Source: Halorubrum depositum (GTDB lineage Archaea; Halobacteriota; Halobacteria; Halobacteriales; Haloferacaceae). From it: 64,000 nt of DNA. Shown here one piece after another: positions 1 through 64,000 of this stretch. The notes below the pieces were generated by a model. That model searched no databases and was not told where the DNA came from. It was given only the letters and a program-made list of their open reading frames with translations. A program made the translations under genes and the position numbers. Each line of letters opens with the position of its first letter. Within the stretch, counting starts at the first letter, position 1. The DNA lies in NCBI RefSeq assembly GCF_007671725.1, contig NZ_VCNM01000003.1, positions 124,001 through 188,000 on the forward strand, written 5' to 3'.

Positions 1-1357
1 CGTCGATCGCCTCGTCGGGCGAGATGATGTCGGAGTCGGACTCACCCATCCCGGGACCGTACTTCGTCCCCATCTCCAGGCCGGGCGCCTCGAGGTCGCC
101 GAGGTCGTCCGCGAGGTCACGCGGGTCGACGATTTTGCCGGTGATGGCCGCCGCGGTGGCGACCTCGGGCGAGCAGAGGAAGACGGAGTCGTCCTCGATG
201 CCCGAGCGGCCCTCGAAGTTGCGGTTGAAGGTGCGCAGCGAGACGGAGTCGGAGGCGGGCACGTGACCGATGCCGATACACGCCCCGCAGGTCGCCTCGG
301 AGAAGTTGACGCCGGCCGCCATCATCTCCGCGGTCCAGCCCTCGCGGGCCAGCATCTCGGAGGCCTGCTTGGAGCCGGGCGCGACGATCATCTCGGTCTG
401 CTTGGCGACCTCGCGGCCCTCCAGCATCTTCGCGCTGGGGAGGATGTCCTCGTAGGCGCCGTTAGTACAGGAGCCGATGATGACCTGCTCGACGTCGGTG
501 CCCTCGTACTCGCTGACGGGGGCGACGTTGTCGGGCATCGACGGGGCGGCCACGAGCGGCTCGAGGTCGGAGAGGTCGACCTCGATCGTCTCCGCGTACT
601 CCGCGTCGTCGTCGGGCTGGAGGTCGACGTGCTCCTCCTCGCGGTCCTGGCGCGCGAGCCAGTCTTTCGTCTTCTCGTCGGTGGCGAAGATCGAGGAGGT
701 GGCGCCGAGCTCGGTGCCGAGGTTGGTGATCGTGGTCCGCTCGGGGATCGAGAGGTTCTCGGCGCCGGGGCCGGTGTACTCGAAGATCTTGCCGACGCCG
801 CCCTTGACCGTCAGCTCGCCGAGGAGGTGCAGCGCGATGTCCTTCGCGGTCGCCCACTCGGGGAGCTCCCCTTCGAGGTGGACGTTGACGACTTCCGGCA
901 TCTCGACGTAGTAGGGGCCGCCGCCCATGGCGACGGCGATGTCGAGCCCGCCCGCGCCGATCGCGAGCTGGCCGAGCCCGCCGGGAGTCGGCGTGTGCGA
1001 GTCGGAGCCGAGCAGCGTCTTGCCGGGCGCGGCGAAGTTCTCCTTGTGGACCTGGTGGCAGATGCCGTTGCCGGGCCGCGAGAAGTAGGCGCCGTACGTG
1101 CCGGCCGCCGAGCGGAGGAACCGGTGGTCGTCGGTGTTCTTGAAGTCGAACTGGTACGTCTGGTGGTCGCAGTACTGCGCGGCGAGCTCCGTCTGGACCT
1201 CGTCGAGGTCCAGCGCCTCGAACTGGAGCCACACCATCGTCCCAGTCGTGTCCTGGGTCAGCACCTGGTCGATCTCGATGCCGATCTCCTCGCCGGGCGT
1301 CAGCTCGCCCTCGACGAGGTGGTCATCGAGGATCTTCTCCGTAATCGTTTGTCCCAT
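1..1357 (-). CDS. acn: Aconitate hydratase (3' end missing)
   Basis: This enzyme interconverts citrate and isocitrate in the TCA cycle through a [4Fe-4S] cluster in the cytoplasm. About 452 residues are visible from the start MGQTITEKILDDHLVEG; the family is roughly 650 aa in haloarchaea, so the C-terminal swivel domain lies left of the window. The cluster cysteines are Cys297 in the GSCTNG motif and Cys357/Cys360 in CGACIG. The aconitase signature GSDSHTPTPGG is also present. The start ATG at 1357 is chosen because a TATA-like box lies about 30 nt upstream, leaving almost no leader. The gene stands alone, divergent from dut. Confidence 0.95.
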   Translation of the reverse strand, partial: MGQTITEKILDDHLVEGELTPGEEIGIEIDQVLTQDTTGTMVWLQFEALDLDEVQTELAAQYCDHQTYQFDFKNTDDHRFLRSAAGTYGAYFSRPGNGICHQVHKENFAAPGKTLLGSDSHTPTPGGLGQLAIGAGGLDIAVAMGGGPYYVEMPEVVNVHLEGELPEWATAKDIALHLLGELTVKGGVGKIFEYTGPGAENLSIPERTTITNLGTELGATSSIFATDEKTKDWLARQDREEEHVDLQPDDDAEYAETIEVDLSDLEPLVAAPSMPDNVAPVSEYEGTDVEQVIIGSCTNGAYEDILPSAKMLEGREVAKQTEMIVAPGSKQASEMLAREGWTAEMMAAGVNFSEATCGACIGIGHVPASDSVSLRTFNRNFEGRSGIEDDSVFLCSPEVATAAAITGKIVDPRDLADDLGDLEAPGLEMGTKYGPGMGESDSDIISPDEAID

Positions 1358-1382
1358 ATCATCCGCACGTCGCTCTCCCGTG

Positions 1383-1391
1383 GATATAAAA
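1383..1391 (-). promoter_or_regulatory. TATA-like box of aconitase
   Basis: On the minus strand this reads tttatatcc, centred about 30 nt before the aconitase ATG. With archaeal TATA-to-start spacing near 25 nt, transcription would begin almost at the start codon, a leaderless arrangement. Seen as sequence only; no start site is mapped. Confidence 0.5.
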
Positions 1392-1623
1392 CCCGCGAGT
1401 TTCCCGAAAGATCGACCGTGTAGGATCCGTCTCGCCGGCAATTCTTGGCGGGAGATCGGCGGGGTACCGTTCCCCGTGTGAGCGATACGCGTAACGAGTG
1501 TATAAGGCTCATAAAGGCCGTTATCGGCCGAATTCTCCGGGTCTCCCGCCGGCGGCGAACCGGCGGGTCCGCGCCGCGGCGGCGTGCGACACCGTTTAGT
1601 CTCGCCCGCGGATTCGGTCGGGC

Positions 1624-2097
1624 ATGTTCGACTCGGGAGCGACGGTCGCGGCGGCGCTGGAAGCCGGCGACGCCGACCTCGACGACGCGCAGCGACAGCC
1701 GAACGGCGTCGACCTCACGGTCGGGGAGATATTCGAGCAGACGACCCCCGGACGGATCGGCCGCGACGGGAAGCGCGTCGGCGAGCGCGAGGCGGTGCCG
1801 GTCGAGGACGGCGCGTACCGGCTTGACCCGGGGACGTACGTGGTCCGGTACGGGGAGCCGGTGCGGATCCCCAGCGAGCGGGTCGGGTTCGTGCTCCCGC
1901 GGTCGACGCTGCTCCGGAACTCCTGTACCCTCGACACCGCCGTCTGGGACGCCGGCTACGAGGGTGTCGGCGAGGGGCGCCTCGACGTCGGCCACGCGAT
2001 CGAGATCGAGCCGGGGGCGCGGATCGCCCAGCTGGTGCTCGCCGAGGCCGATCACGACGGGGCGTACGAGGGGTCGTATCAGGGAGAGAATCTCTGA
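1624..2097 (+). CDS. dut: dUTPase / dCTP deaminase family protein
   Basis: Predicted deoxyuridine 5'-triphosphate nucleotidohydrolase of the trimeric dUTPase/dCTP deaminase fold, 157 aa. It would hydrolyse dUTP to dUMP, keeping uracil out of DNA and supplying dUMP for thymidylate. Family features are QPNGVDLTVGEIFE near residues 24-37, a central LPRSTLLRN (about 91-99) and AVWDAGYEG (about 105-113), which holds the residues that contact the uracil and sugar. The length matches haloarchaeal members rather than the longer bacterial Dcd. A TATA-like gtttagt lies about 30 nt before the start. A dCTP-deaminating bifunctional activity cannot be excluded from sequence. Confidence 0.85.
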   Translation: MFDSGATVAAALEAGDADLDDAQRQPNGVDLTVGEIFEQTTPGRIGRDGKRVGEREAVPVEDGAYRLDPGTYVVRYGEPVRIPSERVGFVLPRSTLLRNSCTLDTAVWDAGYEGVGEGRLDVGHAIEIEPGARIAQLVLAEADHDGAYEGSYQGENL

Positions 2098-2126
2098 GAA
2101 GCGGTCGCTCGTCGGTGTGAAAGGAC

Positions 2127-2172
2127 GAACGACACGCCCGTGCCGGGAAAAGATGGCACGGGCGTGTCGTTC
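2127..2172. terminator. Perfect 18-bp inverted repeat after dut
   Basis: Arms at 2127-2144 and 2155-2172 are exact reverse complements, separated by a 10-nt loop (gggaaaagat). It lies 29 nt past the dut stop and about 150 nt past the end of the convergent monooxygenase gene. It could act as a processing or termination hairpin, or be the remains of a small palindromic element. There is no T-run, so simple archaeal termination is not obvious. Confidence 0.5.
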
Positions 2173-2185
2173 AGTAGGTCCCCGC

Positions 2186-2215
2186 TGACGCTTCGGCCCT
2201 CCAAGCGAAGCGTCA
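2186..2215. repeat. Second inverted repeat between convergent genes
   Basis: Ten-bp arms tgacgcttcg and cgaagcgtca are separated by a 10-nt loop, 13 nt after the first hairpin. Two perfect hairpins in a row occupy most of the dut/monooxygenase convergent spacer (2098-2323). Nothing coding is recognised in this spacer. Confidence 0.5.
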
Positions 2216-2323
2216 CGCGAAACAAGCGGTGGAACGTACTTAAGCGTAGCGGGGGCGGCAGCGCTGTCGGATTCGGATCCGATGAAGTCGGTTCGGAATC
2301 GCCCGACTCGAGCGGGAGGTCAG

Positions 2324-3694
2324 CTACTGTCTCGCCGGGTGGTCCTCGCGGAGCCGCGACTGCCCCTCCCCGAGCAGTCGCTCCCGGAGGGTGCCGCCGC
2401 GGCGCGCGTCGCCGTCTTCGGGGTCCGGAACGAGCCCGCGCTCGCGCAGCTCCGGGACGACGAGGTCGACGAAGTCCGTCAGCGAGTCGGGGCGAACGAC
2501 CTCCTTCACGTTGAACCCGTGGACGCCGACCTCCTCGTGCCAGTACGCTAACTCGTCGGCGATCACGTCGGGGGTGCCGACGATCTTCGGCGAGGTGGTG
2601 CCGAGCCCGCAGAACTCCGCGACCTCGCGGACCGTCCACTCGCGGTCCGGCTGCGCTTTGGTGAACGCGTTCATCGTCCCCTGGATCGCGTCCGTCTCGA
2701 TGTGCTCGACCTTCTGGTCGGGGTCGAGCTCCGAGAGGTCCATGTCGAGGAAGCCGGAGAGGAGCGCGAGCGTCGCCTCGATGTCGACGTGGCGCTTGTA
2801 CTCCTCGTACTTCGCCTCCGCGAGCGCCTGCGTCTCGCCGACGACGGGGACGACGCCGATGAAGAACTTCAGGCTCTCGGGGTCGCGGCCGTGGTCGGCC
2901 GCGCGCGACTTCACGTCCTCGATGTACTCGCGGACGCCCGCCTCGGTCGGCTGGCTGGCGAAGACGGCCTCGGCGTTCGCGGCCGCGAACTCCCGCCCGC
3001 GGTCGGAGGATCCGGCCTGGTAGACGACGGGGGTCCGCTGCGGCGAGGGCTCGCAGCCGTGGGGACCGGGCACGGAGAAGTGCTCTCCCTCGTGGTCGAT
3101 CGCCGAGACCTTCTCGGGGTCGGTGTACCGCCCCGCCTCGCGGTCGACCTCGACCGCGTCGTCGTCCCACGACTCCTCCCACAGCGCGTAGCAGACGTCG
3201 AGGAACTCGTCGGCGCGGTCGTAGCGCGTCTCCTTGTCCATCCGCTCGTCGAGACCGAGGTTCTCGGCCGCCGACTGCAGGTAGGAGGTGACGACGTTGA
3301 TCGCGACCCGCCCGTCGGTGAGGTGGTCGAGCGTGGAGAACTCCCGCGCGAGCTGGTACGGGTGGGTGTACGTCGTCGAGCGCGTCACGGCGAAGCCGAG
3401 GTCGTCGGTGACCTCGGCCATCGCGGGGACGACGAGCTGCGGGTCGCTCGCGGGCGTCTGGACCGCCTTCTCCACCGCGGTGTGGCGGTCGTCGCCGTAC
3501 ACGTCGTAGATCCCGCGCACGTCCGCGAAGAACACCGCGTCGAAGCCGCCGCGCTCGGCGGTCCTCGCGACCTCGGTCCAGTACTCCCGGTCGGTGTACT
3601 CCGGCGACCGGTCGCCGGGGTAGGTCCACGACCCCGGCGAGACGTGCTCGACGGAGGCCATGGTGAAGAGGTTGAGATGCAGGCGGTCGGGCAT
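2324..3694 (-). CDS. FMN-dependent monooxygenase, NtaA/DmoA/SnaA type
   Basis: A 456-aa bacterial-luciferase-fold protein of the NtaA/SnaA/DmoA group, flavin monooxygenases that use FMNH2 from a partner reductase. The N-terminus (LHLNLFTM, then TYPGDRSPEYTDREYW) and GGFDAVFFADVRGIYDVY are typical of the subgroup, as is the central VVYQAGSSDRGREFAA block. The usual length is 430-470 aa, so it is complete. No flavin reductase is adjacent, so the physiological substrate cannot be deduced. It is transcribed toward the dut hairpins and is preceded by about 100 nt separating it from the CBS gene in the same direction. Family assignment is secure; substrate is not. Confidence 0.85.
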   Translation of the reverse strand: MPDRLHLNLFTMASVEHVSPGSWTYPGDRSPEYTDREYWTEVARTAERGGFDAVFFADVRGIYDVYGDDRHTAVEKAVQTPASDPQLVVPAMAEVTDDLGFAVTRSTTYTHPYQLAREFSTLDHLTDGRVAINVVTSYLQSAAENLGLDERMDKETRYDRADEFLDVCYALWEESWDDDAVEVDREAGRYTDPEKVSAIDHEGEHFSVPGPHGCEPSPQRTPVVYQAGSSDRGREFAAANAEAVFASQPTEAGVREYIEDVKSRAADHGRDPESLKFFIGVVPVVGETQALAEAKYEEYKRHVDIEATLALLSGFLDMDLSELDPDQKVEHIETDAIQGTMNAFTKAQPDREWTVREVAEFCGLGTTSPKIVGTPDVIADELAYWHEEVGVHGFNVKEVVRPDSLTDFVDLVVPELRERGLVPDPEDGDARRGGTLRERLLGEGQSRLREDHPARQ

Positions 3695-3796
3695 GGGCGC
3701 GGATACGGGAGGCCCCGGTAATACCCCACAGAAAGGGGCGTCACTTGTCGGCGTCGCGGACGCGGTGGAGAGTCGACCGCGAGAAGCGGACGAGAC

Positions 3797-4204
3797 CTAC
3801 GGCGACGCCGTCTCCGGCGAGGAGACGTACGCGGCGAAGTCGGAGGTCGTGATGATCCCGATCGGCGTGTCGCCGTCGACGACGGGCACGTGGTGGAAGC
3901 CGTGCTTGACCATGAGCGAGGCCACCGCCGAGACGGAGTCCTGCGCGCCGGCCGTGATCGGGTCGCTGGTCATGTACCGCTCGACGGTCGTCTCCGCTTT
4001 CGGCTGGCTCTTCGCGACGATGTCGACGAAGTCGGTCGTGGTGAGGATACCGACCAGCGCGCCGTCGTCGTCGACGACCAGCGCCGAGCTGATGTCGTTG
4101 TCGAGCAGCACGGCGGCCGCGTCCTCGACCAGCGTGTCGGGCGTCACCGTGTGGAGCTCGCTCGTCATCAGCCGCGCGACGAACACGTCTTCGATGTCGT
4201 CCAT
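3797..4204 (-). CDS. Two-CBS-domain protein
   Basis: A 135-aa protein made of a single CBS pair (Bateman module). CBS1 (about 5-60) contains VARLMTSELHTVTPDTLVEDAA and VVDDDGALVGILTTTDF; CBS2 (about 70-130) contains VERYMTSDPITAGAQDSV and PVVDGDTPIGIITTSDF. Such stand-alone modules bind adenine nucleotides and regulate partners. An upstream in-frame ATG at 4324 exists, but the start at 4204 (MDDIEDVFVARL) is preferred because the extension is low-complexity and overlaps the upstream gene's end. The upstream sequence gtataagg looks like a TATA box. The partner is unknown. Confidence 0.85.
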   Translation of the reverse strand: MDDIEDVFVARLMTSELHTVTPDTLVEDAAAVLLDNDISSALVVDDDGALVGILTTTDFVDIVAKSQPKAETTVERYMTSDPITAGAQDSVSAVASLMVKHGFHHVPVVDGDTPIGIITTSDFAAYVSSPETASP

Positions 4205-4260
4205 ACGTGTGAGTCCGTCGCTCGGGGTATAAGGATTCCCACAGCGAGCGTCGACGCCGG

Positions 4261-5217
4261 CTAGCGGAACCGCGAGAGCCCCGACTGCCGGCGCGGCCCG
4301 GTGCCGTCGGGGTCGGCCACCCACGCGGTCCGTTCGTCGCGGAGCCCGTCGCGGTCGACCGCCGGGGGGTCGGCGGGGTCGTACGCGTCACAGCCCGCGC
4401 CGCAGTCGCGACCCGGGTCGACCACGCGATCGAACCGCTCGCAGTACGGCCGGCCGTCCGCGGTCGCCGTCGCGTGCGCGCATCCCGGGGGCGCGGGGCG
4501 CCACCCCTTCCCGTACGCGCGCTCCGCGATCCGGCGCCGCTTGCGGGCCAGCGCGTCCGGGTCGACGAGCGCGACGTCGGTCCGGAGCGACCGCTCGTCG
4601 CGGATCTCGACGCCGGGCGCGCCGGGGTCGAGGGGGGAGGGTTCCCGGACCACCTCGCGCTCGCCCGTCTCGGGGTCGAGCCGCCAGACGCCGACCGGGT
4701 CGGGGATCCGATTCAGGTGCGCGCGGGTGACGTACGAGGCGGTGGCGAGGATCGCCTCGTCGAACAGCCCGAGCGCGACGTCGTACCGCAGTTGGGCCGC
4801 CAGGTCGCCCGGCGTCCCGAGGTCCGGCTTGTTCTCGATCGCGGTCAGCGAGCCGACCCAGTCGTCGGGGTAGCGGGCGGTCGCGCGCACGACCGGGCGC
4901 CCGTCGCGGCGCTCGCGCTCGAGGTAGCCGACCTCGACCGCGCGCTCGACGACCGCGGCCGCGCGCTCTGGCGGGAGGTCGAACGCGTCCGCGACGGGGA
5001 CCGCCTCGCCGGGACCGACCGCCGCCTCGAGCGCGGGGCCCGGGATCCGCTCGGACGCGATCGCCGCCCGCCGGTCGAACCCCGGGCCGGGCTCTACCAC
5101 GCAGACGTCGACGATCCGGCCGCCGGGGTTCGTGACCCCCGAACCGAGCTGGCGGGCGATCACCCGATCCGGCGATTCGAGCGCGGCGCATAAGGCCAGC
5201 TCGAACCGAAACTCCAT
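4261..5217 (-). CDS. Haloarchaeal DUF5787-like protein, possible RecB-type nuclease
   Basis: A 318-aa protein that I recall as the haloarchaeal DUF5787 family; no function is established. Visible features: Asp37 in GRIVDVCVVE, then Glu128-Asn-Lys130 in SLTAIENKPD, and Gln142 in LAAQLRYDVALG, an arrangement resembling the D-ExK-Q pattern of PD-(D/E)xK nucleases. Near the C-terminus are four cysteines, Cys246, Cys259, Cys272 and Cys276, within PGCAHAT, PYCERFD and RDCGAGC, which could bind zinc or an Fe-S cluster. Together this recalls Cas4/AddB-like nucleases, but that is inference from motifs. The ATG at 5217 gives the MEFRFELALCAALES start. Confidence 0.7.
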   Translation of the reverse strand: MEFRFELALCAALESPDRVIARQLGSGVTNPGGRIVDVCVVEPGPGFDRRAAIASERIPGPALEAAVGPGEAVPVADAFDLPPERAAAVVERAVEVGYLERERRDGRPVVRATARYPDDWVGSLTAIENKPDLGTPGDLAAQLRYDVALGLFDEAILATASYVTRAHLNRIPDPVGVWRLDPETGEREVVREPSPLDPGAPGVEIRDERSLRTDVALVDPDALARKRRRIAERAYGKGWRPAPPGCAHATATADGRPYCERFDRVVDPGRDCGAGCDAYDPADPPAVDRDGLRDERTAWVADPDGTGPRRQSGLSRFR

Positions 5218-5362
5218 AGGGAGGGGAAGGGCGTCGACGAGTAAAGCGCGTCGGCGCGGTCGGTTGCGGCGACGACGGGAGGAGCGACGGCGTCCCCGAG
5301 GAGAGGCGCGACCGCACCGCCGCGGTCGAAACCGGTATTCCCCGGCGTCGCCAACGTCGACC

Positions 5363-5746
5363 ATGCGCCGGGTCACCCGGAACCTCCTCGTCGCCATCGC
5401 GCTGGTCGTCGTCGCCCTGCTCGCGTTAGGGGCCCTGCCGAGCTACCTCGGCAGCGGCGACCCCTACTACCTGACCGCCGAGCCGATCGAGACCGACGAG
5501 CCGGCCGTGGACGCGAACAACGTCTCCGAGCGACGGTGGCCGTTTCTGACGAGCGCGCTAACGAGCGACGACGGCCGCTCCGACCCGTACCGGGCCGACT
5601 CCTACGGGATCAAGGAGTGGTTCACCCACACGCCGTTCGACGAGGTGGACGCCCTCGTTCGACAGACCCCCGAGGCCGCGACGGACGACGGCGTCCGCGT
5701 GCGGTACGAGGGTGCCGTCTACCGCGTGGAGGTGGTGCGGCCGTGA
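5363..5746 (+). CDS. Membrane-anchored uncharacterised protein
   Basis: A 127-aa protein with one N-terminal transmembrane segment (about 7-29, LLVAIALVVVALLALGALPSY) followed by an acidic extracellular or peripheral domain of about 95 residues. No catalytic motif was recognised. Its TGA overlaps the GTG of the downstream NUDIX gene (shared GTGA), so the two are translationally coupled and probably functionally linked. The family looks haloarchaea-specific but I cannot name it. The start ATG at 5363 gives a compact positively charged MRRVTRN before the membrane helix. Confidence 0.75.
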   Translation: MRRVTRNLLVAIALVVVALLALGALPSYLGSGDPYYLTAEPIETDEPAVDANNVSERRWPFLTSALTSDDGRSDPYRADSYGIKEWFTHTPFDEVDALVRQTPEAATDDGVRVRYEGAVYRVEVVRP

Positions 5747-6348
5747 GCGACGACGCGCCGGCCGCCGACCTCCGCGACCTCCCGGCCTTTTCCGACGGCC
5801 GCAACCACTCGCTGCCGGGCGAGCCGGAGTGGCCGGTGCGGGAGGTCGCCGTCGAGTACGACCCCGGCTGGTTCGTCGGCGGGTACGACCGCGTCGAGCA
5901 GCCGGACGGGTCGGAGAAGAACTACTACTGGGCGGAGCTGTCGCCCGCGACGGTCGTGGTCGCGGTCGCCGACGGCGACGTGCTGTTCGTCGAGCAGTAC
6001 CGCCCGACGGTCCGGAACACCCAGCTGGAGCTGCCCGCCGGGATCGTCGAGCGCGGCGAGTCGTACACCGCGGCGGGGGCGCGCGAGCTGGCCGAGGAGA
6101 CCGGCTTCGCGCCGTCGTCGACGTCGCTGCTCCAGGAGGTGTGGTGCTCGACCGGCGTGCTCCGCCACAAGCGCGGCTACGTGTTCGCAGAGGGGCTCGA
6201 GCCTGTCGACGTCGACCACGACAGCAACGAGTTCCTCTCGCCCCGGGCGGTGCCGGTCGAGGAGGCGCTCGAACTCGCCCGTGAGCCGCCGACGAACGAC
6301 GCGACGCTGGAGGGGCTCCTGCTCGCCGACCGGGAGGGGCTACTGTAG
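5743..6348 (+). CDS. NUDIX hydrolase, ADP-ribose pyrophosphatase-like
   Basis: A 201-aa NUDIX protein. The Nudix box GIVERGES...ARELAEETGF (about residues 100-122) fits G-x5-E-x7-REUxEE-xGU, giving the Mg-binding glutamates. The preceding LFVEQYRPTVRNTQLELPAG block is typical of ADP-ribose/NDP-sugar pyrophosphatases, so ADP-ribose hydrolysis is the likely role. It starts with GTG inside the stop of the upstream membrane protein gene. Downstream, nadE makes NAD, so an NAD/ADP-ribose housekeeping theme is plausible for this neighbourhood. Confidence 0.85.
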   Translation: MSDDAPAADLRDLPAFSDGRNHSLPGEPEWPVREVAVEYDPGWFVGGYDRVEQPDGSEKNYYWAELSPATVVVAVADGDVLFVEQYRPTVRNTQLELPAGIVERGESYTAAGARELAEETGFAPSSTSLLQEVWCSTGVLRHKRGYVFAEGLEPVDVDHDSNEFLSPRAVPVEEALELAREPPTNDATLEGLLLADREGLL

Positions 6349-6446
6349 GGGGCGCCCGACCCGGGGGCAGGCTCCGGAACCCGACGCGCGTCCAGTTCCG
6401 CGCGCCGACGGGGAGGTATTAGTCGTCTCGGCCCCTGCCTCCCTCC

Positions 6447-7280
6447 ATGAACCGGACCTCGGAGCAGTCGGTGTTGCTGTCGGACGACCCCCCGCTCGAC
6501 CTCCGCCTCTCGGAGGCGGAGCTGGAGGCGACCCGCGAGCGCCTCGTCTCGTTCATCGCGGACGTCGTCGACGACGCCGGCGCGGAGGGCGCCGTCCTCG
6601 GCCTCTCGGGCGGGATCGACTCGACGCTGACCGCCCACCTCGCCGTCGAGGCGCTCGGCGAGGACGGGCTCCACGGGATCACGATGCCCTCGACGGTGAA
6701 CGACCCCGACGTGATGAGCGACGCGGAGCGCGTCGCTCACGAGCTCGGGATCGAGTACGACGTGGTCGAGATCCAGCCGATCGCGGAGTCGTTCTTCGAC
6801 GCGTTCCCGGAAGCCGCCGAGGACCGGACGGCGGCGGGGAACGTGTACGTTCGGACCCGCGCGGTCCTGAACTACCTCGTCGCCAACGCGGAGAATCGAG
6901 TGGTGCTCGGAACGGGGAACCGCGCGGAGGCGATGACCGGATACTTCACGAAGTACGGCGACCAGGCGGTCGACTGCAACCCGATCGGGAACCTCTACAA
7001 ACAGCAGGTCCGCCAGCTGGCGGCGCACGTCGGCGTCCCGCGCGACCTCGTGATGCAGGAGCCGACCGCGGGGATGTGGGAGGGCCAGACCGACGCCGAG
7101 GAGATGGGGCTCGACTACGACACCGTCGACGCGATCCTCGCCGTCCACGTCGACGGCGGCCTCTCCCGGGCGGCGACGGTCCGCGAACTCGACGTGCCCG
7201 CCGAGGCCGTCGACCGCGTCGTCGAGCTCCACGAGCGGAGCGCCCACAAGCGGTCGATGCCGCCGGCTCCGGAGCGGTAA
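6447..7280 (+). CDS. nadE: NH3-dependent NAD+ synthetase
   Basis: Converts deamido-NAD, ATP and ammonia to NAD, the last step of NAD biosynthesis, in the cytoplasm. It is 277 aa, the length of the ammonia-dependent enzyme without a glutaminase domain. The N-type ATP pyrophosphatase loop SGGIDST is at about residues 54-60. Other family blocks are VLGTGNRAEAMTGYFTKYGD (about 152-171) and the PTAGMWEGQTDEEE-like segment, here EPTAGMWEGQTDAEEMG. It lies 98 nt after the NUDIX gene in the same direction. Confidence 0.95.
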   Translation: MNRTSEQSVLLSDDPPLDLRLSEAELEATRERLVSFIADVVDDAGAEGAVLGLSGGIDSTLTAHLAVEALGEDGLHGITMPSTVNDPDVMSDAERVAHELGIEYDVVEIQPIAESFFDAFPEAAEDRTAAGNVYVRTRAVLNYLVANAENRVVLGTGNRAEAMTGYFTKYGDQAVDCNPIGNLYKQQVRQLAAHVGVPRDLVMQEPTAGMWEGQTDAEEMGLDYDTVDAILAVHVDGGLSRAATVRELDVPAEAVDRVVELHERSAHKRSMPPAPER

Positions 7281-7326
7281 GCGGCGACAGCGGCGACAGG
7301 AGGGCCGGAGCGGGGAGGACGATCGG

Positions 7327-7476
7327 TCAGGCGTCGTGCGCCCGTTGTTTCGTGACCTCCGCGATACCGGCGTTGGCCGAGCAGTTCGGGCACGCGTGGA
7401 TCCGGCCGCGCGCGTCGGAGAACACGCGGGCGAACCGGTCCGAGACGTGCGCGTCGCAGTGTTCACACGTGGGCAT
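7327..7476 (-). CDS. Small zinc-finger protein (49 aa)
   Basis: This 49-aa gene was found by direct reading and is too short for ordinary ORF cutoffs. The protein begins MPTCEHCDAHVSDRF and carries a second HACPNC pair, giving CxxC-x22-CxxC, a zinc ribbon-like knuckle. It ends TKQRAHDA. Small proteins of this pattern recur in haloarchaea and are thought to bind nucleic acid or protein partners, though no function is known here. It is convergent with nadE (46 nt apart). An AT-rich stretch (7500-7530) upstream may hold its promoter. Confidence 0.75.
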   Translation of the reverse strand: MPTCEHCDAHVSDRFARVFSDARGRIHACPNCSANAGIAEVTKQRAHDA

Positions 7477-7632
7477 AACGGGGACTCTCCTCGTGTGAGG
7501 TGGCGTCGTGTATCATGGTATTCTGTGCGTGTGAGAGTTGGTCACGAACGCCTAAGTGGGCTTTCCGAACTCCGGCCCAAATTACACCCAAAACCCCGAC
7601 CGATCGTCGGAAAAGACGGGTCGACGCCGCGG

Positions 7633-8751
7633 TCAGAACGCCCGCAGCTCCTCGAGCACGGCCAGCGCGGAGCCGTCGTCGATGGCCTCGCGGGCGGTCT
7701 CCAGTCCCGCCTCGATCGAGTCGGCGTCCTCGCGGGCGTAGATCCGGAGCGCGGCGTTGACCGCGACCGCGTCGGCGAAGGCGCCGTCGCGTTCGCCGGC
7801 CAGGACCTCCCCGGTGATGGCGGCCGACTCCGCGGCCACGTCGTCGACCGCGAGGTCCGCCTCCTCGAGGTCCATCCCGTACTCGGCGGTCTCGATCTCG
7901 AAGTCGTCGAAGGAGGCGCCCTCGCTGCCGGCCTCGTCGCCATCGCTCTCCCCGTCGCCGTCGCTCCCGCCGGCCGCGTCCCACTCGGCGACCTTGGTGT
8001 AGCCGGGTCGCACGTCGTCGTACCCCTCCATGCCCTGGAACATCAGGACGCGGTCGAGGTCGTGGAACTCGCTTTCGACGAACGTGTCGACCACCTTCTT
8101 CGCGAACGCGAGGTGGTAGAAGGAGCCGAGGTGGACGGACGCGCCGGCGGGGTTCGCCAGCGTCTCGATCGTGTTGACGAACGTCCGGACCCCCATCATG
8201 TCCCGGCGGTCGAACAGGTCGTCGATCGCGGGGTTGAACGCGGGCTGGTAGTAGAAGCCGAAGCCAGTCTCGTCGACCATGTCGGCGGAGTCGGACGGCG
8301 TCAGCTCGGTGTGGACGCCGAGCTCGTCTAAGACGTGCTTGTACGCGTCCTGCTTCTGCGTGGGGACGCGGTCGCCCGAGTGGACGACGACGGGAGTGCC
8401 CGCGGCGGCCGCGACGACGCCGGCGGCGACGCCGAGGATGGCGGAGCGCCCCTTCCCGTCGTAGTTGGCGCCGCAGTCGACGGGGTCGGCGTCGGGCTCG
8501 GCGTACTCGACGCGCTCGCACATCACGTCGACGTACGCCCCGAGCTCCTCGGGCGTGTTCCGCTTCCAGCGGTTCGCGAGCCAGAACGCCCCGAGCGTCG
8601 TCGAGTCGGGCTCGTCCGCGAGAACCCGCTCGAACGCCTCGGTCGCCTGCGCGCGCGTCAGGTCGTCGGCCGACTTGTGACCGGAGCCGCAGACCTCGGT
8701 CATCAGCCGCTTGAGGGGCCACTCGCCGAACTCCTGGGTCGCCTGAGCCAT
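7633..8751 (-). CDS. TrpD2-like anthranilate phosphoribosyltransferase family protein
   Basis: A 372-aa member of the glycosyltransferase 3/TrpD family. Family blocks include the N-terminal helical LTRAQATEAFERVLADEPD, GANYDGKGRSAILGVAAG (phosphate-binding region) and VVHSGDRVPTQKQDAYKHVLDELGV. It lacks the canonical GTGGD loop of biosynthetic TrpD and looks closer to TrpD2/YbiB proteins, some of which bind DNA rather than make tryptophan. No other trp gene is adjacent. An Asp/Glu/Ser/Gly-rich insertion lies at about residues 257-280. The start at 8751 (MAQATQEFGEWPLKRLM) is preferred over the 457-aa extension, which runs into low-complexity Arg-rich sequence. Confidence 0.75.
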   Translation of the reverse strand: MAQATQEFGEWPLKRLMTEVCGSGHKSADDLTRAQATEAFERVLADEPDSTTLGAFWLANRWKRNTPEELGAYVDVMCERVEYAEPDADPVDCGANYDGKGRSAILGVAAGVVAAAAGTPVVVHSGDRVPTQKQDAYKHVLDELGVHTELTPSDSADMVDETGFGFYYQPAFNPAIDDLFDRRDMMGVRTFVNTIETLANPAGASVHLGSFYHLAFAKKVVDTFVESEFHDLDRVLMFQGMEGYDDVRPGYTKVAEWDAAGGSDGDGESDGDEAGSEGASFDDFEIETAEYGMDLEEADLAVDDVAAESAAITGEVLAGERDGAFADAVAVNAALRIYAREDADSIEAGLETAREAIDDGSALAVLEELRAF

Positions 8752-8979
8752 ACGCGTCGTTCGGGGCCTCGAACGAAAAGTCCCTCGCTCGGCTCCCGGC
8801 CGGCGGGAACGGACCGCTCGCGGACGGCGCGCGCGAGCGCACGACGGGGTAGGCCCGAGCGCGGCGAGCCGGACCGGGCTCGGGAGGCGCGCGCGAGCCG
8901 CGGAGGCCGGCGACGGAGCCCCTCGCGCCGGTTCCGTGCCAACCGTTCGCATAATACAAGAGATCGATTGGGGTTTTCT

Positions 8980-9060
8980 ATCCTGTTTTAGAATTGTATC
9001 GTCCAATTTCTATTCTCAGAAGAATTGTACCAGGGTGCAAAAGCGTTAAAACTATATGTG
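8980..9060 (+). promoter_or_regulatory. AT-rich promoter/operator region
   Basis: The 336-nt gap 8752-9087 has no gene but holds a markedly AT-rich block. It contains a direct repeat agaattgta at 8990 and 9021 (31 nt apart), and a short inverted repeat attct/agaat at 9012-9025. A TATA-like ttaaaactatat follows near 9046-9057, about 35 nt before the small gene at 9088. The repeats resemble operator half-sites for an unknown regulator. Confidence 0.4.
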
Positions 9061-9087
9061 CGTCCATCTGTTAGAGAAGCGTACCCG

Positions 9088-9246
9088 ATGACGTCCAAAT
9101 CCGTCGCCACCGCGCTCACGCTGTATCGCGCCCGCACGCTGACGCTCGAACAGGCCGCCACCGTCGGCGGCTGCTCGGCGGCGCAGCTGGAGGAGAGCGC
9201 CCGGGCGTTCGCGCCGACGTCGGGGCGGGCTCCCGCCGACGACTGA
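9088..9246 (+). CDS. Small HTH-like protein (52 aa)
   Basis: A 52-aa protein, MTSKSVATALTLYRART followed by LTLEQAATVGGCSAAQLEESARAF. The pattern LTLEQAA-x-x-GGCSxAQL resembles a single helix-turn-helix, and I recall similar very small proteins across haloarchaea (possibly the family called DUF7317). It is preceded by a strongly AT-rich promoter region with repeated motifs, suggesting regulated expression. No partner is obvious. It could be a minimal DNA-binding regulator; that is inference. Confidence 0.65.
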   Translation: MTSKSVATALTLYRARTLTLEQAATVGGCSAAQLEESARAFAPTSGRAPADD

Positions 9247-9358
9247 CTCGGCCCTCCCTGAACCGCCCCCGCCACCGGCCCGCCACCGACCCGCCGACGC
9301 TCCGGAACGGCTGACCCTCTCCGAAACCCGTAGGTACGCGCGACCCCAACAGGACGCA

Positions 9359-10417
9359 ATGAGTCTGGACGCCGACTGGCGGGCCGACGTCGACGCGGTC
9401 GACGCCGCGCTCGTCGACGAGTACCAGAGCGGCTTCCCCGTCGAGCCGCGCCCGTTCGAGCGGGTCGCCCGCGAGATAGCCGCCGAGACGGGCGTCGCCG
9501 TCGACGCCGACGAGGCGCTCGACCGCGTCCGCGACCTCCGCGAGCGCGGCGTGTTCCGGCGGTTCGGCGCGGTGCTCAACCCGCCCGTCATCGGGTCGTC
9601 GACGCTGGCGGCCGTGCGGGCGCCCGAAGACCGGTTCGACGAGGTCGCCGAGGTGATCAACGGCTACCGGCAGGTGAACCACAACTACCGCCGCGACCAC
9701 GCGTGGAACCAGTGGTTCGTCGTCACCGCGGGCTCGCGGGAGCGCCGGGACGAGATTCTCGCGGAGATCGAGGAGCGGACCGGCTGCGAGGTGCTGGCGC
9801 TCCCGATGCTCACGGACTACTACATCGACCTGGAGTTCCCCGTGGTCAACGCGGATCGGTTCGCGCGGGAGTCCCTCGACGAGACCGCGGTTTCGGCCAC
9901 CCGCATCTCCGAGGACGCCCGCGGCGACCTCTCGCCGCTCGAGGCCGACCTCCTCCTCGCGATCCAGGACGGCTTCCCGCTGTCGGCGACCCCCTACGCC
10001 GACGTGGCCGACGAGATCGGCGCCCCCATCGACGACGTCCTCGCAGCGGTCGAGCGCCTGCTCGCGGACGGCTGCATCAAGCGGATCGGGTGCGTCGTCA
10101 ACCACGTCGTCACCGGGTTCACGAACAACTGCATGGTCGTCTGGGACGTGCCCGACGACGAGCTCGACGAGCGCGGCGAGGCGGTCGGGAGCCTCCCGTA
10201 CGTCACGCTGTGTTACCACCGCCCGCGCCGGCCCGAGCAGGAGTGGGAGTACAACCTGTTCACGATGATCCACGGGCGCGAGGCCGAGGCCGTCGACGCG
10301 AAGATCGACGAGCTGGCGGCCGACCACCTCCCGTTCGCCCACGAACGGTTGTACTCGACGGAGACGCTGAAACAGACCGGCGCGCGGTACGAGGACCTCG
10401 TCGCGGACGGGGAGTAG
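9359..10417 (+). CDS. ahbAB: Two-module siroheme decarboxylase-like (AhbA-AhbB) protein
   Basis: A 352-aa protein built of two AsnC/Lrp-like halves, each a winged-helix plus ligand domain. Half 1 spans about 1-165 (ERVAREIAAETG, RFGAVLNPPVIGSS, NHNYRRDHAWNQWFVVTAG). Half 2 spans about 180-345 (LLAIQDGFPLSATPYADVA, KRIGCVVNHVVTGFTNNCMVVWDV, CYHRPRRPEQEWEYNLFTMIHG). The NHNYRR/CYHRP-WxYNLF features are those of siroheme decarboxylases AhbA and AhbB, which convert siroheme to didecarboxysiroheme in the archaeal heme pathway. Many databases label such genes as Lrp/AsnC regulators. A pure regulator role remains an alternative. Confidence 0.75.
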   Translation: MSLDADWRADVDAVDAALVDEYQSGFPVEPRPFERVAREIAAETGVAVDADEALDRVRDLRERGVFRRFGAVLNPPVIGSSTLAAVRAPEDRFDEVAEVINGYRQVNHNYRRDHAWNQWFVVTAGSRERRDEILAEIEERTGCEVLALPMLTDYYIDLEFPVVNADRFARESLDETAVSATRISEDARGDLSPLEADLLLAIQDGFPLSATPYADVADEIGAPIDDVLAAVERLLADGCIKRIGCVVNHVVTGFTNNCMVVWDVPDDELDERGEAVGSLPYVTLCYHRPRRPEQEWEYNLFTMIHGREAEAVDAKIDELAADHLPFAHERLYSTETLKQTGARYEDLVADGE

Positions 10418-10444
10418 CGCTGAAGGAGGGACGGACCGCGGACC

Positions 10445-11206
10445 TCAGTCGTCGCCGAGCGACGCGCCCGGCTCGTCCGCGTCGAGCGCGTCGCGGGCGG
10501 CGGCGTCGAGACCGCTTCCCGCGCCGAGGCCGTCGAGCGCGTCCGCGCCCGCGACCGCGACGACGACGAAGCCGACCTTCGAGACGACGTCGAGGTAGAC
10601 GAACACGAGCATCTCCGTGGAGGCCGTCAGGAGCCCGAGGCCGGTCGGCGCCAGCACCCAGACGACCGGGTACAGCGTCCAGAGGACGACCGTGATGTTC
10701 CGGAGCGTCCCGAAGACGGCGCGGACGCGGTCGCCCTCGGCCGACGCCGAGCGCGGGAGCGCGACGAGCAGGCCGTAGACGAGCGCGGCGTACGCCGTCG
10801 CGGCGACGCCGAACAGGGCCCACGAGAGCGTCCCGGCGGTGACGACCGCGGCGGTCCCGCCGGCGATGATCACCACGTCGACCGCGATCAGCCCGGCGAG
10901 CAGCCCGCGCGACGGGCGCGCGAGCAGGCCGAGGTAGAGGAGTAGCAGCGGGGTCGTGATCAGCCAGTCGAGGTAGCGCGCGACCGGGAGGTCGCCGCCG
11001 GGCGTCGCCACCGTTCCGAGCCCGAGCGCCATCGCGAGGTACGCGAGCGCCGCGACTCCGGTGACGCCGGCGAGGGTGGCGTAGTACCGCGCGTGCGACT
11101 CGCCGGTCTCAGGCGACCCCGACAGCCACGCCCACAGCGGCGGCACCGTCCCCGCGCCCATCGCGAGGACCCCGAGCCACGCCCATATCGTCGTGTCGGC
11201 GAGCAT
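10445..11206 (-). CDS. sop2: Sensory rhodopsin II
   Basis: A seven-helix retinal protein of 253 aa for blue-light (negative) phototaxis. The counterion is Asp80 in ARYLDWLITTP, helix G carries Asp206 and the retinal-binding Lys210 in YLDVVSKVGF, and Tyr179 in VLWTLYPVVW matches Tyr174 of Natronomonas SRII. The residue just before the lysine is Ser209 where NpSRII has Thr204. The N-terminus and the RYYATLAGVTGVAALAYLAM block resemble SRII rather than SRI, bacteriorhodopsin or halorhodopsin. It begins 1 nt after the stop of its transducer gene htr2, the usual transducer-receptor order. It acts in the cell membrane bound to HtrII. Confidence 0.9.
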   Translation of the reverse strand: MLADTTIWAWLGVLAMGAGTVPPLWAWLSGSPETGESHARYYATLAGVTGVAALAYLAMALGLGTVATPGGDLPVARYLDWLITTPLLLLYLGLLARPSRGLLAGLIAVDVVIIAGGTAAVVTAGTLSWALFGVAATAYAALVYGLLVALPRSASAEGDRVRAVFGTLRNITVVLWTLYPVVWVLAPTGLGLLTASTEMLVFVYLDVVSKVGFVVVAVAGADALDGLGAGSGLDAAARDALDADEPGASLGDD

Positions 11207-11207
11207 C

Positions 11208-12908
11208 TCAGTTCACCCCCTCCCCGGCGGCGCCGTCGTCGGGCTCCCCGTGCGAGAAGTCGAAGGCGGTGTCGGAGTCGCTCCCGCGCCCGCCCGTTTC
11301 GGCGTCGGCACCGTCGCCCGCGGTCCCCCCGTCGGAGACCGCCGTGGCGGACCCGCCCGGAGCGCCCGAATCGCCCCCGAGCGCGTCGTCGGCCACGAAC
11401 TCGAAGCCGCCGACAGCGTCGCGCAGGCGGCCCGCGCGGTCGGAGAGCGACTCGGCGGCGGTCTCGACCGCCCCGAGGGTGCGCTCCTGCTCGTCGACCG
11501 CGCCGGTGACGTCGCCGGCCGCGCCGGCCGTCTGCGCGCTGATCGCGGAGACGTCCTCGACGTGGCCGACGACCGCGTCCACGGAGTCGGCCTGCGTCTC
11601 CGTGGCGCGGGTGATCTCGGTCATGCTGGTGTCGGTGCGCTCGGAGGCCTCAGCGAGGCGCTCCAGGGCGTCGATCGACGTCTCGACGGTCTCGACGCCG
11701 GCGGAGATCCGCTCTTCGGTGCGCTCCATCGCGTTCGCGCCCGTCTCCGCGCGCTCCTGTACGGAGTGGATCCGAGCCTCGATCTCGCTGGCCGACTCCT
11801 GGGTCTCCTCGGCCAGCGCCTTCACCTCCTCGGCGACGACCGCGAAGCCGGCGCCCTCCGCGCCGGACCGGGCCGCCTCGATCGACGCGTTGAGCGCGAG
11901 CAGGTTCGTCTGCTCGGCGATCTCCGAGATGGTGTCGACCACCTCGCCGATCTCCTCGACCTCCGCGGCCAGCGCCTCGACCTCGGCGGTCGTCTCCGCG
12001 GTCGTCTCCTCGACCGCGTCCATCTCCGCGAGCGCCTCCTCGGCGGCCTCGCGGCCCTCCTCGCCGACGCCCGCGGCGTGCTCCGCGGTCTCGGCCACGT
12101 CGGAGACGGTGGCGGCGACCTCCTCGGCCGACGACGCGAGGTTCTCCGCCTCGTCGGTCGCCGCCCGGAGGTCGTCGCGCTGGGTGCGCGCCCCCTCGGC
12201 GATCTCCTCGACCGCCTCGCTCACGGTCCCGGTCGTCGCCCGAAGGCTCTCCGTGCGGTCGTCGACGGTGCCCGCGACGTCGGCGGTGTCCTCGGCGACC
12301 GTCGCGACCGACGCCACCGTCCCTTCCAGCTCGTCGGCCATCTCGTTGAACGCGGCGCCGACGCGGGCCATCGCCTCGCTGTCGCTCTCGGGGTCGACGC
12401 GCCGCGTCAGGTCGCCGTCGGCGAGCGCCCGCATGGCCGATTCGTACTCGCTCGCCTTGCGCTCGACCGTCTCGGCGCGCTCGGTCGCCTCCCGGCGGGC
12501 CTCCTCGGCCTCACGGCGGGCGATCTCCGCGTCGTCGATCTCGGCGCGGAGCGAGCCGCGCATGGCGTCGAACGCCTCGAACAGCCGGCCGATCTCGTCG
12601 GTCCGCCCCGTCTCGAGCGTCACGTCGAGGTCTCCGTCGGCCATGCGCTCCGCCTTCGCCGTGAGCTGGCGCAGCGAGATGACCGTGTTCGACCCGACCG
12701 TGACGCCGATGAGCGCGAGCCCGATCACCGTCAGCAGCGTCATCCCGACGAGGCCGGAGCGGATCTCCGCGCCGATCGCCCCGACGCCCTCCGTTCGGAG
12801 GTAGACGACCGCCCCGTACGCGACTGAGATCCCCGTGACGCCGATCAGCGACAGCGCGAGTTTCGCGCCGTAGCTCGACCGGACGCCGGAGAACGGTCCC
12901 TCTTGCAT
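11208..12908 (-). CDS. htr2: Sensory rhodopsin II transducer
   Basis: A 566-aa halobacterial transducer that passes the SRII light signal to CheA. Two membrane helices (about 16-38 and 50-73) are separated by only a short external loop, so it has no large extracellular sensor, as in Natronomonas HtrII. A HAMP domain follows ([30 protein letters not shown]), then a second HAMP-like segment ([12 protein letters not shown]). The methyl-accepting coiled coil has its CheA/CheW-binding tip at [20 protein letters not shown], about residues 335-355. The C-terminal tail is acidic and low complexity. It is co-transcribed with sop2 (TGA-G-ATG). Confidence 0.92.
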
Positions 12909-13006
12909 GATGTACCGATCGCCAGGGAAACGGCGACATTAATGACTGGGATGAAAATATCAGTTCTGAAAACCCTGTGCGGCGCGATCTCGGCCGAAGG
13001 CGGCGG

Positions 13007-13561
13007 TCAGCCGAGGAGGTAGCGCGTCCAGGGGTACCGCTCGACGAGCGGCTCGCCGCCGACCTCGTACTGTTCGACGTAGGCGTCGAGCCCGAGGATG
13101 CGCCCGGCGCCGAAGGCGGCGACCGAGAGGAACACGAGCATGTACGCGAAGTCGCCGTTGATGTAGCCGTGGCCGATGTCCCAGTTCCCGAGGTAGAACA
13201 GGAGCATCATGAACGCGCCCCAGAACGCGGCGAATCGCGTGAGCAAGCCCACGATGACGCCGAGACCGATGAGGAGTTCGCCCCACGGCACCGCGACGTT
13301 CACGAACTCGACGAACCACGCGGTCTCGCCCATCGCGGTGAACAGCCCGGCGGCCGGACTCCCGTTCCCGGCTGGCGCGTTCAAGAGGTAGCCGGACGCG
13401 CTGAACTCCCCGCTCAGAACCTTGTCGAGGCCGCTCTGGAAGAACGCCAACCCGATCATCAAGCGCAACGCGAGGATGAACCAGACGCTGAGCGTGTGGA
13501 GTCTTCCCTCCACCGAGACGCCGCCGATCGTGCTCCGCAGTGAGACTTCTTTTGTCGACAT
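13007..13561 (-). CDS. DoxX family membrane protein
   Basis: A 184-aa polytopic membrane protein of the DoxX/TQO small subunit family. Blocks include LRLMIGLAFFQSGLDKVLSGEFSA (about 31-54), VPWGELLIGLGVIVGLLTRFAA and GNWDIGHGYINGDFAYMLVFL. Members are linked to quinone or sulfur redox chemistry, but no substrate is assigned. It lies just upstream of htr2 in the same direction, 98 nt away, though that gap contains a separate TATA-like attaat for htr2. The start at 13561 (MSTKEVSLRS) precedes the first amphipathic segment. Confidence 0.8.
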   Translation of the reverse strand: MSTKEVSLRSTIGGVSVEGRLHTLSVWFILALRLMIGLAFFQSGLDKVLSGEFSASGYLLNAPAGNGSPAAGLFTAMGETAWFVEFVNVAVPWGELLIGLGVIVGLLTRFAAFWGAFMMLLFYLGNWDIGHGYINGDFAYMLVFLSVAAFGAGRILGLDAYVEQYEVGGEPLVERYPWTRYLLG

Positions 13562-13677
13562 ACCGATACCGACTCGCCGTCGGGGGATAATTGCCGGTCG
13601 GGATTCCCGGGAGGGGAGAGACCGACGGGAGCGGGCGGGACCGGTACGTTGACGGGGGCTCCGGCTCCCGACTACGT

Positions 13678-14484
13678 ATGTCGGACGCGTTCGATCGGCT
13701 CGGGTACGGGACGTACAGGCTGGCCCGCGGCGAGGAGTGCGTCGCCGGGGTCGCCCACGCGGTCGAGACGGGCTACCGGCACGTCGACACGGCGCAGGAG
13801 TACGACAACGAGGCGTCGGTCGGGACGGGGATCGACCGCACCGACGTCGACCGCGACGACCTGTTCGTCGCGACGAAGCTCTCGACGGACAACCTCTCGT
13901 ACGACGAGGCGGTCGCGACGGCGCGGGTGAGCCGCGACCGGCTCGGCGTCGACTCGATCGACCTGCTGTACGTCCACTGGCCGATACACACCTACGACCC
14001 CGCGGAGACGCTGCCCGCGCTCGACCACCTCGTCGACGAGGGCGTCGTCGACCGGATCGGGCTCTCGAACTTCCGACCCGACCAGCTGGAGGAGGCCATC
14101 GACCGGCTCGACCACGACGTGTTCGCCCACCAAGTGGAGTGTCATCCCCTGCTCCAACAGCGGGAGCTGCGCGAGCTCGCCGTCGAGCGCGGCCACTGGC
14201 TCGTCGCGTACTCGCCGATCGCTCGCAACCGCGTCGCCGACGTGGACGTGCTGCGAGAGATCGCCGCGAAGCACGACGCGAGCCCGGCACAGGTGAGCCT
14301 CGCGTGGCTCCTCTCGAAGGAGCGGGTCGCGCCGATCCCGAAGGCCGCGAGCTTCGACCACGTCGAGGCGAACCGGGCGGCCCGCGATCTCGACCTCGAC
14401 CGCGAGGACGTCGAGCGGATCGACGCGCTCGACCGCGGCGAGCGCGTCGTCGACTTCGACGAGGCGCCGTGGAATCAGGTGTGA
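13678..14484 (+). CDS. Aldo/keto reductase
   Basis: A 268-aa (beta/alpha)8 NADPH-dependent oxidoreductase. Motifs: GYRHVDTAQEYDNE (catalytic Asp and Tyr), VATKLSTDN (catalytic Lys), VDSIDLLYVHWP (catalytic His), GLSNF and the cofactor segment PIPKAASFDHVEAN. All four catalytic tetrad positions are present. The substrate is not predictable, but bacterial relatives reduce small ketoaldehydes or 2,5-diketogluconate. It is divergent from the DoxX gene with about 115 nt between them. Confidence 0.88.
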   Translation: MSDAFDRLGYGTYRLARGEECVAGVAHAVETGYRHVDTAQEYDNEASVGTGIDRTDVDRDDLFVATKLSTDNLSYDEAVATARVSRDRLGVDSIDLLYVHWPIHTYDPAETLPALDHLVDEGVVDRIGLSNFRPDQLEEAIDRLDHDVFAHQVECHPLLQQRELRELAVERGHWLVAYSPIARNRVADVDVLREIAAKHDASPAQVSLAWLLSKERVAPIPKAASFDHVEANRAARDLDLDREDVERIDALDRGERVVDFDEAPWNQV

Positions 14485-14590
14485 CGGTGGGCCCTCTCAT
14501 CCGGTTCGGTATATAGCCGTCAGGAGCCAAACCCACCGCTACGACCCACTCATAGTCGGTTTTACGTCGGTCTCGGTCGATCGTCGAAAC

Positions 14591-14752
14591 GTGACCGAAT
14601 CCGAGACCGACCCCTCCGGCCGGCCGGCGCTGCTCGCCGCGATCCCGAGCGCGGAGCGGGTCGCCGAGTGGATGCGCACGCTCGCCTTGCTCGCCGGCGT
14701 GATGGGGCTGCTGATCGCGCTGTTCGTACTCGAACTCCTCACTCGGCTCTGA
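14591..14752 (+). CDS. Small single-span membrane protein (53 aa)
   Basis: Found by direct reading. A GTG start gives 53 aa: a polar N-terminus (VTESETDPSGRP), an amphipathic IPSAERVAEWMRT, and one membrane helix LALLAGVMGLLIALFVLELL. A TATA-like gttttacg stretch lies about 20-30 nt upstream. Small proteins of this kind are common in haloarchaea and usually have no assigned role. Coding is supported by the sharply hydrophobic segment and stop placement, but not proven. Confidence 0.55.
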   Translation: MTESETDPSGRPALLAAIPSAERVAEWMRTLALLAGVMGLLIALFVLELLTRL

Positions 14753-14948
14753 GACGGGCGCGGCGGCCTCGTCGACGCCGTCGCGGCAGCGTCGCCGTCG
14801 CAGCAGCATCGTCGTCGAGCCTCGCCGTCGCCCGAGGCGAAACTGAACGCCGTCCCGCACCGGACCGCGACCCTGACGCCCCGTCGTCGGAGATTTCACT
14901 TCCGCTTTCGGGCGCGTTTTTAAAAGGCGTCGGCCCGACGACTCCGGT

Positions 14949-15365
14949 ATGAGCCAGTCCACGTTCGACGACGACGACCTGTTCGGCGAGGCGGCCGAAG
15001 AGACCCGGGCCGAGGTCGAAGAGCACCTCGCGGCCGCTCGGGCCGAGCTCCCCGACCCCGACGACGTGTGGGAGACGGACGCGGACAACGTGCTCGGCGC
15101 CCTCAACGGGCTCAAGTCCGCCCTCGACGTCGGCGACGCGATCGGCTCCGTCCGGTCGGCGAAGAAGGCGTACGTGCTCGGCGAGCGCGCCGACGCCTTC
15201 GAGGACGCCGAGGATTTGAAAGCGGAGATCGAGGCGCTGGAGTCGCTCGTCGGCGACATCGAGAGCGCCGCCGAGGAGGTCGCCTCGCTCACGGGGACGG
15301 TTCCCGCGATCCGCGGGGCCCTGCAGGACGCGGCGGACGCCGACGACGAGGAAGACGAAGAGTAG
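14949..15365 (+). CDS. DUF5790-like haloarchaeal protein
   Basis: A 138-aa soluble, highly acidic helical protein: MSQSTFDDDDLFGEAAEE, then the conserved NVLGALNGLKSALDVGDA and AKKAYVLGERADAFEDAEDL. This is the pattern I recall for DUF5790, a haloarchaea-restricted family without known function. The acidic C-terminus (DAADADDEEDEE) is probably disordered. It is preceded by a TATA-like tttttaaaag box (about 14918-14927). The convergent creatininase-family gene starts 12 nt past its stop. Confidence 0.8.
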   Translation: MSQSTFDDDDLFGEAAEETRAEVEEHLAAARAELPDPDDVWETDADNVLGALNGLKSALDVGDAIGSVRSAKKAYVLGERADAFEDAEDLKAEIEALESLVGDIESAAEEVASLTGTVPAIRGALQDAADADDEEDEE

Positions 15366-15377
15366 CGACGCCGCGGC

Positions 15378-16133
15378 TCACCGGTCCTCCCGCTCGACGA
15401 CCGCCGCCGCCAGCTCCGCCAGCGCGTCGCTCGCGAGGCGCAGGAGCGCCTCGCCGCGCTCGGCGTCGCCGTCGGTCGGGTCGCCGACGACGCCGTTCTC
15501 GGTGAACTCGTCCGAGTCGTGCGCGAGGTTCACCCCCGAGACCCACTCGCCCCAGCGGTCGGCGGCCCCCTCGCTCGCGGCCGCGACGCGGTCCTCGCGG
15601 ACGAGGTCGGGGTTCGTCGCGCGCAGCAGCGCCGTCTCCAGCGGGCCGGCGTGGCCCATGTCGCCCGCGTGCTCGCCGACCGCCTCGAACCAGGTGAACG
15701 CGACGGCGTAACCGTCGTGGGTGCCGTCGCGGGAGAACCGGCGGGCGACCTCCGCGAGCGCCTCGACGTTGCCGCCGTGCCCGTTGACGAACACGACCCG
15801 GTCGATTCCGTGGTGCGGCAGCGATTCGGCCGCTTCGCGAACGTACGCGCGGAAGGCATCCGGCGAGACCCACATCGTCCCGTCGAACGCGCGGTGCTCC
15901 TCGGCGACGCCGACGGGGATCGGCGGGGCGACCGCGGCTTCGGCGGTCCCCTCGTCTCGATCCCCCGTACCCCCGTACGCCGCCGCGCCCGCCTCCGCGA
16001 CCGCGACGGCGTCGAGGGTGTCGGTCCCGAGCGGCGCGTGGGGGCCGTGCTGTTCGGTGCTGCCGACGGGGACGAACGCGACGTCGACGTCGGCGTCGCG
16101 CACGTCGGTCCAAGTGGCGTCAGCGAGTCGCAT
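15378..16133 (-). CDS. arfB: Creatininase family amidohydrolase, likely ArfB
   Basis: A 251-aa creatininase-fold metallohydrolase. Metal ligands are visible in PVGSTEQHGPHAPLGTDT (Glu, His, Asp), in VNGHGGN and in the MGHAGPLETALL block. In archaea this family includes ArfB, which deformylates the formamidopyrimidine made by ArfA in riboflavin and F420 precursor synthesis. That role fits a single-copy haloarchaeal member, but a creatininase-like role cannot be excluded, and no other riboflavin gene is adjacent. The start at 16133 gives MRLADATWTDV; an upstream in-frame ATG would add an Arg-rich extension. Confidence 0.75.
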   Translation of the reverse strand: MRLADATWTDVRDADVDVAFVPVGSTEQHGPHAPLGTDTLDAVAVAEAGAAAYGGTGDRDEGTAEAAVAPPIPVGVAEEHRAFDGTMWVSPDAFRAYVREAAESLPHHGIDRVVFVNGHGGNVEALAEVARRFSRDGTHDGYAVAFTWFEAVGEHAGDMGHAGPLETALLRATNPDLVREDRVAAASEGAADRWGEWVSGVNLAHDSDEFTENGVVGDPTDGDAERGEALLRLASDALAELAAAVVEREDR

Positions 16134-16246
16134 GCGGCCCCTTCGACGGGACGCGCCGTATAGCCGACGATCGGACGGGGGATCGACCGCGAACGGACCG
16201 CGAGTCGACACGGGGAATTATTCCGATCCGCGGTGACAGTCACCTC

Positions 16247-16585
16247 ATGAGCAATGAGAACGATGAACAGGGTCGGACGGCGGGGGTGACGTCCGGACCG
16301 CTGAAGCGGGCGCTTCGCGAACACGCCTATCCGGTGTCGGTCGGGGAGCTGGTCGAGCAGTACGGCGGCTTCGAGCTGGAGACCGGGAGCGGGGGCGAGC
16401 GGCTCGAAACGACGCTGGAGCGGTGCGAGCGGACGCGGTTCCACGAGCCGCGCGAGGTGCGCGACGCGATCCTCGACGCGCTGGGCGAAGAGCCGAGGGG
16501 CGGGGAGACGGCGGCCGGTGAGGGGGGGACAAAAGAGGGGAGCGAGAACGGTGGCGCGGACGACTGGAGCCGGCTGTCGACGTGA
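16247..16585 (+). CDS. DUF5789-like haloarchaeal protein
   Basis: A 112-aa protein. The conserved part (about 17-80) has GPLKRALREHAYPVSVGELVEQYG and LETTLERCERTRFHEPREVRDAIL, which I recall as the DUF5789 pattern of haloarchaeal small acidic proteins. The C-terminal 30 residues are low complexity. No function is known. The gene is divergent from arfB and convergent with the ABC transporter; ggggaattatt upstream is the likely TATA region. Confidence 0.7.
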   Translation: MSNENDEQGRTAGVTSGPLKRALREHAYPVSVGELVEQYGGFELETGSGGERLETTLERCERTRFHEPREVRDAILDALGEEPRGGETAAGEGGTKEGSENGGADDWSRLST

Positions 16586-16633
16586 GCGCTCCGAAGGGAG
16601 GAGCCGGGACGTGTCGGCTCCGGCCCCGTCCGC

Positions 16634-18577
16634 TCAGTCGTCGTCGGTCTCCGCGTCCTCGATCAGGCGCGCGGTGCGCTCCTGGGCGCGGTCGATGAAC
16701 TCCTGCGGGAGCTCGTCGATCTCGCCGGCCTGCACGCCCCAGAGGTGGGCGTACAGCCCCCCGTTGTCGAGCAGCTCGCCGTGGGTCCCGCGCTCGACGA
16801 TCTCGCCGCCCTCCAACACGAGGATGGTGTCGGCGTCCTTGATCGTGGAGAGCCGGTGCGCGATCGCGAACGTCGTCCGGTCGGCCGTGAGCCGGTCGAG
16901 CGAGCGCTGGATCAGCATCTCCGTCTCGGTGTCGACGTCGGAGGTCGCCTCGTCGAGGATGAGGATGTCGGGGTCCTTGAGGACCGCCCGCGCGATGGTG
17001 ACGCGCTGGCGCTGCCCGCCGGAGAGCTTCACGCCGCGCTCGCCGACCATCGTGTCGTAGCCGTCCGGGAGGTTCTCGATGAACTCGTGGGCCTCCGCGG
17101 CCCGCGCGGCCTCGCGGACCTCCTCGTCGGTCGCGTCGAACGTGCCGTACGTGATGTTCTCGCGGACGGTGCCGTAGAACAGGTACGACGACTGGCCGAC
17201 GTAGCCGATCGACCGGCGGAGCGATTTGAGCGTCACGTCGCGGACGTCCTGCCCGTCGATCCGGATGGCACCGTCGTCGACGTCGTACATCCGGAGCAGG
17301 AGCTTGAGCACCGTGGACTTGCCGGCGCCGGTCGGCCCCACCAGCGCGAGCGTCTCGCCGCCCTCGACCGCGAAGTCGACGTCGGAGACGATCGTCTCCT
17401 CGTCGTAGCCGAAGCTCACGTCGTCGTAGACGACGTCGCCCTCGCCGACGACCAGCTCCTCGGCGTCCGGGTCCTCGGCGAGCCGCGAGGGCTCGTCCAT
17501 CAGGCCGAAGATCCGCGCGGAGGAGGCGCGGGCGCGCTGGTACATGTTGATGATCTGCCCGAACTGCGCCATCGGCCAGATGAACCGCTGGGTGTAGAGG
17601 ATGAAGACGACGAACATCCCCTCGGAGAGCTCGCCGGAGAACGGGCCGGGCGGGCCCTGAAACACCCAGAGGCCGCCGACGACGAACGTGAGGACGAAAC
17701 CGATGCCGGCGAGCACGCGGAGCGCCGGGAAGAACTTGATCCGGGTCGTGATCGCGTCCCAGTTGGAGTCGAAGTAGTCCATCGAGACGTCGTCGACGCG
17801 GTCGGACTCGTACGGCTCGGTGTTCGACGACTTGATGACCTGAATGCCGCCGAGGTTGTTCTCCAGCCGGGAGTTCATCTTGCCGACCGTCGACCGCACC
17901 TCGGCGTACTTCGGCTGGATGATCTTGATGAACAGGTAGGTGAACCCGGCGATGATCGGGACCGGCAGCAGGGCGACCAAGGCGAGCTGCCAGTTGATCC
18001 AGAACAGCAGGACGCTGATCCCGACCACCATCACGGCCAGGCGGAACACGGAGTTCATCCCGTCGTTGAGGAACCGCTCCAGCCGGTTCACGTCGTTCGA
18101 GAGGATGGACATCATCTCCCCGGTCTGCTTGTCCGAGAAGAACTCCATGTTCAGCCGCTGCATCTTGTCGTAGGTGTCCGTCCGGACGTCGTGCTGGATG
18201 TTCTGCGCGAACGCGTTGAACCCCCAGTTCCGGAGCCAGTGGAACGCCGCGCCGAAGGTGAACGCGCCGACGAGGACGGCGATCGTGAACCAGAACTGAT
18301 CGGTCTGCGCGGTCGGGAGCCACGCGTCCGGCAGCAACACGAGCGGGATCTGCTCGTTGAACGGCGCCTCGCCGCGGAAGATCGCGTCGATGGCGATCCC
18401 GAGCATCAGCGGCGGGAGGAGGTCGAGGAGCCGCGCGAAGACGCTGGCGAGGATACCGACGGAGACCTGCGGGAGGTAGTCGCGACCGTACGCGAGGAAC
18501 AGGCGTTTCATCGGGTTCTCGATCTTGTCCCGTTGTTCCTCGAAGGGGTCGTCTTCCTCCCATTCGACGCTACTCAT
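16634..18577 (-). CDS. ABC exporter (fused permease-ATPase)
   Basis: A 647-aa half-transporter of the MsbA/LmrA type. The N-terminal exporter domain has about six membrane helices (about 35-330) and includes the typical MQRLNMEFFSDKQTGEMMSILSNDVNRLE coupling region. The ATPase domain carries Walker A GPTGAGKS (about 413-420), signature LSGGQRQR (about 517-524), Walker B ILILDEATSDVD and the H-loop AIAHRLSTI. It probably works as a homodimer since no second ABC gene is nearby. The cargo is unknown; lipids or drugs are usual for the family. The start at 18577 (MSSVEWEEDDPFEEQ) is compact and acidic. Confidence 0.92.
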   Translation of the reverse strand: MSSVEWEEDDPFEEQRDKIENPMKRLFLAYGRDYLPQVSVGILASVFARLLDLLPPLMLGIAIDAIFRGEAPFNEQIPLVLLPDAWLPTAQTDQFWFTIAVLVGAFTFGAAFHWLRNWGFNAFAQNIQHDVRTDTYDKMQRLNMEFFSDKQTGEMMSILSNDVNRLERFLNDGMNSVFRLAVMVVGISVLLFWINWQLALVALLPVPIIAGFTYLFIKIIQPKYAEVRSTVGKMNSRLENNLGGIQVIKSSNTEPYESDRVDDVSMDYFDSNWDAITTRIKFFPALRVLAGIGFVLTFVVGGLWVFQGPPGPFSGELSEGMFVVFILYTQRFIWPMAQFGQIINMYQRARASSARIFGLMDEPSRLAEDPDAEELVVGEGDVVYDDVSFGYDEETIVSDVDFAVEGGETLALVGPTGAGKSTVLKLLLRMYDVDDGAIRIDGQDVRDVTLKSLRRSIGYVGQSSYLFYGTVRENITYGTFDATDEEVREAARAAEAHEFIENLPDGYDTMVGERGVKLSGGQRQRVTIARAVLKDPDILILDEATSDVDTETEMLIQRSLDRLTADRTTFAIAHRLSTIKDADTILVLEGGEIVERGTHGELLDNGGLYAHLWGVQAGEIDELPQEFIDRAQERTARLIEDAETDDD

Positions 18578-18707
18578 TACCGTTTCATATCGTATCGCGC
18601 CGCAAATAGGTTTCCTTCGAACCGAAACATATCGGCGGAAATCTCCGGTATCGGGCGTCAACGACCGCGTTTCGCTCGTCCGGTACTCCCCCGAGCGCGG
18701 CGGTCCC

Positions 18708-19031
18708 TCACACCTCGCGACGCTCGACTGACGGGTCGACGCCGGCGGCGTCGAGGTCCTCGCGGATGCGCCGGCGGAGGGGGTCCGGAATCCGCTCGCG
18801 GGGAACGGGGACCGCCGTGGCGGCGCTCCCGTCGGATTCGGCGGACGGGTCCGGTTCGGTGGAAGCGTCCGACCCGTCGGCCGGCACCGTCCAGTAGAGG
18901 ACGCGCTCGGCGGCCGCGTAGAACTCCACCGCGACCCGGTCCCCGCCGCCCCCGTCGTAGTGGACGCGCGCGGCGTCGCCCTCGGCGCGCCACCCCTCTC
19001 GTTCGACCAGCGCGGCGATCGAGTCGTGCAT
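18708..19031 (-). CDS. Uncharacterised haloarchaeal protein
   Basis: A 107-aa protein with a conserved-looking N-terminal half (ALVEREGWRAEGDAARVHYDG, VAVEFYAAAERVLYWTVP) and C-terminal half (VPVPRERIPDPLRRRIREDLDAAGVDP), separated by a Ser/Asp-rich linker. I recall similar proteins in other haloarchaea but cannot name the family. No catalytic motif is visible. It is divergent from rnz (93 nt between starts) and 130 nt upstream of the ABC transporter in the same direction. Confidence 0.65.
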   Translation of the reverse strand: MHDSIAALVEREGWRAEGDAARVHYDGGGGDRVAVEFYAAAERVLYWTVPADGSDASTEPDPSAESDGSAATAVPVPRERIPDPLRRRIREDLDAAGVDPSVERREV

Positions 19032-19124
19032 GGGCGCGCTCGGGGCGGCGGACACATGTGCGTGTCGCCGCCGGGCCGCGTCGTCATCGATACCGGTTTA
19101 CAACCGCCGCACCGACGTGCGGGC

Positions 19125-20057
19125 ATGTCCCTTCGCGTCACGTTCCTCGGCACGGGCGGCGCCGTCCCGACCACCGAGCGCGCGCCGAGCGCGCTGTTCG
19201 TCAACCGCGAGGGCGACCGCCTGCTGTTCGACTGCGGAGAGGGGACCCAGCGCGGCATGATGCGGCACGGCACCGGGTTCGGCATCGACCACGTGTTCGT
19301 CTCGCACCTCCACGGCGATCACGTCCTCGGGATCCCGGGCTTAGTCCAGACGCTCGGGTTCAACGACCGATCGGCGCCGCTGACGGTCCACTGCCCGCCG
19401 GGGACGGCGGACGACCTCCACGAGTTGGTCCACGCGGTCGGCCACGACCCCGCGTTCCGGGTGCGAATCGAGGAGGTCGCGCCCGGCGAGGTCGCGCTCG
19501 ACGCCGACGGCTACGCGGTCCGCGCGTTCGAGACGGAGCACCGGACCGTCTCGCAGGGGTACGTCCTCGACGAGGACGACCGGCCCGGCCGGTTCGACCG
19601 CCCGAAGGCGGAGGAGCTCGGGGTCCCCGTCGGCCCGAAGTTCGGCCGGCTCCACGCCGGCGAGCCGGTCGAGGCCGAAGACGGGACGGTCGTCGAGCCG
19701 GAGCGGGTCGTCGGCCCGCCGCGGCCCGGCCGAACCCTCGTCTACACCGCCGACACGCGCCCGAGAGAGCGGACGGTCGAGGCCGCCGCCGGCGCCGACC
19801 TCCTCGTCCACGACGCGACCTTCGCCGACGACATGGCCGACCGCGCCCGCGACACGGCCCACTCGACCGGGCGCGAGGCCGGCGAGATCGCCGCGCGCGC
19901 CGGCGCGAAGCGGCTGGCGCTCGTCCACATCTCCTCGCGGTACGCCGCCGACGCCTCGCCGATCCGACGGGAGGCGCGGGAGGCGTTCGACGGCGACGTC
20001 ATCCTCCCCGACGACGGCGACCTGATCGACGTGCCGTTCCCCGACGCGGAGGAGTAG
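19125..20057 (+). CDS. rnz: Ribonuclease Z
   Basis: A 310-aa metallo-beta-lactamase endonuclease that cuts the 3' trailer of tRNA precursors. The zinc motif HLHGDH is at about residues 61-66, with further ligands at TEHRT (about 142-146), YTADTR and the C-terminal LVHISSRY. The flexible-arm region is short, as in the archaeal short form (about 300-310 aa). The start MSLRVTFLGTGGAVPT matches the family. The upstream sequence accggtttacaacc supplies a TATA-like box about 25-30 nt before the ATG. Confidence 0.95.
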   Translation: MSLRVTFLGTGGAVPTTERAPSALFVNREGDRLLFDCGEGTQRGMMRHGTGFGIDHVFVSHLHGDHVLGIPGLVQTLGFNDRSAPLTVHCPPGTADDLHELVHAVGHDPAFRVRIEEVAPGEVALDADGYAVRAFETEHRTVSQGYVLDEDDRPGRFDRPKAEELGVPVGPKFGRLHAGEPVEAEDGTVVEPERVVGPPRPGRTLVYTADTRPRERTVEAAAGADLLVHDATFADDMADRARDTAHSTGREAGEIAARAGAKRLALVHISSRYAADASPIRREAREAFDGDVILPDDGDLIDVPFPDAEE

Positions 20058-20130
20058 GTCGCGGTCGGGCTCGAAGCGAGCGCCCCGCCACCGGGAAACC
20101 TTGATGAGTCACGCCGCCGACCCCTCGCGT

Positions 20131-20550
20131 ATGTCCGACGACTGCATCTTCTGTTCGATCGCCGCCGGCGACATCCCGGCGCGGACCGTCCACGAGACCG
20201 ACGACGTGCTGGCGTTCCTCGACGCCAACCCGCTCGCGCGGGGGCACACCCTCGTGATACCGAAGTCGCACGCGCGGCACGTCGGCGACCTCGACGCCGA
20301 CCTCGCGAGCGAGCTGTTCGCGGTCGTGACCGAGCTCACCCCGCGGGTGCAGGCCGCGGTCGACGCCGACGGCGCAAACGTCGGGATCAACGACGGCGAG
20401 GCGGCCGGCCAGGAGGTCCCGCACGTCCACGTGCACGTCATCCCGCGGTTCGAGGGCGACGGCGGCGCGCCGCTCCACGCGGTCGGCGGGAAGCGGCCGG
20501 ACCTCTCCGACGACGAGTTGGACGCCGTCGCCGACGCGATCGCGGAGTGA
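20131..20550 (+). CDS. HIT family hydrolase
   Basis: A 139-aa histidine-triad nucleotide-binding protein. It starts with CIFCSIAAGDIPA (typical zinc-binding CxxC of Hint proteins) and has LVIPKSHARHVGDL and the catalytic HVHVHVIPR. Such enzymes hydrolyse AMP-lysine or related nucleoside phosphoramidates. The ATG at 20131 is chosen over in-frame starts at 20101/20104, because it begins the conserved MSDDCIFC and lies about 25-30 nt downstream of a TATA-like aaaccttgatg. It lies 73 nt after rnz in the same direction. Confidence 0.9.
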   Translation: MSDDCIFCSIAAGDIPARTVHETDDVLAFLDANPLARGHTLVIPKSHARHVGDLDADLASELFAVVTELTPRVQAAVDADGANVGINDGEAAGQEVPHVHVHVIPRFEGDGGAPLHAVGGKRPDLSDDELDAVADAIAE

Positions 20551-20646
20551 GCGGCCGGGGTCGGCGACGCTCCCCTCGGGCGAGGGAACCGCGCCGGCGA
20601 CCCGCGTGCAACAGAGTTAACAGCGAAACCCCGAGTAGCCGAGCGC

Positions 20647-21432
20647 ATGCAGGCGACGACGCTCGCACTCGTCGGGGCGACCGGCGGCGCGGGGACGACG
20701 CGAACCGCCGTCGAGCTGGCCGCGCTGGGCGCCCGCGACGGCCGCGACGTGGCCGTGATCGACGCCGCGTTCACGACGCAGGGGCTCTCCGAGCACGTCG
20801 CGGGACGGATCGGCACCGACCTCACGGCGCTGCTCACCGACGAGACCGACGCGTCGCTGTCGGCGGCGGCGTACCCGCCCGACGACGAGCCGAGCGAGCG
20901 TGGCGGCGACCTCGACCTCCCGGGACGCGCGGATCTGATCCCCGCCCGCGCGCCGTTCGAGCGCGTCGCCCGCGCGAAGACGGCCGAGGCCGCGCGGAAG
21001 CTGGAGGGACGGATCGGCGAGGCGGCGACCGCCTACGACGCCGTCGTCGTCGACGCCGCCCCCGTCGGGTCGAACGAGGCGGTCGCGGCGGTGACGGCCG
21101 CCGACCGCGTCGAGGCGGTGACGCCCGCGACGGCGCACGGCCGCGACGCGCTCCAGCGGCTCCGCGGCCGGGTCGCAGACGTCGGCGGGAGCGTCGACGG
21201 AACGATAGCGGTGGCCCGCGCCGGCGACTCCGACGCCGAGCGCGACGAGGACGAGACGGCCGCCGACACCCGGCTCCCCGCCGTCGATCCCGCGGTCGGA
21301 AGCGCTCCCGCGGCGGCGACGGGGACCGGCGCGTACGTCGAGGCGCTGGCGGAGACGTACGAGCGCGCGTTCGACGCGTCGCTCGGGATCGAGTTCGAGG
21401 AGCCGGGGTTGGTCGATCGGATTCGGTCCTGA
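20647..21432 (+). CDS. MinD/ParA-like protein lacking P-loop lysines
   Basis: A 261-aa protein with the overall layout of a MinD/ParA-type SIMIBI ATPase: an N-terminal loop LVGATGGAGTTRTAVEL (about 8-24), a switch-like AVIDAAF, and VVVDAAPVGSNEAV as a Walker B-like region. The deviant Walker A of ParA/MinD is KGGxxKT; here both lysine positions are threonine (TGGAGTT). ATP hydrolysis is therefore doubtful unless another residue substitutes. It is followed by a convergent 174-aa uncharacterised gene and then tfb. I recall haloarchaeal relatives with the same GATGGAGTT loop, so this is probably a family trait and not a sequencing error. Confidence 0.7.
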   Translation: MQATTLALVGATGGAGTTRTAVELAALGARDGRDVAVIDAAFTTQGLSEHVAGRIGTDLTALLTDETDASLSAAAYPPDDEPSERGGDLDLPGRADLIPARAPFERVARAKTAEAARKLEGRIGEAATAYDAVVVDAAPVGSNEAVAAVTAADRVEAVTPATAHGRDALQRLRGRVADVGGSVDGTIAVARAGDSDAERDEDETAADTRLPAVDPAVGSAPAAATGTGAYVEALAETYERAFDASLGIEFEEPGLVDRIRS

Positions 21433-21473
21433 GTCGGCAGAGCGGACGAGAAGGGAGCCGCCGGGTCGCGGGC

Positions 21474-21998
21474 TCAGCGCAGGCCGTCGGGCGACCCGAG
21501 CGCGCCGCCGGGGGCATCGCCGTCGCCGCGGAGGCCGTCGCCGAGCGGCGCGGAGCCCGCGACGTGCGCGTCGACGGCCTCGGCGACCGCGGGGACCGGG
21601 TCGTGTGTCTCGACGTACGTCGCCAGCGCGAAGTCGGCCCCGTCGCCGCCGGCGAGCGCGACCGCCTCGCTGCGCGCGATCCGACCGTCGAGCCAGTCGC
21701 GGACGACGCTCCGCCGGCTCGGCGCGAGCGGGCAGACGCCCTCCACGCCGCAGCGGTGCAGCGCCTTCGCGCCCGTCATCGGCGTCACGCCGGCCTCGCG
21801 GGCGGCGTCGCCGACGCTCCGCCCGCCCGTGTACGCGTCGACCAGCGTCGCGGTCGCGGCAGGGGTACACGGGAGGTCGTCCGCGTGCGCCGCGAGCCGG
21901 TCGACGAGCGGCGTCTCCGTGTCGTCGGCGACGGCGACCCCGCGCTCGCGCTGGCTCGCGGTCACCTCCAACCCGTCCGCGATCTCCGACAGCGTCAT
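21474..21998 (-). CDS. Uncharacterised protein, HTH-like N-terminus
   Basis: A 174-aa protein starting MTLSEIADGLEVTASQRERGVAVADD. The segment VDAYTGGRSVGDAAREAGVTPMTGAKALHRCG (about 53-84) resembles a helix-turn-helix of the resolvase/sigma-like type, so DNA binding is plausible. The C-terminus is Gly/Asp-rich. The gene is divergent from tfb, with a strong palindrome between them, and convergent with the MinD-like gene. A TATA-like ttttaat lies on its strand about 26 nt upstream (22022-22029). Function is unknown. Confidence 0.65.
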   Translation of the reverse strand: MTLSEIADGLEVTASQRERGVAVADDTETPLVDRLAAHADDLPCTPAATATLVDAYTGGRSVGDAAREAGVTPMTGAKALHRCGVEGVCPLAPSRRSVVRDWLDGRIARSEAVALAGGDGADFALATYVETHDPVPAVAEAVDAHVAGSAPLGDGLRGDGDAPGGALGSPDGLR

Positions 21999-22062
21999 GC
22001 GAACGGGTGGCCCCTTCGTGGCATTAAAACCACCGTACTGCGGCGCGACGAGCGCCGATATC

Positions 22063-22083
22063 ACCGACCGGTTACCGGTCGGT
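22063..22083. promoter_or_regulatory. Palindromic operator-like site upstream of tfb
   Basis: Perfect 9-nt arms accgaccgg and ccggtcggt flank a 3-nt centre, a 21-bp palindrome in the divergent gap between tfb and the HTH-like gene. A second inverted repeat, cggcgc/gcgccg with a 5-nt loop, lies at 22041-22057. The site is about 45-65 nt upstream of the tfb TATA-like box (tttaagtaag, 22127-22136). It would suit a dimeric regulator acting on both genes. Confidence 0.5.
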
Positions 22084-22161
22084 TCGAGCGCGCCGATCCG
22101 GCCGATCGACCCCGAATTCTCCCGGGTTTAAGTAAGGCATCGGGCCCGAGTTCGACGTGTG

Positions 22162-23136
22162 ATGAGTCAGGCACGCTCGACCCGCGCCCGTTCGCACCGC
22201 ACCGAGATGACCGATCGCTCCGCGGAGACGACCGACGCGGAGGGAACGACGGGGACCGCGACCGCCGAGGAGACCGCGACCGCCGTCGACGAGTGCCCCG
22301 AGTGCGGCGGCCGGACCCGCGTCGACGCCGCCGAGCGCGTCTGCGTCGACTGCGGGCTCGTCGTCGAGGCCGACCGGATCGACCACGGGCCGGAGTGGCG
22401 GTCGTTCGACGACGACGACACGAACCCCAAGCGCACCGGCGCGCCCCTGACGCGCTCCCGGCACGACCGCGGGCTCTCGACGGAGATCGGGCGGTCGACC
22501 CGCGTGAAGGGGCGCAAGCGCCGGCGGCTCGCTCGGATGCGGACCCAGCACAACCGCGCGCAGATCTCGACCAAGCGGGACCGCAACAAGGTGTACGCGT
22601 ACACCGAGATCCGGCGGCTGACCGGCGTCTTGGAGCTCCCCGACAGCGTCCGGGACACGGCCTGCGCGCTGTTCGACTCCGCGCAAGAGGAGAGCCTGCT
22701 GCGCGGCCGGTCGCTGGAGGGCTTTTCGGCCGCCTGCGTCTACGTCGCCTGTCGCACCGCGGACGTCGCCCGAACCGTCGGCGAGGTCTGCGCGGAGGCG
22801 AAGGCGACGGAAGACGAGCACCAAGCGGCCTTCGACGCGATGAACCGCGAACTCGGACTCCCGATCGGGCCGACCGGTCCCGCGGAGTACCTCCCGCGGT
22901 TCGCGAGCGACCTCGGCTGCGCGGCCGACGTGGAACGCCGCGCCGGCGAGCTCGCCGAGCGCGCCGTGGAGGAAGGGATCGCGAACGGCCGCAACCCGGT
23001 CGGCGTCGCCGCCGCCTGCCTGTACACGGCGGCCCGCCAGCTGGACGCCGACTGCACGCAGCGGGAGGCGGCCGACGTCGCGGACGTGACGCCCGTGACG
23101 GTCCGCCGAACCTACGTCGATCTGACCGAGGAGTGA
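22162..23136 (+). CDS. tfb: Transcription initiation factor IIB (TFB)
   Basis: A 324-aa archaeal TFIIB homolog that bridges TBP-DNA and RNA polymerase. The zinc ribbon is at about 45-68 (CPECGG...CVDCGLV), followed by the B-reader/linker (GPEWRSFDDDD, RSTRVKGRKRRRLARM). Two cyclin folds follow, each with its LRGRSLEGFSAACVYVACR or GRNPVGVAAACLYTAAR helix. The last helix-turn-helix (VADVTPVTVRRTYVDLTEE) contacts BRE. Haloarchaea carry several TFBs, so this one may serve a subset of promoters. The leading 40 residues are a poorly conserved extension; ATG 22162 is chosen, ATG 22207 being an alternative. Confidence 0.93.
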   Translation: MSQARSTRARSHRTEMTDRSAETTDAEGTTGTATAEETATAVDECPECGGRTRVDAAERVCVDCGLVVEADRIDHGPEWRSFDDDDTNPKRTGAPLTRSRHDRGLSTEIGRSTRVKGRKRRRLARMRTQHNRAQISTKRDRNKVYAYTEIRRLTGVLELPDSVRDTACALFDSAQEESLLRGRSLEGFSAACVYVACRTADVARTVGEVCAEAKATEDEHQAAFDAMNRELGLPIGPTGPAEYLPRFASDLGCAADVERRAGELAERAVEEGIANGRNPVGVAAACLYTAARQLDADCTQREAADVADVTPVTVRRTYVDLTEE

Positions 23137-23234
23137 ACCGCTCGGGAGCCCTCCCGAGCGCTCGGTACCGATCGCGTGACGTGGGGACGGATCGCACGGA
23201 AACCGTTAAGCCCGGCTGTCGCCTACGAACGTGT

Positions 23235-24866
23235 ATGAGCGCTGACCGGTCCGCGTTACGGCGGGCCATCGAGCGCGGCGAGCGCGACGGCGGCGCGATC
23301 GAGTTCAAGGAGCGACTGACCCGCGAGGTCCACCTCGCGGAGGGGCGGATGGAGTCGCTCGTGGCCCAGCTCCGCCACCGGGTGCTCTCCGGCGACGGCG
23401 AGGCGACGTACGTCCTCGGCGTCACCGACGACGGCGGGCTTGCCGGGATCGCGCCGGAGGCCTTCTCCGAGACGATGGACGTCCTCTCGCTGCTGGCCGA
23501 CGAGGCCGACGCCCACATCGCCGACGCCGAGACGTGGAGCGCCGGCACCGACGGGAACGGAGCGGACGCCGGGCTCGTCGGGCTCGCCACCCTCCGCGAC
23601 GGCGGGATGTTCGAGACGGACGACGACCACCTCGTGGTCGGCACGGCCGGCCACGTCGACCACGGGAAGTCGACGCTCGTCGGCACCCTCGTCACGGGGC
23701 GGGCGGACGACGGGCAGGGCGGCACGCGCGGCTTCCTCGACGTCCAGCCCCACGAGGTCGAGCGGGGGCTCTCCGCCGACCTCTCGTACGCGGTCTACGG
23801 CTTCGAGGACGGCGGCGACGAGCCGGTCCGGATGGACAACCCGCACCGCAAGTCCGACCGCGCGCGGATCGTCGAAGAGGCCGACCGGCTGGTCTCGTTC
23901 GTCGACACGGTCGGCCACGAGCCGTGGCTCCGGACGACGATCCGGGGGCTCGTCGGCCAGAAGCTCGACTACGGACTCTTAGTCGTCGCCGCCGACGACG
24001 GGCCGACGAAGACGACCCGCGAGCACCTCGGCATCCTGCTGGCGACCGAGCTGCCGACGATCGTCGCGATCACGAAGGCGGACGCCGTGAGCGACGAGCG
24101 GCTCGCCGAGGTCGAGCGCGAGGTCGAGTCGATGCTCCGCGACGCCGGGCAGACCCCGCTGCTCGTCGACCGCCACGGGATCGAGACGGCGGTCGCGGAG
24201 GTCGGCGACGGCGTCGTCCCCCTCCTCCGCACCAGCGCGGTGACGAAGGAGGGGGTCGAGACGCTCGACCGACTGTTCGAGACGCTCCCGAAGCGCGCGA
24301 CCCCGGAGCGCGCGGAGTTCCGGATGTACGTCGACCGGAGCTACAAGGTGACCGGCGTCGGCGCCGTCGCGTCCGGCACGGTCAACTCCGGCACCGTGGA
24401 GGCCGGCGACGAGCTCCTGCTCGGCCCGATGGCCGACGGCTCCTTCCGCGAGGTGGAGGCGCGCTCGATCGAGATGCACTACCACCGCGTCGACAAGGCG
24501 ACCGCCGGCCGGATCGTCGGCATCGCGCTGAAGGGCGTCGACGAGGAGGAGATCGAGCGCGGGATGGCCCTCGTGCCGCGCGGGAGCGACCCCGACCCGA
24601 TCCGCGAGTTCGAGGCCGAGGTGATGGTGCTGAACCACCCGACCAGAATTCAGGAGGGATACGAGCCGGTCGTCCACGTGGAGACGGTCTCCGAGGCGGC
24701 CGTCTTCGCGCCCGAGGGCGGCCGGCTCCTTCCCGGCGACACCGGGCGGACGCGGGTCCGGTTCAAGTTCCGGCCGTACCTCGTCGAGGAGGGCCAGCGG
24801 TTCGTCTTCCGGGAGGGATCGAGCAAGGGCGTGGGGACGATCCGGGACGTGGATCCGGCGGAGTGA
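23235..24866 (+). CDS. GTPBP1-like translational GTPase
   Basis: A 543-aa EF-Tu-family GTPase of the archaeal GTPBP1 type. An N-terminal domain of about 125 residues precedes the G domain, which has G1 GHVDHGKS (about 138-145), G3 DTVGHE (about 223-228) and G4 ITKAD (about 278-282). Domains 2 and 3 follow (YKVTGVGAVASGTVNSGTVEAGDELLLGP; TRVRFKFRPYLVEEGQRFVFREG). Eukaryotic GTPBP1 acts in aminoacyl-tRNA delivery and ribosome rescue; the archaeal role is not settled. It lies 98 nt after tfb, in the same direction but with its own TATA-like gttaagccc. Confidence 0.87.
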   Translation: MSADRSALRRAIERGERDGGAIEFKERLTREVHLAEGRMESLVAQLRHRVLSGDGEATYVLGVTDDGGLAGIAPEAFSETMDVLSLLADEADAHIADAETWSAGTDGNGADAGLVGLATLRDGGMFETDDDHLVVGTAGHVDHGKSTLVGTLVTGRADDGQGGTRGFLDVQPHEVERGLSADLSYAVYGFEDGGDEPVRMDNPHRKSDRARIVEEADRLVSFVDTVGHEPWLRTTIRGLVGQKLDYGLLVVAADDGPTKTTREHLGILLATELPTIVAITKADAVSDERLAEVEREVESMLRDAGQTPLLVDRHGIETAVAEVGDGVVPLLRTSAVTKEGVETLDRLFETLPKRATPERAEFRMYVDRSYKVTGVGAVASGTVNSGTVEAGDELLLGPMADGSFREVEARSIEMHYHRVDKATAGRIVGIALKGVDEEEIERGMALVPRGSDPDPIREFEAEVMVLNHPTRIQEGYEPVVHVETVSEAAVFAPEGGRLLPGDTGRTRVRFKFRPYLVEEGQRFVFREGSSKGVGTIRDVDPAE

Positions 24867-24902
24867 GGCGACGGGAGCGGGTGGGTCGGGGAGCGACGCG
24901 GT

Positions 24903-25247
24903 TCAGTCCCCCTCGACCGAGACGAGTTCCATCAGCGGGTAGCCGTCGCGCATCTCCATCCGGGTGCGGACCGTCACGCCCTCGCGTTCGATCCGCATCT
25001 CGACGTCCATCAGCGAGCCGGTGAGCTCCGTGTAGCCGTTCTCGTGGTCGATCGCGTCGGCGACGCGGTCGTCGTGGATGGCGACGGTCACCGACTCGCA
25101 GAACGGCTGGTTCTCGATCGACTCCGCCATCGCGGCCTCCAGGCTCCGCGCGCTCGACGGGCTGACGGGCGTCCCGGCGAACTGGTGGTATAAGGAGCCG
25201 AACTTGATCCCGGCCTCGAAACACGCCTGCTGGGCGTCGGTTGCCAT
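24903..25247 (-). CDS. mptD: Archaeal dihydroneopterin aldolase (MptD)
   Basis: A 114-aa protein of the archaeal MptD/DUF372 family. The family pattern ACFEAGIKFGSLYHQFAGTPV at the N-terminus and GYTELTGSLMDVEMRIEREGV near residue 70-90 is clear. MptD cleaves 7,8-dihydroneopterin to 6-hydroxymethyl-dihydropterin plus glycolaldehyde, supplying the pterin (folate or methanopterin) pathway. The length matches archaeal MptD and is unrelated in sequence to bacterial FolB. It is divergent from the SAH/MTA deaminase gene, consistent with a one-carbon/methylation neighbourhood. Confidence 0.85.
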   Translation of the reverse strand: MATDAQQACFEAGIKFGSLYHQFAGTPVSPSSARSLEAAMAESIENQPFCESVTVAIHDDRVADAIDHENGYTELTGSLMDVEMRIEREGVTVRTRMEMRDGYPLMELVSVEGD

Positions 25248-25390
25248 GCCCGCACTCCGGCGGGAGCGGCCTAAGGGGCTTCGGAGGCGCGGGAGGGTCG
25301 GCTCCGATCGCGCTCGCGGCGCCGAAGTCGTGAGACGTCTCGCCGCACCCGAACCGAAGCCGTTTGGTTCGGGGGGCTGAATCCGTCCGT

Positions 25391-26722
25391 ATGAACGCGC
25401 TTCGCGTGACGGGCGGCCGCGTCCTCCGCCCGGACGGCTCGGTGACCGAGGCCGACGTGACGATCGACCGCGACGCGGGGCAGATCCTCGCGGTGGGTGA
25501 CGACGCGGCGACCGACGAGACGGGAGCGAACGCCGGGGAGGTACCCGACGCCGACGAGACCCTCGACGCCGAGGGCTCGCTCGTGATCCCCGGGCTCGTC
25601 AACGCGCACACGCACGCCGCGATGACGCTGCTCCGCGGGTACGCCGACGACAAGCCGCTGGACGCGTGGCTCCGGGAGGACATCTGGCCGGCGGAGGCCG
25701 AGCTGACGCCCGACGACATCGAGGCCGGCGCCGCGCTCGGGGCGCTGGAGATGATCCGCTCGGGGACGACCGCGTTCGCGGACATGTACTTCGCGATGGA
25801 CCGGGTCGCCGACGTCGTCGACCGCGCCGGCCTGCGCGCGCGGCTCGGTCACGGGGTCGTGACGGTCGGCAAGAACGAGGCCGACGCCCGCGCCGACGTG
25901 GAGGAGAGCCTCGCGGTCGCCCGCGAGCTCGACGGCGCCGCCGACGGGCGGATCCGGACCGCGTTCATGCCGCACTCGCTGACGACGGTCGGCGAGGAGT
26001 TCCTGCGCGAGGGGGTCGTCGAGGCCCGGGCGGCGGGCGTTCCGGTCCACCTCCACGCGAACGAGACGGTTGAGGAGGTCGACCCCATCGTCGACGAGCG
26101 CGGCGAGCGCCCGATCGCGTACGCGGCCGACCTCGACGCGCTCGGCCCGGACGACTTCTTCGCGCACGGCGTCCACCTCGACGACGCCGAGATCGACCGG
26201 CTCGCCGACGCGGGGACCGCGGTCGTCCACTGCCCGGCCTCGAACATGAAGCTCGCCAGCGGGATGGCGCCCGTCCAGCGGCTCCGCGAGGCGGGGGTCA
26301 CGGTCGCGCTCGGCACCGACGGGGCGGCCTCGAACAACGACCTCGACGTCTTCGACGAGATGCGCGACGCCGCGATGCTCGGGAAGCTCGCCGCGGACGA
26401 CGCAGCGGCGGTCCCGGCCGAGGCGGTCGTGGAGATGGCGACCGCGGCGGGCGCCGACGCGCTCGGCCTCCCCGGCGGGCGGATCGAGCCGGGGGCGGCC
26501 GCCGACTTGGCCGTTGTCGACCTCGACGCGCCGCACCTGACGCCGGTCCACGACCCGGTCTCGCACCTCGCGTACGCGGCGCGCGGGAGCGACGTGCGCC
26601 ACACGGTCTGCGACGGCGAGGTGCTGATGCGCGACCGCGAGGTCCTGACGCTCGACGCCGAGGCGGTCAAGGAGCGCGCCGCGGGCGCCGCCGCCGACCT
26701 CGTCGATCGCGTCGATGGGTAA
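25391..26722 (+). CDS. mtaD: SAH/MTA/adenosine deaminase (MtaD family)
   Basis: A 443-aa amidohydrolase that deaminates 5'-methylthioadenosine and S-adenosylhomocysteine (and possibly adenosine). The metal site is seen in NAHTHAAMTLLRG (HxH, about 75), HLHANETVEE, the VHCPASNMKLASG block and the ALGTDGAASNN aspartate. The closing metal-independent beta-domain has AADLAVVDLDAPHLTP. In several archaea SAH is deaminated to S-inosylhomocysteine before hydrolysis, so its position 1.6 kb upstream of ahcY makes sense for recycling methylation by-products. Separate transcription is likely because a secreted-protein gene lies between. Confidence 0.9.
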   Translation: MNALRVTGGRVLRPDGSVTEADVTIDRDAGQILAVGDDAATDETGANAGEVPDADETLDAEGSLVIPGLVNAHTHAAMTLLRGYADDKPLDAWLREDIWPAEAELTPDDIEAGAALGALEMIRSGTTAFADMYFAMDRVADVVDRAGLRARLGHGVVTVGKNEADARADVEESLAVARELDGAADGRIRTAFMPHSLTTVGEEFLREGVVEARAAGVPVHLHANETVEEVDPIVDERGERPIAYAADLDALGPDDFFAHGVHLDDAEIDRLADAGTAVVHCPASNMKLASGMAPVQRLREAGVTVALGTDGAASNNDLDVFDEMRDAAMLGKLAADDAAAVPAEAVVEMATAAGADALGLPGGRIEPGAAADLAVVDLDAPHLTPVHDPVSHLAYAARGSDVRHTVCDGEVLMRDREVLTLDAEAVKERAAGAAADLVDRVDG

Positions 26723-26934
26723 CCGGCGACGAGCGGTCGCGCTCGGAGCGCGCCCGAGCCGCGGACCCGCTTGCTTCGAGCCCGGACCACGTTGATTCGG
26801 ACAGATTAACGGTCGAAATCCCGCTCGATCCCGAAACGACCGTTACAGCGTCTGAAACCCGGCCACAATTTGGTTAAATCCGGCTTAACCGAGTTCTCTT
26901 TTTATGTGATAAGGGCGGCTGGACCCGAGTGGAC

Positions 26935-28254
26935 ATGAAAGGACGCACGACAGCAATCCTACTGGTCGCGGTCGTCGCGCTCGGCGCGATGACCGGCGTC
27001 GCTGCCGCCGACGGGCACCTCGAGGTGGCCGTCGAGCAAGAAGCGGACGGGACATCGACAGTCACGGTGACCGAGAACGGTACCGCGGTCGAGAACGCCA
27101 CGGTCAACGTGAGCGTGGTCGACGCGGAGAACGAGTCGTACGGCGGGGCGGACGAGTACGCGACGGACGCGAACGGCACCGTCGATCTCCCCACCCCCGA
27201 AGAGGACGTGACGGTCGAGATCACTGCGACCGCCGAGAACGACACCGTCTCGACGACGGCCGATCTCGAGGCGCCCGACGGGCTCGAACTCAACGTGTCG
27301 AACACCGACGGCGAGCCGGTCGTCACGGTGACCGACAACGACACCGCGGTCGACAACGCCTCGGTGAACGTCACGACCGCCGACGAGAACGCCACCTACG
27401 ACGGCGAGGGCGACTACACCACCGACGCGAACGGCACGGTGTCGCTGCCGGCCGCCGCGGAGGACGTCGCGATCGACGTGACCGCCGAGTACGAGAACGA
27501 CTCCGTCTCGACGACGGTCGACCTCGAGGCCCCCGCCGAGGGACTCGCGCTCGACGTGTCGAACACCGACGGTGAGCCCGTCGTCACGGTCACCGACGAC
27601 GGCGAGGCCGCCGAGAACGCCTCGGTGAACGTCACGACCGCCGACGGTCAGAACGTCACCTACGCCGGCGCGGGCGACTACGAGACCGACGAGAACGGCA
27701 CCGTCACCCTCGACGCCGCCGAGGAGAACGTCACGGTCGACGTGACCGCCGAGTACGAGAACGACACCGTCTCGACGACGGTCGACCTGACGACCGGCGA
27801 GGAGGCCGCGGAGGACCGGCCGTTCGGACAGCTCGTCCGCGAGTTCATCGAGCAGATCGGCGACCGCGAGGGCGGCATCGGCGACGCGGTCTCGGACTTC
27901 GTGACGGAGAACAACCCGGGGAACGCGCCTGACCACGCGGGCGGCCCCGGCGGCCCGGACGACGCGGGTAACGACAGCGCCGAGAACGAGAGCGACGCGC
28001 CCGGTATCGGGAACGGCAACGCGCCGGACCGCGCGGGCCAGGGCAACGGCAACGACGGCGAACAGGGCCCTCCGAGCCACGCCGGTAACGGCGACGACGG
28101 CGAGGACGGCGAGGAGGTCGACACGGACGAAGAGGAAGAGGCCGAGGACGGAGACGACGGTGACGACGAGGACGAAGGAGACGACGACGAAGGCGATGAC
28201 GACGAGAACGGCGGAAACGGTCCCGGTAACGGGAACGGCAACGGCCCGCCGTAA
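26935..28254 (+). CDS. Secreted acidic protein with three tandem Ig-like repeats
   Basis: A 439-aa exported protein. A Sec signal peptide is at about 1-25 (MKGRTTAILLVAVVALGAMT, then GVAAADG). Three tandem repeats of about 85-90 residues follow (about 28-120, 120-207, 208-290), each with V-x-VTVTDNDTAVDNASVNVT-like, D-NGTV and DVTAEYENDTVSTTVDL-like segments, suggesting Ig/carboxypeptidase-regulatory-like beta-sandwiches. There are many N-glycosylation sequons (NVS, NVT, NGT, NDT). The C-terminal 130 residues are disordered (Gly, Asn, Pro, Asp, Glu). There is no C-terminal anchor or sortase-like motif, so it may be released or S-layer bound. A TATA-like tttttatg lies about 35 nt upstream. Confidence 0.82.
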   Translation: MKGRTTAILLVAVVALGAMTGVAAADGHLEVAVEQEADGTSTVTVTENGTAVENATVNVSVVDAENESYGGADEYATDANGTVDLPTPEEDVTVEITATAENDTVSTTADLEAPDGLELNVSNTDGEPVVTVTDNDTAVDNASVNVTTADENATYDGEGDYTTDANGTVSLPAAAEDVAIDVTAEYENDSVSTTVDLEAPAEGLALDVSNTDGEPVVTVTDDGEAAENASVNVTTADGQNVTYAGAGDYETDENGTVTLDAAEENVTVDVTAEYENDTVSTTVDLTTGEEAAEDRPFGQLVREFIEQIGDREGGIGDAVSDFVTENNPGNAPDHAGGPGGPDDAGNDSAENESDAPGIGNGNAPDRAGQGNGNDGEQGPPSHAGNGDDGEDGEEVDTDEEEEAEDGDDGDDEDEGDDDEGDDDENGGNGPGNGNGNGPP

Positions 28255-28300
28255 CTGACGGACGACCGAAGTCGTAACCGACGCGCGGGCGGCGCGGGTT

Positions 28301-28317
28301 CCGTTTCTGTTTTTCTC
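28301..28317 (+). terminator. T-rich terminator
   Basis: A pyrimidine/T-rich run (ccgtttctgtttttctc) lies about 47 nt past the secreted-protein stop. Archaeal transcription commonly ends at such T-runs without a hairpin. It separates that gene from ahcY, whose start is 53 nt further on. Confidence 0.55.
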
Positions 28318-28369
28318 GACGCGACCCGGTGTCGGCAGGGTTTAGTGCGCCGTGAGCGAACCGAGTGAC

Positions 28370-29659
28370 ATGAGCGAAACCGCGTATCCGCCGGTGTCGA
28401 AGCATCTCTCGGACGTCGAAGCGGCCCGAGAGGAGGGGCGCCGGAAGATGGACTGGGCGCTCCAGCACATGCCGATCCTGAACGCGCTCCGCGAGGAGTT
28501 CGTGAACGAGCAGCCGCTCGCGGGCGAGACGATCGCGATGGCGATGCACGTCGAGGCGAAGACGGCGAACCTCGTCGAGCTGCTCGCCGACGGCGGCGCC
28601 GAGGTCGCGATCACCGGGTGTAACCCGCTGTCGACCCACGACGACGTGTCGGCCGCGCTCGACACCCACGAGTCGATCACCTCCTACGCGGTCCGGGGCG
28701 TCGACGACGAGGAGTACTACGACGCGATGCACGCCTGTATCGCCCACGACCCAACCATCACCGTCGACGACGGGATGGACATGGTGAAGCTCGTCCACGA
28801 GGAGTACCCCGACCTCATCGACTCCATCGTCGGCGGCGCCGAGGAGACGACCACGGGCGTCCACCGCCTGCGCGCGATGGACGCCGACGGGGAGCTCAAC
28901 TATCCCGTCTTCGCGGTGAACGACACGCCGATGAAGCAGCTGTTCGACAACGTCCACGGGACGGGAGAGTCGTCGCTGGCGACCATCGCGATGACGACGA
29001 ACCTCTCGTGGGCCGGCAAGAACGTCGTCGTCGGCGGCTACGGCCAGTGCGGCAAGGGCGTCGCGAAGAAAGCGTCGGGCCAGAACGCGAACGTCATCGT
29101 CTGCGAGGTCGACCCGCGGAAGGCGCTCGAAGCGCACATGGAGGGGTACGAGGTTCTCCCGATGGCCGAGGCCGCCGAGAAGGGCGACGTGTTCATCACG
29201 ACGACGGGGAACCGCGACGTGATCACCCGCGAGCACTTCGAACGGATGGGGGACGGGGTCCTCCTCGCGAACGCCGGCCACTTCGACGTCGAGGTGAACT
29301 TAGAGGACCTCGACGACCTCGCCGTGGACCGCTACGAGGTCCGCGACGGCGTCGAGGGGTTCGAGATGGACGACGGCCGCGTCCTGAACGTGCTCGCCGA
29401 AGGGCGGCTCGTCAACCTCGCCGCCCCCATCTCGCTCGGCCACCCGGTCGAGGTGATGGACCAGAGCTTCGGCGTCCAGGCGGTCGTCGTCCGCGAACTC
29501 GCGGAGAACGGCGAGGCGTACGAGCCCGGCGTCCACGACGTCCCCGACGAGCTCGACCGCGAGGTCGCCGAGATCAAGCTCGCCGCCGAGGGCGTCGAAC
29601 ACGACGCGCTCACCGACGAGCAGCGCGAGTACATGGGCAGCTGGGAGCACGGGACGTGA
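28370..29659 (+). CDS. ahcY: Adenosylhomocysteinase
   Basis: A 429-aa S-adenosylhomocysteine hydrolase that splits SAH into adenosine and homocysteine, relieving inhibition of methyltransferases. The NAD-binding motif GYGQCGKGVAKKASG is at about 224-238. Other family blocks are MHVEAKTANLVELLADGGAEV, CNPLSTHDDVSAAL, GGAEETTTGVHRLRAM, NDTPMKQLFDNVHGTGES and the C-terminal SIxxxLGHPVEVMDQSF-like segment. ATG 28370 gives MSETAYPPVSKHL; a GTG at 28352 is an in-frame alternative. The archaeal form lacks the C-terminal K-x-x-x-YRY of eukaryotic enzymes, ending in EQREYMGSWEHGT. Confidence 0.95.
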   Translation: MSETAYPPVSKHLSDVEAAREEGRRKMDWALQHMPILNALREEFVNEQPLAGETIAMAMHVEAKTANLVELLADGGAEVAITGCNPLSTHDDVSAALDTHESITSYAVRGVDDEEYYDAMHACIAHDPTITVDDGMDMVKLVHEEYPDLIDSIVGGAEETTTGVHRLRAMDADGELNYPVFAVNDTPMKQLFDNVHGTGESSLATIAMTTNLSWAGKNVVVGGYGQCGKGVAKKASGQNANVIVCEVDPRKALEAHMEGYEVLPMAEAAEKGDVFITTTGNRDVITREHFERMGDGVLLANAGHFDVEVNLEDLDDLAVDRYEVRDGVEGFEMDDGRVLNVLAEGRLVNLAAPISLGHPVEVMDQSFGVQAVVVRELAENGEAYEPGVHDVPDELDREVAEIKLAAEGVEHDALTDEQREYMGSWEHGT

Positions 29660-29683
29660 GCGGTCAACGGTATTAATAAGAAA

Positions 29684-29954
29684 GAATGCGGTGGCGCGCG
29701 CCTCCGAGTGGCCGACAGGCCACGAGGAGCGCGTGCGAGGGACGCGGCGAACGCGAGCGGCGAAGCCGCGAGCCGTGAGCCGCGAGGCTGGGGAGGCGTG
29801 AGGTGCGGTCGCGGTGCGGTCGGGTGGGACTCAAAGGGGCAGCCGGCGAAGCGGGCGCAGGCGACGTAAGCACCGCAGCGAGGGAGTGAGCGAAGCGAAC
29901 GACCGAGTGAGGCGCGCAGCGAGCGTGCGCCCGCTTCGCCGGCTGGGGCTTTGG
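29684..29954 (+). ncRNA. Dispersed structured repeat, copy A
   Basis: A 271-nt element homologous to 50311-50554. A TATA-like tattaataag (29671-29680) precedes it. It has a hairpin gtggcc-gaca-ggccac (29708-29723), a conserved ggctggggaggcgtgaggtgcggt block, a conserved caaaggggcag, and a 19-bp perfect long-range stem (29841-29859 with 29926-29944), ending in ctggggctttgg. The stem is preserved in copy B with different bases, so selection on base pairing is likely. It is probably a non-coding RNA, or otherwise a short non-autonomous repeat. The family's name and role are unknown to me. It occupies most of the 454-nt gap after ahcY. Confidence 0.6.
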
Positions 29955-30113
29955 CGGTGTTCACCGAGTCGTCGGCAGGAGCAATTTATAACCGATCGAC
30001 AGAGAGGCCGATCTCGTACAGCCCACCACCATCAACAACGGCGATGGATACCGACCACGGACACTGATCTGGGCCTCGCGCCCTTTTTGACCGACAACCA
30101 CGTACGAGTAGTA

Positions 30114-30881
30114 GTGACAGTCACGAGCGTCCACGACCCGAGCCACCGCGAGGCCCTCTGGGAGCTGGAGGACGCCTTCGAGCGCGGCGACCTGATCAGC
30201 GTCTTCGGGCGCTGCACGGTCAGCTACGAGGGCCGCGCCGCCTCGGACCTCGGCGCCGGCGACCGGCTGCTCGTGTTGAAGCCCGACGGCGCCGCCCTCG
30301 TCCACACCGACGAGGGTCGCCAACCCGTCAACTGGCAGCCGCCGGGGTCGGAACACCGCGCCGCGGTCCGCGAGGGTCGGCTCCGGGTGCGCTCGACCCG
30401 AACGAATCCCGACGAGACGCTCACGGTGCGGTTCGAGCGGGTCCACCAGCTCTCCGCGATGGCGGTCACCGGCGGGCGCGACCTCACCCTCCACGGCAGC
30501 GAGGAGGACCTCCGGACCCGAATCCTAGAGCGCCCCGAACTCGTCGAGTCGGGGTTCGAGCCGAAGGCGACCGAGCGCCCCTCCAGCGCCGGCCCGATGG
30601 ACGTGTTCGGCGTCGACGCCGACGGCACCCCGGTCGTCGTCGAGCTGAAGCGCCGGCGCGTCGGCCCGGACGCGGTCGGCCAGCTCGCGCGGTACGTGCG
30701 GGCGCTCCGCGAGGAGTTGGGAGCAGAAGAGCCCGACGGCGACGAAGGCAGCAACGACGACGAGACCGACCCCGTCGTCCGCGGCGTCCTCGTCGCGCCC
30801 TCGGTCACGGATCGGGCCGCCGAGCGGCTGGCGGACCGGGGGTTCGACCACGTCGCGCTCGGACCGACGCCCGAGGAGTGA
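30114..30881 (+). CDS. nucS: Endonuclease NucS (EndoMS)
   Basis: A 255-aa single-strand/mismatch-specific endonuclease. The N-terminal DNA-binding half (about 1-125) holds GRCTVSYEGRAASDLGAGDRLLVLKPDG and the C-terminal RecB-like nuclease (about 130-255) holds MDVFGVDADGTPVVVELKRRRVGPDAVGQLARYV, giving the D-ExK-Q active site. In archaea NucS/EndoMS cuts both strands at G/T-type mismatches and works with the sliding clamp. A GTG start at 30114 is chosen to give MTVTSVHDPS, the family's usual beginning; upstream in-frame codons run into the AT-rich promoter. The C-terminal PCNA-binding box is not obvious. Confidence 0.88.
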   Translation: MTVTSVHDPSHREALWELEDAFERGDLISVFGRCTVSYEGRAASDLGAGDRLLVLKPDGAALVHTDEGRQPVNWQPPGSEHRAAVREGRLRVRSTRTNPDETLTVRFERVHQLSAMAVTGGRDLTLHGSEEDLRTRILERPELVESGFEPKATERPSSAGPMDVFGVDADGTPVVVELKRRRVGPDAVGQLARYVRALREELGAEEPDGDEGSNDDETDPVVRGVLVAPSVTDRAAERLADRGFDHVALGPTPEE

Positions 30882-30967
30882 GGCGGTGAGGGCCGCGAAA
30901 CGGACCGACAACGCCGCGGTATCGAAGGGTTTATCGCCGCAGCGCGGGCTACATCGGGCAAGTAGCC

Positions 30968-31498
30968 ATGTCTGACAAACCCGCCTCTATGTATCGGACG
31001 ATCGACAAGCCGTCGTACACCCGCCGCGAATACATCACCGGGATCCCCGGCTCGAAGATCGCCCAGCACAACATGGGCGACCTCTCCTCGGAGCCCGACG
31101 ACTACCCCGTCCAGATCAGCCTCCGCGTCGAGGAGGAGCTCCAGATCCGGCACGGCTCGCTGGAGAGCGCGCGCCTCTCGGCGAACCGCCACCTGATCAA
31201 GGAGCTCGGCGAGGGCAACTACAAGATGACCCTCCGCAAGTTCCCCCACCAGGTCATCCGGGAGAACAAGCAGGCGACCGGCGCCGGCGCGGACCGCGTC
31301 TCCGACGGGATGCGGCAGGCGTTCGGCAAGCCGGTCGGGACGGCCGCCCGCCTGAACGCGGACGACGTCGTCTTCACCGCGTACTGCGACGTCGAGCAGG
31401 CGCCCGCGGTGAAGGAGGCGTTCCGCCGCGCGTACAACAAGCTCTCGCCCCCGTGCCGGATCACGGTCGACCGCGGCGAGGAGCTCCTCGTCTCGTAA
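30968..31498 (+). CDS. rpl10e: Ribosomal protein L10e (uL16)
   Basis: A 176-aa large-subunit protein, the archaeal/eukaryotic L10e counterpart of bacterial L16, located near the peptidyl transferase centre and the P site. Recognised by [74 protein letters not shown] and the C-terminal [12 protein letters not shown]. It is monocistronic with a TATA-like ggtttatcg about 35 nt upstream. Length matches the family exactly. Confidence 0.97.
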
Positions 31499-31639
31499 TT
31501 CCACGACCCTTTTCGAGGCGCGGTTCTCGCGGCCGCGAGCGACGCGGCCGACGTCGAAGCGGTAGACTCGCGTGACGCCGCGAACCCGCCGCACGGCGAG
31601 CCGAACCCCTGAAATACCTTCCTCGCGTACCGACGGGTA

Positions 31640-33694
31640 GTGTCACAGCAGTTGGCCGAGGTCGAGACGCTGTTCCTCCACGAGGCGCGGAGCGACTACA
31701 CCGTCGTCGCGAACCGGGACGGGAACCGGGTGCTCCGCGGGCGGCTCGAACTCAAGGAGACCTCCGCGGGCCCGCGCCCGGGGAAGTTCCGCGTGGTCCG
31801 CGACGGCGAGGACCACCCCCGCCAGCCCGGCGAGTTCGTCGACCTCGCCCGCGCGGCCGACCGGATCCGCATCTCCGAGCAGACGTCGCCGGAGAACCGG
31901 AAGCGGCTGGAGGCGATGCTCGACGGCTACCAGCTGGAGGCGACGGCCGTCCGGACCTGCCGGCGCTGCGCGAACGACGGCCGATACGGGCCGATCACGA
32001 GCGAGAGCGCGGTCGAGCACAACGACGAGCTGATCTGCCGCGACTGCGCCCGCAGGGAGCTGGAGCGGGAGCTCTCGTACAAAGGCGAGTTCACCGGCGC
32101 CGCCGAGGAGCGGTTGGAGGAGCTGCTGTACGAGTCCGGCGACTTGGACCGGATCGTCAACCTCCTGCAGGGCGGGCTCGACCCCGACCTCACGAAGTAC
32201 GACGAGGTCTCCGCCAACGTCGACGACGTGAGCCCCGTGCGCACCGAGGACCTCGACCTCCACCCGGACCTCTCCGCGCACCTGCAGGGCCGCTTCGAGG
32301 AGCTGCTCCCGGTCCAGAGCCTCTCGGTGCGGAACGGCCTCCTCGACGGCGACGACCAGCTCGTCGTGAGCGCGACCGCGACCGGGAAGACCCTCGTGGG
32401 TGAGCTGACCGGAATCGACCGGGCGCTGAAGGGAGAGGGGAAGCTCCTCTTCTTGGTCCCCCTCGTCGCGCTCGCCAACCAGAAGCACGAGGACTTCAGG
32501 GACCGCTACGGCGACCGGCTGAACGTCTCGATCCGCGTCGGCTCCTCGCGGGTGAACGACGACGGCAACCGCTTCGACCCGAACGCCGACGTGATCGTCG
32601 GCACCTACGAGGGGATCGACCACGCGCTCCGGACCGGGAAGGACCTCGGCGACGTCGGCACGGTCGTCATCGACGAGGTCCACACGCTGAAGGAGGGCGA
32701 GCGCGGCCACCGGCTCGACGGGCTCATCTCCCGGCTGAAGTACTACAGCGAGAACCGGATGGAGACGCACTCCGGGTACGGCGGCACGCAGTTCGTCTAC
32801 CTCTCCGCGACCGTCGGGAACCCGGAGTGGCTCGCCGAGAAGCTCCGGGCGACGCTCATCGAGTACGAGGAGCGCCCCGTCCCGATCGAGCGCCACGTCA
32901 CCTTCGCGGACAGCCGCGAGAAGGCGCAGATCGCCGACAAGCTGGTGAAGCGGGAGTTCGACACGAAGTCGTCGAAGGGGTACCGCGGCCAGACGATCGT
33001 CTTCACCAACTCCCGGCGGCGCTGCCACGAGATCAGCCGGAAGCTCCGGTACGACTCCGCGCCGTACCACGCCGGCCTCGACTACAAGCGCCGGAAGAAG
33101 GTCGAACGACAGTTCGGGAACCAGGACCTCTCCGCGGTCGTCACCACCGCGGCGCTCGCCGCCGGCGTCGACTTCCCCGCCTCGCAGGTGATCTTCGACT
33201 CGCTGGCGATGGGGATCGAGTGGCTCTCCGTCCAGGAGTTCTCGCAGATGCTCGGGCGCGCCGGGCGCCCGGACTACCACGACCGCGGGCGCGTCTACCT
33301 CCTCGTCGAGCCCGACGGCGTCTACCACAACTCGATGGACCGCACCGAAGACGAGGTCGCATTCACCCTGCTCAAGGGGGAGATGGAGGACGTCGCGACC
33401 CACTACGACGAGGCGGCCGCCGTCGAGGAGACGCTGGCGAACGTCGTCGTCGCGGGCAAGAAGGCCAAGCGGCTCAACGACCGGATGATCGGCGAGGTGC
33501 CGACGAAACACGCGGTCGGGAAGCTGTTAGAGTGGGAGTTCATCGACGGCTTCGATCCGACGCCGCTGGGCCGGGGCGTGACGCGGCACTTCCTCGCGCC
33601 CGACGAGGCGTTCTTCATCCTCGACGCGGTCCGGAAGGGGACCGATCCGTACCAGATCGTCGCCGACCTCGAACTGCGCGACGACGAGGAGTGA
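31640..33694 (+). CDS. Zinc-finger SF2 helicase (Ski2/DEAD-like)
   Basis: A 684-aa superfamily 2 helicase. Two CxxC pairs (CRRC at about 107-110, CRDC at about 133-136) form an N-terminal zinc finger. The motor has motif I SATATGKT (about 243-250), motif II DEVH (about 345-348), motif III LSATVGNP, motif IV-V IVFTNSRRRCHEI and TTAALAAGVDFPA, and motif VI QMLGRAGRPDYHDRG. The Hel308/Ski2-like arrangement suggests ATP-driven unwinding of RNA or DNA in decay or repair. It starts with GTG at 31640. It lies between L10e and the tRNA-Pro gene; the substrate is unknown. Confidence 0.88.
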   Translation: MSQQLAEVETLFLHEARSDYTVVANRDGNRVLRGRLELKETSAGPRPGKFRVVRDGEDHPRQPGEFVDLARAADRIRISEQTSPENRKRLEAMLDGYQLEATAVRTCRRCANDGRYGPITSESAVEHNDELICRDCARRELERELSYKGEFTGAAEERLEELLYESGDLDRIVNLLQGGLDPDLTKYDEVSANVDDVSPVRTEDLDLHPDLSAHLQGRFEELLPVQSLSVRNGLLDGDDQLVVSATATGKTLVGELTGIDRALKGEGKLLFLVPLVALANQKHEDFRDRYGDRLNVSIRVGSSRVNDDGNRFDPNADVIVGTYEGIDHALRTGKDLGDVGTVVIDEVHTLKEGERGHRLDGLISRLKYYSENRMETHSGYGGTQFVYLSATVGNPEWLAEKLRATLIEYEERPVPIERHVTFADSREKAQIADKLVKREFDTKSSKGYRGQTIVFTNSRRRCHEISRKLRYDSAPYHAGLDYKRRKKVERQFGNQDLSAVVTTAALAAGVDFPASQVIFDSLAMGIEWLSVQEFSQMLGRAGRPDYHDRGRVYLLVEPDGVYHNSMDRTEDEVAFTLLKGEMEDVATHYDEAAAVEETLANVVVAGKKAKRLNDRMIGEVPTKHAVGKLLEWEFIDGFDPTPLGRGVTRHFLAPDEAFFILDAVRKGTDPYQIVADLELRDDEE

Positions 33695-33794
33695 GACCGG
33701 GTCGCCGCGGGGCGAGCGACGCGGCGAGCCGACCGAACGCGACCTGACCGCGCAACGAAACGCTTTACCGGCCGATGCGGGTACGTATGGACGC

Positions 33795-33865
33795 GGGACC
33801 GTGGGTTAGTGGTATACTCCGGGCCTTGGGTGCCCGTGACCCCGGTTCGAATCCGGGCGGTCCCA
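33795..33865 (+). tRNA. tRNA-Pro (TGG)
   Basis: Folds as a complete cloverleaf: acceptor GGGACCG with CGGTCCC, anticodon stem CGGGC/GCCCG with loop CTTGGGT giving anticodon TGG, T arm CCCGG-TTCGAAT-CCGGG, discriminator A at 33865. The CCA is not encoded. The last 24 nt including the acceptor end recur at 33948-33971, a sign of past tRNA-targeted integration. Confidence 0.96.
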
Positions 33866-33947
33866 CTCTGCTGCTGCGAGCGATACCGCGAGCAGCAGCA
33901 GTGGCAGCTGATTCGAAGCAGGGAGCGGAATGAAGTGGAGCGACCGA

Positions 33948-33971
33948 GGTTCGAATCCGGGCGGTCCCACT
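33948..33971 (+). repeat. Duplicated 3' end of tRNA-Pro (att-like)
   Basis: Exact 24-nt copy of 33844-33867, covering the T arm and acceptor 3' strand of tRNA-Pro plus two flanking bases. It lies 104 nt downstream. Integrases often use tRNA 3' ends as attB, leaving such duplicates, so this looks like an att scar from an excised or deleted element. An imperfect inverted repeat (ctgctgct/agcagcag) fills part of the 82-nt spacer. Confidence 0.75.
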
Positions 33972-34104
33972 TTCGCGGCGCGGACAACACCGAGAGCGGC
34001 GGCAGGCGGTGTCCGGAACGGTGCGTCGACGGCTCGATCGAGGCCGACCGGCCCGCCGCCTTTCGAAATCCTTTTGTCTCGATTCGGCGTTAGTCCGAGT
34101 GCGA

Positions 34105-34178
34105 GCCGCCTTAGCTCAGACTGGGAGAGCACTCGACTGAAGATCGAGCTGTCCCCCGTTCAAATCGGGGAGGCGGCA
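34105..34178 (+). tRNA. tRNA-Phe (GAA)
   Basis: Complete 74-nt cloverleaf: acceptor GCCGCCT/AGGCGGC, D arm GCTC/GAGC, anticodon stem CTCGA/TCGAG with loop CTGAAGA giving anticodon GAA, T arm CCCCG-TTCAAAT-CGGGG, discriminator A. CCA is not encoded. Its 3' portion is repeated at 34285-34306 and, in degenerate form, in 34344-34434; a truncated relative occurs at 35835-35890. Confidence 0.96.
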
Positions 34179-34190
34179 TATTTCGAGACG

Positions 34191-34220
34191 GTGAGCGGAG
34201 CGAACCGTCGAGAAAACGAC
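34191..34220 (+). repeat. Direct repeat, left copy
   Basis: This 30-nt sequence starts 13 nt after tRNA-Phe and matches 37491-37520 at 28 of 30 positions (differences at positions 2 and 26). The two copies bracket about 3.3 kb holding the ParB-like and VWA genes. The motif is Gly/Arg-like GAGCGGAGCGA-rich, a style common in haloarchaeal spacers, so independent origin is possible. Confidence 0.55.
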
Positions 34221-34284
34221 GCCGAGCCGATTTGAGCACGGAAGTCGCAGCGCGCGAACGGAGTGAGCGCGATCGTCTTCCGGA

Positions 34285-34306
34285 GTTCAAATCGGGGAGG
34301 CGGCAT
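34285..34306 (+). repeat. Duplicated 3' end of tRNA-Phe (att-like)
   Basis: An exact 22-nt copy of 34158-34179 (T loop, T stem 3' strand and acceptor 3' strand of tRNA-Phe), 127 nt downstream. As with tRNA-Pro, this is the footprint expected when an element integrates at a tRNA 3' end. Confidence 0.75.
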
Positions 34307-34343
34307 TTTCTTCCGAAGCCTTCTGATGAGCTTCGGCCAACGA

Positions 34344-34434
34344 CGAGCTGTCCCCCGTCCCCGCGAGCGACAGCGAGCGAGGAACAGTGAGACGACCGGA
34401 GGGAGTCTCACGCGTTTCAAATCGCGGCGGCGAC
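34344..34434 (+). other. Degenerate second tRNA-Phe-like fragment
   Basis: Position 34344-34358 repeats exactly the 15 nt of the tRNA-Phe anticodon/variable region (34145-34159). After an interrupting block of about 55 nt, 34414-34434 (gtttcaaatcgcggcggcga) is an imperfect copy of the T-arm/acceptor end. It looks like a decayed att site with an insertion in it. The rest of the 34179-34505 spacer contains no gene. Confidence 0.5.
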
Positions 34435-34505
34435 AGGGTTCGGTTCAGCTATCCGCGAGGGCGTCGATTCGGCGCCGTCTCGGGCCGAGATCGCCGCGAG
34501 GCATC

Positions 34506-35405
34506 TCACCGATACTGAGGGTGCTCGCCGCCGTACGTAAAGGAGTCGCGCAGGTCTCGAAGGTCCGGGTGATCCGCTTGCAGCCGCCGGCGTGCCGTTT
34601 CGCCGAGTTCGTCCACGGTGGTGGCGCGGTACACCGCCTCGCGGATCCGCATCCACTCCTCGTGGCGGTAGAAGCAGACGGTCGGCACCGAATCGAGGTC
34701 GAGGAGCTTCGCGATCGAGAGGCGGTGTGAGCCGTCGACGAACAGCGGCTCCCCGTCGCGCGCGATATCGATCGCGATCTCGTCCCCGATCGCCTGTGGA
34801 AACCGTTTCGTTTCGATCCCACTCGTTACGCGTTCCCGCTGTGTGTCGTAGCCGGTCTCCGAGATCTCTTCGTAGAGTTCGTCGTACTTCGTCCAGTACT
34901 CGAGAATCTCCTCGCGATCCTCGCCGGCCCTGCTCGTCCCACCGTTCTCGACCTTGTCGATCTTCCGGGCGAGGAACTCCGTCTCCCCCCACGGGACGCC
35001 GTCGACGAAGTGGGCACGGAACGCCGCAAACTCCAGTCGATCCTCGAACGACGGCGGGTGATGATACTCATCGGAGGGACGGTCCCAGTCGCCATCTGCG
35101 ACGCGGCCGCACAGCCGCCATCCTCCCCGCCAGGGGGGATATTCCCGGTTCGAGTGACGGACGATGTCGTCCGGATCGACCCACAGGACCCGAAACGGAT
35201 CGGTCGGGACGTCGTACCCGTCGACGTCCCGGACCTCGCGCCGGCGGTAGTACCGGGACGCGAGCGTCCAGTACGTCTCCGGTGAGCACGCCCGGAGACA
35301 GACTCGTTCGGCCGTCCGCTCGGCAGTTCGGATCGCCAGAGACACCAGGGATCGCGGGCCCTCCTTGCGCAGTCGCCTCCACGCTGCTTGCCAGTTCGAT
35401 CCCAT
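34506..35405 (-). CDS. ParB/sulfiredoxin-fold-like protein in tRNA island
   Basis: A 299-aa protein of unknown function. The C-terminal third has IGDEIAIDIARDGEPLFVDGSHRLSIAKLLDLDSVPTVCFYRHEEW (positions about 210-255), which resembles the ParB N-domain/sulfiredoxin motif DGxHRL-xA-xxLG-x-xVP. The N-terminus is basic (WQAAWRRLRKEG) and a WVDPDDIVRHSNREYPPWRGGW block follows. Start ATG 35405 (MGSNWQAAW) is preferred over an upstream extension. Codons look less GC-rich at third positions than neighbours, which fits transfer. It is flanked by tRNA-Phe fragments. Similar proteins occur near haloarchaeal surface-polysaccharide genes, but I cannot assign a role. Confidence 0.7.
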   Translation of the reverse strand: MGSNWQAAWRRLRKEGPRSLVSLAIRTAERTAERVCLRACSPETYWTLASRYYRRREVRDVDGYDVPTDPFRVLWVDPDDIVRHSNREYPPWRGGWRLCGRVADGDWDRPSDEYHHPPSFEDRLEFAAFRAHFVDGVPWGETEFLARKIDKVENGGTSRAGEDREEILEYWTKYDELYEEISETGYDTQRERVTSGIETKRFPQAIGDEIAIDIARDGEPLFVDGSHRLSIAKLLDLDSVPTVCFYRHEEWMRIREAVYRATTVDELGETARRRLQADHPDLRDLRDSFTYGGEHPQYR

Positions 35406-35834
35406 CTGTCGCGCTAGCCTACTACACCGGGTTTGAAAATCTTGGTCACCGCCCGGGAGCGGACGACCGAACTGTGGCATCGCGAGCTGCGATCGATAGC
35501 CGCGTTGCGAGCCTGAGGGCCGGAACCGGCGTTATCTCGGCCGCCACCGCGGAGACTGTAGCGGGACGGGTCGACCGGTCGGGGCGGTACAGGGTGTGAG
35601 ACGGCACCCGCGACGTGGAGACGTGGAGTGCCGGCGACTCGACGGCGGAGACCAGCCGGGTGGGACGGTCGTACTCGGAGGCGTACCGGATGCGACAGGA
35701 ACGACGGCTGGATCACCATCGTGACGGCCTCGATCCGACGACGTGACGAACACGTTCAGCGAGCGGCGGATCGTCGCCTGACCGCCTGCCGGTTCGGCGC
35801 TTCGAGACGGGTTCTGTGCCGGATTCGCCCGGGT
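35406..35834. other. Gene-free remnant sequence
   Basis: These 429 nt hold only short open frames with Arg-rich or scrambled translations on both strands, none with a recognisable domain. Base composition is mixed, and the segment sits between the ParB-like gene and a truncated tRNA-Phe-like copy, so it is probably decayed mobile-element DNA. No integrase fragment could be recognised. Confidence 0.4.
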
Positions 35835-35890
35835 GCGGCACCGTAGCTCGGGCGGGGAGCGCATTCGACTGAAGGTCGAGCTGTCCCCCG
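35835..35890 (+). pseudogene. Truncated tRNA-Phe-like sequence
   Basis: This stretch aligns with the 5' two-thirds of tRNA-Phe: acceptor-like gcggcacc, D arm tagctcgggcggggagcgc, then anticodon stem-loop ttcga-ctgaagg-tcgag with the GAA anticodon, and the variable ctgtccccc. The T arm and acceptor 3' strand are missing, replaced by a cgagcgcagcgagcgggg spacer. It cannot fold as a tRNA. It is best seen as a broken att copy or tRNA fragment carried by an integrated element. Confidence 0.65.
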
Positions 35891-35959
35891 CGAGCGCAGC
35901 GAGCGGGGAAAAACCGAGAACCGCCGCATCGCGTGGCGGTCACGCGACGGCGCTATCGA

Positions 35960-37210
35960 CTACCGCCTGCCGCGGGACGGGAAGCTCTCCAGCGCCTCGA
36001 CCGCCGCGTCCTCGGTGCAGTAGAACGCCACGAAGCTGATCGCGAACTTCCCGTCGTTCGCGGTTTCGACCGTGACGCTCCCGTCGATCTCCTCGAAGGA
36101 CTGCACTTCCAGCTCCCGGCCGCTCTTGACCAGGACGTAGAGCTCGCAGTACTCCGTGTCGAAGGAGGCGGTCATCGGCTCGAACGCCTCGCCTTCCTTG
36201 CTCTCGTAGGAGCCGGCGGTGTACGCGACGTTGTCGTCGGCGTCCCCCTCCGGGACGAAGTCATACGCGATGCACTCGCCGGTGTCGGGATCGGTCTCGA
36301 CGCAGGCGAACTCGTACTTCGCGAGCTGGCCGTCGACGGAGCAGTCGACGCACTCCTCGCAGACCTCGCTGATGAGCGCTTCCAGCTCCGAACCCAGGTT
36401 CGACGCGTCCTGGACAGCGACGAAGTCGTCGGTGCTGCTGGCGATCTCGTCCCGGAGATAGTCGTCGAAGCCGGCGACGTTCTCGCCGACGCCGACGGCG
36501 ATGACGCGGCGACCGGCGTTCTTGATCGCGGTCGCGGTGGCGGTGGTCTCGGTCAGTTCACCGGGTTCGCCGGCGATGCCGTTCTCGCCGCCGTTCGATC
36601 CACCGGTGTAGTCGAACGTTCCGTAGGGGAACGTCGTGTCGTCTGCGGGCGGCGCCGCGCCGTCGCCGACGACGCCGTTCTCGTAGTTCGGCCCGCCGTC
36701 CGTGATCAGGACGACGATCTCCTTCCCGCCGCGGCCCTCCTGCTCGAGGATCGCGTTGGAGAAGTCCAGCGCGCCGGGCATGTGCGTCGCGTTCTCTCCG
36801 GGCGGGACGTCCGCGGGCACGCCGGCCTGAACCGCCGAGACGTTGCCCGCGGTCGCGAAGTCCAGGAGGTTCCCGGGACCGTACTCGAACGCGGCGGGCG
36901 CGTCGCCGAACGTGACGAGACCCAGCTGGACGTCGGCCGGGACGACGCCGAGGAAGCTGTCCACGCCGCTCTGGATGTCGCCCCAGGTGCCGGCGGACCG
37001 TATCGAGCCCGAATAGTCGAGCGCGACGACGACGTCGACCTCGCCGCCACAGGTCTCGATGAGGTGCTCGTCGGCGGCGGCGATCCCGGTGAAGAACGGC
37101 AGACCGGATCCCCCGACCGCGAGCGCGCCGGCCGCGCCCGTCGTGCGGAGGACGCTGCGCCGCGAGATGGGAACGGTCCGGCTCGATTCGTTGTTTCTAT
37201 TTGTTGTCAT
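35960..37210 (-). CDS. Tat-exported von Willebrand factor A protein
   Basis: A 416-aa secreted protein. A twin-arginine signal SRRSVLRTTGAAGALAVGG is at about 14-32. The VWA domain (about 55-250) has the MIDAS residues VVALDYSGSIRSAG (DxSxS) and VLITDGGPN. The C-terminal half has cysteines in CEECVDCS, FACVETD, ECIAYDF, EYCELYV and FYCTED, probably disulfide-bonded, and an overall beta-rich fold. It probably acts at the cell surface in adhesion or protein binding. The start ATG 37210 places the RR motif about 15 residues in. It lies inside the tRNA-Phe-bracketed segment, so it may be acquired cargo. Confidence 0.82.
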   Translation of the reverse strand: MTTNRNNESSRTVPISRRSVLRTTGAAGALAVGGSGLPFFTGIAAADEHLIETCGGEVDVVVALDYSGSIRSAGTWGDIQSGVDSFLGVVPADVQLGLVTFGDAPAAFEYGPGNLLDFATAGNVSAVQAGVPADVPPGENATHMPGALDFSNAILEQEGRGGKEIVVLITDGGPNYENGVVGDGAAPPADDTTFPYGTFDYTGGSNGGENGIAGEPGELTETTATATAIKNAGRRVIAVGVGENVAGFDDYLRDEIASSTDDFVAVQDASNLGSELEALISEVCEECVDCSVDGQLAKYEFACVETDPDTGECIAYDFVPEGDADDNVAYTAGSYESKEGEAFEPMTASFDTEYCELYVLVKSGRELEVQSFEEIDGSVTVETANDGKFAISFVAFYCTEDAAVEALESFPSRGRR

Positions 37211-37572
37211 TAGATGCCGATCTACTGTGTAACTCGGCTGCAAACTCGGCGCGGAGATCACTCGAATACGCGTGTCACCGTCGAATTAGATCGCTCCGAG
37301 AGCGGCAAGGGACAGTAGTCAGCCACGTATAAGTCCCGTGATAATATAGGTATGATCCGACGACCGGGTTCGCCCGGTCGCGCTCCGAAAAGCCGTGAAA
37401 CCGCTATGCTCGGCTCCGGTAGGGAGTAGATAACGGTCGCCGGCGACGTGCGGCGAGTGCAAACCGAAGGGTCGGCGATATGCTGCGCCCGCGAGCGGAG
37501 CGAACCGTCGAGAAAGCGACGTCGTTCGAAGCCGGGCGAACCCTCATTAGCCGGCCGTCGCTACCTGTTCGG
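37211..37572. promoter_or_regulatory. Divergent spacer with AT-rich promoter sequence
   Basis: The 362-nt gap between the VWA gene and the downstream DoxX-like gene has no ORF. It holds AT-rich stretches (gataatataggtatg near 37343) suited to a promoter for the VWA gene, and the 37491-37520 direct repeat. Confidence 0.4.
37491..37520 (+). repeat. Direct repeat, right copy
   Basis: Right-hand partner of 34191-34220 (28/30 identical). The bases just before it (gggtcggcgatat) also faintly resemble the tRNA-Phe 3' end plus its flank (ggaggcggcatat), as expected for a decayed right attachment site. Confidence 0.5.
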
Positions 37573-38055
37573 ATGACGGGTGACGCCGACACCGACCCCG
37601 ACGGCTCCGTCGACTCGACTGGTCCGCTCGCGCGACGGAAGCGGTCTCTCCGCCGCGTGATGGGCGCGAACTACGTCGCGGCCGGCGCGGCGCATTTCCT
37701 CACGCCGGAGTCGTTTGCTCGGGCCGTTCCGCCCGAATTTCCGCGCCCACGGGCGCTGGTGTACCTCTCCGGAGTCGCGGAGATCGCCCTCGGATTCGGG
37801 GTGCAGTTCGACCGGACGCGACGCGCGTCGGCGTGGGGAATCGTCGCGCTGCTGGTCGCCGTCTTCCCGGCGAACGTATACGTGGCGACCGACGACGTGG
37901 CGACCGAGTTCGTCCCCGACCGGCTCGCGGACGTAGCGCGGGCGGCCGCGTGGGCGCGGCTTCCGTTCCAAGCCGTGCTCGTGCTGTGGGCGTGGTGGCA
38001 CACGCTCCCGGATTCCGGGACCGGAAGCGACGCGGAAGTCGAGACGGGGCGGTGA
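37573..38055 (+). CDS. DoxX-like membrane protein
   Basis: A 160-aa protein with about four membrane helices. The DoxX-like opening VMGANYVAAGAAHFLTPESFARAVPPEFPRPRALVYLSGVAEIALG (about 29-73) is typical of small DoxX/MauE-like proteins. Further helices lie at WGIVALLVAVFPANVYVA and PFQAVLVLWAWWHTL. No redox partner gene is adjacent and the role is unknown. The first 25 residues are acidic and polar. Confidence 0.72.
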   Translation: MTGDADTDPDGSVDSTGPLARRKRSLRRVMGANYVAAGAAHFLTPESFARAVPPEFPRPRALVYLSGVAEIALGFGVQFDRTRRASAWGIVALLVAVFPANVYVATDDVATEFVPDRLADVARAAAWARLPFQAVLVLWAWWHTLPDSGTGSDAEVETGR

Positions 38056-38067
38056 CGGAACGGTGAG

Positions 38068-38400
38068 CTAGGCGCCGGGGCGGAGCGGCGCCGCGCAGCG
38101 CCGGCAGTAGTTGAACTCCGACTCGTTGGCCGCGCCGCACTGGGGGCACGTCGCGCCGGGGTCGCCGCGGTCGGTCGGGTAGCCGTCCGGCCCCGCCGCC
38201 TCGCGGTCGTCGGAGGTGGCCGGCGGTCCCCGCCCGTACTCCTCGTCTTCCGTGTACTTCTCCACCTCGCCGGCCCGCCGACGCCGCCGTCGATCGCGCC
38301 CCTCGCGGACGATCCCGCGGAGCACGCGGATCCCGAGCCCCAGCGCGACGAGCAGCAGCGCCCCCGCGACCGCGAGGTAGACCGGGCCGGCGTCGATCAT
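38068..38400 (-). CDS. Membrane-anchored zinc-ribbon protein
   Basis: A 110-aa protein with one N-terminal membrane helix (about 6-28, VYLAVAGALLLVALGLGIRVL), a basic stop-transfer (RDRRRRRRAG), an acidic linker and a C-terminal zinc ribbon CPQCGAANESEFNYCRRC (about 85-102). Haloarchaea carry many such tail-facing zinc-ribbon membrane proteins of unknown function. It is convergent with the DoxX-like gene (13 nt between stops). Confidence 0.75.
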   Translation of the reverse strand: MIDAGPVYLAVAGALLLVALGLGIRVLRGIVREGRDRRRRRRAGEVEKYTEDEEYGRGPPATSDDREAAGPDGYPTDRGDPGATCPQCGAANESEFNYCRRCAAPLRPGA

Positions 38401-38481
38401 GCGAGCCCTACGGACCGGAGGCTTAGGTATTGTGGGGTGTTCGCACGGGACACGATTGACGGCGGCTCCGGGAGCGACGCC

Positions 38482-38994
38482 TCAGTAGCGCAGCGTGGCG
38501 TCGAGGATGCCGGCGGTCTGGCCGACACCGACGACGGCGAGCCCGACCGCGGTCCACGTCGCCGACGGCGCGACCGCGACCGCGACCGCGCCGGCGACGC
38601 AGCAGGCGACGCCGGCGTCGTAGACCCGGGCGCCCGCCTCAACGCGGCGTCCGGTGTACGCGAACCCGGCCGCGGGAAGGAGCGCCCAACCGTACAACGA
38701 GAGCGCAAGCAGGGCGTCCGGCGGGACCTCGGGACCGCCGAGCGCGAGGAACCCCGCGACGCCCGCGAGCGTCACGGGCGTGCCCGCTAAGATTACGAGC
38801 TTCCACGCCCGGAGCACGCCGGTCGCCATGTCGCGCCACGAGGCGACGACGAAGGCGACGAGCAGGGCGCTCATGACGACGTGGGCGACGAACAGCGCGC
38901 GCGTCGAGACGACGCCGAGCGTCGTCGCCGCCGCGACGACCCAGGCGGCGGGAACGAGCAGCGCCGGCCCGTTCTCCCTGAGCGACCGGAACAC
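38482..38994 (-). CDS. Uncharacterised membrane protein
   Basis: About 170 aa with roughly five hydrophobic segments (for example LLVPAAWVVAAATTLG, LFVAHVVMSALLVAFVVAS, VILAGTPVTLAGVAGFLAL, ALLALSLYGWALLPAAGFAY, VACCVAGAVAVAVAPSATW). A GTG start at 38994 (VFRSLRENGPAL) is chosen; longer in-frame starts add an unlikely basic leader. No family was recognised. It is followed by the zinc-ribbon membrane gene in the same direction, 81 nt away. Confidence 0.6.
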   Translation of the reverse strand: MFRSLRENGPALLVPAAWVVAAATTLGVVSTRALFVAHVVMSALLVAFVVASWRDMATGVLRAWKLVILAGTPVTLAGVAGFLALGGPEVPPDALLALSLYGWALLPAAGFAYTGRRVEAGARVYDAGVACCVAGAVAVAVAPSATWTAVGLAVVGVGQTAGILDATLRY

Positions 38995-39208
38995 GACGGA
39001 CCGATCGCGACGGGCGACAATAAACGTCCCTCCGGCGACGACTGAAATCGGAGAACCGACGGATCGGCCGGTGAGAAGGGACAGTTTTCGTCGGACGGTC
39101 ACCGAACGCCTCGATAAGACTCCACAACGAAAACAATCGTCCGGCACAAGCCGTGGTAACTGTACACTCGCAATCCTTATCCCCGAACGGGGCGTCCGTT
39201 AGGATGCA

Positions 39209-39403
39209 ATGGCGACCGGAAAGGTTGATTTCTTCAACGACACTGGCGGCTACGGATTTATTGAGACTGACGACGCTGACGACGACGTGTTCTTCCACAT
39301 GGAAGACGTCGAAGGGCCGGACCTCGAAGAGGGCCAGGAGCTCGAGTTCGACATCGAGTCCTCGCCCAAGGGGCCGCGCGCGTCCAACGTCGTTCGGCAG
39401 TAA
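39209..39403 (+). CDS. cspA: Cold-shock domain protein
   Basis: A 64-aa single cold-shock domain that binds single-stranded nucleic acid. RNP1 KVDFFNDTGGYGFI and RNP2 VFFHMEDV are both present. The length is typical of archaeal and bacterial CspA. It is monocistronic; caatccttatcc about 30 nt upstream of the ATG serves as TATA-like box. Expression under cold or stress is the family expectation, not visible here. Confidence 0.95.
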   Translation: MATGKVDFFNDTGGYGFIETDDADDDVFFHMEDVEGPDLEEGQELEFDIESSPKGPRASNVVRQ

Positions 39404-39615
39404 GCCGATCCGATAAGGTGGGTCGGTCCGGCTGACGCCGAACGCGACTCTGACACGCGACAACGAGACTTTTGCCCGCCTCCGGACTCACGTCCGACGC
39501 GGGTTCTTATCACGACACCGAGCGTCGCCGCCGCCGATCGGTCCGGCCGGCGACGACGAGCGGCGGCGCCGAGGTAGCGTCGAGGTATCGGCGTAAAACG
39601 AGCGAGACGGCCGAA

Positions 39616-39930
39616 TCAGATGTGCTGGCCGAAGAGCCCGCGGCCCTTCGTCACCTCGACGTCGCCCTCGACCTTCGTCTGACAGGCGAGGCGGACGTCG
39701 TGGCTGGGGTGGTGCGGCGGGAACCAGAGGCGGGCCTTCTCCTTCTTGCCGGGCTCGCTCACCTCGCCGTCGACCTGGACCGCACAGGAGCCGCACGACC
39801 CCGCGCCCCGGCAGTTGAGCTGTTTCATCTTGCCGTTGTACACGGAGAGACCGGCCTCCGCCAACACGTCGCGCAACACGGCGCCCTTCTCGCACTCGAT
39901 CTCCTCTCCCTGGTAAGATACGGTCGGCAT
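39616..39930 (-). CDS. [2Fe-2S] ferredoxin
   Basis: A 104-aa plant-type ferredoxin. The cluster ligands are in LNCRGAGSCGSCAVQV (C-x5-C-x2-C, about residues 40-49) and the distal LACQTKV (about 81-83). It starts MPTVSYQGEEIECEKG. It lacks the haloarchaeal N-terminal acidic insertion of the major soluble ferredoxin, so it probably serves a specific electron-transfer partner. A second, membrane-anchored one is at 48988-49587. Confidence 0.85.
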   Translation of the reverse strand: MPTVSYQGEEIECEKGAVLRDVLAEAGLSVYNGKMKQLNCRGAGSCGSCAVQVDGEVSEPGKKEKARLWFPPHHPSHDVRLACQTKVEGDVEVTKGRGLFGQHI

Positions 39931-40101
39931 AGACGATCGAAGGTACGGGACCGATCCACAAAGAGTCTGGGTACCGCGGTCGGGCGACGGCGGCCCCCGA
40001 GCCGTCGCCCGCGCGACCGACGCGCGGCCGGGACGGGCGTGCGCCGGGCGTCAGACGCCGGACGGGGCGTTTTTTACCCTCGGCACCGCAGGACGGACAT
40101 A

Positions 40102-41232
40102 ATGGGACTCAGGTGTCTGCTCGGGCACGACTTCGACGAGCCCGAACTACGGCGCGAGCGCGAGGAGGACGGGAACGAGGTCGTCACGACAGTCACCGAG
40201 GTGAAGACCTGCGCTCGCTGCGGTGAGACGCAGGTCGTGAGCGAGAACACCGAGGTCACGACGATGGAGCAACTGACCGACGAGGCCGCCGCGGGCGCCG
40301 AAACGGCGGAGACCGACCCGACCGCGACCACGCCGAACGCCGACGACGACCGCGGTCCGACGGACGGAGTCGGCCCGGACGCCGTCCCGACGGGCGCCGC
40401 GCCGACGGACGAGGGAGCGGACGGGGCCGCCCCGACCGTCGACGCGACCGACGACGTCGACGACGCCGTGATCATCGACGACGAGCCGACCGCGGCGGCC
40501 GACGACCTTCCCGAAGGCGACGCCACGGACGCAGACGACGGGCCCGCTGACGCGGACGACGAGGGCGCCGCGGCGGACGACGCCGACGCCCCCGACGACG
40601 ACGGCGCGGAGCTCCTCGAGTCGGGGCCGGACGACGATGCGGGCTCGCTCGGCGGCGGCGAGGAGTACGCGGAGTACCCCGAGGTCGAGACCGCGGAGTC
40701 GCCGGGAGACGACGAGCGGGACGCGGCGACGGACGACGGGGTGATCCTCGACGAGGAGGAGGAGCCGGCGGCCGACCGCGAGCGCGGGGCGTGGCCGGAG
40801 GTCGACGAGGCGGACGAGCCGGAGACGTCGGCGACGGCGTGGCCCGAGCAGCGCGGGGAGGACGAGGGGTTCAGCGCTGAGATCGGCGACGGCGACGCGG
40901 GCGGCGTCGAGTTCGGCGGCGGCCTCACCCCCGAGGCGACCGAGCCGGCCGCGGAGGACGGAGACGCGGAGTACGTCGAGGCCCCGGATCGGGACGCCGA
41001 CGAGGTCGACGGGACGGTCGAACCGCGGGACGACGAGGCGGAGCCGGCCGACGCGGGGTCGGGGATCACCCGCGCCGAGACCCCCGACCTGCAGACGTCG
41101 ACCTCCGAGACGCCGACGGAGTACCACTGCCCCGAGTGCGGGATGACCCGCGACGCGGACGGAAACTCGATGCGCGCGGGCGACATCTGTCCCGAGTGCA
41201 AGCGCGGCTACGTCACCGAGCGCCCGGTCTGA
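40102..41232 (+). CDS. Acidic zinc-finger protein with long disordered middle
   Basis: A 376-aa protein. The N-terminal domain (about 1-55) begins MGLRCLLGHDFDEPELRRERE and has a CARCGETQVV knuckle. Residues about 60-325 are an Asp/Glu/Ala-rich disordered stretch. The C-terminus (about 340-376) is a second zinc finger, YHCPECGMTRDADGNSMRAGDICPECKRGY. I recall similarly built haloarchaeal proteins (perhaps DUF7093) of unknown function. The run gttttttacc about 30 nt upstream of the ATG is a likely TATA box. Confidence 0.7.
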   Translation: MGLRCLLGHDFDEPELRREREEDGNEVVTTVTEVKTCARCGETQVVSENTEVTTMEQLTDEAAAGAETAETDPTATTPNADDDRGPTDGVGPDAVPTGAAPTDEGADGAAPTVDATDDVDDAVIIDDEPTAAADDLPEGDATDADDGPADADDEGAAADDADAPDDDGAELLESGPDDDAGSLGGGEEYAEYPEVETAESPGDDERDAATDDGVILDEEEEPAADRERGAWPEVDEADEPETSATAWPEQRGEDEGFSAEIGDGDAGGVEFGGGLTPEATEPAAEDGDAEYVEAPDRDADEVDGTVEPRDDEAEPADAGSGITRAETPDLQTSTSETPTEYHCPECGMTRDADGNSMRAGDICPECKRGYVTERPV

Positions 41233-41310
41233 TCGGCCGACGGGATCGCTCAACGGGCTGGAGACCCCGTGACGAAACTGGTTTACGCCCCCCTGTCGAA
41301 CGGTCGCGGC

Positions 41311-41694
41311 ATGAAGGAGTACAAGATGCGCCGCGGCGAGCATCTGGACGACCGCATGCCCGACCTGAAAGGCTCCGTCGAGGAGTACTTCGGCGAGATC
41401 TCCGGCACGGAGGAGTGGCAGGGCCACGAGCTGTACGTCGTCGAGGACCCCGACAACCCCGTCTTCGAGCGGATAGTGGCCGGCGCCGCCGAGTACGGGA
41501 GTAAGAAGGACAAGCTCGCGGTCCACTTCGAGGAGCGTCCCGCGGAGGACGTCATCGCCGAGGGGAACGCCGACGCCGCCGCCGACGCGGTCGACGCGAA
41601 GAACGAGTTCCTGCTGGAGGCGACGGGCCGCGACGCGAAATCCCGCCGCGACTCGCTGAAGCGCGAGGTCGAGGACGACGCGCCCGACTACTGA
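41311..41694 (+). CDS. DUF5611-like haloarchaeal protein
   Basis: A 127-aa protein with the pattern MKEYKMRRGEHLDDRMPDLKGSVEEYFGEI and FERIVAGAAEYGSKKDKLAVHFEERPAEDV, which I recall as DUF5611, an archaeal small family of unknown function. The C-terminal helix region is RDAKSRRDSLKREVEDDAPDY. It stands alone, convergent with the histidine phosphatase gene, 21 nt between stops. Confidence 0.75.
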   Translation: MKEYKMRRGEHLDDRMPDLKGSVEEYFGEISGTEEWQGHELYVVEDPDNPVFERIVAGAAEYGSKKDKLAVHFEERPAEDVIAEGNADAAADAVDAKNEFLLEATGRDAKSRRDSLKREVEDDAPDY

Positions 41695-41715
41695 GCCGGA
41701 CCCCGACCGCCGACG

Positions 41716-42309
41716 CTATTTGTACGAGCGGTCGTCCTCGCGGGCGACCGCGCCGCTCCCGTCGATCTCGGTCACCGAGCAGTTGCCGGCCGAAAGCTCC
41801 GTGAGCGACCGCGCGACCGAGAGCTCGCGGCGCTCGCCGACGACGAGCCGGATCGGGTTCACGTGGGTGACGGCCACCACGGTCCCCTCGCGGGCGCGCA
41901 GGTCCGCGGCCGCGTCGAGCACTCGATCGCGGACGGCGAGCCAGCTCTCGCCACTCTCCGGGGCGCGCTCGGCCGCCGCCCGCCCGCTCTCCAGCAGGTC
42001 GAAGTCGGGGAAGCGCTCGAAGAAGTCGTCGGACGGGAGCCCCTGGAAGACGCCGAAGTCGCGCTCGCGGAGCCGCGGGTCGGTCTCCACGTCGACGCCG
42101 GCCGCCGCGGCGATGGGCTCGGCGGTCTCGACGGTCCGCGCGAGGTCCGAGGCGACGACCGCGTCGATCGCGTGACGTTCGGCGATGGCGTCGGCGACCG
42201 TCGCGGCCTCCTCGCGCCCACGGTCGGAGAGCCCGACGGGCGCCCACCCCTGGATCCGGCCCGCCTCGTTCCACTCGGTCGTCCCGTGTCTGACGAACAG
42301 CGTGCTCAC
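41716..42309 (-). CDS. Histidine phosphatase superfamily protein
   Basis: A 197-aa phosphoglycerate-mutase-like phosphatase. The catalytic RHG motif is at VRHGTTEWNE (about 6-15), with the SDLARTVETAEPIA and HVNPIRLV second-histidine blocks. Such proteins dephosphorylate small metabolites; related ones act in cobalamin (CobC/CobZ) or trehalose metabolism. It starts with GTG. It is 116 nt from the divergent kinase-like gene. Confidence 0.85.
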   Translation of the reverse strand: MSTLFVRHGTTEWNEAGRIQGWAPVGLSDRGREEAATVADAIAERHAIDAVVASDLARTVETAEPIAAAAGVDVETDPRLRERDFGVFQGLPSDDFFERFPDFDLLESGRAAAERAPESGESWLAVRDRVLDAAADLRAREGTVVAVTHVNPIRLVVGERRELSVARSLTELSAGNCSVTEIDGSGAVAREDDRSYK

Positions 42310-42424
42310 GGTCGAGCGTCGGGAGCGCGCGGCAAGGAGGTTTCGCCGGGAAGCGGATGAGACGAGAGGCGAGCGCCCCCGACCGACGACAGGCTATTGG
42401 CGACCGGCCGGGAAGGGAGACCGA

Positions 42425-43237
42425 ATGCGACAGGACCCGATCCCGCCCGCGGTCGCCGACCGGCTGTCGACCGCGGCCCGTCGCCTGCGGGCGGCCCGCC
42501 GGAGCGCGCTCGACCGCGTCGCCGTCGCGGAGACGGAGTGGGAGTACGCGGGCCGGACGTGGTCGTGGCCGGCGGGCGAGGAGATGACCTACTTCCGCGA
42601 GCTCGCACCGGGGGAGTGCGAGGTCCTCGACGGGCTGCGAGCCGACCTCGACGCGCTCGCCGAGGGCGACGGAGCGCGGTCGGAGCCGGCGGCTGAGATC
42701 CTCGGGGTTGGGACGGGCCGCGTCGCCATCGCGGTCCCCGCGTCGGTCCGCGAGGGGGTGACCGAGCGCGAGAACGCGGAGGCGACCGCCGGCGGCCCCC
42801 TCGTCGCGAAGCTGGCGCGGTACGGTCCCTCGGCGGAGATGGGCGACGGGCGCCCGCAGAACCGCCGGGAGCGCCGGATCTGGTCGGCGGTCGAGTCGCA
42901 CCCGTTCCTCCCCGTCCTCGACGGCGACGCCGACGGCGACTGGATCGTCATGCCGCGGGCGGAGGTCCCCCCGGACGAGTCGGTCCGCGAGGAGGCGCTC
43001 GACCGCGTCCGGCGGGCGCTGATGCCGCACCGCGAACGGTTCCACTTCGACGAGCTCAAGCCGGAGAACGTCGGCGCGTACCGCGGCCGGTACTGGATCG
43101 TCGACTACGGCCGCCCGGCCGGCGAGCCGCTGTTCGTCGATCCGCCGGCGGAGTCGGAGGCGCGCGAGGCGGAGCCGACCGGAACGGAGCCCGAGAGCGA
43201 CGCAGACGGGAGCGAGAACCGTCAGGATCGATCGTAG
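42425..43237 (+). CDS. Minimal protein-kinase-like protein
   Basis: A 270-aa haloarchaeal protein with kinase-like spacing: Lys129 in LVAKLARYG (ATP lysine), Glu149 in RRERRIW (helix C), then HFDELKPENVG (about 207-217) like the HRDLKPEN catalytic loop, and IVDYGRP (Asp227, a DFG counterpart). In the loop the base position (Lys minus 2) is Glu210 with Asp209 next to it, so activity may be altered. The N-terminal 110 residues and C-terminal acidic tail have no known domain. It could be a degenerate kinase or pseudokinase; no substrate is suggested. The AT-rich usp promoter region follows. Confidence 0.6.
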   Translation: MRQDPIPPAVADRLSTAARRLRAARRSALDRVAVAETEWEYAGRTWSWPAGEEMTYFRELAPGECEVLDGLRADLDALAEGDGARSEPAAEILGVGTGRVAIAVPASVREGVTERENAEATAGGPLVAKLARYGPSAEMGDGRPQNRRERRIWSAVESHPFLPVLDGDADGDWIVMPRAEVPPDESVREEALDRVRRALMPHRERFHFDELKPENVGAYRGRYWIVDYGRPAGEPLFVDPPAESEAREAEPTGTEPESDADGSENRQDRS

Positions 43238-43303
43238 GAAAATTAATTCAAAACTGAGTTAAAACTCCGACAGGCTTATCCCGGCCGACGGCGAAAGGGA
43301 AGT

Positions 43304-43762
43304 ATGAGCATAGAAACAGTGCTACTGGCGGTCGGTACCGAAGACGAGAAGCGAACCGAGCAGCTCGCGAAGGAGGCCATCGCGGTCGCCGAGCCCGCGG
43401 GCGCGGAGGTCGTGTTGACCCACGTGTTCACCGACGAGGAGTTCGACGGGGTCCGCTCGAAGCTGGGCGTGAACCCGGAGAGCGAGGGGTCGACGCCGGA
43501 CGCGGTCGCCGAGCGACACACGACGATGCGAGCGCTCGCGAGGGCGCTCGGCGACGCGGGCGTCGCCTACTCGATCCGCGGCGCGGTCGGCGACCACGCG
43601 AACGAGGTCGTCGAGGCGGCCTCGGCCGTCGGGGCCGACCGCGTGGTGGTCGGCGGGCGGAGCCGGTCGCCGACCGGGAAGGCCGTCTTCGGCAGCGTCG
43701 CCCAGGACGTCATCCTCTCGGCCCCGTGCCCGGTGACCTTCGTGCGGGAAGTCGCCGCCTGA
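43304..43762 (+). CDS. Universal stress protein (UspA family)
   Basis: A 152-aa UspA-fold protein. The ATP-binding motif G-x2-G-x9-G-S appears as GGRSRSPTGKAVFGSVAQD (about 125-143). It starts MSIETVLLAVGTEDEKRTEQLAKEA and ends VTFVREVAA. The upstream spacer 43238-43303 is strikingly AT-rich (gaaaattaattcaaaact, then gttaaaactcc), with ggcttatcccgg as TATA-like box; this suggests a strong regulated promoter. Confidence 0.85.
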   Translation: MSIETVLLAVGTEDEKRTEQLAKEAIAVAEPAGAEVVLTHVFTDEEFDGVRSKLGVNPESEGSTPDAVAERHTTMRALARALGDAGVAYSIRGAVGDHANEVVEAASAVGADRVVVGGRSRSPTGKAVFGSVAQDVILSAPCPVTFVREVAA

Positions 43763-43881
43763 GTGAGCGTCGTTCCTCCGCGCGACGATCGGGGCGGATC
43801 ACCGCCACCGTCGCGCTCCGGTCGCGGCGAATCGTCTCGGAAGCGTCCCGCTTAAGTGACATCGGTCCGCGCTTCTAGCCG

Positions 43882-44862
43882 ATGTACTACGTGGGCGTCG
43901 ACCTCGGGGCGACGAACGTCCGGGCGGTCGTCGGCGACGGCACGGCGGCGATCCTCGGATCGGACGAGCAGGGGACCCCCCGCGGTCCGAACGGGATCGC
44001 CGTGACCGAGGCCGTGCTGAGCGTCGTCCGGGGCGCGTGCGCGGCCGCCGAGATCGACCCGACCGAGGTCGTCGCGGCCGGGATCGGCTCGATCGGCCCC
44101 CTCGACCTCGCGGCCGGGGTCGTCCAGGGGCCGGCGAACCTCCCGGACACCGTCGAGCGCATCCCGCTCGTCGGGCCCGTCTCGCAGCTGCTCGGCACCG
44201 ACGAGGTCCACCTCCACAACGACACCGTCGCCGGCGTCATCGGCGAGCGGTTCCACGCCGAGCGCAACCCCGACGACATGGTGTACCTCACGATCTCCTC
44301 GGGGATCGGCGCGGGGGTCGCCGTCGACGGCAACGTGCTCTCGGGGTGGGACGGCAACGCCGGCGAGGTCGGTCACATGACCGTCGACCCGCACGGCTTC
44401 ATGACCTGCGGGTGCGGTCTCGACGGCCACTGGGAGGGGTACTGCTCCGGCAACAACATCCCGAAGTACGCCCGCGAGCTCCACGCGGAGGACCCGATCG
44501 AGACCTCGCTCCCCGTCGAGGACCCGGACTTCTCCGCGGTCGACGTGTTCGAGGCGGCGGGCGAGGACGTCTTCGCCGACCACGTGATCGACCAAGTGGC
44601 CCACTGGAACGCCATGGGCGTCGCCAACGTGATCCACGCGTACGCCCCGCTCGTCGTGAGCGTCGGCGGCGCGGTCGCGCTCAACAACCCCGAGCGGGTG
44701 CTGGACCCGATCCGCGAGAAGCTCTCCGACATGGTGTTCATCAACGTCCCGGAGGTCCGGCTCACGGACCTCGGCGACGAGGTCGTCGTGAAGGGAGCGC
44801 TCGCGAGCGCGCTCACCGGCGGCACGGGCGACCGGTCAAAGGTCGAGTCGCCGCCGGGGTGA
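43882..44862 (+). CDS. ROK family sugar kinase
   Basis: A 326-aa ROK kinase that phosphorylates glucose or another hexose with ATP. The phosphate loop VGVDLGATNVRA is at the N-terminus, the catalytic NDTV is at about 113-116, and the E-GHMTVD segment follows. The zinc motif of ROK proteins (CxCG-x2-GC) appears as CGCGLDGHWEG, His replacing the last Cys. Glucokinase is the likeliest role in a haloarchaeon but the sugar cannot be told from sequence. It is monocistronic with a TATA-like cttaagtg about 28 nt before the start. Confidence 0.85.
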   Translation: MYYVGVDLGATNVRAVVGDGTAAILGSDEQGTPRGPNGIAVTEAVLSVVRGACAAAEIDPTEVVAAGIGSIGPLDLAAGVVQGPANLPDTVERIPLVGPVSQLLGTDEVHLHNDTVAGVIGERFHAERNPDDMVYLTISSGIGAGVAVDGNVLSGWDGNAGEVGHMTVDPHGFMTCGCGLDGHWEGYCSGNNIPKYARELHAEDPIETSLPVEDPDFSAVDVFEAAGEDVFADHVIDQVAHWNAMGVANVIHAYAPLVVSVGGAVALNNPERVLDPIREKLSDMVFINVPEVRLTDLGDEVVVKGALASALTGGTGDRSKVESPPG

Positions 44863-44882
44863 GGGTTCGAACCGAGCCGCCG

Positions 44883-45893
44883 TCAGTCCTCGAACTCCGT
44901 GAGCTCCGGCTCGACGTCCGGGTCGACCGCGTCCCGCGTCTCTAGGTACGCGTCCCGGTAGCGCCGGATCTTCCGGAGGAGGACGTAGCCGAACGCCCCC
45001 TGAAAGAGGAGGACGAAGAGGAACAGCGCCGGGAGCCGCGGGATGGGCGTGAGCGCGGGGATCACCGAGGTGACCGGACCGACGAGGGTGTTGTACAGCC
45101 CGTGGATCGCGGCGGCGATGACGAGCCCCTTCACGACGATCGGGCCGCTGTTCTCCGGGTTGAACTTCGCGAGGCCGAGGTAGTAGCCCGCGAACGCGGA
45201 GTAGACGACGTGGCCCGGCCCCGCGAGCGCGCGCAGGGCCGCGATCCCGTCGCCCGCGCCGAGGACGGCGAGCCCGAGGGTCAGCTCCGACATCTCGACG
45301 GTCCGGGCGATGTACACGAGGTTCTCGATGACGGCGAAGCCGAGGCCGGCGATCGCCCCGTACACCGCGCCGTCGACGACGGCGTCGAACCGGTCGTCGG
45401 TGTACGCGTACAGCCGGACGGCGAGCAGCTTCACCGTCTCTTCCACGGGGCCGACGATGACGAAGAAGAAGAGGACGAGCCCGGGGAACCCGAGCGGCGA
45501 GAAGAGGGGCTGTGCGTAGCTGTTGAGCAGCGCGGCGAACGTCGCCGTGAGGATCGACAGCAGGAACGTCGCAACCAGCAGCGAGAGCGGCTCCGCGGTC
45601 GTGACGTCCGAGACGTACACGTACGCGGCGAGGCCGAACGCCGGGACCGCCGAGAGCCCGACGAGCATCGCGACCGCGGGGTCGAAGACGAGGCCGAGGC
45701 CGAACGACCCGAGGATGGCGAGCAGCGCGAGGAGGGCGACGAGCACGACCAGCGCCTTCGCGGACCGTGTGATGAGCCAGTGCAGCGCGACCGAGAGCCC
45801 GTCGAGTGACGTGCGCTCCTCCCACGTGGCGACGTCGTAGAGGTCGCGGTCGTCGTCGGAGCGCGACTTGACCGGGTCCGACCGGGATGGCAT
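44883..45893 (-). CDS. PrsW family intramembrane metalloprotease
   Basis: A 336-aa membrane protein with about eight helices. The PrsW active-site features are VGPVEETVKLLAVRLYAY (Glu151-Glu152), FAVIENLVY (Glu190), GPGHVVYSAF (His228) and AAIHGLYN (His about 268). In Bacillus PrsW cuts an anti-sigma factor; haloarchaeal substrates are unknown. The N-terminal 50 residues are soluble and acidic. The neighbouring ROK gene is convergent (20 nt). Confidence 0.85.
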   Translation of the reverse strand: MPSRSDPVKSRSDDDRDLYDVATWEERTSLDGLSVALHWLITRSAKALVVLVALLALLAILGSFGLGLVFDPAVAMLVGLSAVPAFGLAAYVYVSDVTTAEPLSLLVATFLLSILTATFAALLNSYAQPLFSPLGFPGLVLFFFVIVGPVEETVKLLAVRLYAYTDDRFDAVVDGAVYGAIAGLGFAVIENLVYIARTVEMSELTLGLAVLGAGDGIAALRALAGPGHVVYSAFAGYYLGLAKFNPENSGPIVVKGLVIAAAIHGLYNTLVGPVTSVIPALTPIPRLPALFLFVLLFQGAFGYVLLRKIRRYRDAYLETRDAVDPDVEPELTEFED

Positions 45894-46044
45894 ACGCCCC
45901 GATTCGGCCCGGGGTGACTTAAGCCGTGGCCGGACCGTCCCGGTCGAACGACCGGCCCGGGAGGTCGGACGGGCGTCGCCGCCGACGCCGGCGCGCCCCG
46001 CGCCGAGGCGATGGAGTTGAAACCGCGGCGCCCGAAGGGGCGGT

Positions 46045-46449
46045 ATGCACTTCGACCGACGGACTCAGCGAGCGCTCCGCGAGGCGGGGCTCGACGCGGA
46101 CGCGATCGCCGACGCCTCCGACCGCGTCGCCGAGCTGGTCGCCGAGGACGCCGACCGGCTGCGGGACTTTTTCGCCGACGACGGCCCGTACCACTCCGAC
46201 ATGGAGCTGGCCCACAGCACGAGCGAGACCCAGGAACATCCGACCGCTGACGTCGACCTGTTCACCCACGGGAGCGACCTCCGCGGCTACCTCTCGCTCG
46301 ACGGGTGGGGCGTCCCGGTCGAGGGCGGGCGGGTGTTGCGGACGGCCGAACGCGACGACGGGGACGAACGGCCCGTCCTCGTCGAGCTCTCGCTCGGCGG
46401 GACGATCCACGACCGGGTGCGCTTCGCGCGCGACCCGGAGGAGCTGTGA
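46045..46449 (+). CDS. Uncharacterised protein coupled to FAU-1
   Basis: A 134-aa acidic protein (MHFDRRTQRALREAGLDADAI; RGYLSLDGWGVPVEGGRVLRT; VELSLGGTIHDRVRFARD). I recall it as a conserved haloarchaeal protein always next to fau-1, but cannot name a function. Its TGA overlaps the GTG of the downstream gene (GTGA), so the pair is translationally coupled and it may assist that RNase. Confidence 0.7.
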   Translation: MHFDRRTQRALREAGLDADAIADASDRVAELVAEDADRLRDFFADDGPYHSDMELAHSTSETQEHPTADVDLFTHGSDLRGYLSLDGWGVPVEGGRVLRTAERDDGDERPVLVELSLGGTIHDRVRFARDPEEL

Positions 46450-47921
46450 CCGCCGCCGTCCGCGTCCGGGGCATCTACGCCACGGCGCTGACGCGACTCC
46501 TGCTCGACGCGGGCCGCGAGGTCGTCGACGCGTCGCCGCCGATCCGCCGGCGCTTCGACGAGGCGTTCGGGGACGAGCCGCCGGACGTCCGGATCGAGAC
46601 GACGGCGGACCGGCAGGGCGTCGGCGTCCACGGCGACCCCGAGGCGGTCGGATCGCTCCGCGAGCGCCTGGGCGGCGTGGGGCTCGACGCGCTGGCGTGG
46701 ACCGACCCGACGCCGCCCGGAACCGTCCTCGACGGCGAGGTGACCGAGACGCTCGGCGGCGGGGCGGTGGTGCGGCTCCGCGTCGGCGCGGGAGCCGACG
46801 ACAGCGAGGGGAGCGACGCGGCGACCGCCGAGGGGTACCTCCCGTACGGGAGCGTCGACGACCGGGTCGAGACCGGCGATCCGGTCCGAGTGCGCGTCGA
46901 CGAGTCCGCGGCGCCGTGGACGGACCGCCGCCCCGAGCTCGGCGGGTCGCTGCGCGCCGGCGGGGGGCTCGTCGCGCTCGAACCGGGCTCGGGCACCCGC
47001 GTCGACGTCCGGAACGACGAGGCCGCTCGGGAGCTGGCGGGGATGCTCGATCTCCTCGGGCTGGAGCCGCCGGACGGGTGGCGGGCGGTCTGGAAGCCGC
47101 CCGCGGTCGACGCCGGGACCGAGGCGCTGGAGGCCGGGCTGGAGCGCGCCGTCGCGGCCGCCGAGGGGCTCGACGACGCGGTCGACGCCGCCGGCGGGAT
47201 CGGCGTCCTCGACGACGCGGCGCTCGTCCGCGACGAGCCGGTGGCGTCGCCGAACGCGGGCGCCTGGGTGTGGTTCGGTCGCGAGAGCCGGTTCGCGCTC
47301 GACGACCGGCGCCGCGAGGCGACGGCGACGATGCCGGGCCACCACCGGGTGAAGGCGGGGTCGGCCGACGCCTCGGCCGGCGTCGACCTCGCGGAGGCCC
47401 TCTGTGACCCCGACCCGGACGCCGCGTTCCCGTTCGGTGTCGTGACCGACGCGTTCGGGCCGAGCGAGGGCGAGGCGATCCGGATCGACCACGGGAAGCC
47501 CGACGGCCGGCTGTTCGCGCTCGGCGAGGCGACGGTGACGGGGGTCGACGCCGACGGTTCGGTCGCGGTCGAGCGCGAGATGACCGGCGGCGGCACCTAC
47601 GACGGGCTCGGCACCCCGCGCGAGGCGGGCGACGTGGCCGAGACGAGCCTGAAGGAGGGTCGGTGGTGGTATCCGACCACCTACCGCGGGCGCGACGGGA
47701 CGGTGCGGGGCACCTACGTCAACGTCTGTACCCCGGTCGAGGTGTTCCCGGGCGCCGCGCGCTACGTGGACCTCCACATCGACGTGGTGAAGCGTCCGGA
47801 CGGCACGGTCGAGCGCGTCGACGACGACGAGCTTCGGGACGCGGAGGCGGCCGGCGACGTGCCGGCGCCGCTGGCGGAGAAGGCGCGGAGCGTCGCGTCC
47901 GCGCTGGAGAACGCGCTGTAA
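46446..47921 (+). CDS. fau1: Ribonuclease FAU-1 (RNase E/G-related)
   Basis: A 491-aa archaeal FAU-1 family protein. The N-terminal half has an S1/RNase E-like region (TVLDGEVTETLGGGAVVRLRVG; GYLPYGSVDDRVETGDPVRVRVD; LAGMLDLLGLEPPDGWRAVW). The C-terminal DUF402 domain (about 340-470) has HHRVKAG, TDAFGPSEGEAIRIDHGKPDGR and RYVDLHIDVVKRPDG. FAU-1 proteins bind AU-rich RNA and cleave RNA, with a role proposed in rRNA maturation. The GTG start lies within the upstream stop. Length 480-490 aa matches the family. Confidence 0.87.
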   Translation: MTAAVRVRGIYATALTRLLLDAGREVVDASPPIRRRFDEAFGDEPPDVRIETTADRQGVGVHGDPEAVGSLRERLGGVGLDALAWTDPTPPGTVLDGEVTETLGGGAVVRLRVGAGADDSEGSDAATAEGYLPYGSVDDRVETGDPVRVRVDESAAPWTDRRPELGGSLRAGGGLVALEPGSGTRVDVRNDEAARELAGMLDLLGLEPPDGWRAVWKPPAVDAGTEALEAGLERAVAAAEGLDDAVDAAGGIGVLDDAALVRDEPVASPNAGAWVWFGRESRFALDDRRREATATMPGHHRVKAGSADASAGVDLAEALCDPDPDAAFPFGVVTDAFGPSEGEAIRIDHGKPDGRLFALGEATVTGVDADGSVAVEREMTGGGTYDGLGTPREAGDVAETSLKEGRWWYPTTYRGRDGTVRGTYVNVCTPVEVFPGAARYVDLHIDVVKRPDGTVERVDDDELRDAEAAGDVPAPLAEKARSVASALENAL

Positions 47922-48011
47922 CGAGGGCGGGAGACGCCGCCCGGACGGAGCGTCGGAACGAGAGCCGAGAAGGGAGTGCGGCCGGGGAGCGGAACCCCCC
48001 GGCCCGGCGCC

Positions 48012-48338
48012 TCAGAAGTGGTTCGCGGACTCGGTCTCGTGTTTCAGCTCGCCGCCGCGGCCGCCCTCGACCGTGGAGGCGCCCTGATCGCCGGAAGAGG
48101 CGGTTCGGACCGTCACGTTGTCAACCTCGTCGAAGTCCATGATCAGGTCGCGGCGGATGTTGTCGGCCGTGATGTTCGAGATGCCGCAGCCGGAGCAGGT
48201 GCCGCCGAGCTCGACGACGACCTCGCCGGTCTCGGGGTCCGCCTCGCGCACGACGCTCGTACCGCCGTGCATCTGGATGATCGGCATCTGGCCGACCATC
48301 CACTCTTCGACTCGGTCCGCGAGGCTCTCGTCGCTCAT
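48012..48338 (-). CDS. NifU C-terminal domain protein
   Basis: A 108-aa Nfu-type Fe-S scaffold or carrier. The ligand motif is [21 protein letters not shown] (CxxC, about residues 47-50). It starts [19 protein letters not shown]. Such proteins transfer assembled [4Fe-4S] clusters to apo-enzymes. The C-terminal tail (from about 85) is basic and Gly-rich. It is convergent with fau1 (90 nt apart). Confidence 0.85.
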
Positions 48339-48466
48339 TGTCGAGGGTTAGCACCCGAGCCTATGGAAGCTTGCGGTTTCCGAGCCTCCCGAACTAACGA
48401 AACGAACTGTGTCACCGTCGATCCGGCGGAAACGGCACGGAGAAACCGGTATCGGTTACTCGCGGC

Positions 48467-48790
48467 TCACTCCTCGGAGTCGTCGACGCGCTCCGACTCG
48501 CTCGGGAGGCGGGTCGGGTCGGCGGGGTCGTCGCCGTGCATGGAGTCGTCGCGTTCGAGGAGGTAGAGGAGCGGCCCGAGCGCGACCAACACGAGCACGC
48601 CGGGGAGCGGCGCATCGGGGACGAGCAGGAAGGTGATCAGAGCGGCGCCGGAGGTGACGACGACGAGGGCGGCCCACAGCGCGGGCGAGCCGAGGTCGAC
48701 GCCGACGCGGGCCGCGTCGCGGTAGACGAGCGCGGCCGCGACTGCGACGAGGAGCGCGGCGACGCCGCCGAGGACCGTGGTGACTGCCAT
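48467..48790 (-). CDS. Small three-helix membrane protein
   Basis: A 107-aa protein with three membrane helices (TTVLGGVAALLVAVAAALVY; LWAALVVVTSGAALITFLLVP; LPGVLVLVALGPLLYLLE) and an acidic cytosolic tail. No family name was recognised, though such proteins are common in haloarchaea. It lies 64 nt downstream of a tandem repeat block that separates it from the ferredoxin gene in the same direction. Confidence 0.7.
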   Translation of the reverse strand: MAVTTVLGGVAALLVAVAAALVYRDAARVGVDLGSPALWAALVVVTSGAALITFLLVPDAPLPGVLVLVALGPLLYLLERDDSMHGDDPADPTRLPSESERVDDSEE

Positions 48791-48853
48791 ACCGATCGTT
48801 CGGTCGAGACGCGAAAAAGGGTGTCGCGAGCGGGCGGCGAGCGCGTGAAAATC

Positions 48854-48963
48854 GGAAGCGGAGCGGAAGCAGAGCGGAAGCGGAGCGGAAGCAGAGCGGA
48901 AGCGGAGCGGAAGCAGAGCGGAAGCGGAGCGGAAGCAGAGCGGAAGCGAAGTGGAAGCGAAGC
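48854..48963. repeat. Tandem 11-nt repeat array
   Basis: Ten tandem 11-nt units: four exact ggaagcggagc/ggaagcagagc pairs followed by a divergent ggaagcgaagt/ggaagcgaagc pair. It fills the spacer between the membrane ferredoxin gene and the small membrane protein gene, both on the minus strand. There are no spacers between units, so this is not CRISPR. It is likely a slippage-prone array. Confidence 0.85.
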
Positions 48964-48987
48964 GACGACCGCAGCGCGCGCGGCGGA

Positions 48988-49587
48988 CTACGGCGCCTCG
49001 CCCGTCTCGATGCTGAAGGAGTCGCGGGGGTACGCGACGCAGGTCAGGGTGTAGCCGTCGTCGAGCTCGGCCTCCTCGAGCATCTGCTGGTTGTCGTGCT
49101 CGACGAAGTCCTCGGAGGGGCCGTCGGTGATGTGCCCGGCACAGGAGACGCACTGGCCCTGCCGGCAGGCGTACGGGAGGTCCCACCCCTGGTCTTCGCC
49201 CTGTTCGAGGATGGGCTGGTCGTTCGAGAGCTCGACCGTCTCGCCCTGCTTGACGAACTCGACCTCGAAGTGCTCGACCTCCTCCACGTCGGCGGGGCCG
49301 GCGCTGGCCGCGCTGCCGTCCTCCAGTTCGCCCTCCTCGCCCTCGGCGCCGCCCGCGGGGATGGCGCCGCCGCCACCGCCGCCGCCGATGGCGCGGTTCC
49401 CGGGCTCCGGGAAGTCGGTCTCGGGGACCGCGGACGCGCGGCGTTCGAGGACCTCGTCCGAGATGTCGGTCGTGGGCTCCCATCCCGTTCCCTTCAGACT
49501 GCTGACGAAGAGGACGGTCAGCGTCGCGAGCGCTCCGAGAACGATCGCGGGCGCGTTCGCGACGTTCGCAATGAGCGGGTTGAGCAT
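48988..49587 (-). CDS. Membrane-anchored [2Fe-2S] ferredoxin
   Basis: A 199-aa protein with an N-terminal membrane helix (about 12-31, APAIVLGALATLTVLFVSSL), a Gly/Glu-rich linker (about 65-100) and a C-terminal ferredoxin domain with YACRQGQCVSCAGHI (C-x4-C-x2-C) and TLTCVAYP. The anchor suggests electron transfer at the membrane, perhaps to a quinone or respiratory partner. It is separate from the soluble ferredoxin at 39616. Confidence 0.85.
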   Translation of the reverse strand: MLNPLIANVANAPAIVLGALATLTVLFVSSLKGTGWEPTTDISDEVLERRASAVPETDFPEPGNRAIGGGGGGGAIPAGGAEGEEGELEDGSAASAGPADVEEVEHFEVEFVKQGETVELSNDQPILEQGEDQGWDLPYACRQGQCVSCAGHITDGPSEDFVEHDNQQMLEEAELDDGYTLTCVAYPRDSFSIETGEAP

Positions 49588-49768
49588 ACGAACCGATATG
49601 GAGAGGTGGCATAAGGCCGTTTTGATCGGTCCAACCGCGTGAGAGCACCGCGGGCAGGGGGCGAGAGAGTGCGCCGGGGCCGGGACCGCGCGGCGGAAGC
49701 GGCGACTGGCGTCGCGCGCCACGCCGCGGAACGGACCATTTATCGGCCGAGCGGTCGACTGGGCGCCC

Positions 49769-50251
49769 ATGGAAGTGAAATCGCGGCACCACCTCCGGAG
49801 CGACGACATCGCGGCGATCCGCGAGGCGGTCGCCGACCACCTCGGCGTCGACATCGACGGCGACACGTTCGAGTTCGTCGAGTTCGTGGACGCGAGCTAC
49901 GAGCTGGTCTTAGTCGACGGCGAGCCGGCCGTCTTCTACGTCGACGACGACGAGCCGTTCCTCACCGTTCGGGGCGCGAACGATTACGAGCCGGAGACCG
50001 GGATCGTCACAGTCGACGCGGGCGCGATCTCGTTCGTCTCCGACGGCGCCGACGTGATGCGCCCCGGCATCGTCGAGGCCGACCCGGAGATCCGCGAGGG
50101 CGACCTCGTCGTGATCGCCGAGGAGACCCACGAGAAGGTGCTGGCGGTCGGACGCGCGATGGTCGACGGCGACGAGATGGTCGGCGACAGCGGGAAGGTC
50201 GTCGAATCGATCCACCACGTCGGCGACGAGCTGTACGAGTTTTCGGCGTAA
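49769..50251 (+). CDS. PUA-domain RNA-binding protein
   Basis: A 160-aa archaeal protein with an N-terminal domain of about 70 residues (MEVKSRHHLRSDDIAAIREAV; FVEFVDASYELVLVDGEPAVF) and a C-terminal PUA domain (about 75-155: ITVDAGAISFVSDGADVMRPGIV; DLVVIAEETHEKVLAVGRAM). It resembles MCT-1/archaeosine-TGT-linked PUA proteins that bind tRNA or rRNA. It is immediately upstream of structured repeat copy B (59 nt after its stop). Confidence 0.78.
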   Translation: MEVKSRHHLRSDDIAAIREAVADHLGVDIDGDTFEFVEFVDASYELVLVDGEPAVFYVDDDEPFLTVRGANDYEPETGIVTVDAGAISFVSDGADVMRPGIVEADPEIREGDLVVIAEETHEKVLAVGRAMVDGDEMVGDSGKVVESIHHVGDELYEFSA

Positions 50252-50310
50252 GCGGGCGGGATTCGATTATAAATAACGAGAAGGGTCGCGACGCCTTTTT
50301 ATAAATAGAC

Positions 50311-50554
50311 GAGTGCGGTGGCGCGCGCCTTCGAGTGGCCGATAGGCCACGAGGAGCGCGTGCGAGGGACGCGGCGACCGAAGGGAGCCGCGAGGCTGGG
50401 GAGGCGTGAGGTGCGGTTGCTGTGCGGTCGGGTGGGATTTCAAAGGGGCAGTCGCGAGGGCGAAGCACGGCGACGCAAGGACCGCAGGGAACGAGCGAAG
50501 CGAGTGACTGAGGACCGCAGCGAGCCGCGCGAGTCCTCGCGGCTGGGGCTTTGG
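50311..50554 (+). ncRNA. Dispersed structured repeat, copy B
   Basis: A 244-nt homolog of 29684-29954. It follows a TATA-like tttataaata (50298-50307) and has the hairpin gtggcc-gata-ggccac (50335-50350), only the loop base differing. A conserved middle and the caaaggggcag box follow. The closing stem pairs 50450-50460 with 50534-50544. Relative to copy A, five consecutive pairs of this stem (6-10) are changed on both sides with pairing kept, and two others are G-U. The 3' end is ctggggctttgg. A second copy of that end alone follows at 50597. Confidence 0.6.
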
Positions 50555-50596
50555 AGGAGTCCGCTGACGATCCGCAGTCAACCATGTATCGCCGAG

Positions 50597-50614
50597 CGGC
50601 TGGGGCTTTGGAGG
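50597..50614 (+). repeat. Extra copy of the repeat's 3' end
   Basis: An isolated copy of the element terminus (cggctggggctttggagg) lies 43 nt after copy B. It matches the last 12 conserved nt and the following aggagg. This suggests nested insertion or partial duplication at the element's 3' boundary. Confidence 0.55.
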
Positions 50615-50735
50615 ACATCACTGTCGATCAGCCGGACACCGATTAGAAACGATCGGCCCGAGCCCCGACCTCGCACCCCTCAGGGTCGCGATCGCTCCGC
50701 GTCTTTTAATCGCCTCGCCCGCGAGACCCACGGTA

Positions 50736-51596
50736 ATGACCGCGATCCGGGTGCTGAGCTACAACGTCCGCTACGCCAACCGGGGCGACCACCACGACGC
50801 CTGGCACGACCGCCGCGACGCGGTCGCGCGGCTCGTCCGCTTCCACCGCCCGGACGTCGCCGCGTTTCAGGAGCCGCTGCCCGACCAGCGTCGGGACCTC
50901 CGCGAGCGACTCCCGAGCTACGAGTTCGTCGGACGGGGCCGGGGGACGGGCGGCGAGGGAGAGGGGTGTCCGATCGCGGTGCGAGCCGACCGCTGGGAGG
51001 TCGCCGACAGCGACACGTTCTGGCTCTCCGAGACCCCCGACCGGCAGTCGGTCGGCTGGGACGCCGCCCACCCGCGGATCGCGACGTGGGCGCGGGTCCG
51101 CGCCGTCGGCGGAACCACCGAACTGCTCGTCGTCAACACGCACTTCGACCACGTCAGCGCGGCCGCGCGGCGCGAGTCCGCGCGGCTCCTCCGCGAGCGG
51201 CTCCCGGACCTGGCCGCGGGGGACGCCGGCGCGGGAGAGCCCGGCGGATCGCCCCCGGTCGTCCTCGTCGGCGACCTCAACTGCACGCAGGGGTCGGACC
51301 CGCACCGGATCCTTCTCGGCGACGACCCGGAGGCGGACGCCGGGGCGTCCGGGACCGGAGGGGACGCTGTCGACGACCTGCTCGCGCTCCGCGACGCCGC
51401 CGCGGTCGCCGACCTCCGACACGGCCCGGAGACGAGTCTCACCGACTTCGCGCGGCTGATCGACGGCCGGCGGATCGACCACGCGCTCGTCTCGCCGGGG
51501 GTCGACGTCGCGGCGTTCGCCACGCTCGCCGACCGCGACGACCGCGGCCGGTACCCGTCCGACCACCTGCCGATCCTGACGCGACTGTCGCTGTAG
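50736..51596 (+). CDS. Endonuclease/exonuclease/phosphatase family protein
   Basis: A 286-aa EEP-fold metal-dependent phosphodiesterase. Motifs include VLSYNVRYANRGD (metal-binding Asn), DVAAFQEPLP (catalytic Glu), ELLVVNTHFDHVS, VVLVGDLNCTQGSDP (Asp, Asn) and the closing YPSDHLPILTRL (catalytic His). The substrate could be DNA, a phospholipid head group or a nucleotide. It follows repeat copy B and is monocistronic. Confidence 0.85.
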   Translation: MTAIRVLSYNVRYANRGDHHDAWHDRRDAVARLVRFHRPDVAAFQEPLPDQRRDLRERLPSYEFVGRGRGTGGEGEGCPIAVRADRWEVADSDTFWLSETPDRQSVGWDAAHPRIATWARVRAVGGTTELLVVNTHFDHVSAAARRESARLLRERLPDLAAGDAGAGEPGGSPPVVLVGDLNCTQGSDPHRILLGDDPEADAGASGTGGDAVDDLLALRDAAAVADLRHGPETSLTDFARLIDGRRIDHALVSPGVDVAAFATLADRDDRGRYPSDHLPILTRLSL

Positions 51597-51623
51597 GGCG
51601 CGGGGATCGGCCTCCGCGAGGGG

Positions 51624-52343
51624 CTACTCGTCGCCGTCGCCGTCTCCCTCGCCCATCTCGTCGGCGTACTTCTCCAGGGCCGCCTCGTAGCCGCGCTTCG
51701 CCGTCTCGTACGTCTCGCGGAGGTCGGCGACCGGCGTCTCGCTCGCGTCGACGCGGAGGTCGTCGTAGTACGGGTCGTCGGTCTCCTCCTCGGTGTTCCG
51801 CACGAGGAGCGCCGCGGACTGGACCGCCAGGTCCTCGCGCTTGTCGCCGCCGGCGGCGTGACCCGCCGCGAGCGCGTCGATCAGCCGCTCCGCGAGCGGG
51901 GCGTCGCCGTGGGCGTCGGACTCGTAGGCGGCCGCGGTGTCGTCGATCACCTCCTCACCCGTCAGGAGGTTGCCGGCGACGGTGTAGTTCTCGCCGACGA
52001 CGTGGCCGTACCAGTCGCGGCACTCGTCGCCGGAGAACGCGAACGTCCCGTCGGCGTCGACGCCGTGGAGCTGGCGCTGGGGCTTCCCGTCGTCGGCGTT
52101 CAACAGGGACTCCAAGGCGTCGTCGACCGCGAGCCCGTCGCCGAGGTACTCGATCCCCTTCCGCCCGAGCTCGACGTTGACGAGCGACTGCGTCGCCACC
52201 GCGCCGTCCGCCGACGCGAACGGGCACAGCGTGCCGACCCCCGGCAGCCGGGTGGTCACCGCCACGCCGTAGCGGATTTGGTCGTCGCCGTCGTCGTCGG
52301 TGTACCGCTCGCGGACGCAGATGCTGAACGTCACACCGGTCAT
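51624..52343 (-). CDS. DUF1028 family protein
   Basis: A 239-aa protein of the DUF1028 (Ntn-hydrolase-like) family. Recognised by TFSICVRERYTD, YGVAVTTRLPGVGTLCPFASADGAVATQSLVNVELGRKGI, QLHGVDADGTFAFSGDEC and VGENYTVAGNLLTGEEV. Family members are self-processing-like proteins of unknown function. Start ATG 52343. It is convergent with the EEP gene (27 nt apart). Confidence 0.82.
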   Translation of the reverse strand: MTGVTFSICVRERYTDDDGDDQIRYGVAVTTRLPGVGTLCPFASADGAVATQSLVNVELGRKGIEYLGDGLAVDDALESLLNADDGKPQRQLHGVDADGTFAFSGDECRDWYGHVVGENYTVAGNLLTGEEVIDDTAAAYESDAHGDAPLAERLIDALAAGHAAGGDKREDLAVQSAALLVRNTEEETDDPYYDDLRVDASETPVADLRETYETAKRGYEAALEKYADEMGEGDGDGDE

Positions 52344-52735
52344 GAGGCGGCGAGCGGCAAAAGACCCCGCACCGGGGGCGACGTTTCCGGTTCCCGACCG
52401 GGCCGGGAGGGACCCCCGGACGGCCGGATTCGGTCCCGAGCGCGCACACCCCCGTTTTATGACCGCTACACGCTGATTCCGGGGGTTAAGTGGATCGAAA
52501 TCGCAAGCCGCGGGCGGATCCGTGAACCAGTGTCTCGTGTGAACGGCCGACACACTTATGAGTGAGAATCCCTCCCATACATATAGCCTCGGTTACGGGC
52601 GAAACGGCGACCCGCGGCGGGTCCCCTCGACGACAGTGGCGTTCGCGGCTCGATGAGCCGTCGTTCCGGCACGGAGAGCCGCGCGGCCGCGCGGCCCGGT
52701 CGTCGGCCCCTCGCCCGGCCGAGAGACGTGATACG
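52344..52735 (+). promoter_or_regulatory. Long leader/promoter region of the prkA operon
   Basis: A 392-nt gap without a coding gene. Two AT-rich boxes are visible, cacttatgag (about 52552) and atacatatag (52577-52586), both more than 140 nt upstream of the first prkA start. A 5' leader of 120-150 nt would be unusual here, as most neighbouring genes look leaderless. An ORF from 52562 extends prkA in frame but its translation is Arg/Ser low complexity, so ATG 52736 is preferred. Confidence 0.45.
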
Positions 52736-54811
52736 ATGACAGAACGACACACGCTCGAACGGCTCAGCGAGGAGTACCGGACGAACGTCCCGGACGACCT
52801 CCGGGAGCCCCGCCCGTTCGACTGGTACCTCGACGCGCTGTACGAGGAGCCGCGCATCGCGCGGAACGCCCACCAGCGGGTCGCCGACATGTTCGACCAC
52901 TACGGCACGCGGTACGACGAGGAACGCGGCGTGATGGAGTACTCGCTCGCCGCGGACGACCCCCTCCACGACGGGGAGAACGTCTTCTACGGCCGCGAGG
53001 TCCACGAGGCGATCCACGAGTTCGTCAACAAGGTGAAGTCCGGGGCCCGCGGGCTCGGGCCCGAAAAGCGGATCAAGCTTCTGTTGGGCCCCGTCGGCTC
53101 CGGGAAGTCGCACTTCGACTGGCTCACCCGCCGGTACTTCGAGGCGTACACGCGCGAGGAGGCCGGTCGGATGTACACCTTCCGCTGGGTCGACCTCTGC
53201 TCGGTGATCGACGACCAGGACCCGGGCGACGACGCGGTGCGCTCGCCGATGAACCAGGACCCGCTCGTGCTCCTCCCGCGCCCGCAACGCCAGGCGGTGA
53301 TCGACGAGATCAACGAGCGGCTCGACGCCCCCTACACCCTCCGGAACGACCAGCATCCGGACCCGGCCTCGGAGTTCTACCTGAACGAGCTGCTCGCGCA
53401 CTACGACGACGACTTGGAGCGCGTGCTCGACGAGCACGTCGAGATCGTCCGGCTCGTCGCCGACGAGAACCGCCGGGAGTGCATCGAGACGTTCGAGCCG
53501 AAAGACAAGAAGAACCAGGACGAGACGGAGCTCACCGGCGACGTCAACTACGCGAAGCTGGCCGTCTACGGCGAGTCCGACCCGCGCGCGTTCGACTACG
53601 CCGGCGCGTTCTGTAACGCGAACCGCGGGCTCTTCTCCGGCGAGGAGCTGCTAAAGCTGCAGCGGGAGTTCCTCTACGACTTCCTGCACGCCTCCCAGGA
53701 GTCGACGATCAAGCCGAAGAACAACCCCCGGATCGACATCGATCAGGTGATCGTCGGCCGGACGAACATGCCGGAGTACCGCGAGAAGACGGGCGACGAG
53801 AAGATGGAGGCGTTCAACGACCGCACGAAGCGGATCGACTACCCCTACGTGCTGGAGTACGACAGCGAGGCGAAGATCTACGAGAAGATGCTCGACAACG
53901 CGGACGTGCCGAACGTCCACGTCGAGCCGCACGCCCTGGAGATGGCCGGGCTCTTCGGCGTGCTCACCCGGTTAGAGGAGCCGACGGACGAGACGGTGAG
54001 CCTCCTCGACAAGGCGAAGGTGTACAACGGCGAGCTGGAGGACGAGGAGATCGACCGGCGGAAGCTCCGCGAGGACGCCAGCGAGGCGGCCGACGTGAGC
54101 GAGGGGATGGACGGCGTCTCCGCCCGGTTCATCGGCGACGAGATCGCCGAGGCGATCATGGACGCCACCCACCGCGAGCGCGGCTACCTCTCGCCTTTGT
54201 CCGTCTTCGACCACTTCGAGGCGAACCTCGGCGGGCACGGCTCCATCGCGGCCGACGACCTCGACCGCTACGAGCGCCTCCTCGAGACCGTCCGCGAGGA
54301 GTACCGCGAGCGCGCCATCGAGGACGTCCGACACGCGTTAGCGTACGACGTCGACGAGCTCCGCCGGCAGGGCGAGAAGTACATGGACCACGTGATGGCG
54401 TACATCGACGACGACACCGTCGACGACGAGCTCACCGGGCGCGAGACGGAGCCCGACGAGACGTTCATGCGGGCGGTCGAAGAGCAGCTCGACGTCCCCT
54501 CCGACCGGAAGGACGACTTCCGGCAGGAGGTGTCGAACTGGGTGTCGCGGCGCGCCCGCGAGGGGCGCGGCTTCGACCCGCAGGAGAACGACCGCCTCCG
54601 GCGCGCCTTAGAGCGCAAGCTGTGGGAGGACAAGAAGCACAACATCAACTTCTCCGCGCTGGTCTCCGCGACCGACCTCGACGACGAGGAGCGCAGCGCC
54701 TGGGTCGACGCCTTAGTCGACCGGGGCTACTCCGAGGACGGCGCGGCGGAGGTGTTAGAGTACGCGGGCGCCGCCGTCGCCCGCTCGGAGATCGAGGACG
54801 GCGGGGGCTGA
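52736..54811 (+). CDS. prkA: PrkA-type AAA+ serine protein kinase (first of two)
   Basis: A 691-aa PrkA protein with an AAA+ N-terminal domain and a C-terminal PrkA domain. Walker A GPVGSGKS is at about 115-122; the family blocks FCNANRGLFSGEELLKLQREFLYDFLHASQESTIKPKNNPRIDIDQVIVGRTN and VFDHFEANLGGHGSIAADDLDRYE follow. The TMTERHTLERLSEEYRTN start is chosen at 52736. Bacterial PrkA/YeaG phosphorylates proteins and acts in stress, sporulation and nitrogen starvation responses. It is coupled to the second prkA (TGA-G-ATG). Confidence 0.88.
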   Translation: MTERHTLERLSEEYRTNVPDDLREPRPFDWYLDALYEEPRIARNAHQRVADMFDHYGTRYDEERGVMEYSLAADDPLHDGENVFYGREVHEAIHEFVNKVKSGARGLGPEKRIKLLLGPVGSGKSHFDWLTRRYFEAYTREEAGRMYTFRWVDLCSVIDDQDPGDDAVRSPMNQDPLVLLPRPQRQAVIDEINERLDAPYTLRNDQHPDPASEFYLNELLAHYDDDLERVLDEHVEIVRLVADENRRECIETFEPKDKKNQDETELTGDVNYAKLAVYGESDPRAFDYAGAFCNANRGLFSGEELLKLQREFLYDFLHASQESTIKPKNNPRIDIDQVIVGRTNMPEYREKTGDEKMEAFNDRTKRIDYPYVLEYDSEAKIYEKMLDNADVPNVHVEPHALEMAGLFGVLTRLEEPTDETVSLLDKAKVYNGELEDEEIDRRKLREDASEAADVSEGMDGVSARFIGDEIAEAIMDATHRERGYLSPLSVFDHFEANLGGHGSIAADDLDRYERLLETVREEYRERAIEDVRHALAYDVDELRRQGEKYMDHVMAYIDDDTVDDELTGRETEPDETFMRAVEEQLDVPSDRKDDFRQEVSNWVSRRAREGRGFDPQENDRLRRALERKLWEDKKHNINFSALVSATDLDDEERSAWVDALVDRGYSEDGAAEVLEYAGAAVARSEIEDGGG

Positions 54812-54812
54812 G

Positions 54813-57281
54813 ATGAGCGAGCGCGACCGATCCGACGGCGAGGCGTTCGTCCGGGCGGCCGACGAGGCCCTGCGGGGCGCGTACGACCCGCCGATGAGCC
54901 TCGACGAGTACGTCGACCGCGTGTTAGCGAACCCCGTCGCCGCCGCCTCCGGGGCGCGCTACGTCCTCGCGGCGATCGAGTCGGAGGGCACCCGTGAGGT
55001 CCGCGAGCGCGGCGAGCGGCTGGAGCGCTACCGCTTCTTCGACGACCCGTTCAACGACGGCGAGCACGCCGTCCTCGGCAACACCGCCGCGCTCAACGCG
55101 TTCGTCGACGACCTCCGGGCCGCCGCGGCGGGCCGGGGGAACGACGAGAGCATCGTCTGGATCGACGGCCCCACCGCGACCGGGAAGTCGGAGTTCAAGC
55201 GGTGCCTCGTGAACGGGCTCCGCGAGTTCTCGAAGACCGAGGCCGGGCGCCGCTACACCGTCGAGTGGAACGTCACCGGCGCCGGCGGCGGGATCGGCGG
55301 AGGCGGGGCGGGCGCCGCGTCGCTCTCGTACGGCGACGGCGGCGACGCCGCCGCGTGGTACCGCAGCCCGGTCCAGGCGCATCCCCTCTCCGTGTTCCCC
55401 GAGGACGTCCGGGAGTCGATCGCTGACGCCGTCGACGAGGACGCCTACCCGATCGCGGCCGACGTCGACCTCGACCCGTTCAGCCGCGAGGCGTACGACC
55501 ACCTGGAGTCGGCGTACCGCGACGAGGGGCGCCGGGACCTGTTCTCGGCGATCACCGACCGCGACCACCTGCGCGTGACGAGCTACGTCATCGACGTCGG
55601 CGAGGGGATCGGCGTGCTCCACGCCGAGGACGACGGCACGCCGAAGGAGCGCCTCGTCGGCTCGTGGATGGGCGGGATGCTCCGCGAGCTCGACTCGCGC
55701 GGGCGGAAGAACCCGCAGGCGTTCAGCTACGACGGCGTGCTCTCGCAGGGGAACGGCGTCGCCACCGTCGTCGAGGACGCCAGCCAGCACGCCGACCTGC
55801 TCCGGCGGCTGCTCAACGTCCCCGACGAGCGCCGCGTGAAGCTCGACAAGGGGATCGGGATGGATCTGGACACCCAGCTGATCGTCATCTCGAACCCCGA
55901 CCTCGACGCCGAGCTCGACCGCCACGCCGACCGCGAGGGCGCCGACCCGCTGAAGGCGCTGAAGCGTCGGCTCACCCGCCACGAGTTCCGCTACCTGACG
56001 AACCGCCGGCTGGAGGCGGAGCTCCTGCGCCGCGAGGTCGGCGGGGTGCGCGGAGTGCCGACCGTCGACGGGGTCGACGAGACGGAGGGCGAGCCGGGGG
56101 GCGGGACGGACGAGCGCGGGGAGGGACCCGCGCGCGACCCCGACGACCCCGAACGCGATCCGGCGGACGAGCCCGGCGCCGCGGCCCTGACGATCGACGT
56201 CCGCGACGACGACGGGACGGTCACCGAGCGCGAGCTCGCGCCCCACGCGGTCGGGGCGGCGGCGCTGTACGCCGTCGTCACCCGGCTCGACGCGGAGGAC
56301 CTCCCGGCCGACCTCGGGCTGATCGAGAAGGCGGAGCTGTACGAGACTGGGGAGATTCGACGCGAGGCGGCCGACGGCGACGACGAGCGGCTGACGATCG
56401 ACGACGTCGACGTCGGCGACGGCGACGGGCGCAACGGGATCCCGGTGACGTACACCCGCGACGTCGTCGCCGACCTGCTGGGGGCGGACGCCGACCGGAG
56501 CCATCCCGAGCTGCCGGTCGAGCGCGTCGTCACGCCGACCGACGTGCTCGACGCGATGGCCGAGGGGCTCTCGGCGGCGCCGCTGTTCTCCCGGTCGGAG
56601 GTCGCGGAGTTCGAGAGCCGGAAGGCCCCGGTCGCCGAGCGCGTCCGCGAGCGCCAGCGCGCCGACGTGATCGACGCCGCCCTCGCGGAGGCGACCGTCT
56701 CGGAGGAGACGGTCGCGGAGTACGTCGAGCACGTGTACGCCTGGGACGCCGACGAGCCGGTGGAGACGGAGCGCGGCCCCGAGGAGCCCGACGCCCTCGC
56801 GATGAAGGTGTTCGAGACGGAGACGCTCGGGCGGTTCGACGAGGACGACTACTACGGCACCGACCCGACGCGGGAGGTCGCCGAGTTCCGTCGCGAGCGC
56901 GTGATCCGGGCGCTCACCCGGTTCGCGTGGCGGAACCGCGGCGACGAGTTCAGCGTCGAGGACGTTGATCTCCGGGAGATCCCCGAGCTGCGCGAGGTGC
57001 TCGACGCGAACGACCTGGCCGACCTGAAGCGGCGCTTCCCCGAGCTCGACCCGGCCGAGTGGGCCGATCCGCCGGCCGACACAGAGACGGCGCGCGTGAA
57101 GGCGGCGACGGTCGACCGGCTCGTAGACCGCGGGTACAGCCCCGCGTCGGCCGAGTTGACCAGCCGCGCCGTGATGCGCGACGCCCGCGACGAGTGGGCC
57201 GACCTCGCCGCCGACGGCGGGGACGGCGCGAGGCGGCGGGGCGGCCGCGACGGGAACGGGGGTGACGTGGCGTGGGACTGA
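54813..57281 (+). CDS. prkA2: PrkA-type protein kinase (second, divergent)
   Basis: An 822-aa PrkA paralog, about 130 residues longer than the first. Walker A is GPTATGKS (about 117-124). A Gly-rich insertion [23 protein letters not shown] (about 153-175) and an acidic Gly/Asp/Glu-rich loop (about 415-460) are not in the first. The family block [28 protein letters not shown] and the C-terminal [27 protein letters not shown] are seen. Low sequence similarity between the two suggests distinct roles or a heteromer. Its end overlaps the next gene by 10 nt. Confidence 0.8.
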
Positions 57282-58651
57282 CCGACGACCGCGAGCGCTT
57301 CCGCGAGGTCGGCGAGCAGCGGCGCGAGGACCTCGCGGAGTTCATCAGCCACGGCGACCTCGGGCGCTCGGGCCCCGATCGGGTCAGGATTCCGGTGAAG
57401 ATCGTCGACCTCCCCGAGTTCGAGTACGACAAGCGAGAGGCCGGCGGCGTCGGACAGGCGCAGGGCGGACAGCCGCAGCCAGGCCAGCCGGTCGACCCCG
57501 AACCGGACGACGGCGACGAGGAGGGCGACCCCGGCGAGGAGGGCGGCGAGCACGAGTACTACGAGATGGACCCCGAGGAGTTCGCGCGCGAGCTCGACGA
57601 GGAGCTCGGGCTCGACCTCGAGCCGAAGGGGAAACGCGTCGTCGAGGAGGTTGAGGGCGACTTCACCGACACCGCGCGCGCCGGCCCGCGCGGGACCCTC
57701 GACGTCGACGAGTTCTTCAAGCGCGGCCTGAAGCGCTACCTCGCGACCGACTTCGACGAGGCGTACGTGCGCGAGGGGCTGTTCGTCGCCGGCGCCGACG
57801 TCGACGACGTCTTCGCGTGGGCGCGCGACGGGGGCGTCCCCGTCTCGCGGGCGTGGATCGCCGACGCCGCGGCGACCCTCGCCGAGGAGCGCGGCGAGCC
57901 CGTGACGGCGCTCGACCGCTGGGAGAGCTTCGACGCGCTCGACGACGAGGTCGACCGCGAGCCCGTGAGCCACCGGATCCGCCGGGAGGGGCTCGACAGC
58001 GTCCCCTTCCGCCGGGAGGACGAGCGGTTCCGCCACCCGGAGGTGATAGAGAAGCGCGAGCGCAACGTCGTCGTCGTCAACGTGCGCGACGCCTCCGGCT
58101 CGATGCGCGAGACGAAACGCGAGCTGGTCGAGCGGGTGTTCACCCCGATGGACTGGTACCTGACGGGGAAGTACGACGCCGCGGAGTTCCGGTACGTGGT
58201 CCACGACGCGGAGGCGTGGGAGGTCGACCGCGGGGAGTTCTTCGGGATCCAGTCCGGCGGCGGCACCCGGATCTCCAGCGCCTACGAGCTGGTCGCGGAG
58301 ATCTTAGCGGAGTACCCGTTCAGCGAGTGGAACCGCTACGTGTTCGCGGCCGGCGACTCGGAGAACTCCGGCAGCGACACGACCGACTCGGTGATCCCGC
58401 TGATGGAGTCGATCGACGCCAACCTCCACGCGTACGTGGAGACCCAGCCCGGCGGCGCCGCGCCGAACGCGCGCCACGCCGACGAGGTGGAGAACGCGCT
58501 CGGCGACGCCGACAACGTCGCGGTCGCGCGCGTCGCGGAGCCCGACGACGTCACCGACGCCATCTACGAGATCCTCAGCACCGAGTCGTCGGGGGACGGC
58601 GACGCCGCCGGCGGCGGGAGCCCGGACGGCCGAGGGGGTGGGCGCCGATGA
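57272..58651 (+). CDS. yeaH: YeaH/YhbH-type VWA protein
   Basis: A 459-aa DUF444 (YeaH/YhbH) protein. The VWA fold has [25 protein letters not shown] (DxSxS, about 271-275). Family features include the N-terminal [29 protein letters not shown], the [15 protein letters not shown] segment and [15 protein letters not shown] disordered Gln/Asp/Glu-rich stretch lies at about 65-110. It starts with GTG inside the end of the second prkA, and its TGA overlaps the ATG of spoVR, so all four genes are translationally linked. Confidence 0.87.
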
Positions 58652-60729
58652 GGGACGAGCGCGTCGAGTCGAAGCGCGAGGCGGCGTCGCTCGACGAGCC
58701 CGCCGCGGAGGCCCGAGAGCTCGCGGAGCGGCTCGGGTTGGAGCCGTACCCGGTCCGGTACTGGGTCGTCAGCCACGACGAGATGAACGAGCTGATCGCC
58801 TACGGCGGCTTCCAGCGGCGCTACCCCCACTGGCGCTGGGGGATGAACTACGAGCGCCAGCGCAAGAAGGACCGCCACGGGCTCGGCAAGGCGTTCGAGA
58901 TCGTCAACAACGACGACCCGAGCCACGCGTTCCTCCAGGAGTCCAACTCGACGGCCGACCAGAAGGCCGTCATCACCCACGTCGAGGCGCACGCCGACTT
59001 CTTCGCGAACAACGGCTGGTTCGGGCTGTACGCCGACCGCGGCGAGGGCGGGCCGAACGCCGCGGCGCGGCTGGAGCGCAACGCCGACCGGATCGCCGCG
59101 ATCGCCGACCGGCCCGACGTCGACCGCGACGAGGTCGAGCGACTCATCGACGCCGTGAGCGCGTTAGAGGACACGATCGACCAGCACAATCCGGTCGACG
59201 CCGCCCGGTCGGTCGCGGAACCGGGGGTCACGGAGGACGTGAACGACCCCGACGACGACCCGCTCGCGGCGGTCGAAGAGCGGATCGCGGAGCTCGACCT
59301 CTCCGAGGAGGTGCGCCGCGACGTGTTCGACGACGAGTGGCTCGCGGAGCACGGCGAGGGCGTCGAGCCGGAGGAGCCGCGCCCGGACGTGCTCGCGTTC
59401 CTTCGCGACCACGGGAAGCGGTACGACTCCGAGAGCGGGAAGGCGGTCGACCGCGAGCCGTGGGAGACGACCGTCATCGACGCGATCCGCGAGGAGGCGT
59501 ACTACTTCGCGGGACAGAAGTCGACGAAGGTGATGAACGAGGGGTGGGCGACCTACTGGGAGTCCGTCATGATGGGCGGCGAGGGGTTCGCCGGCCCCGA
59601 CGAGTTCCTCACGTACGCCGACCACATGGCGCGGGTGCTCGGCTCGCCCGGGCTCAACCCCTACAAGCTCGGCTTCGAGCTGTGGACCCACGTGGAGCTG
59701 CGGGCCGCGCGCCGCGACGTCGTCGACCGGCTGCTCCGCGTCGAGGGCGTGACGCCGGAGAACTTCCACTCGCGGATCGACCTCGACGAGGTCGCCGAGG
59801 CGCTCGAACCCCATCCCGCGATCGCCGCCGCCGGCCCGGCGGCGCTCGACGAGCTGGCCGAGCTCGCCGCCGACGGCGACCCGCGGGTCGACGCCGAGGC
59901 GGTCGACCGGGCTATTTCGGCCCGGGACGAGGAGGGATCGGAGGCCGGTGACGGCGAGGTCGATCCCGGCGCCGGCCCGGACGTCGAGCGGTACCCGTGG
60001 AAGCTCCTCACCCGCGAGGGGCTCGCGGAGCGTCACTACGTCCTCTCGCGGCCGGAGCATCGAGGGGCGCTGCGCGACGTCTCGCGGGAGACGCTGACGG
60101 AGCGCGCCCGGTACATGTTCGAGGTCGACCGGTACGCGACCGTCGACGAGGCGCTCGCCGACGTCGACCGGACGGCCGGGTGGGACCGAATGCTGGAGAT
60201 TCGCGAGAGCCACAACGACGTGACGTTCATCGACGCGTTCCTCACGGACGAGTTCGTCCGCGAGGGGAACTACTTCACCTACGAGTACAGCCGGGCGGCC
60301 GGGGAGCACCGCGTCGCCAGCGTCGACGCCGACGACGTGCGCCGGAAGCTCCTGCTGCAGTTCACGAACTTCGGGAAGCCGACGGTCGTCGTGCTCGACG
60401 GCAACTTCCGGAACCGGGGCGAGCTCCTGCTCGGCCACCGGTTCAACGGCGTCGCGCTCGACGAGGAGTCGGCGAAGGAGACGTTAAAACGCGTCTTCGA
60501 ACTGTGGGGCCGCCCCGTGAACCTCGCGACGATCCGCGTCGAGTACTCCGACGAGGCGATACGCCGGGCGAAGCGCCGGGGCACCGAGCCGAAGGGCGAG
60601 GAGGTCGGCGTGCGCTTCCAGTACGACGGGGGTGAGGTGACCGAACACGACCTCGACCCGGAGGTCCGCGATCGGATCGAGGCCGACGAGGTCGATTACG
60701 ACACCAAGCCGGACGACTGGCTGGCGTGA
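58648..60729 (+). CDS. spoVR: SpoVR family protein
   Basis: A 693-aa SpoVR/YcgB protein. Family blocks: [95 protein letters not shown] and the C-terminal [29 protein letters not shown] with the [14 protein letters not shown] segment. The His/Glu-rich AHADFF and EGWATYWES motifs suggest metal binding. SpoVR acts in Bacillus spore cortex formation and in stress in non-spore-formers; here it must have a different role. It ends the four-gene operon, with an ATGA overlap. Confidence 0.92.
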
Positions 60730-60766
60730 GGCGCGGGCTCGCCGATCCCAAAACAGCGCGCCGGTC

Positions 60767-61462
60767 CTACGACAGCGACGCCACCAGCGCGGCGACGGCC
60801 TCCGTCTCCTCCTCGTTGATCCCGTGGCCCATCCCCTCGTAGATCCGCTCGTCGACGTCGGCGCCGAGCGCCTCCAACACCGCGGTCGTCTCGTGGACGC
60901 GCTCCTCCGGGATGTGCGGGTCGACGTCGCTGCAGCCGAGGAACGCCGGCGTCCCGCCGAGCGCGTCAGCGGCGTCGACGTCGACCGCGGCGGCGTGGGC
61001 GACGTAGTCGTCGACGTCGACCGACTCGCCGATCAGCCCGCCGCTCAGGACCGCGAGCCCGCCGTACCGAGTCGGATTCCGGGCGACGAACTCGCTCGCG
61101 AGACAGGCGCCCTGCGAGAACCCGGCGACGAGGACGCGATCGGTCGAGATCCCCGCCTCCGTCGCTGTCTCGACCGCGCGGTCGACGGCGCGGAGCCCGG
61201 AGCTCCGGCCCGGCTCGTTGTCCGCGACGGGCGCGAGGAAGGAGTTCGGGTACCAGGTGTTGGCGGCCGCCGGCGGGGCGAGGAGCGCAACGTCGCCGTC
61301 GACGGCGATCTCCTCGCCGAAGCCGACGATGCTGCGCGCGGTCGCGCCGCGACCGTGGACGAGGACGACCGCGGCGTCGGCCTCGTCGACCGGCGTCCCG
61401 GCCGTCACCAGCGCCTCGTCGGCGTGCGGGTCGTCGCCCGCGTGCGGGGTGCGCCCGCTCAT
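60767..61462 (-). CDS. Alpha/beta hydrolase (phospholipase/carboxylesterase family)
   Basis: A 231-aa esterase. The oxyanion segment VVLVHGRGATARSIV, nucleophile elbow VLVAGFSQGACLASEF (Ser about 127), acid LGCSDVDPHIPEERV and catalytic His in GMGHGINEEE are visible. It overlaps the VOC gene by 4 nt (ATGA), so the pair is one operon. The pairing resembles bacterial mhqD-mhqO type units for quinone detoxification, but that is inference. Confidence 0.83.
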   Translation of the reverse strand: MSGRTPHAGDDPHADEALVTAGTPVDEADAAVVLVHGRGATARSIVGFGEEIAVDGDVALLAPPAAANTWYPNSFLAPVADNEPGRSSGLRAVDRAVETATEAGISTDRVLVAGFSQGACLASEFVARNPTRYGGLAVLSGGLIGESVDVDDYVAHAAAVDVDAADALGGTPAFLGCSDVDPHIPEERVHETTAVLEALGADVDERIYEGMGHGINEEETEAVAALVASLS

Positions 61463-62073
61463 ACGCCGACGCCCGCGTCCGCGTCGGGCAGGTCGTGCTT
61501 TGTCACCGGGAGGTCGAGCTCCTCTAAGGCGCCCTTCATGTGGCGGTCTTGCGCGAAATCGGCGCCGTCCTCCTCGCGGAGGCGCTGGGCGGTCGCGAGC
61601 ACCTCGCCCTTGCGGTCGTCCGGGATCTCGTACTTGTCGGCGGAGAGCTCGATGACGAGGCCGTTGTTGTCCTGGGTGTAGATGGAGTGGAAGATCCCCC
61701 GGTCGAACACGTTGTACCCCTTGCCGGCCTCCTCGAGCGCTTCCATGATGTCCTCGTACTCGTCGGGCTCGACGCTGAAACAGAGGTGGTGGACCGCGCC
61801 GGTGCCGGCGCGCTGGCCGCGGGCCGAGGGGCGGTCGTCGCTCACGAAGAACGTCAGGATGCGGCCGTCTCCGGTGTCGAAGAACAGGTGCGTCTGCGAC
61901 GGGTCGTCGAGGTTCGGCTGGCGGAGGACGAGGGGCATCCCGAGCAGGTCGCGGTAGAAGGCGATCGTGTCGGCCTCGTTGCTCCCCCAGACCGTGATGT
62001 GGTCGGTGCCGCTGGTGTGGAACGGTGCGTCCGGGAGCTCCGTCGTGACCGGAGCCGCGCTTTCGTCGCTCAT
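61459..62073 (-). CDS. VOC (glyoxalase/dioxygenase superfamily) protein
   Basis: A 204-aa vicinal-oxygen-chelate protein. Features: HITVWGSNEADTIAFYRDLLGMPLVLRQPNLDDPSQTHLFFDTGDGRILTFF and GAVHHLCFSVEPDEYEDIMEALE, with HSIYTQDNNGLVIELSADKYEI. Metal-binding His/Glu positions are consistent with glyoxalase or extradiol dioxygenase activity. It is shorter than MhqO (about 310 aa). The start ATG 62073 is chosen; an upstream extension has no family support. Confidence 0.8.
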   Translation of the reverse strand: MSDESAAPVTTELPDAPFHTSGTDHITVWGSNEADTIAFYRDLLGMPLVLRQPNLDDPSQTHLFFDTGDGRILTFFVSDDRPSARGQRAGTGAVHHLCFSVEPDEYEDIMEALEEAGKGYNVFDRGIFHSIYTQDNNGLVIELSADKYEIPDDRKGEVLATAQRLREEDGADFAQDRHMKGALEELDLPVTKHDLPDADAGVGV

Positions 62074-62223
62074 ACCGGTCGTACGAGACGAACACGTATA
62101 AAAACGAAAGGGACCGCCGGGTGATCGACTGACATCGGTGTTATCGGCGCGGAACGGTCGAGTCGGTCGGGACGGTCGCAGGCGAAGCGATCGATTTACC
62201 TGCCCACCGGCGGACCGACGCCC

Positions 62224-62370
62224 ATGGAGATACTGCTTCACTCCGGACTCGAACACCCGAACACGCTCTGGATCGCCGTCAGCGCGGTCGTCGCATTCAT
62301 GCTCGGTGTCAGCGTCGGCGCCTATCGGCTGGGAGTGCCGTCCGCGATCCGCGACGCCCTCGACGAGTGA
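62224..62370 (+). CDS. Small membrane protein (48 aa)
   Basis: A 48-aa protein: MEILLHSGLEHPNTLW, one membrane helix IAVSAVVAFMLGVSVGAY, then RLGVPSAIRDALDE. I recall near-identical small proteins in many haloarchaea. A TATA-like gatttacctg lies about 25 nt upstream. Function unknown. Confidence 0.7.
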   Translation: MEILLHSGLEHPNTLWIAVSAVVAFMLGVSVGAYRLGVPSAIRDALDE

Positions 62371-62394
62371 CGCGGAGGGAGAACGCGAGGCGAA

Positions 62395-62604
62395 TCAGGA
62401 GCGACGCCAGAGCGGCGGGGCGACGCCGATCGTCCTGACGACGTACGGGTAGCCGATCGCGACGGCAATCACCAACACCACCGAGGGGACGAGTCCGATC
62501 TCCCCGACGGTCCGCTCGACGAGCGCGAGCACGGCGATCATCAGGAGGAACATCGCGGCCCAGTGCGGGGCGAGTTGTCGGACCTTCTCGGCGGTCGAAC
62601 TCAT
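62395..62604 (-). CDS. Small two-helix membrane protein (69 aa)
   Basis: A 69-aa protein with two membrane helices (PHWAAMFLLMIAVLALVE and GLVPSVVLVIAVAIGYPYVV) and a basic C-terminus (PPLWRRS). ATG 62604 is chosen over an upstream start. It is convergent with the 48-aa gene (24 nt). A TATA-like gcttatatcg lies just upstream on its strand. Function unknown. Confidence 0.65.
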   Translation of the reverse strand: MSSTAEKVRQLAPHWAAMFLLMIAVLALVERTVGEIGLVPSVVLVIAVAIGYPYVVRTIGVAPPLWRRS

Positions 62605-62739
62605 GTCCCACACAACGAGCGCGGCGCTTATATCGTATCGGTCGGCCTCTCGATTCACGGACGACGAGGGACGGATCGGGGCGAATGAAAAACGGAGGCG
62701 ACGAGAAACGTCCGAATCGGAGCGGCGGGCGAGTCCCGA

Positions 62740-63606
62740 TCAGTACCGCGACGGGACGAACGCCGCCCCGAGCAGGAGCAGCGAGGAGAGGAACGCGAGG
62801 ACCAGCACCCGCGTCAGCCCGTCGTTGTACTGCTGGAACTGGTCGATCTGTGCGACCTGCGCCTCGTATCCCTCGATGTCGCTCGACAGCTGCAGCGTCG
62901 AGGCGTCGGGGAAGTGCGCGACGAACTCCGTCTCGCCGATCGTGAGCCTCGAGTGCTGCGTGATCTCGATGCTCTCGGTCTGGGTCGCCTCCCAGACGAG
63001 CACCGCCTGCCCCGACGTGACCTCGTCCACGGTCGCGGTCTGGCCGCCGTACTCCAGTGAGTCACCCGTGGCGTACGAGCGCTCCTCGGGGGCCGGGAAG
63101 TACTCCTCGGTCGGGACGAGTGTCGACTCGCCGTCCTCGGTGACGACGACGTACTCGCCGTCGTCGCGTTCGACCGTCTCGTTATCCGCCTGCGAGTCGT
63201 TCTCGAGGATCGCCTGCCGGTCGAGCACCTCGACGAGCGTGAAGCTGTTCGAGTCGTTCCCCTCGATCTCCACGCGCCACTCCCCATCGTCGACCTGAAC
63301 CGTCGACTCGTTCGCCCAGGCTTCGGACTGTTCCACCGTGACGTTGCGCTCGATCGTTGCCACGATCGAGGTCGTGGCGCCACCACCGCCACCGTGACCG
63401 CCGCCGCCACCGCCCTCCTCGACCTCGGTGATCTCGGCGACGACCCACTCCTGGCCGTCGACCTCGATCGTCTCGTTCTGCGAGACCTCGACATCGGGGT
63501 TCTCGAAGCCGATTTCGGGGCTATCGGCCGTCGCGGTGAGGACACCCGCTCCCCCCGCGATCAGCACGAAGAGCGCGACGTACACGGCCACAGCGCGTCG
63601 TTGCAT
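62740..63606 (-). CDS. Exported bitopic protein with Gly-rich loop
   Basis: A 288-aa protein with an N-terminal membrane/signal segment (about 6-27, AVAVYVALFVLIAGGAGVLT), an extracytoplasmic region of about 230 residues with sequons (NET, NVT, NES, NDS) and a Gly/His run (EEGGGGGGHGGGGGATTS, about 64-81), and a C-terminal helix RVLVLAFLSSLLLLGAAFVPSRY. Repeated beta-type motifs suggest two similar halves. ATG 63606 is preferred over 63624. No family was recognised; a surface or envelope role is likely. Confidence 0.72.
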   Translation of the reverse strand: MQRRAVAVYVALFVLIAGGAGVLTATADSPEIGFENPDVEVSQNETIEVDGQEWVVAEITEVEEGGGGGGHGGGGGATTSIVATIERNVTVEQSEAWANESTVQVDDGEWRVEIEGNDSNSFTLVEVLDRQAILENDSQADNETVERDDGEYVVVTEDGESTLVPTEEYFPAPEERSYATGDSLEYGGQTATVDEVTSGQAVLVWEATQTESIEITQHSRLTIGETEFVAHFPDASTLQLSSDIEGYEAQVAQIDQFQQYNDGLTRVLVLAFLSSLLLLGAAFVPSRY

Positions 63607-63692
63607 GGTTTCAGCATGGGTCACCCCGTGTATAACGGTTACTAAGCCGGCCTCTCGGAGCGGCCGAACCGCGCCACCGCTCCGCCCCGGAG

Positions 63693-64000
63693 CTACCGGC
63701 GAACGACGAGCACGGACAGGTCCGAGAACGGCGTGTCTGACCGCCCGGTGCCGCCGGCGTGGCTCGCGAGGTCACCGACCGTCGTCCGGGTGATCGCCTC
63801 GTCGTCGCGGGTGAGCCGCTCGCAGACGAGCGCGACGTCGGACCGCTCGCAGCCGTGGTCGAGCAGATCGCGGGCGACGTCGCCAGGCATCCAGTCGAAC
63901 GGTCGAGGGAGCACGAGCAGGTGCCGCTCGCCGGCGTCGCGTCGGAGCCGGGAGAGGTCGTCGCCGATGTCGCCGCTCTTGTGGAGCGTGACGAACGTCG
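63693..64000 (-). CDS. cbiE: Precorrin-7 / cobalt-precorrin-7 methyltransferase, CbiE-like (5' end missing)
   Basis: The 102 visible codons are the C-terminal part of a tetrapyrrole (SAM) methylase. The segments RHLLVLPRPFDWMPGDVARDLLDHG, DVALVCERLTRDDEAITRTTVGDLA and the closing PFSDLSVLVVRR match CbiE, which methylates C5 of precorrin-7 in cobalamin synthesis. The rest of the gene lies right of the window, where other cobalamin genes may follow. Confidence 0.78.
   Translation of the reverse strand, partial: TFVTLHKSGDIGDDLSRLRRDAGERHLLVLPRPFDWMPGDVARDLLDHGCERSDVALVCERLTRDDEAITRTTVGDLASHAGGTGRSDTPFSDLSVLVVRR

Follow-up and report, generated by a model that had tools for sequence, protein, structure and literature searches.

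A dispersed non-coding element of the class Halobacteria that keeps its fold while its sequence changes

ERIC-type elements and other bacterial MITEs are structured, intergenic sequences of a hundred-odd base pairs devoid of coding capacity. Among other dispersed repeats, REPs measure 20-40 bp (PMC3733652), and the PATEs and SMRs of Haloquadratum walsbyi are haloarchaeal, non-coding and dispersed, with 52 bp PATEs that retain only the terminal parts (PMC3119063). The two loci considered here lie in a window of 64,000 nucleotides of the Halorubrum depositum genome (the whole stretch of DNA that was analyzed), and they are members of one dispersed non-coding family found across the class Halobacteria. 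No description of the motif or of the family was found in the literature (open-licence PMC papers), and the family has apparently been undescribed so far.

The element is non-coding and about 250-300 bp in size. Its body comprises, in this order, a hairpin containing a single tandem GA/GA step (P1), a second hairpin that is freely swapped or extended among copies (P2), a G-rich core formed by the near-invariant GAGGYTGGGGAGGYGTGAGG plus a variable GCGGT-rich stretch, and a single long hairpin running from CAAAG to CTTTG and combining Watson-Crick with tandem GA/GA steps (P3). Re-reading of the sequence confirmed the two copies of the initial annotation, A at 29684-29954 and B at 50311-50554, both on the + strand. 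In copy A the conserved body, as delimited by blastn, profiles and a covariance model of the element's 3' half (R1), occupies 29688-29954; within it, pairing and covariation across copies place P1 at 29694-29736, P2 is read from the sequence at 29743-29783, the near-invariant core GAGGCTGGGGAGGCGTGAGG, conserved in other genera too, lies at 29784-29803, and covariation, R1 and folding place P3 at 29832-29953. The corresponding body of copy B (blastn, R1) extends over 50315-50554, with P1 at 50321-50363 (covariation, folding), P2 at 50370-50391 (CGCGGC-GA-CC-GAA-GG-GA-GCCGC in the sequence), the core at 50392-50411 (profile, R1) and P3 at 50441-50553 (covariation, R1, folding). R1 scores 153 bits in copy A (29784-29954) and 155 bits in copy B (50392-50554), and at most 18 bits elsewhere in the window; the match with that score, at 34161-34312 (E 0.02), overlaps the end of a tRNA (34105-34178) and may be due to chance or represent a decayed copy.

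The hairpin gtggcc-gaYa-ggccac is indeed present in both copies (29708-29723 and 50335-50350), as is the closing stem (29841 pairing with 29944 in A, 50450 with 50544 in B), which reaches 19 perfect bp in A. The gcggc-gaa-gccgc hairpin, regarded at first as an extra of copy A absent from B, does exist in A, but it is an extension of P2 (hence the longer form there), and B possesses the shorter form of the same hairpin. The 3' end first assigned to the repeat also needs to be moved: according to anchored profiles the family runs about 37 nt further, up to a second TTTATAA. In copy A this tail (29955-29991, + strand, ending TTTATAA) is common to copies at unrelated sites; in copy B the sequence and the profiles show the tail followed by a second, short unit ending GCGGCTGGGGCTTTGG (50555-50611, + strand). 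According to the same profiles, drawn from 155-167 copies, conservation begins abruptly at (T)GCGGTGGCGCG on the 5' side and declines gradually across the tail on the 3' side. One or more units of 54-57 bp, resembling the body minus everything between GCGG and CTGGGG, often lie 3' of the second TTTATAA. At two loci (L236 and L146) the tail unit occurs as two tandem copies, nearly or exactly identical, and at four others (L142, L150, L103 and L105) P2 forms an almost perfect palindrome with TTATAA or TTACAA at its centre, a motif similar in kind to the one flanking the element.

A blastn search of the H. depositum genome with copy A gave 43 matches on contigs C1-C3 and on both strands, which bears out the description of the repeat as dispersed; copy B was among the sequences retrieved, with E = 3.3e-56, and these two figures exclude chance similarity. 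The number of two copies initially proposed, both of them real, turned out to be far too low, given that R1 finds 70 matches in this genome, about 40 of which are strong (at least 119 bits), the others being enlarged, truncated or weak. Three relatives harbor 67-109 R1 matches each. When the covariance-model search that had been suggested was extended to haloarchaeal genomes, matches were obtained in 307 out of 391 Halobacteria genomes and in 74 out of 86 genera, Halorubrum, Haloparvum, Halorussus, Halosimplex and Halobellus among them, with no match in the other 84 genomes; elsewhere in the phylum there was none in about 242 genomes, a number inferred from listing order. The copies of H. depositum are mostly 73-85% identical (blastn), so that the genome shows no sign of a recent burst. 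Some variants were observed in the arrangement of P3. Two copies of the same genome (L028, C1:139731-139951, and L029, C1:1407295-1407517) carry in P3 an extra module, bounded by GTGGTTCGA and TCGAACGAC and consisting of two perfect hairpins, which may be shared by about ten matches of 200-225 nt in that genome. In other genera, P3 was also found as head-to-head inverted pairs (L076, L093, L095, L097 and L100), with P1, P2 and the core either present or absent between them; at L095 and L100 inverted repeats are also formed by the flanks (AGTGTTCAG...CTGAACAGT).

The initial annotation had based its covarying stem on five double changes in the closing stem of A and B. These are mostly a register artefact of an ungapped comparison, copy A having one extra G-C pair; once a gap is introduced, a single genuine double change remains (A-U to G-C), plus a C-G/U-G change. 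Although the run of changes is mainly a register effect, the conclusion on covariation proved correct, on grounds that a comparison of two copies could not provide. Indeed, with more copies the covariation is overwhelming. In an alignment of 63 diverse copies the pairs with the strongest mutual information are nested and together make up P3, 32 of its 37 pairs are changed on both sides, 93.9% of the cells of the named structure are paired (28-40% when the partners are slid), and the covariation score is 0.420 versus 0.153 in shuffles. For P1, 95.3% of the cells are paired and 10 of the 17 pairs are changed on both sides. The same holds for 53 matches from other genera that were not used to build the model, with 90.8% of cells paired against 32-43% after sliding and both-side changes in all 37 pairs, although these matches were aligned to the model and their alignment therefore leans towards the structure. 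An absence of covariation, with arms varying as freely as the flanks, had been named beforehand as the outcome that would count against a selected structure, and the larger set of copies gave the opposite. The tandem GA/GA steps behave in a similar manner: the three of P3 are kept in 55, 59 and 58 of the 63 copies and the one of P1 in 53 of 59, the Watson-Crick pairs beside them covary while the GA/GA persists, and in 17-19 copies a Watson-Crick step has itself been replaced by GA/GA. Covariation thus supports a conserved fold, as is asked of a structured non-coding RNA. A precise fold has been kept while the sequence changes freely, and hence cells have been selecting for shape.

Concerning the molecule in which this shape is adopted, P1 and P3 are both present in the RNA structure of minimum energy predicted for each of the two window copies, and the z-scores of the RNA folding energy are -4.9 and -5.5 for the + strand and -1.9 for the minus strand. 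Over the 63 copies, 84% of the consensus pairs are recovered with RNA parameters and 62% with DNA parameters, the latter falling to 27% in the apical part. This comparison favors RNA rather than proving it, because DNA parameters may undervalue sheared G.A pairs, and the share of G.U pairs, which is low (2.8-4.2%), is not decisive between the two. Nevertheless, the persistence of the tandem GA/GA steps together with the folding energies points to the + strand folded as RNA, which is thus favored indirectly over single-stranded DNA.

The copies are intergenic and occur in both orientations, and the sites they occupy differ between species. The site between ahcY and nucS, for instance, is occupied in the window and in 11 of 37 related genomes that were read, where the element is whole, deprived of P3 or with an inverted loop, with one further remnant (L137); in the other genomes it is absent. 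Several of these ahcY-nucS intervals (L106, L108, L109, L111, L125, L131 and L133) contain a cassette resembling a VapB antitoxin and a PIN-domain VapC toxin, which in L106 is directly beside the element. When two genomes were compared at eight sites, five carried the element in one of them only (present in G028, absent from G004); no clean empty sites were found, the orthologous flanks of G004 being too diverged from those of G028 to show ends or a target-site duplication. Alongside intact copies there are truncated, inverted and internally deleted ones. P3 is lacking at L116, L117, L137 and L040, and its loop is inverted between the arms at L244 and at L136, the latter in comparison with L134 (sister genomes G018 and G013 for L134 and L136, respectively); the inversion in one of two sister genomes points to recombination at the hairpin.

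Since sites turn over between species and decayed copies are common, the element behaves like a non-autonomous mobile element. We suggest, with a probability of roughly 0.5, that it is a mobile element of this kind, belonging to the class Halobacteria, whose new copies would arise from a single-stranded form, most probably RNA; a protein encoded at another locus would recognize the fold of that strand. A copy whose fold is lost would no longer spread and would then decay, which might explain how the fold can persist in the family as a whole while disappearing from individual copies; turnover and decay of copies, together with a family-wide fold, would be the pattern expected of an element selected for its competence to spread. 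As for the mover, H. depositum has neither of the usual candidates, TnpA of IS200/IS605 and reverse transcriptase; the latter (PF00078) was found in none of 12 carriers, H. depositum included, and retrons, group II introns and other retroelements were rejected on this basis. Two facts are not explained by mobility and would also be compatible with a host RNA or a chromosomal function: the lack of a candidate enzyme and the confinement to the main chromosome. Indeed, in three multi-replicon genomes (G007, G022 and G029) all of the 150 matches listed, weaker ones aside, are on the largest replicon, although rounded genome sizes would place about 20 of them on the others, a distribution unusual for an active mobile element. 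Plasmid records gave eight partial matches, only one of them covering at least 80% of the query, and the phage records and viral contigs scanned gave none.

It is possible, albeit rather unlikely, that each copy is instead a gene for the same structured host RNA and that a host function, for example the binding of a protein or of the ribosome through the G-rich core, preserves the fold. The class-wide conservation of fold and core, a + strand RNA fold far more stable than shuffles, and the main-chromosome location of the listed copies would all agree with this, and so would the TATA-like boxes: of 155 copies, about half have a TTTATAA (up to one mismatch) in the 25 nt preceding their 5' end, compared with 3 in a control stretch. 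In copies A (tattaataa, 29671-29679, + strand) and B (50299-50307, + strand) about 8 nt separate the end of the box from the conserved 5' end (GCGGTGG), and in most box-bearing copies this distance is 5-9 nt. The haloarchaeal TATA box is centred near -27, and RNA synthesis would accordingly start about 15 nt inside the element, removing the 5' arm of P1, which covaries; the spacing is thus unfit for an RNA including that arm, and we rejected the box as a promoter. Moreover, such boxes are not general in other genera, and the high turnover of sites, the many decayed copies and the Halobacteria genomes without any match speak against a host gene.

A chromosomal DNA element similar to REPs or BIMEs, with palindromes that act as cruciforms or single strands, serve as binding sites for a nucleoid or topoisomerase protein and are enriched between convergent genes, appears unlikely. 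It would account for the intergenic location, for the preference of about 2:1 for convergent (60) over divergent (27) neighbors, for the main-chromosome location of the matches listed and for their absence from phage records and scanned viral contigs. However, the tandem GA/GA belongs to one strand only, the apical fold is the part that DNA parameters recover poorly, the copies are randomly placed along the chromosome with neither regular spacing nor replichore bias, and the element is far larger than a REP. Between co-directional genes there is no orientation bias (48 ++ and 41 --), and a role as 3' UTR or terminator was rejected on this ground.

Still less probable is an element derived from IS200/IS605 and moved as single-stranded DNA by TnpA, like the PATEs of Haloquadratum. 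Together with the TTTATAA at both ends, the 54-57 bp units, in which the core is deleted, recall the terminal-only PATEs of 52 bp (PMC3119063). Elements of this type would be expected to insert beside a fixed short target without duplicating it; a TTTATAA lies near both ends of the family's copies, and the empty sites are too diverged for comparison. What weakens this origin is the absence of TnpA: no Y1_Tnp (PF01797, the IS200-type TnpA) was found in H. depositum (G000) or in the carriers G002, G004, G015, G018, G027, G041 and G058, none of the copies seen carried a gene for TnpA or TnpB, and there is no strand bias along the chromosome. Finally, it is hardly credible that the changes in both arms are an artefact of template switching that perfects quasi-palindromes with no selection on the fold, since such events, recognizable in single copies (L110, with fully perfected arms, and L136, with an inverted loop), would convert GA/GA to GA/TC, whereas 87-94% of the copies keep GA/GA, flanked on either side by covarying pairs, and covariation of these pairs is also found in other genera.

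If a non-autonomous mobile element kept by its fold is the right interpretation, most haloarchaeal genera carry a large and apparently unannotated family, which offers a testable case of a dispersed element maintained by fold and not by sequence, with no known mover enzyme, and whose covariation record, with every P3 pair changed on both sides in other genera, is among the clearest that could be obtained. More tentatively, and with some doubt, it might represent a new RNA class specific to Haloarchaea, with several helices, serial tandem G.A steps and dozens to about 100 loci on the main chromosome, either spreading without TnpA and reverse transcriptase or having a chromosome-specific function. 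The covariance model allows immediate annotation, and some caution is advisable, since intergenic "palindromes" noticed at first look in haloarchaeal genomes could in fact be fragments of it.

How does the family compare with known systems? The Rfam search proposed at the outset gave nothing at gathering score (Rfam 15), which rejects membership in an Rfam 15 family, and at E up to 10 it gave chance-level matches only. The haloarchaeal omega RNAs of IS200/IS605 (RF02656/RF02657; PMC12558985) and HEARO are, like the RNA proposed here, structured and tied to mobile elements, but they gave no Rfam match even at E up to 10, and no adjacent TnpB or IscB was seen. ERIC and the other MITEs share with the element an intergenic location, a structure and the lack of coding capacity; the element differs in its RNA-like tandem GA motifs, and neither terminal inverted repeats, which classical MITEs share with a transposon, nor a target duplication was seen in Halorubrum, with P3 forming inverted pairs in other genera. 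REPs, BIMEs and REPINs with their RAYT transposases, bacterial parallels like ERIC, are likewise multi-copy, intergenic and palindromic and keep structure over sequence, but a GTAG/CGTC-tagged palindrome of REP size (PMC3733652) does not fit an element of about 250 bp with several helices in a genome devoid of Y1_Tnp, and this assignment was rejected on size, architecture and enzyme. The nearest published haloarchaeal elements are the PATEs which, with the SMRs, are non-coding and dispersed, contain palindromes and give rise to short terminal-only derivatives (PMC3119063). The element described here is set apart from them by having no connection to IS200/IS605 enzymes in H. depositum and by a multi-helix fold with tandem GA steps that is conserved class-wide.
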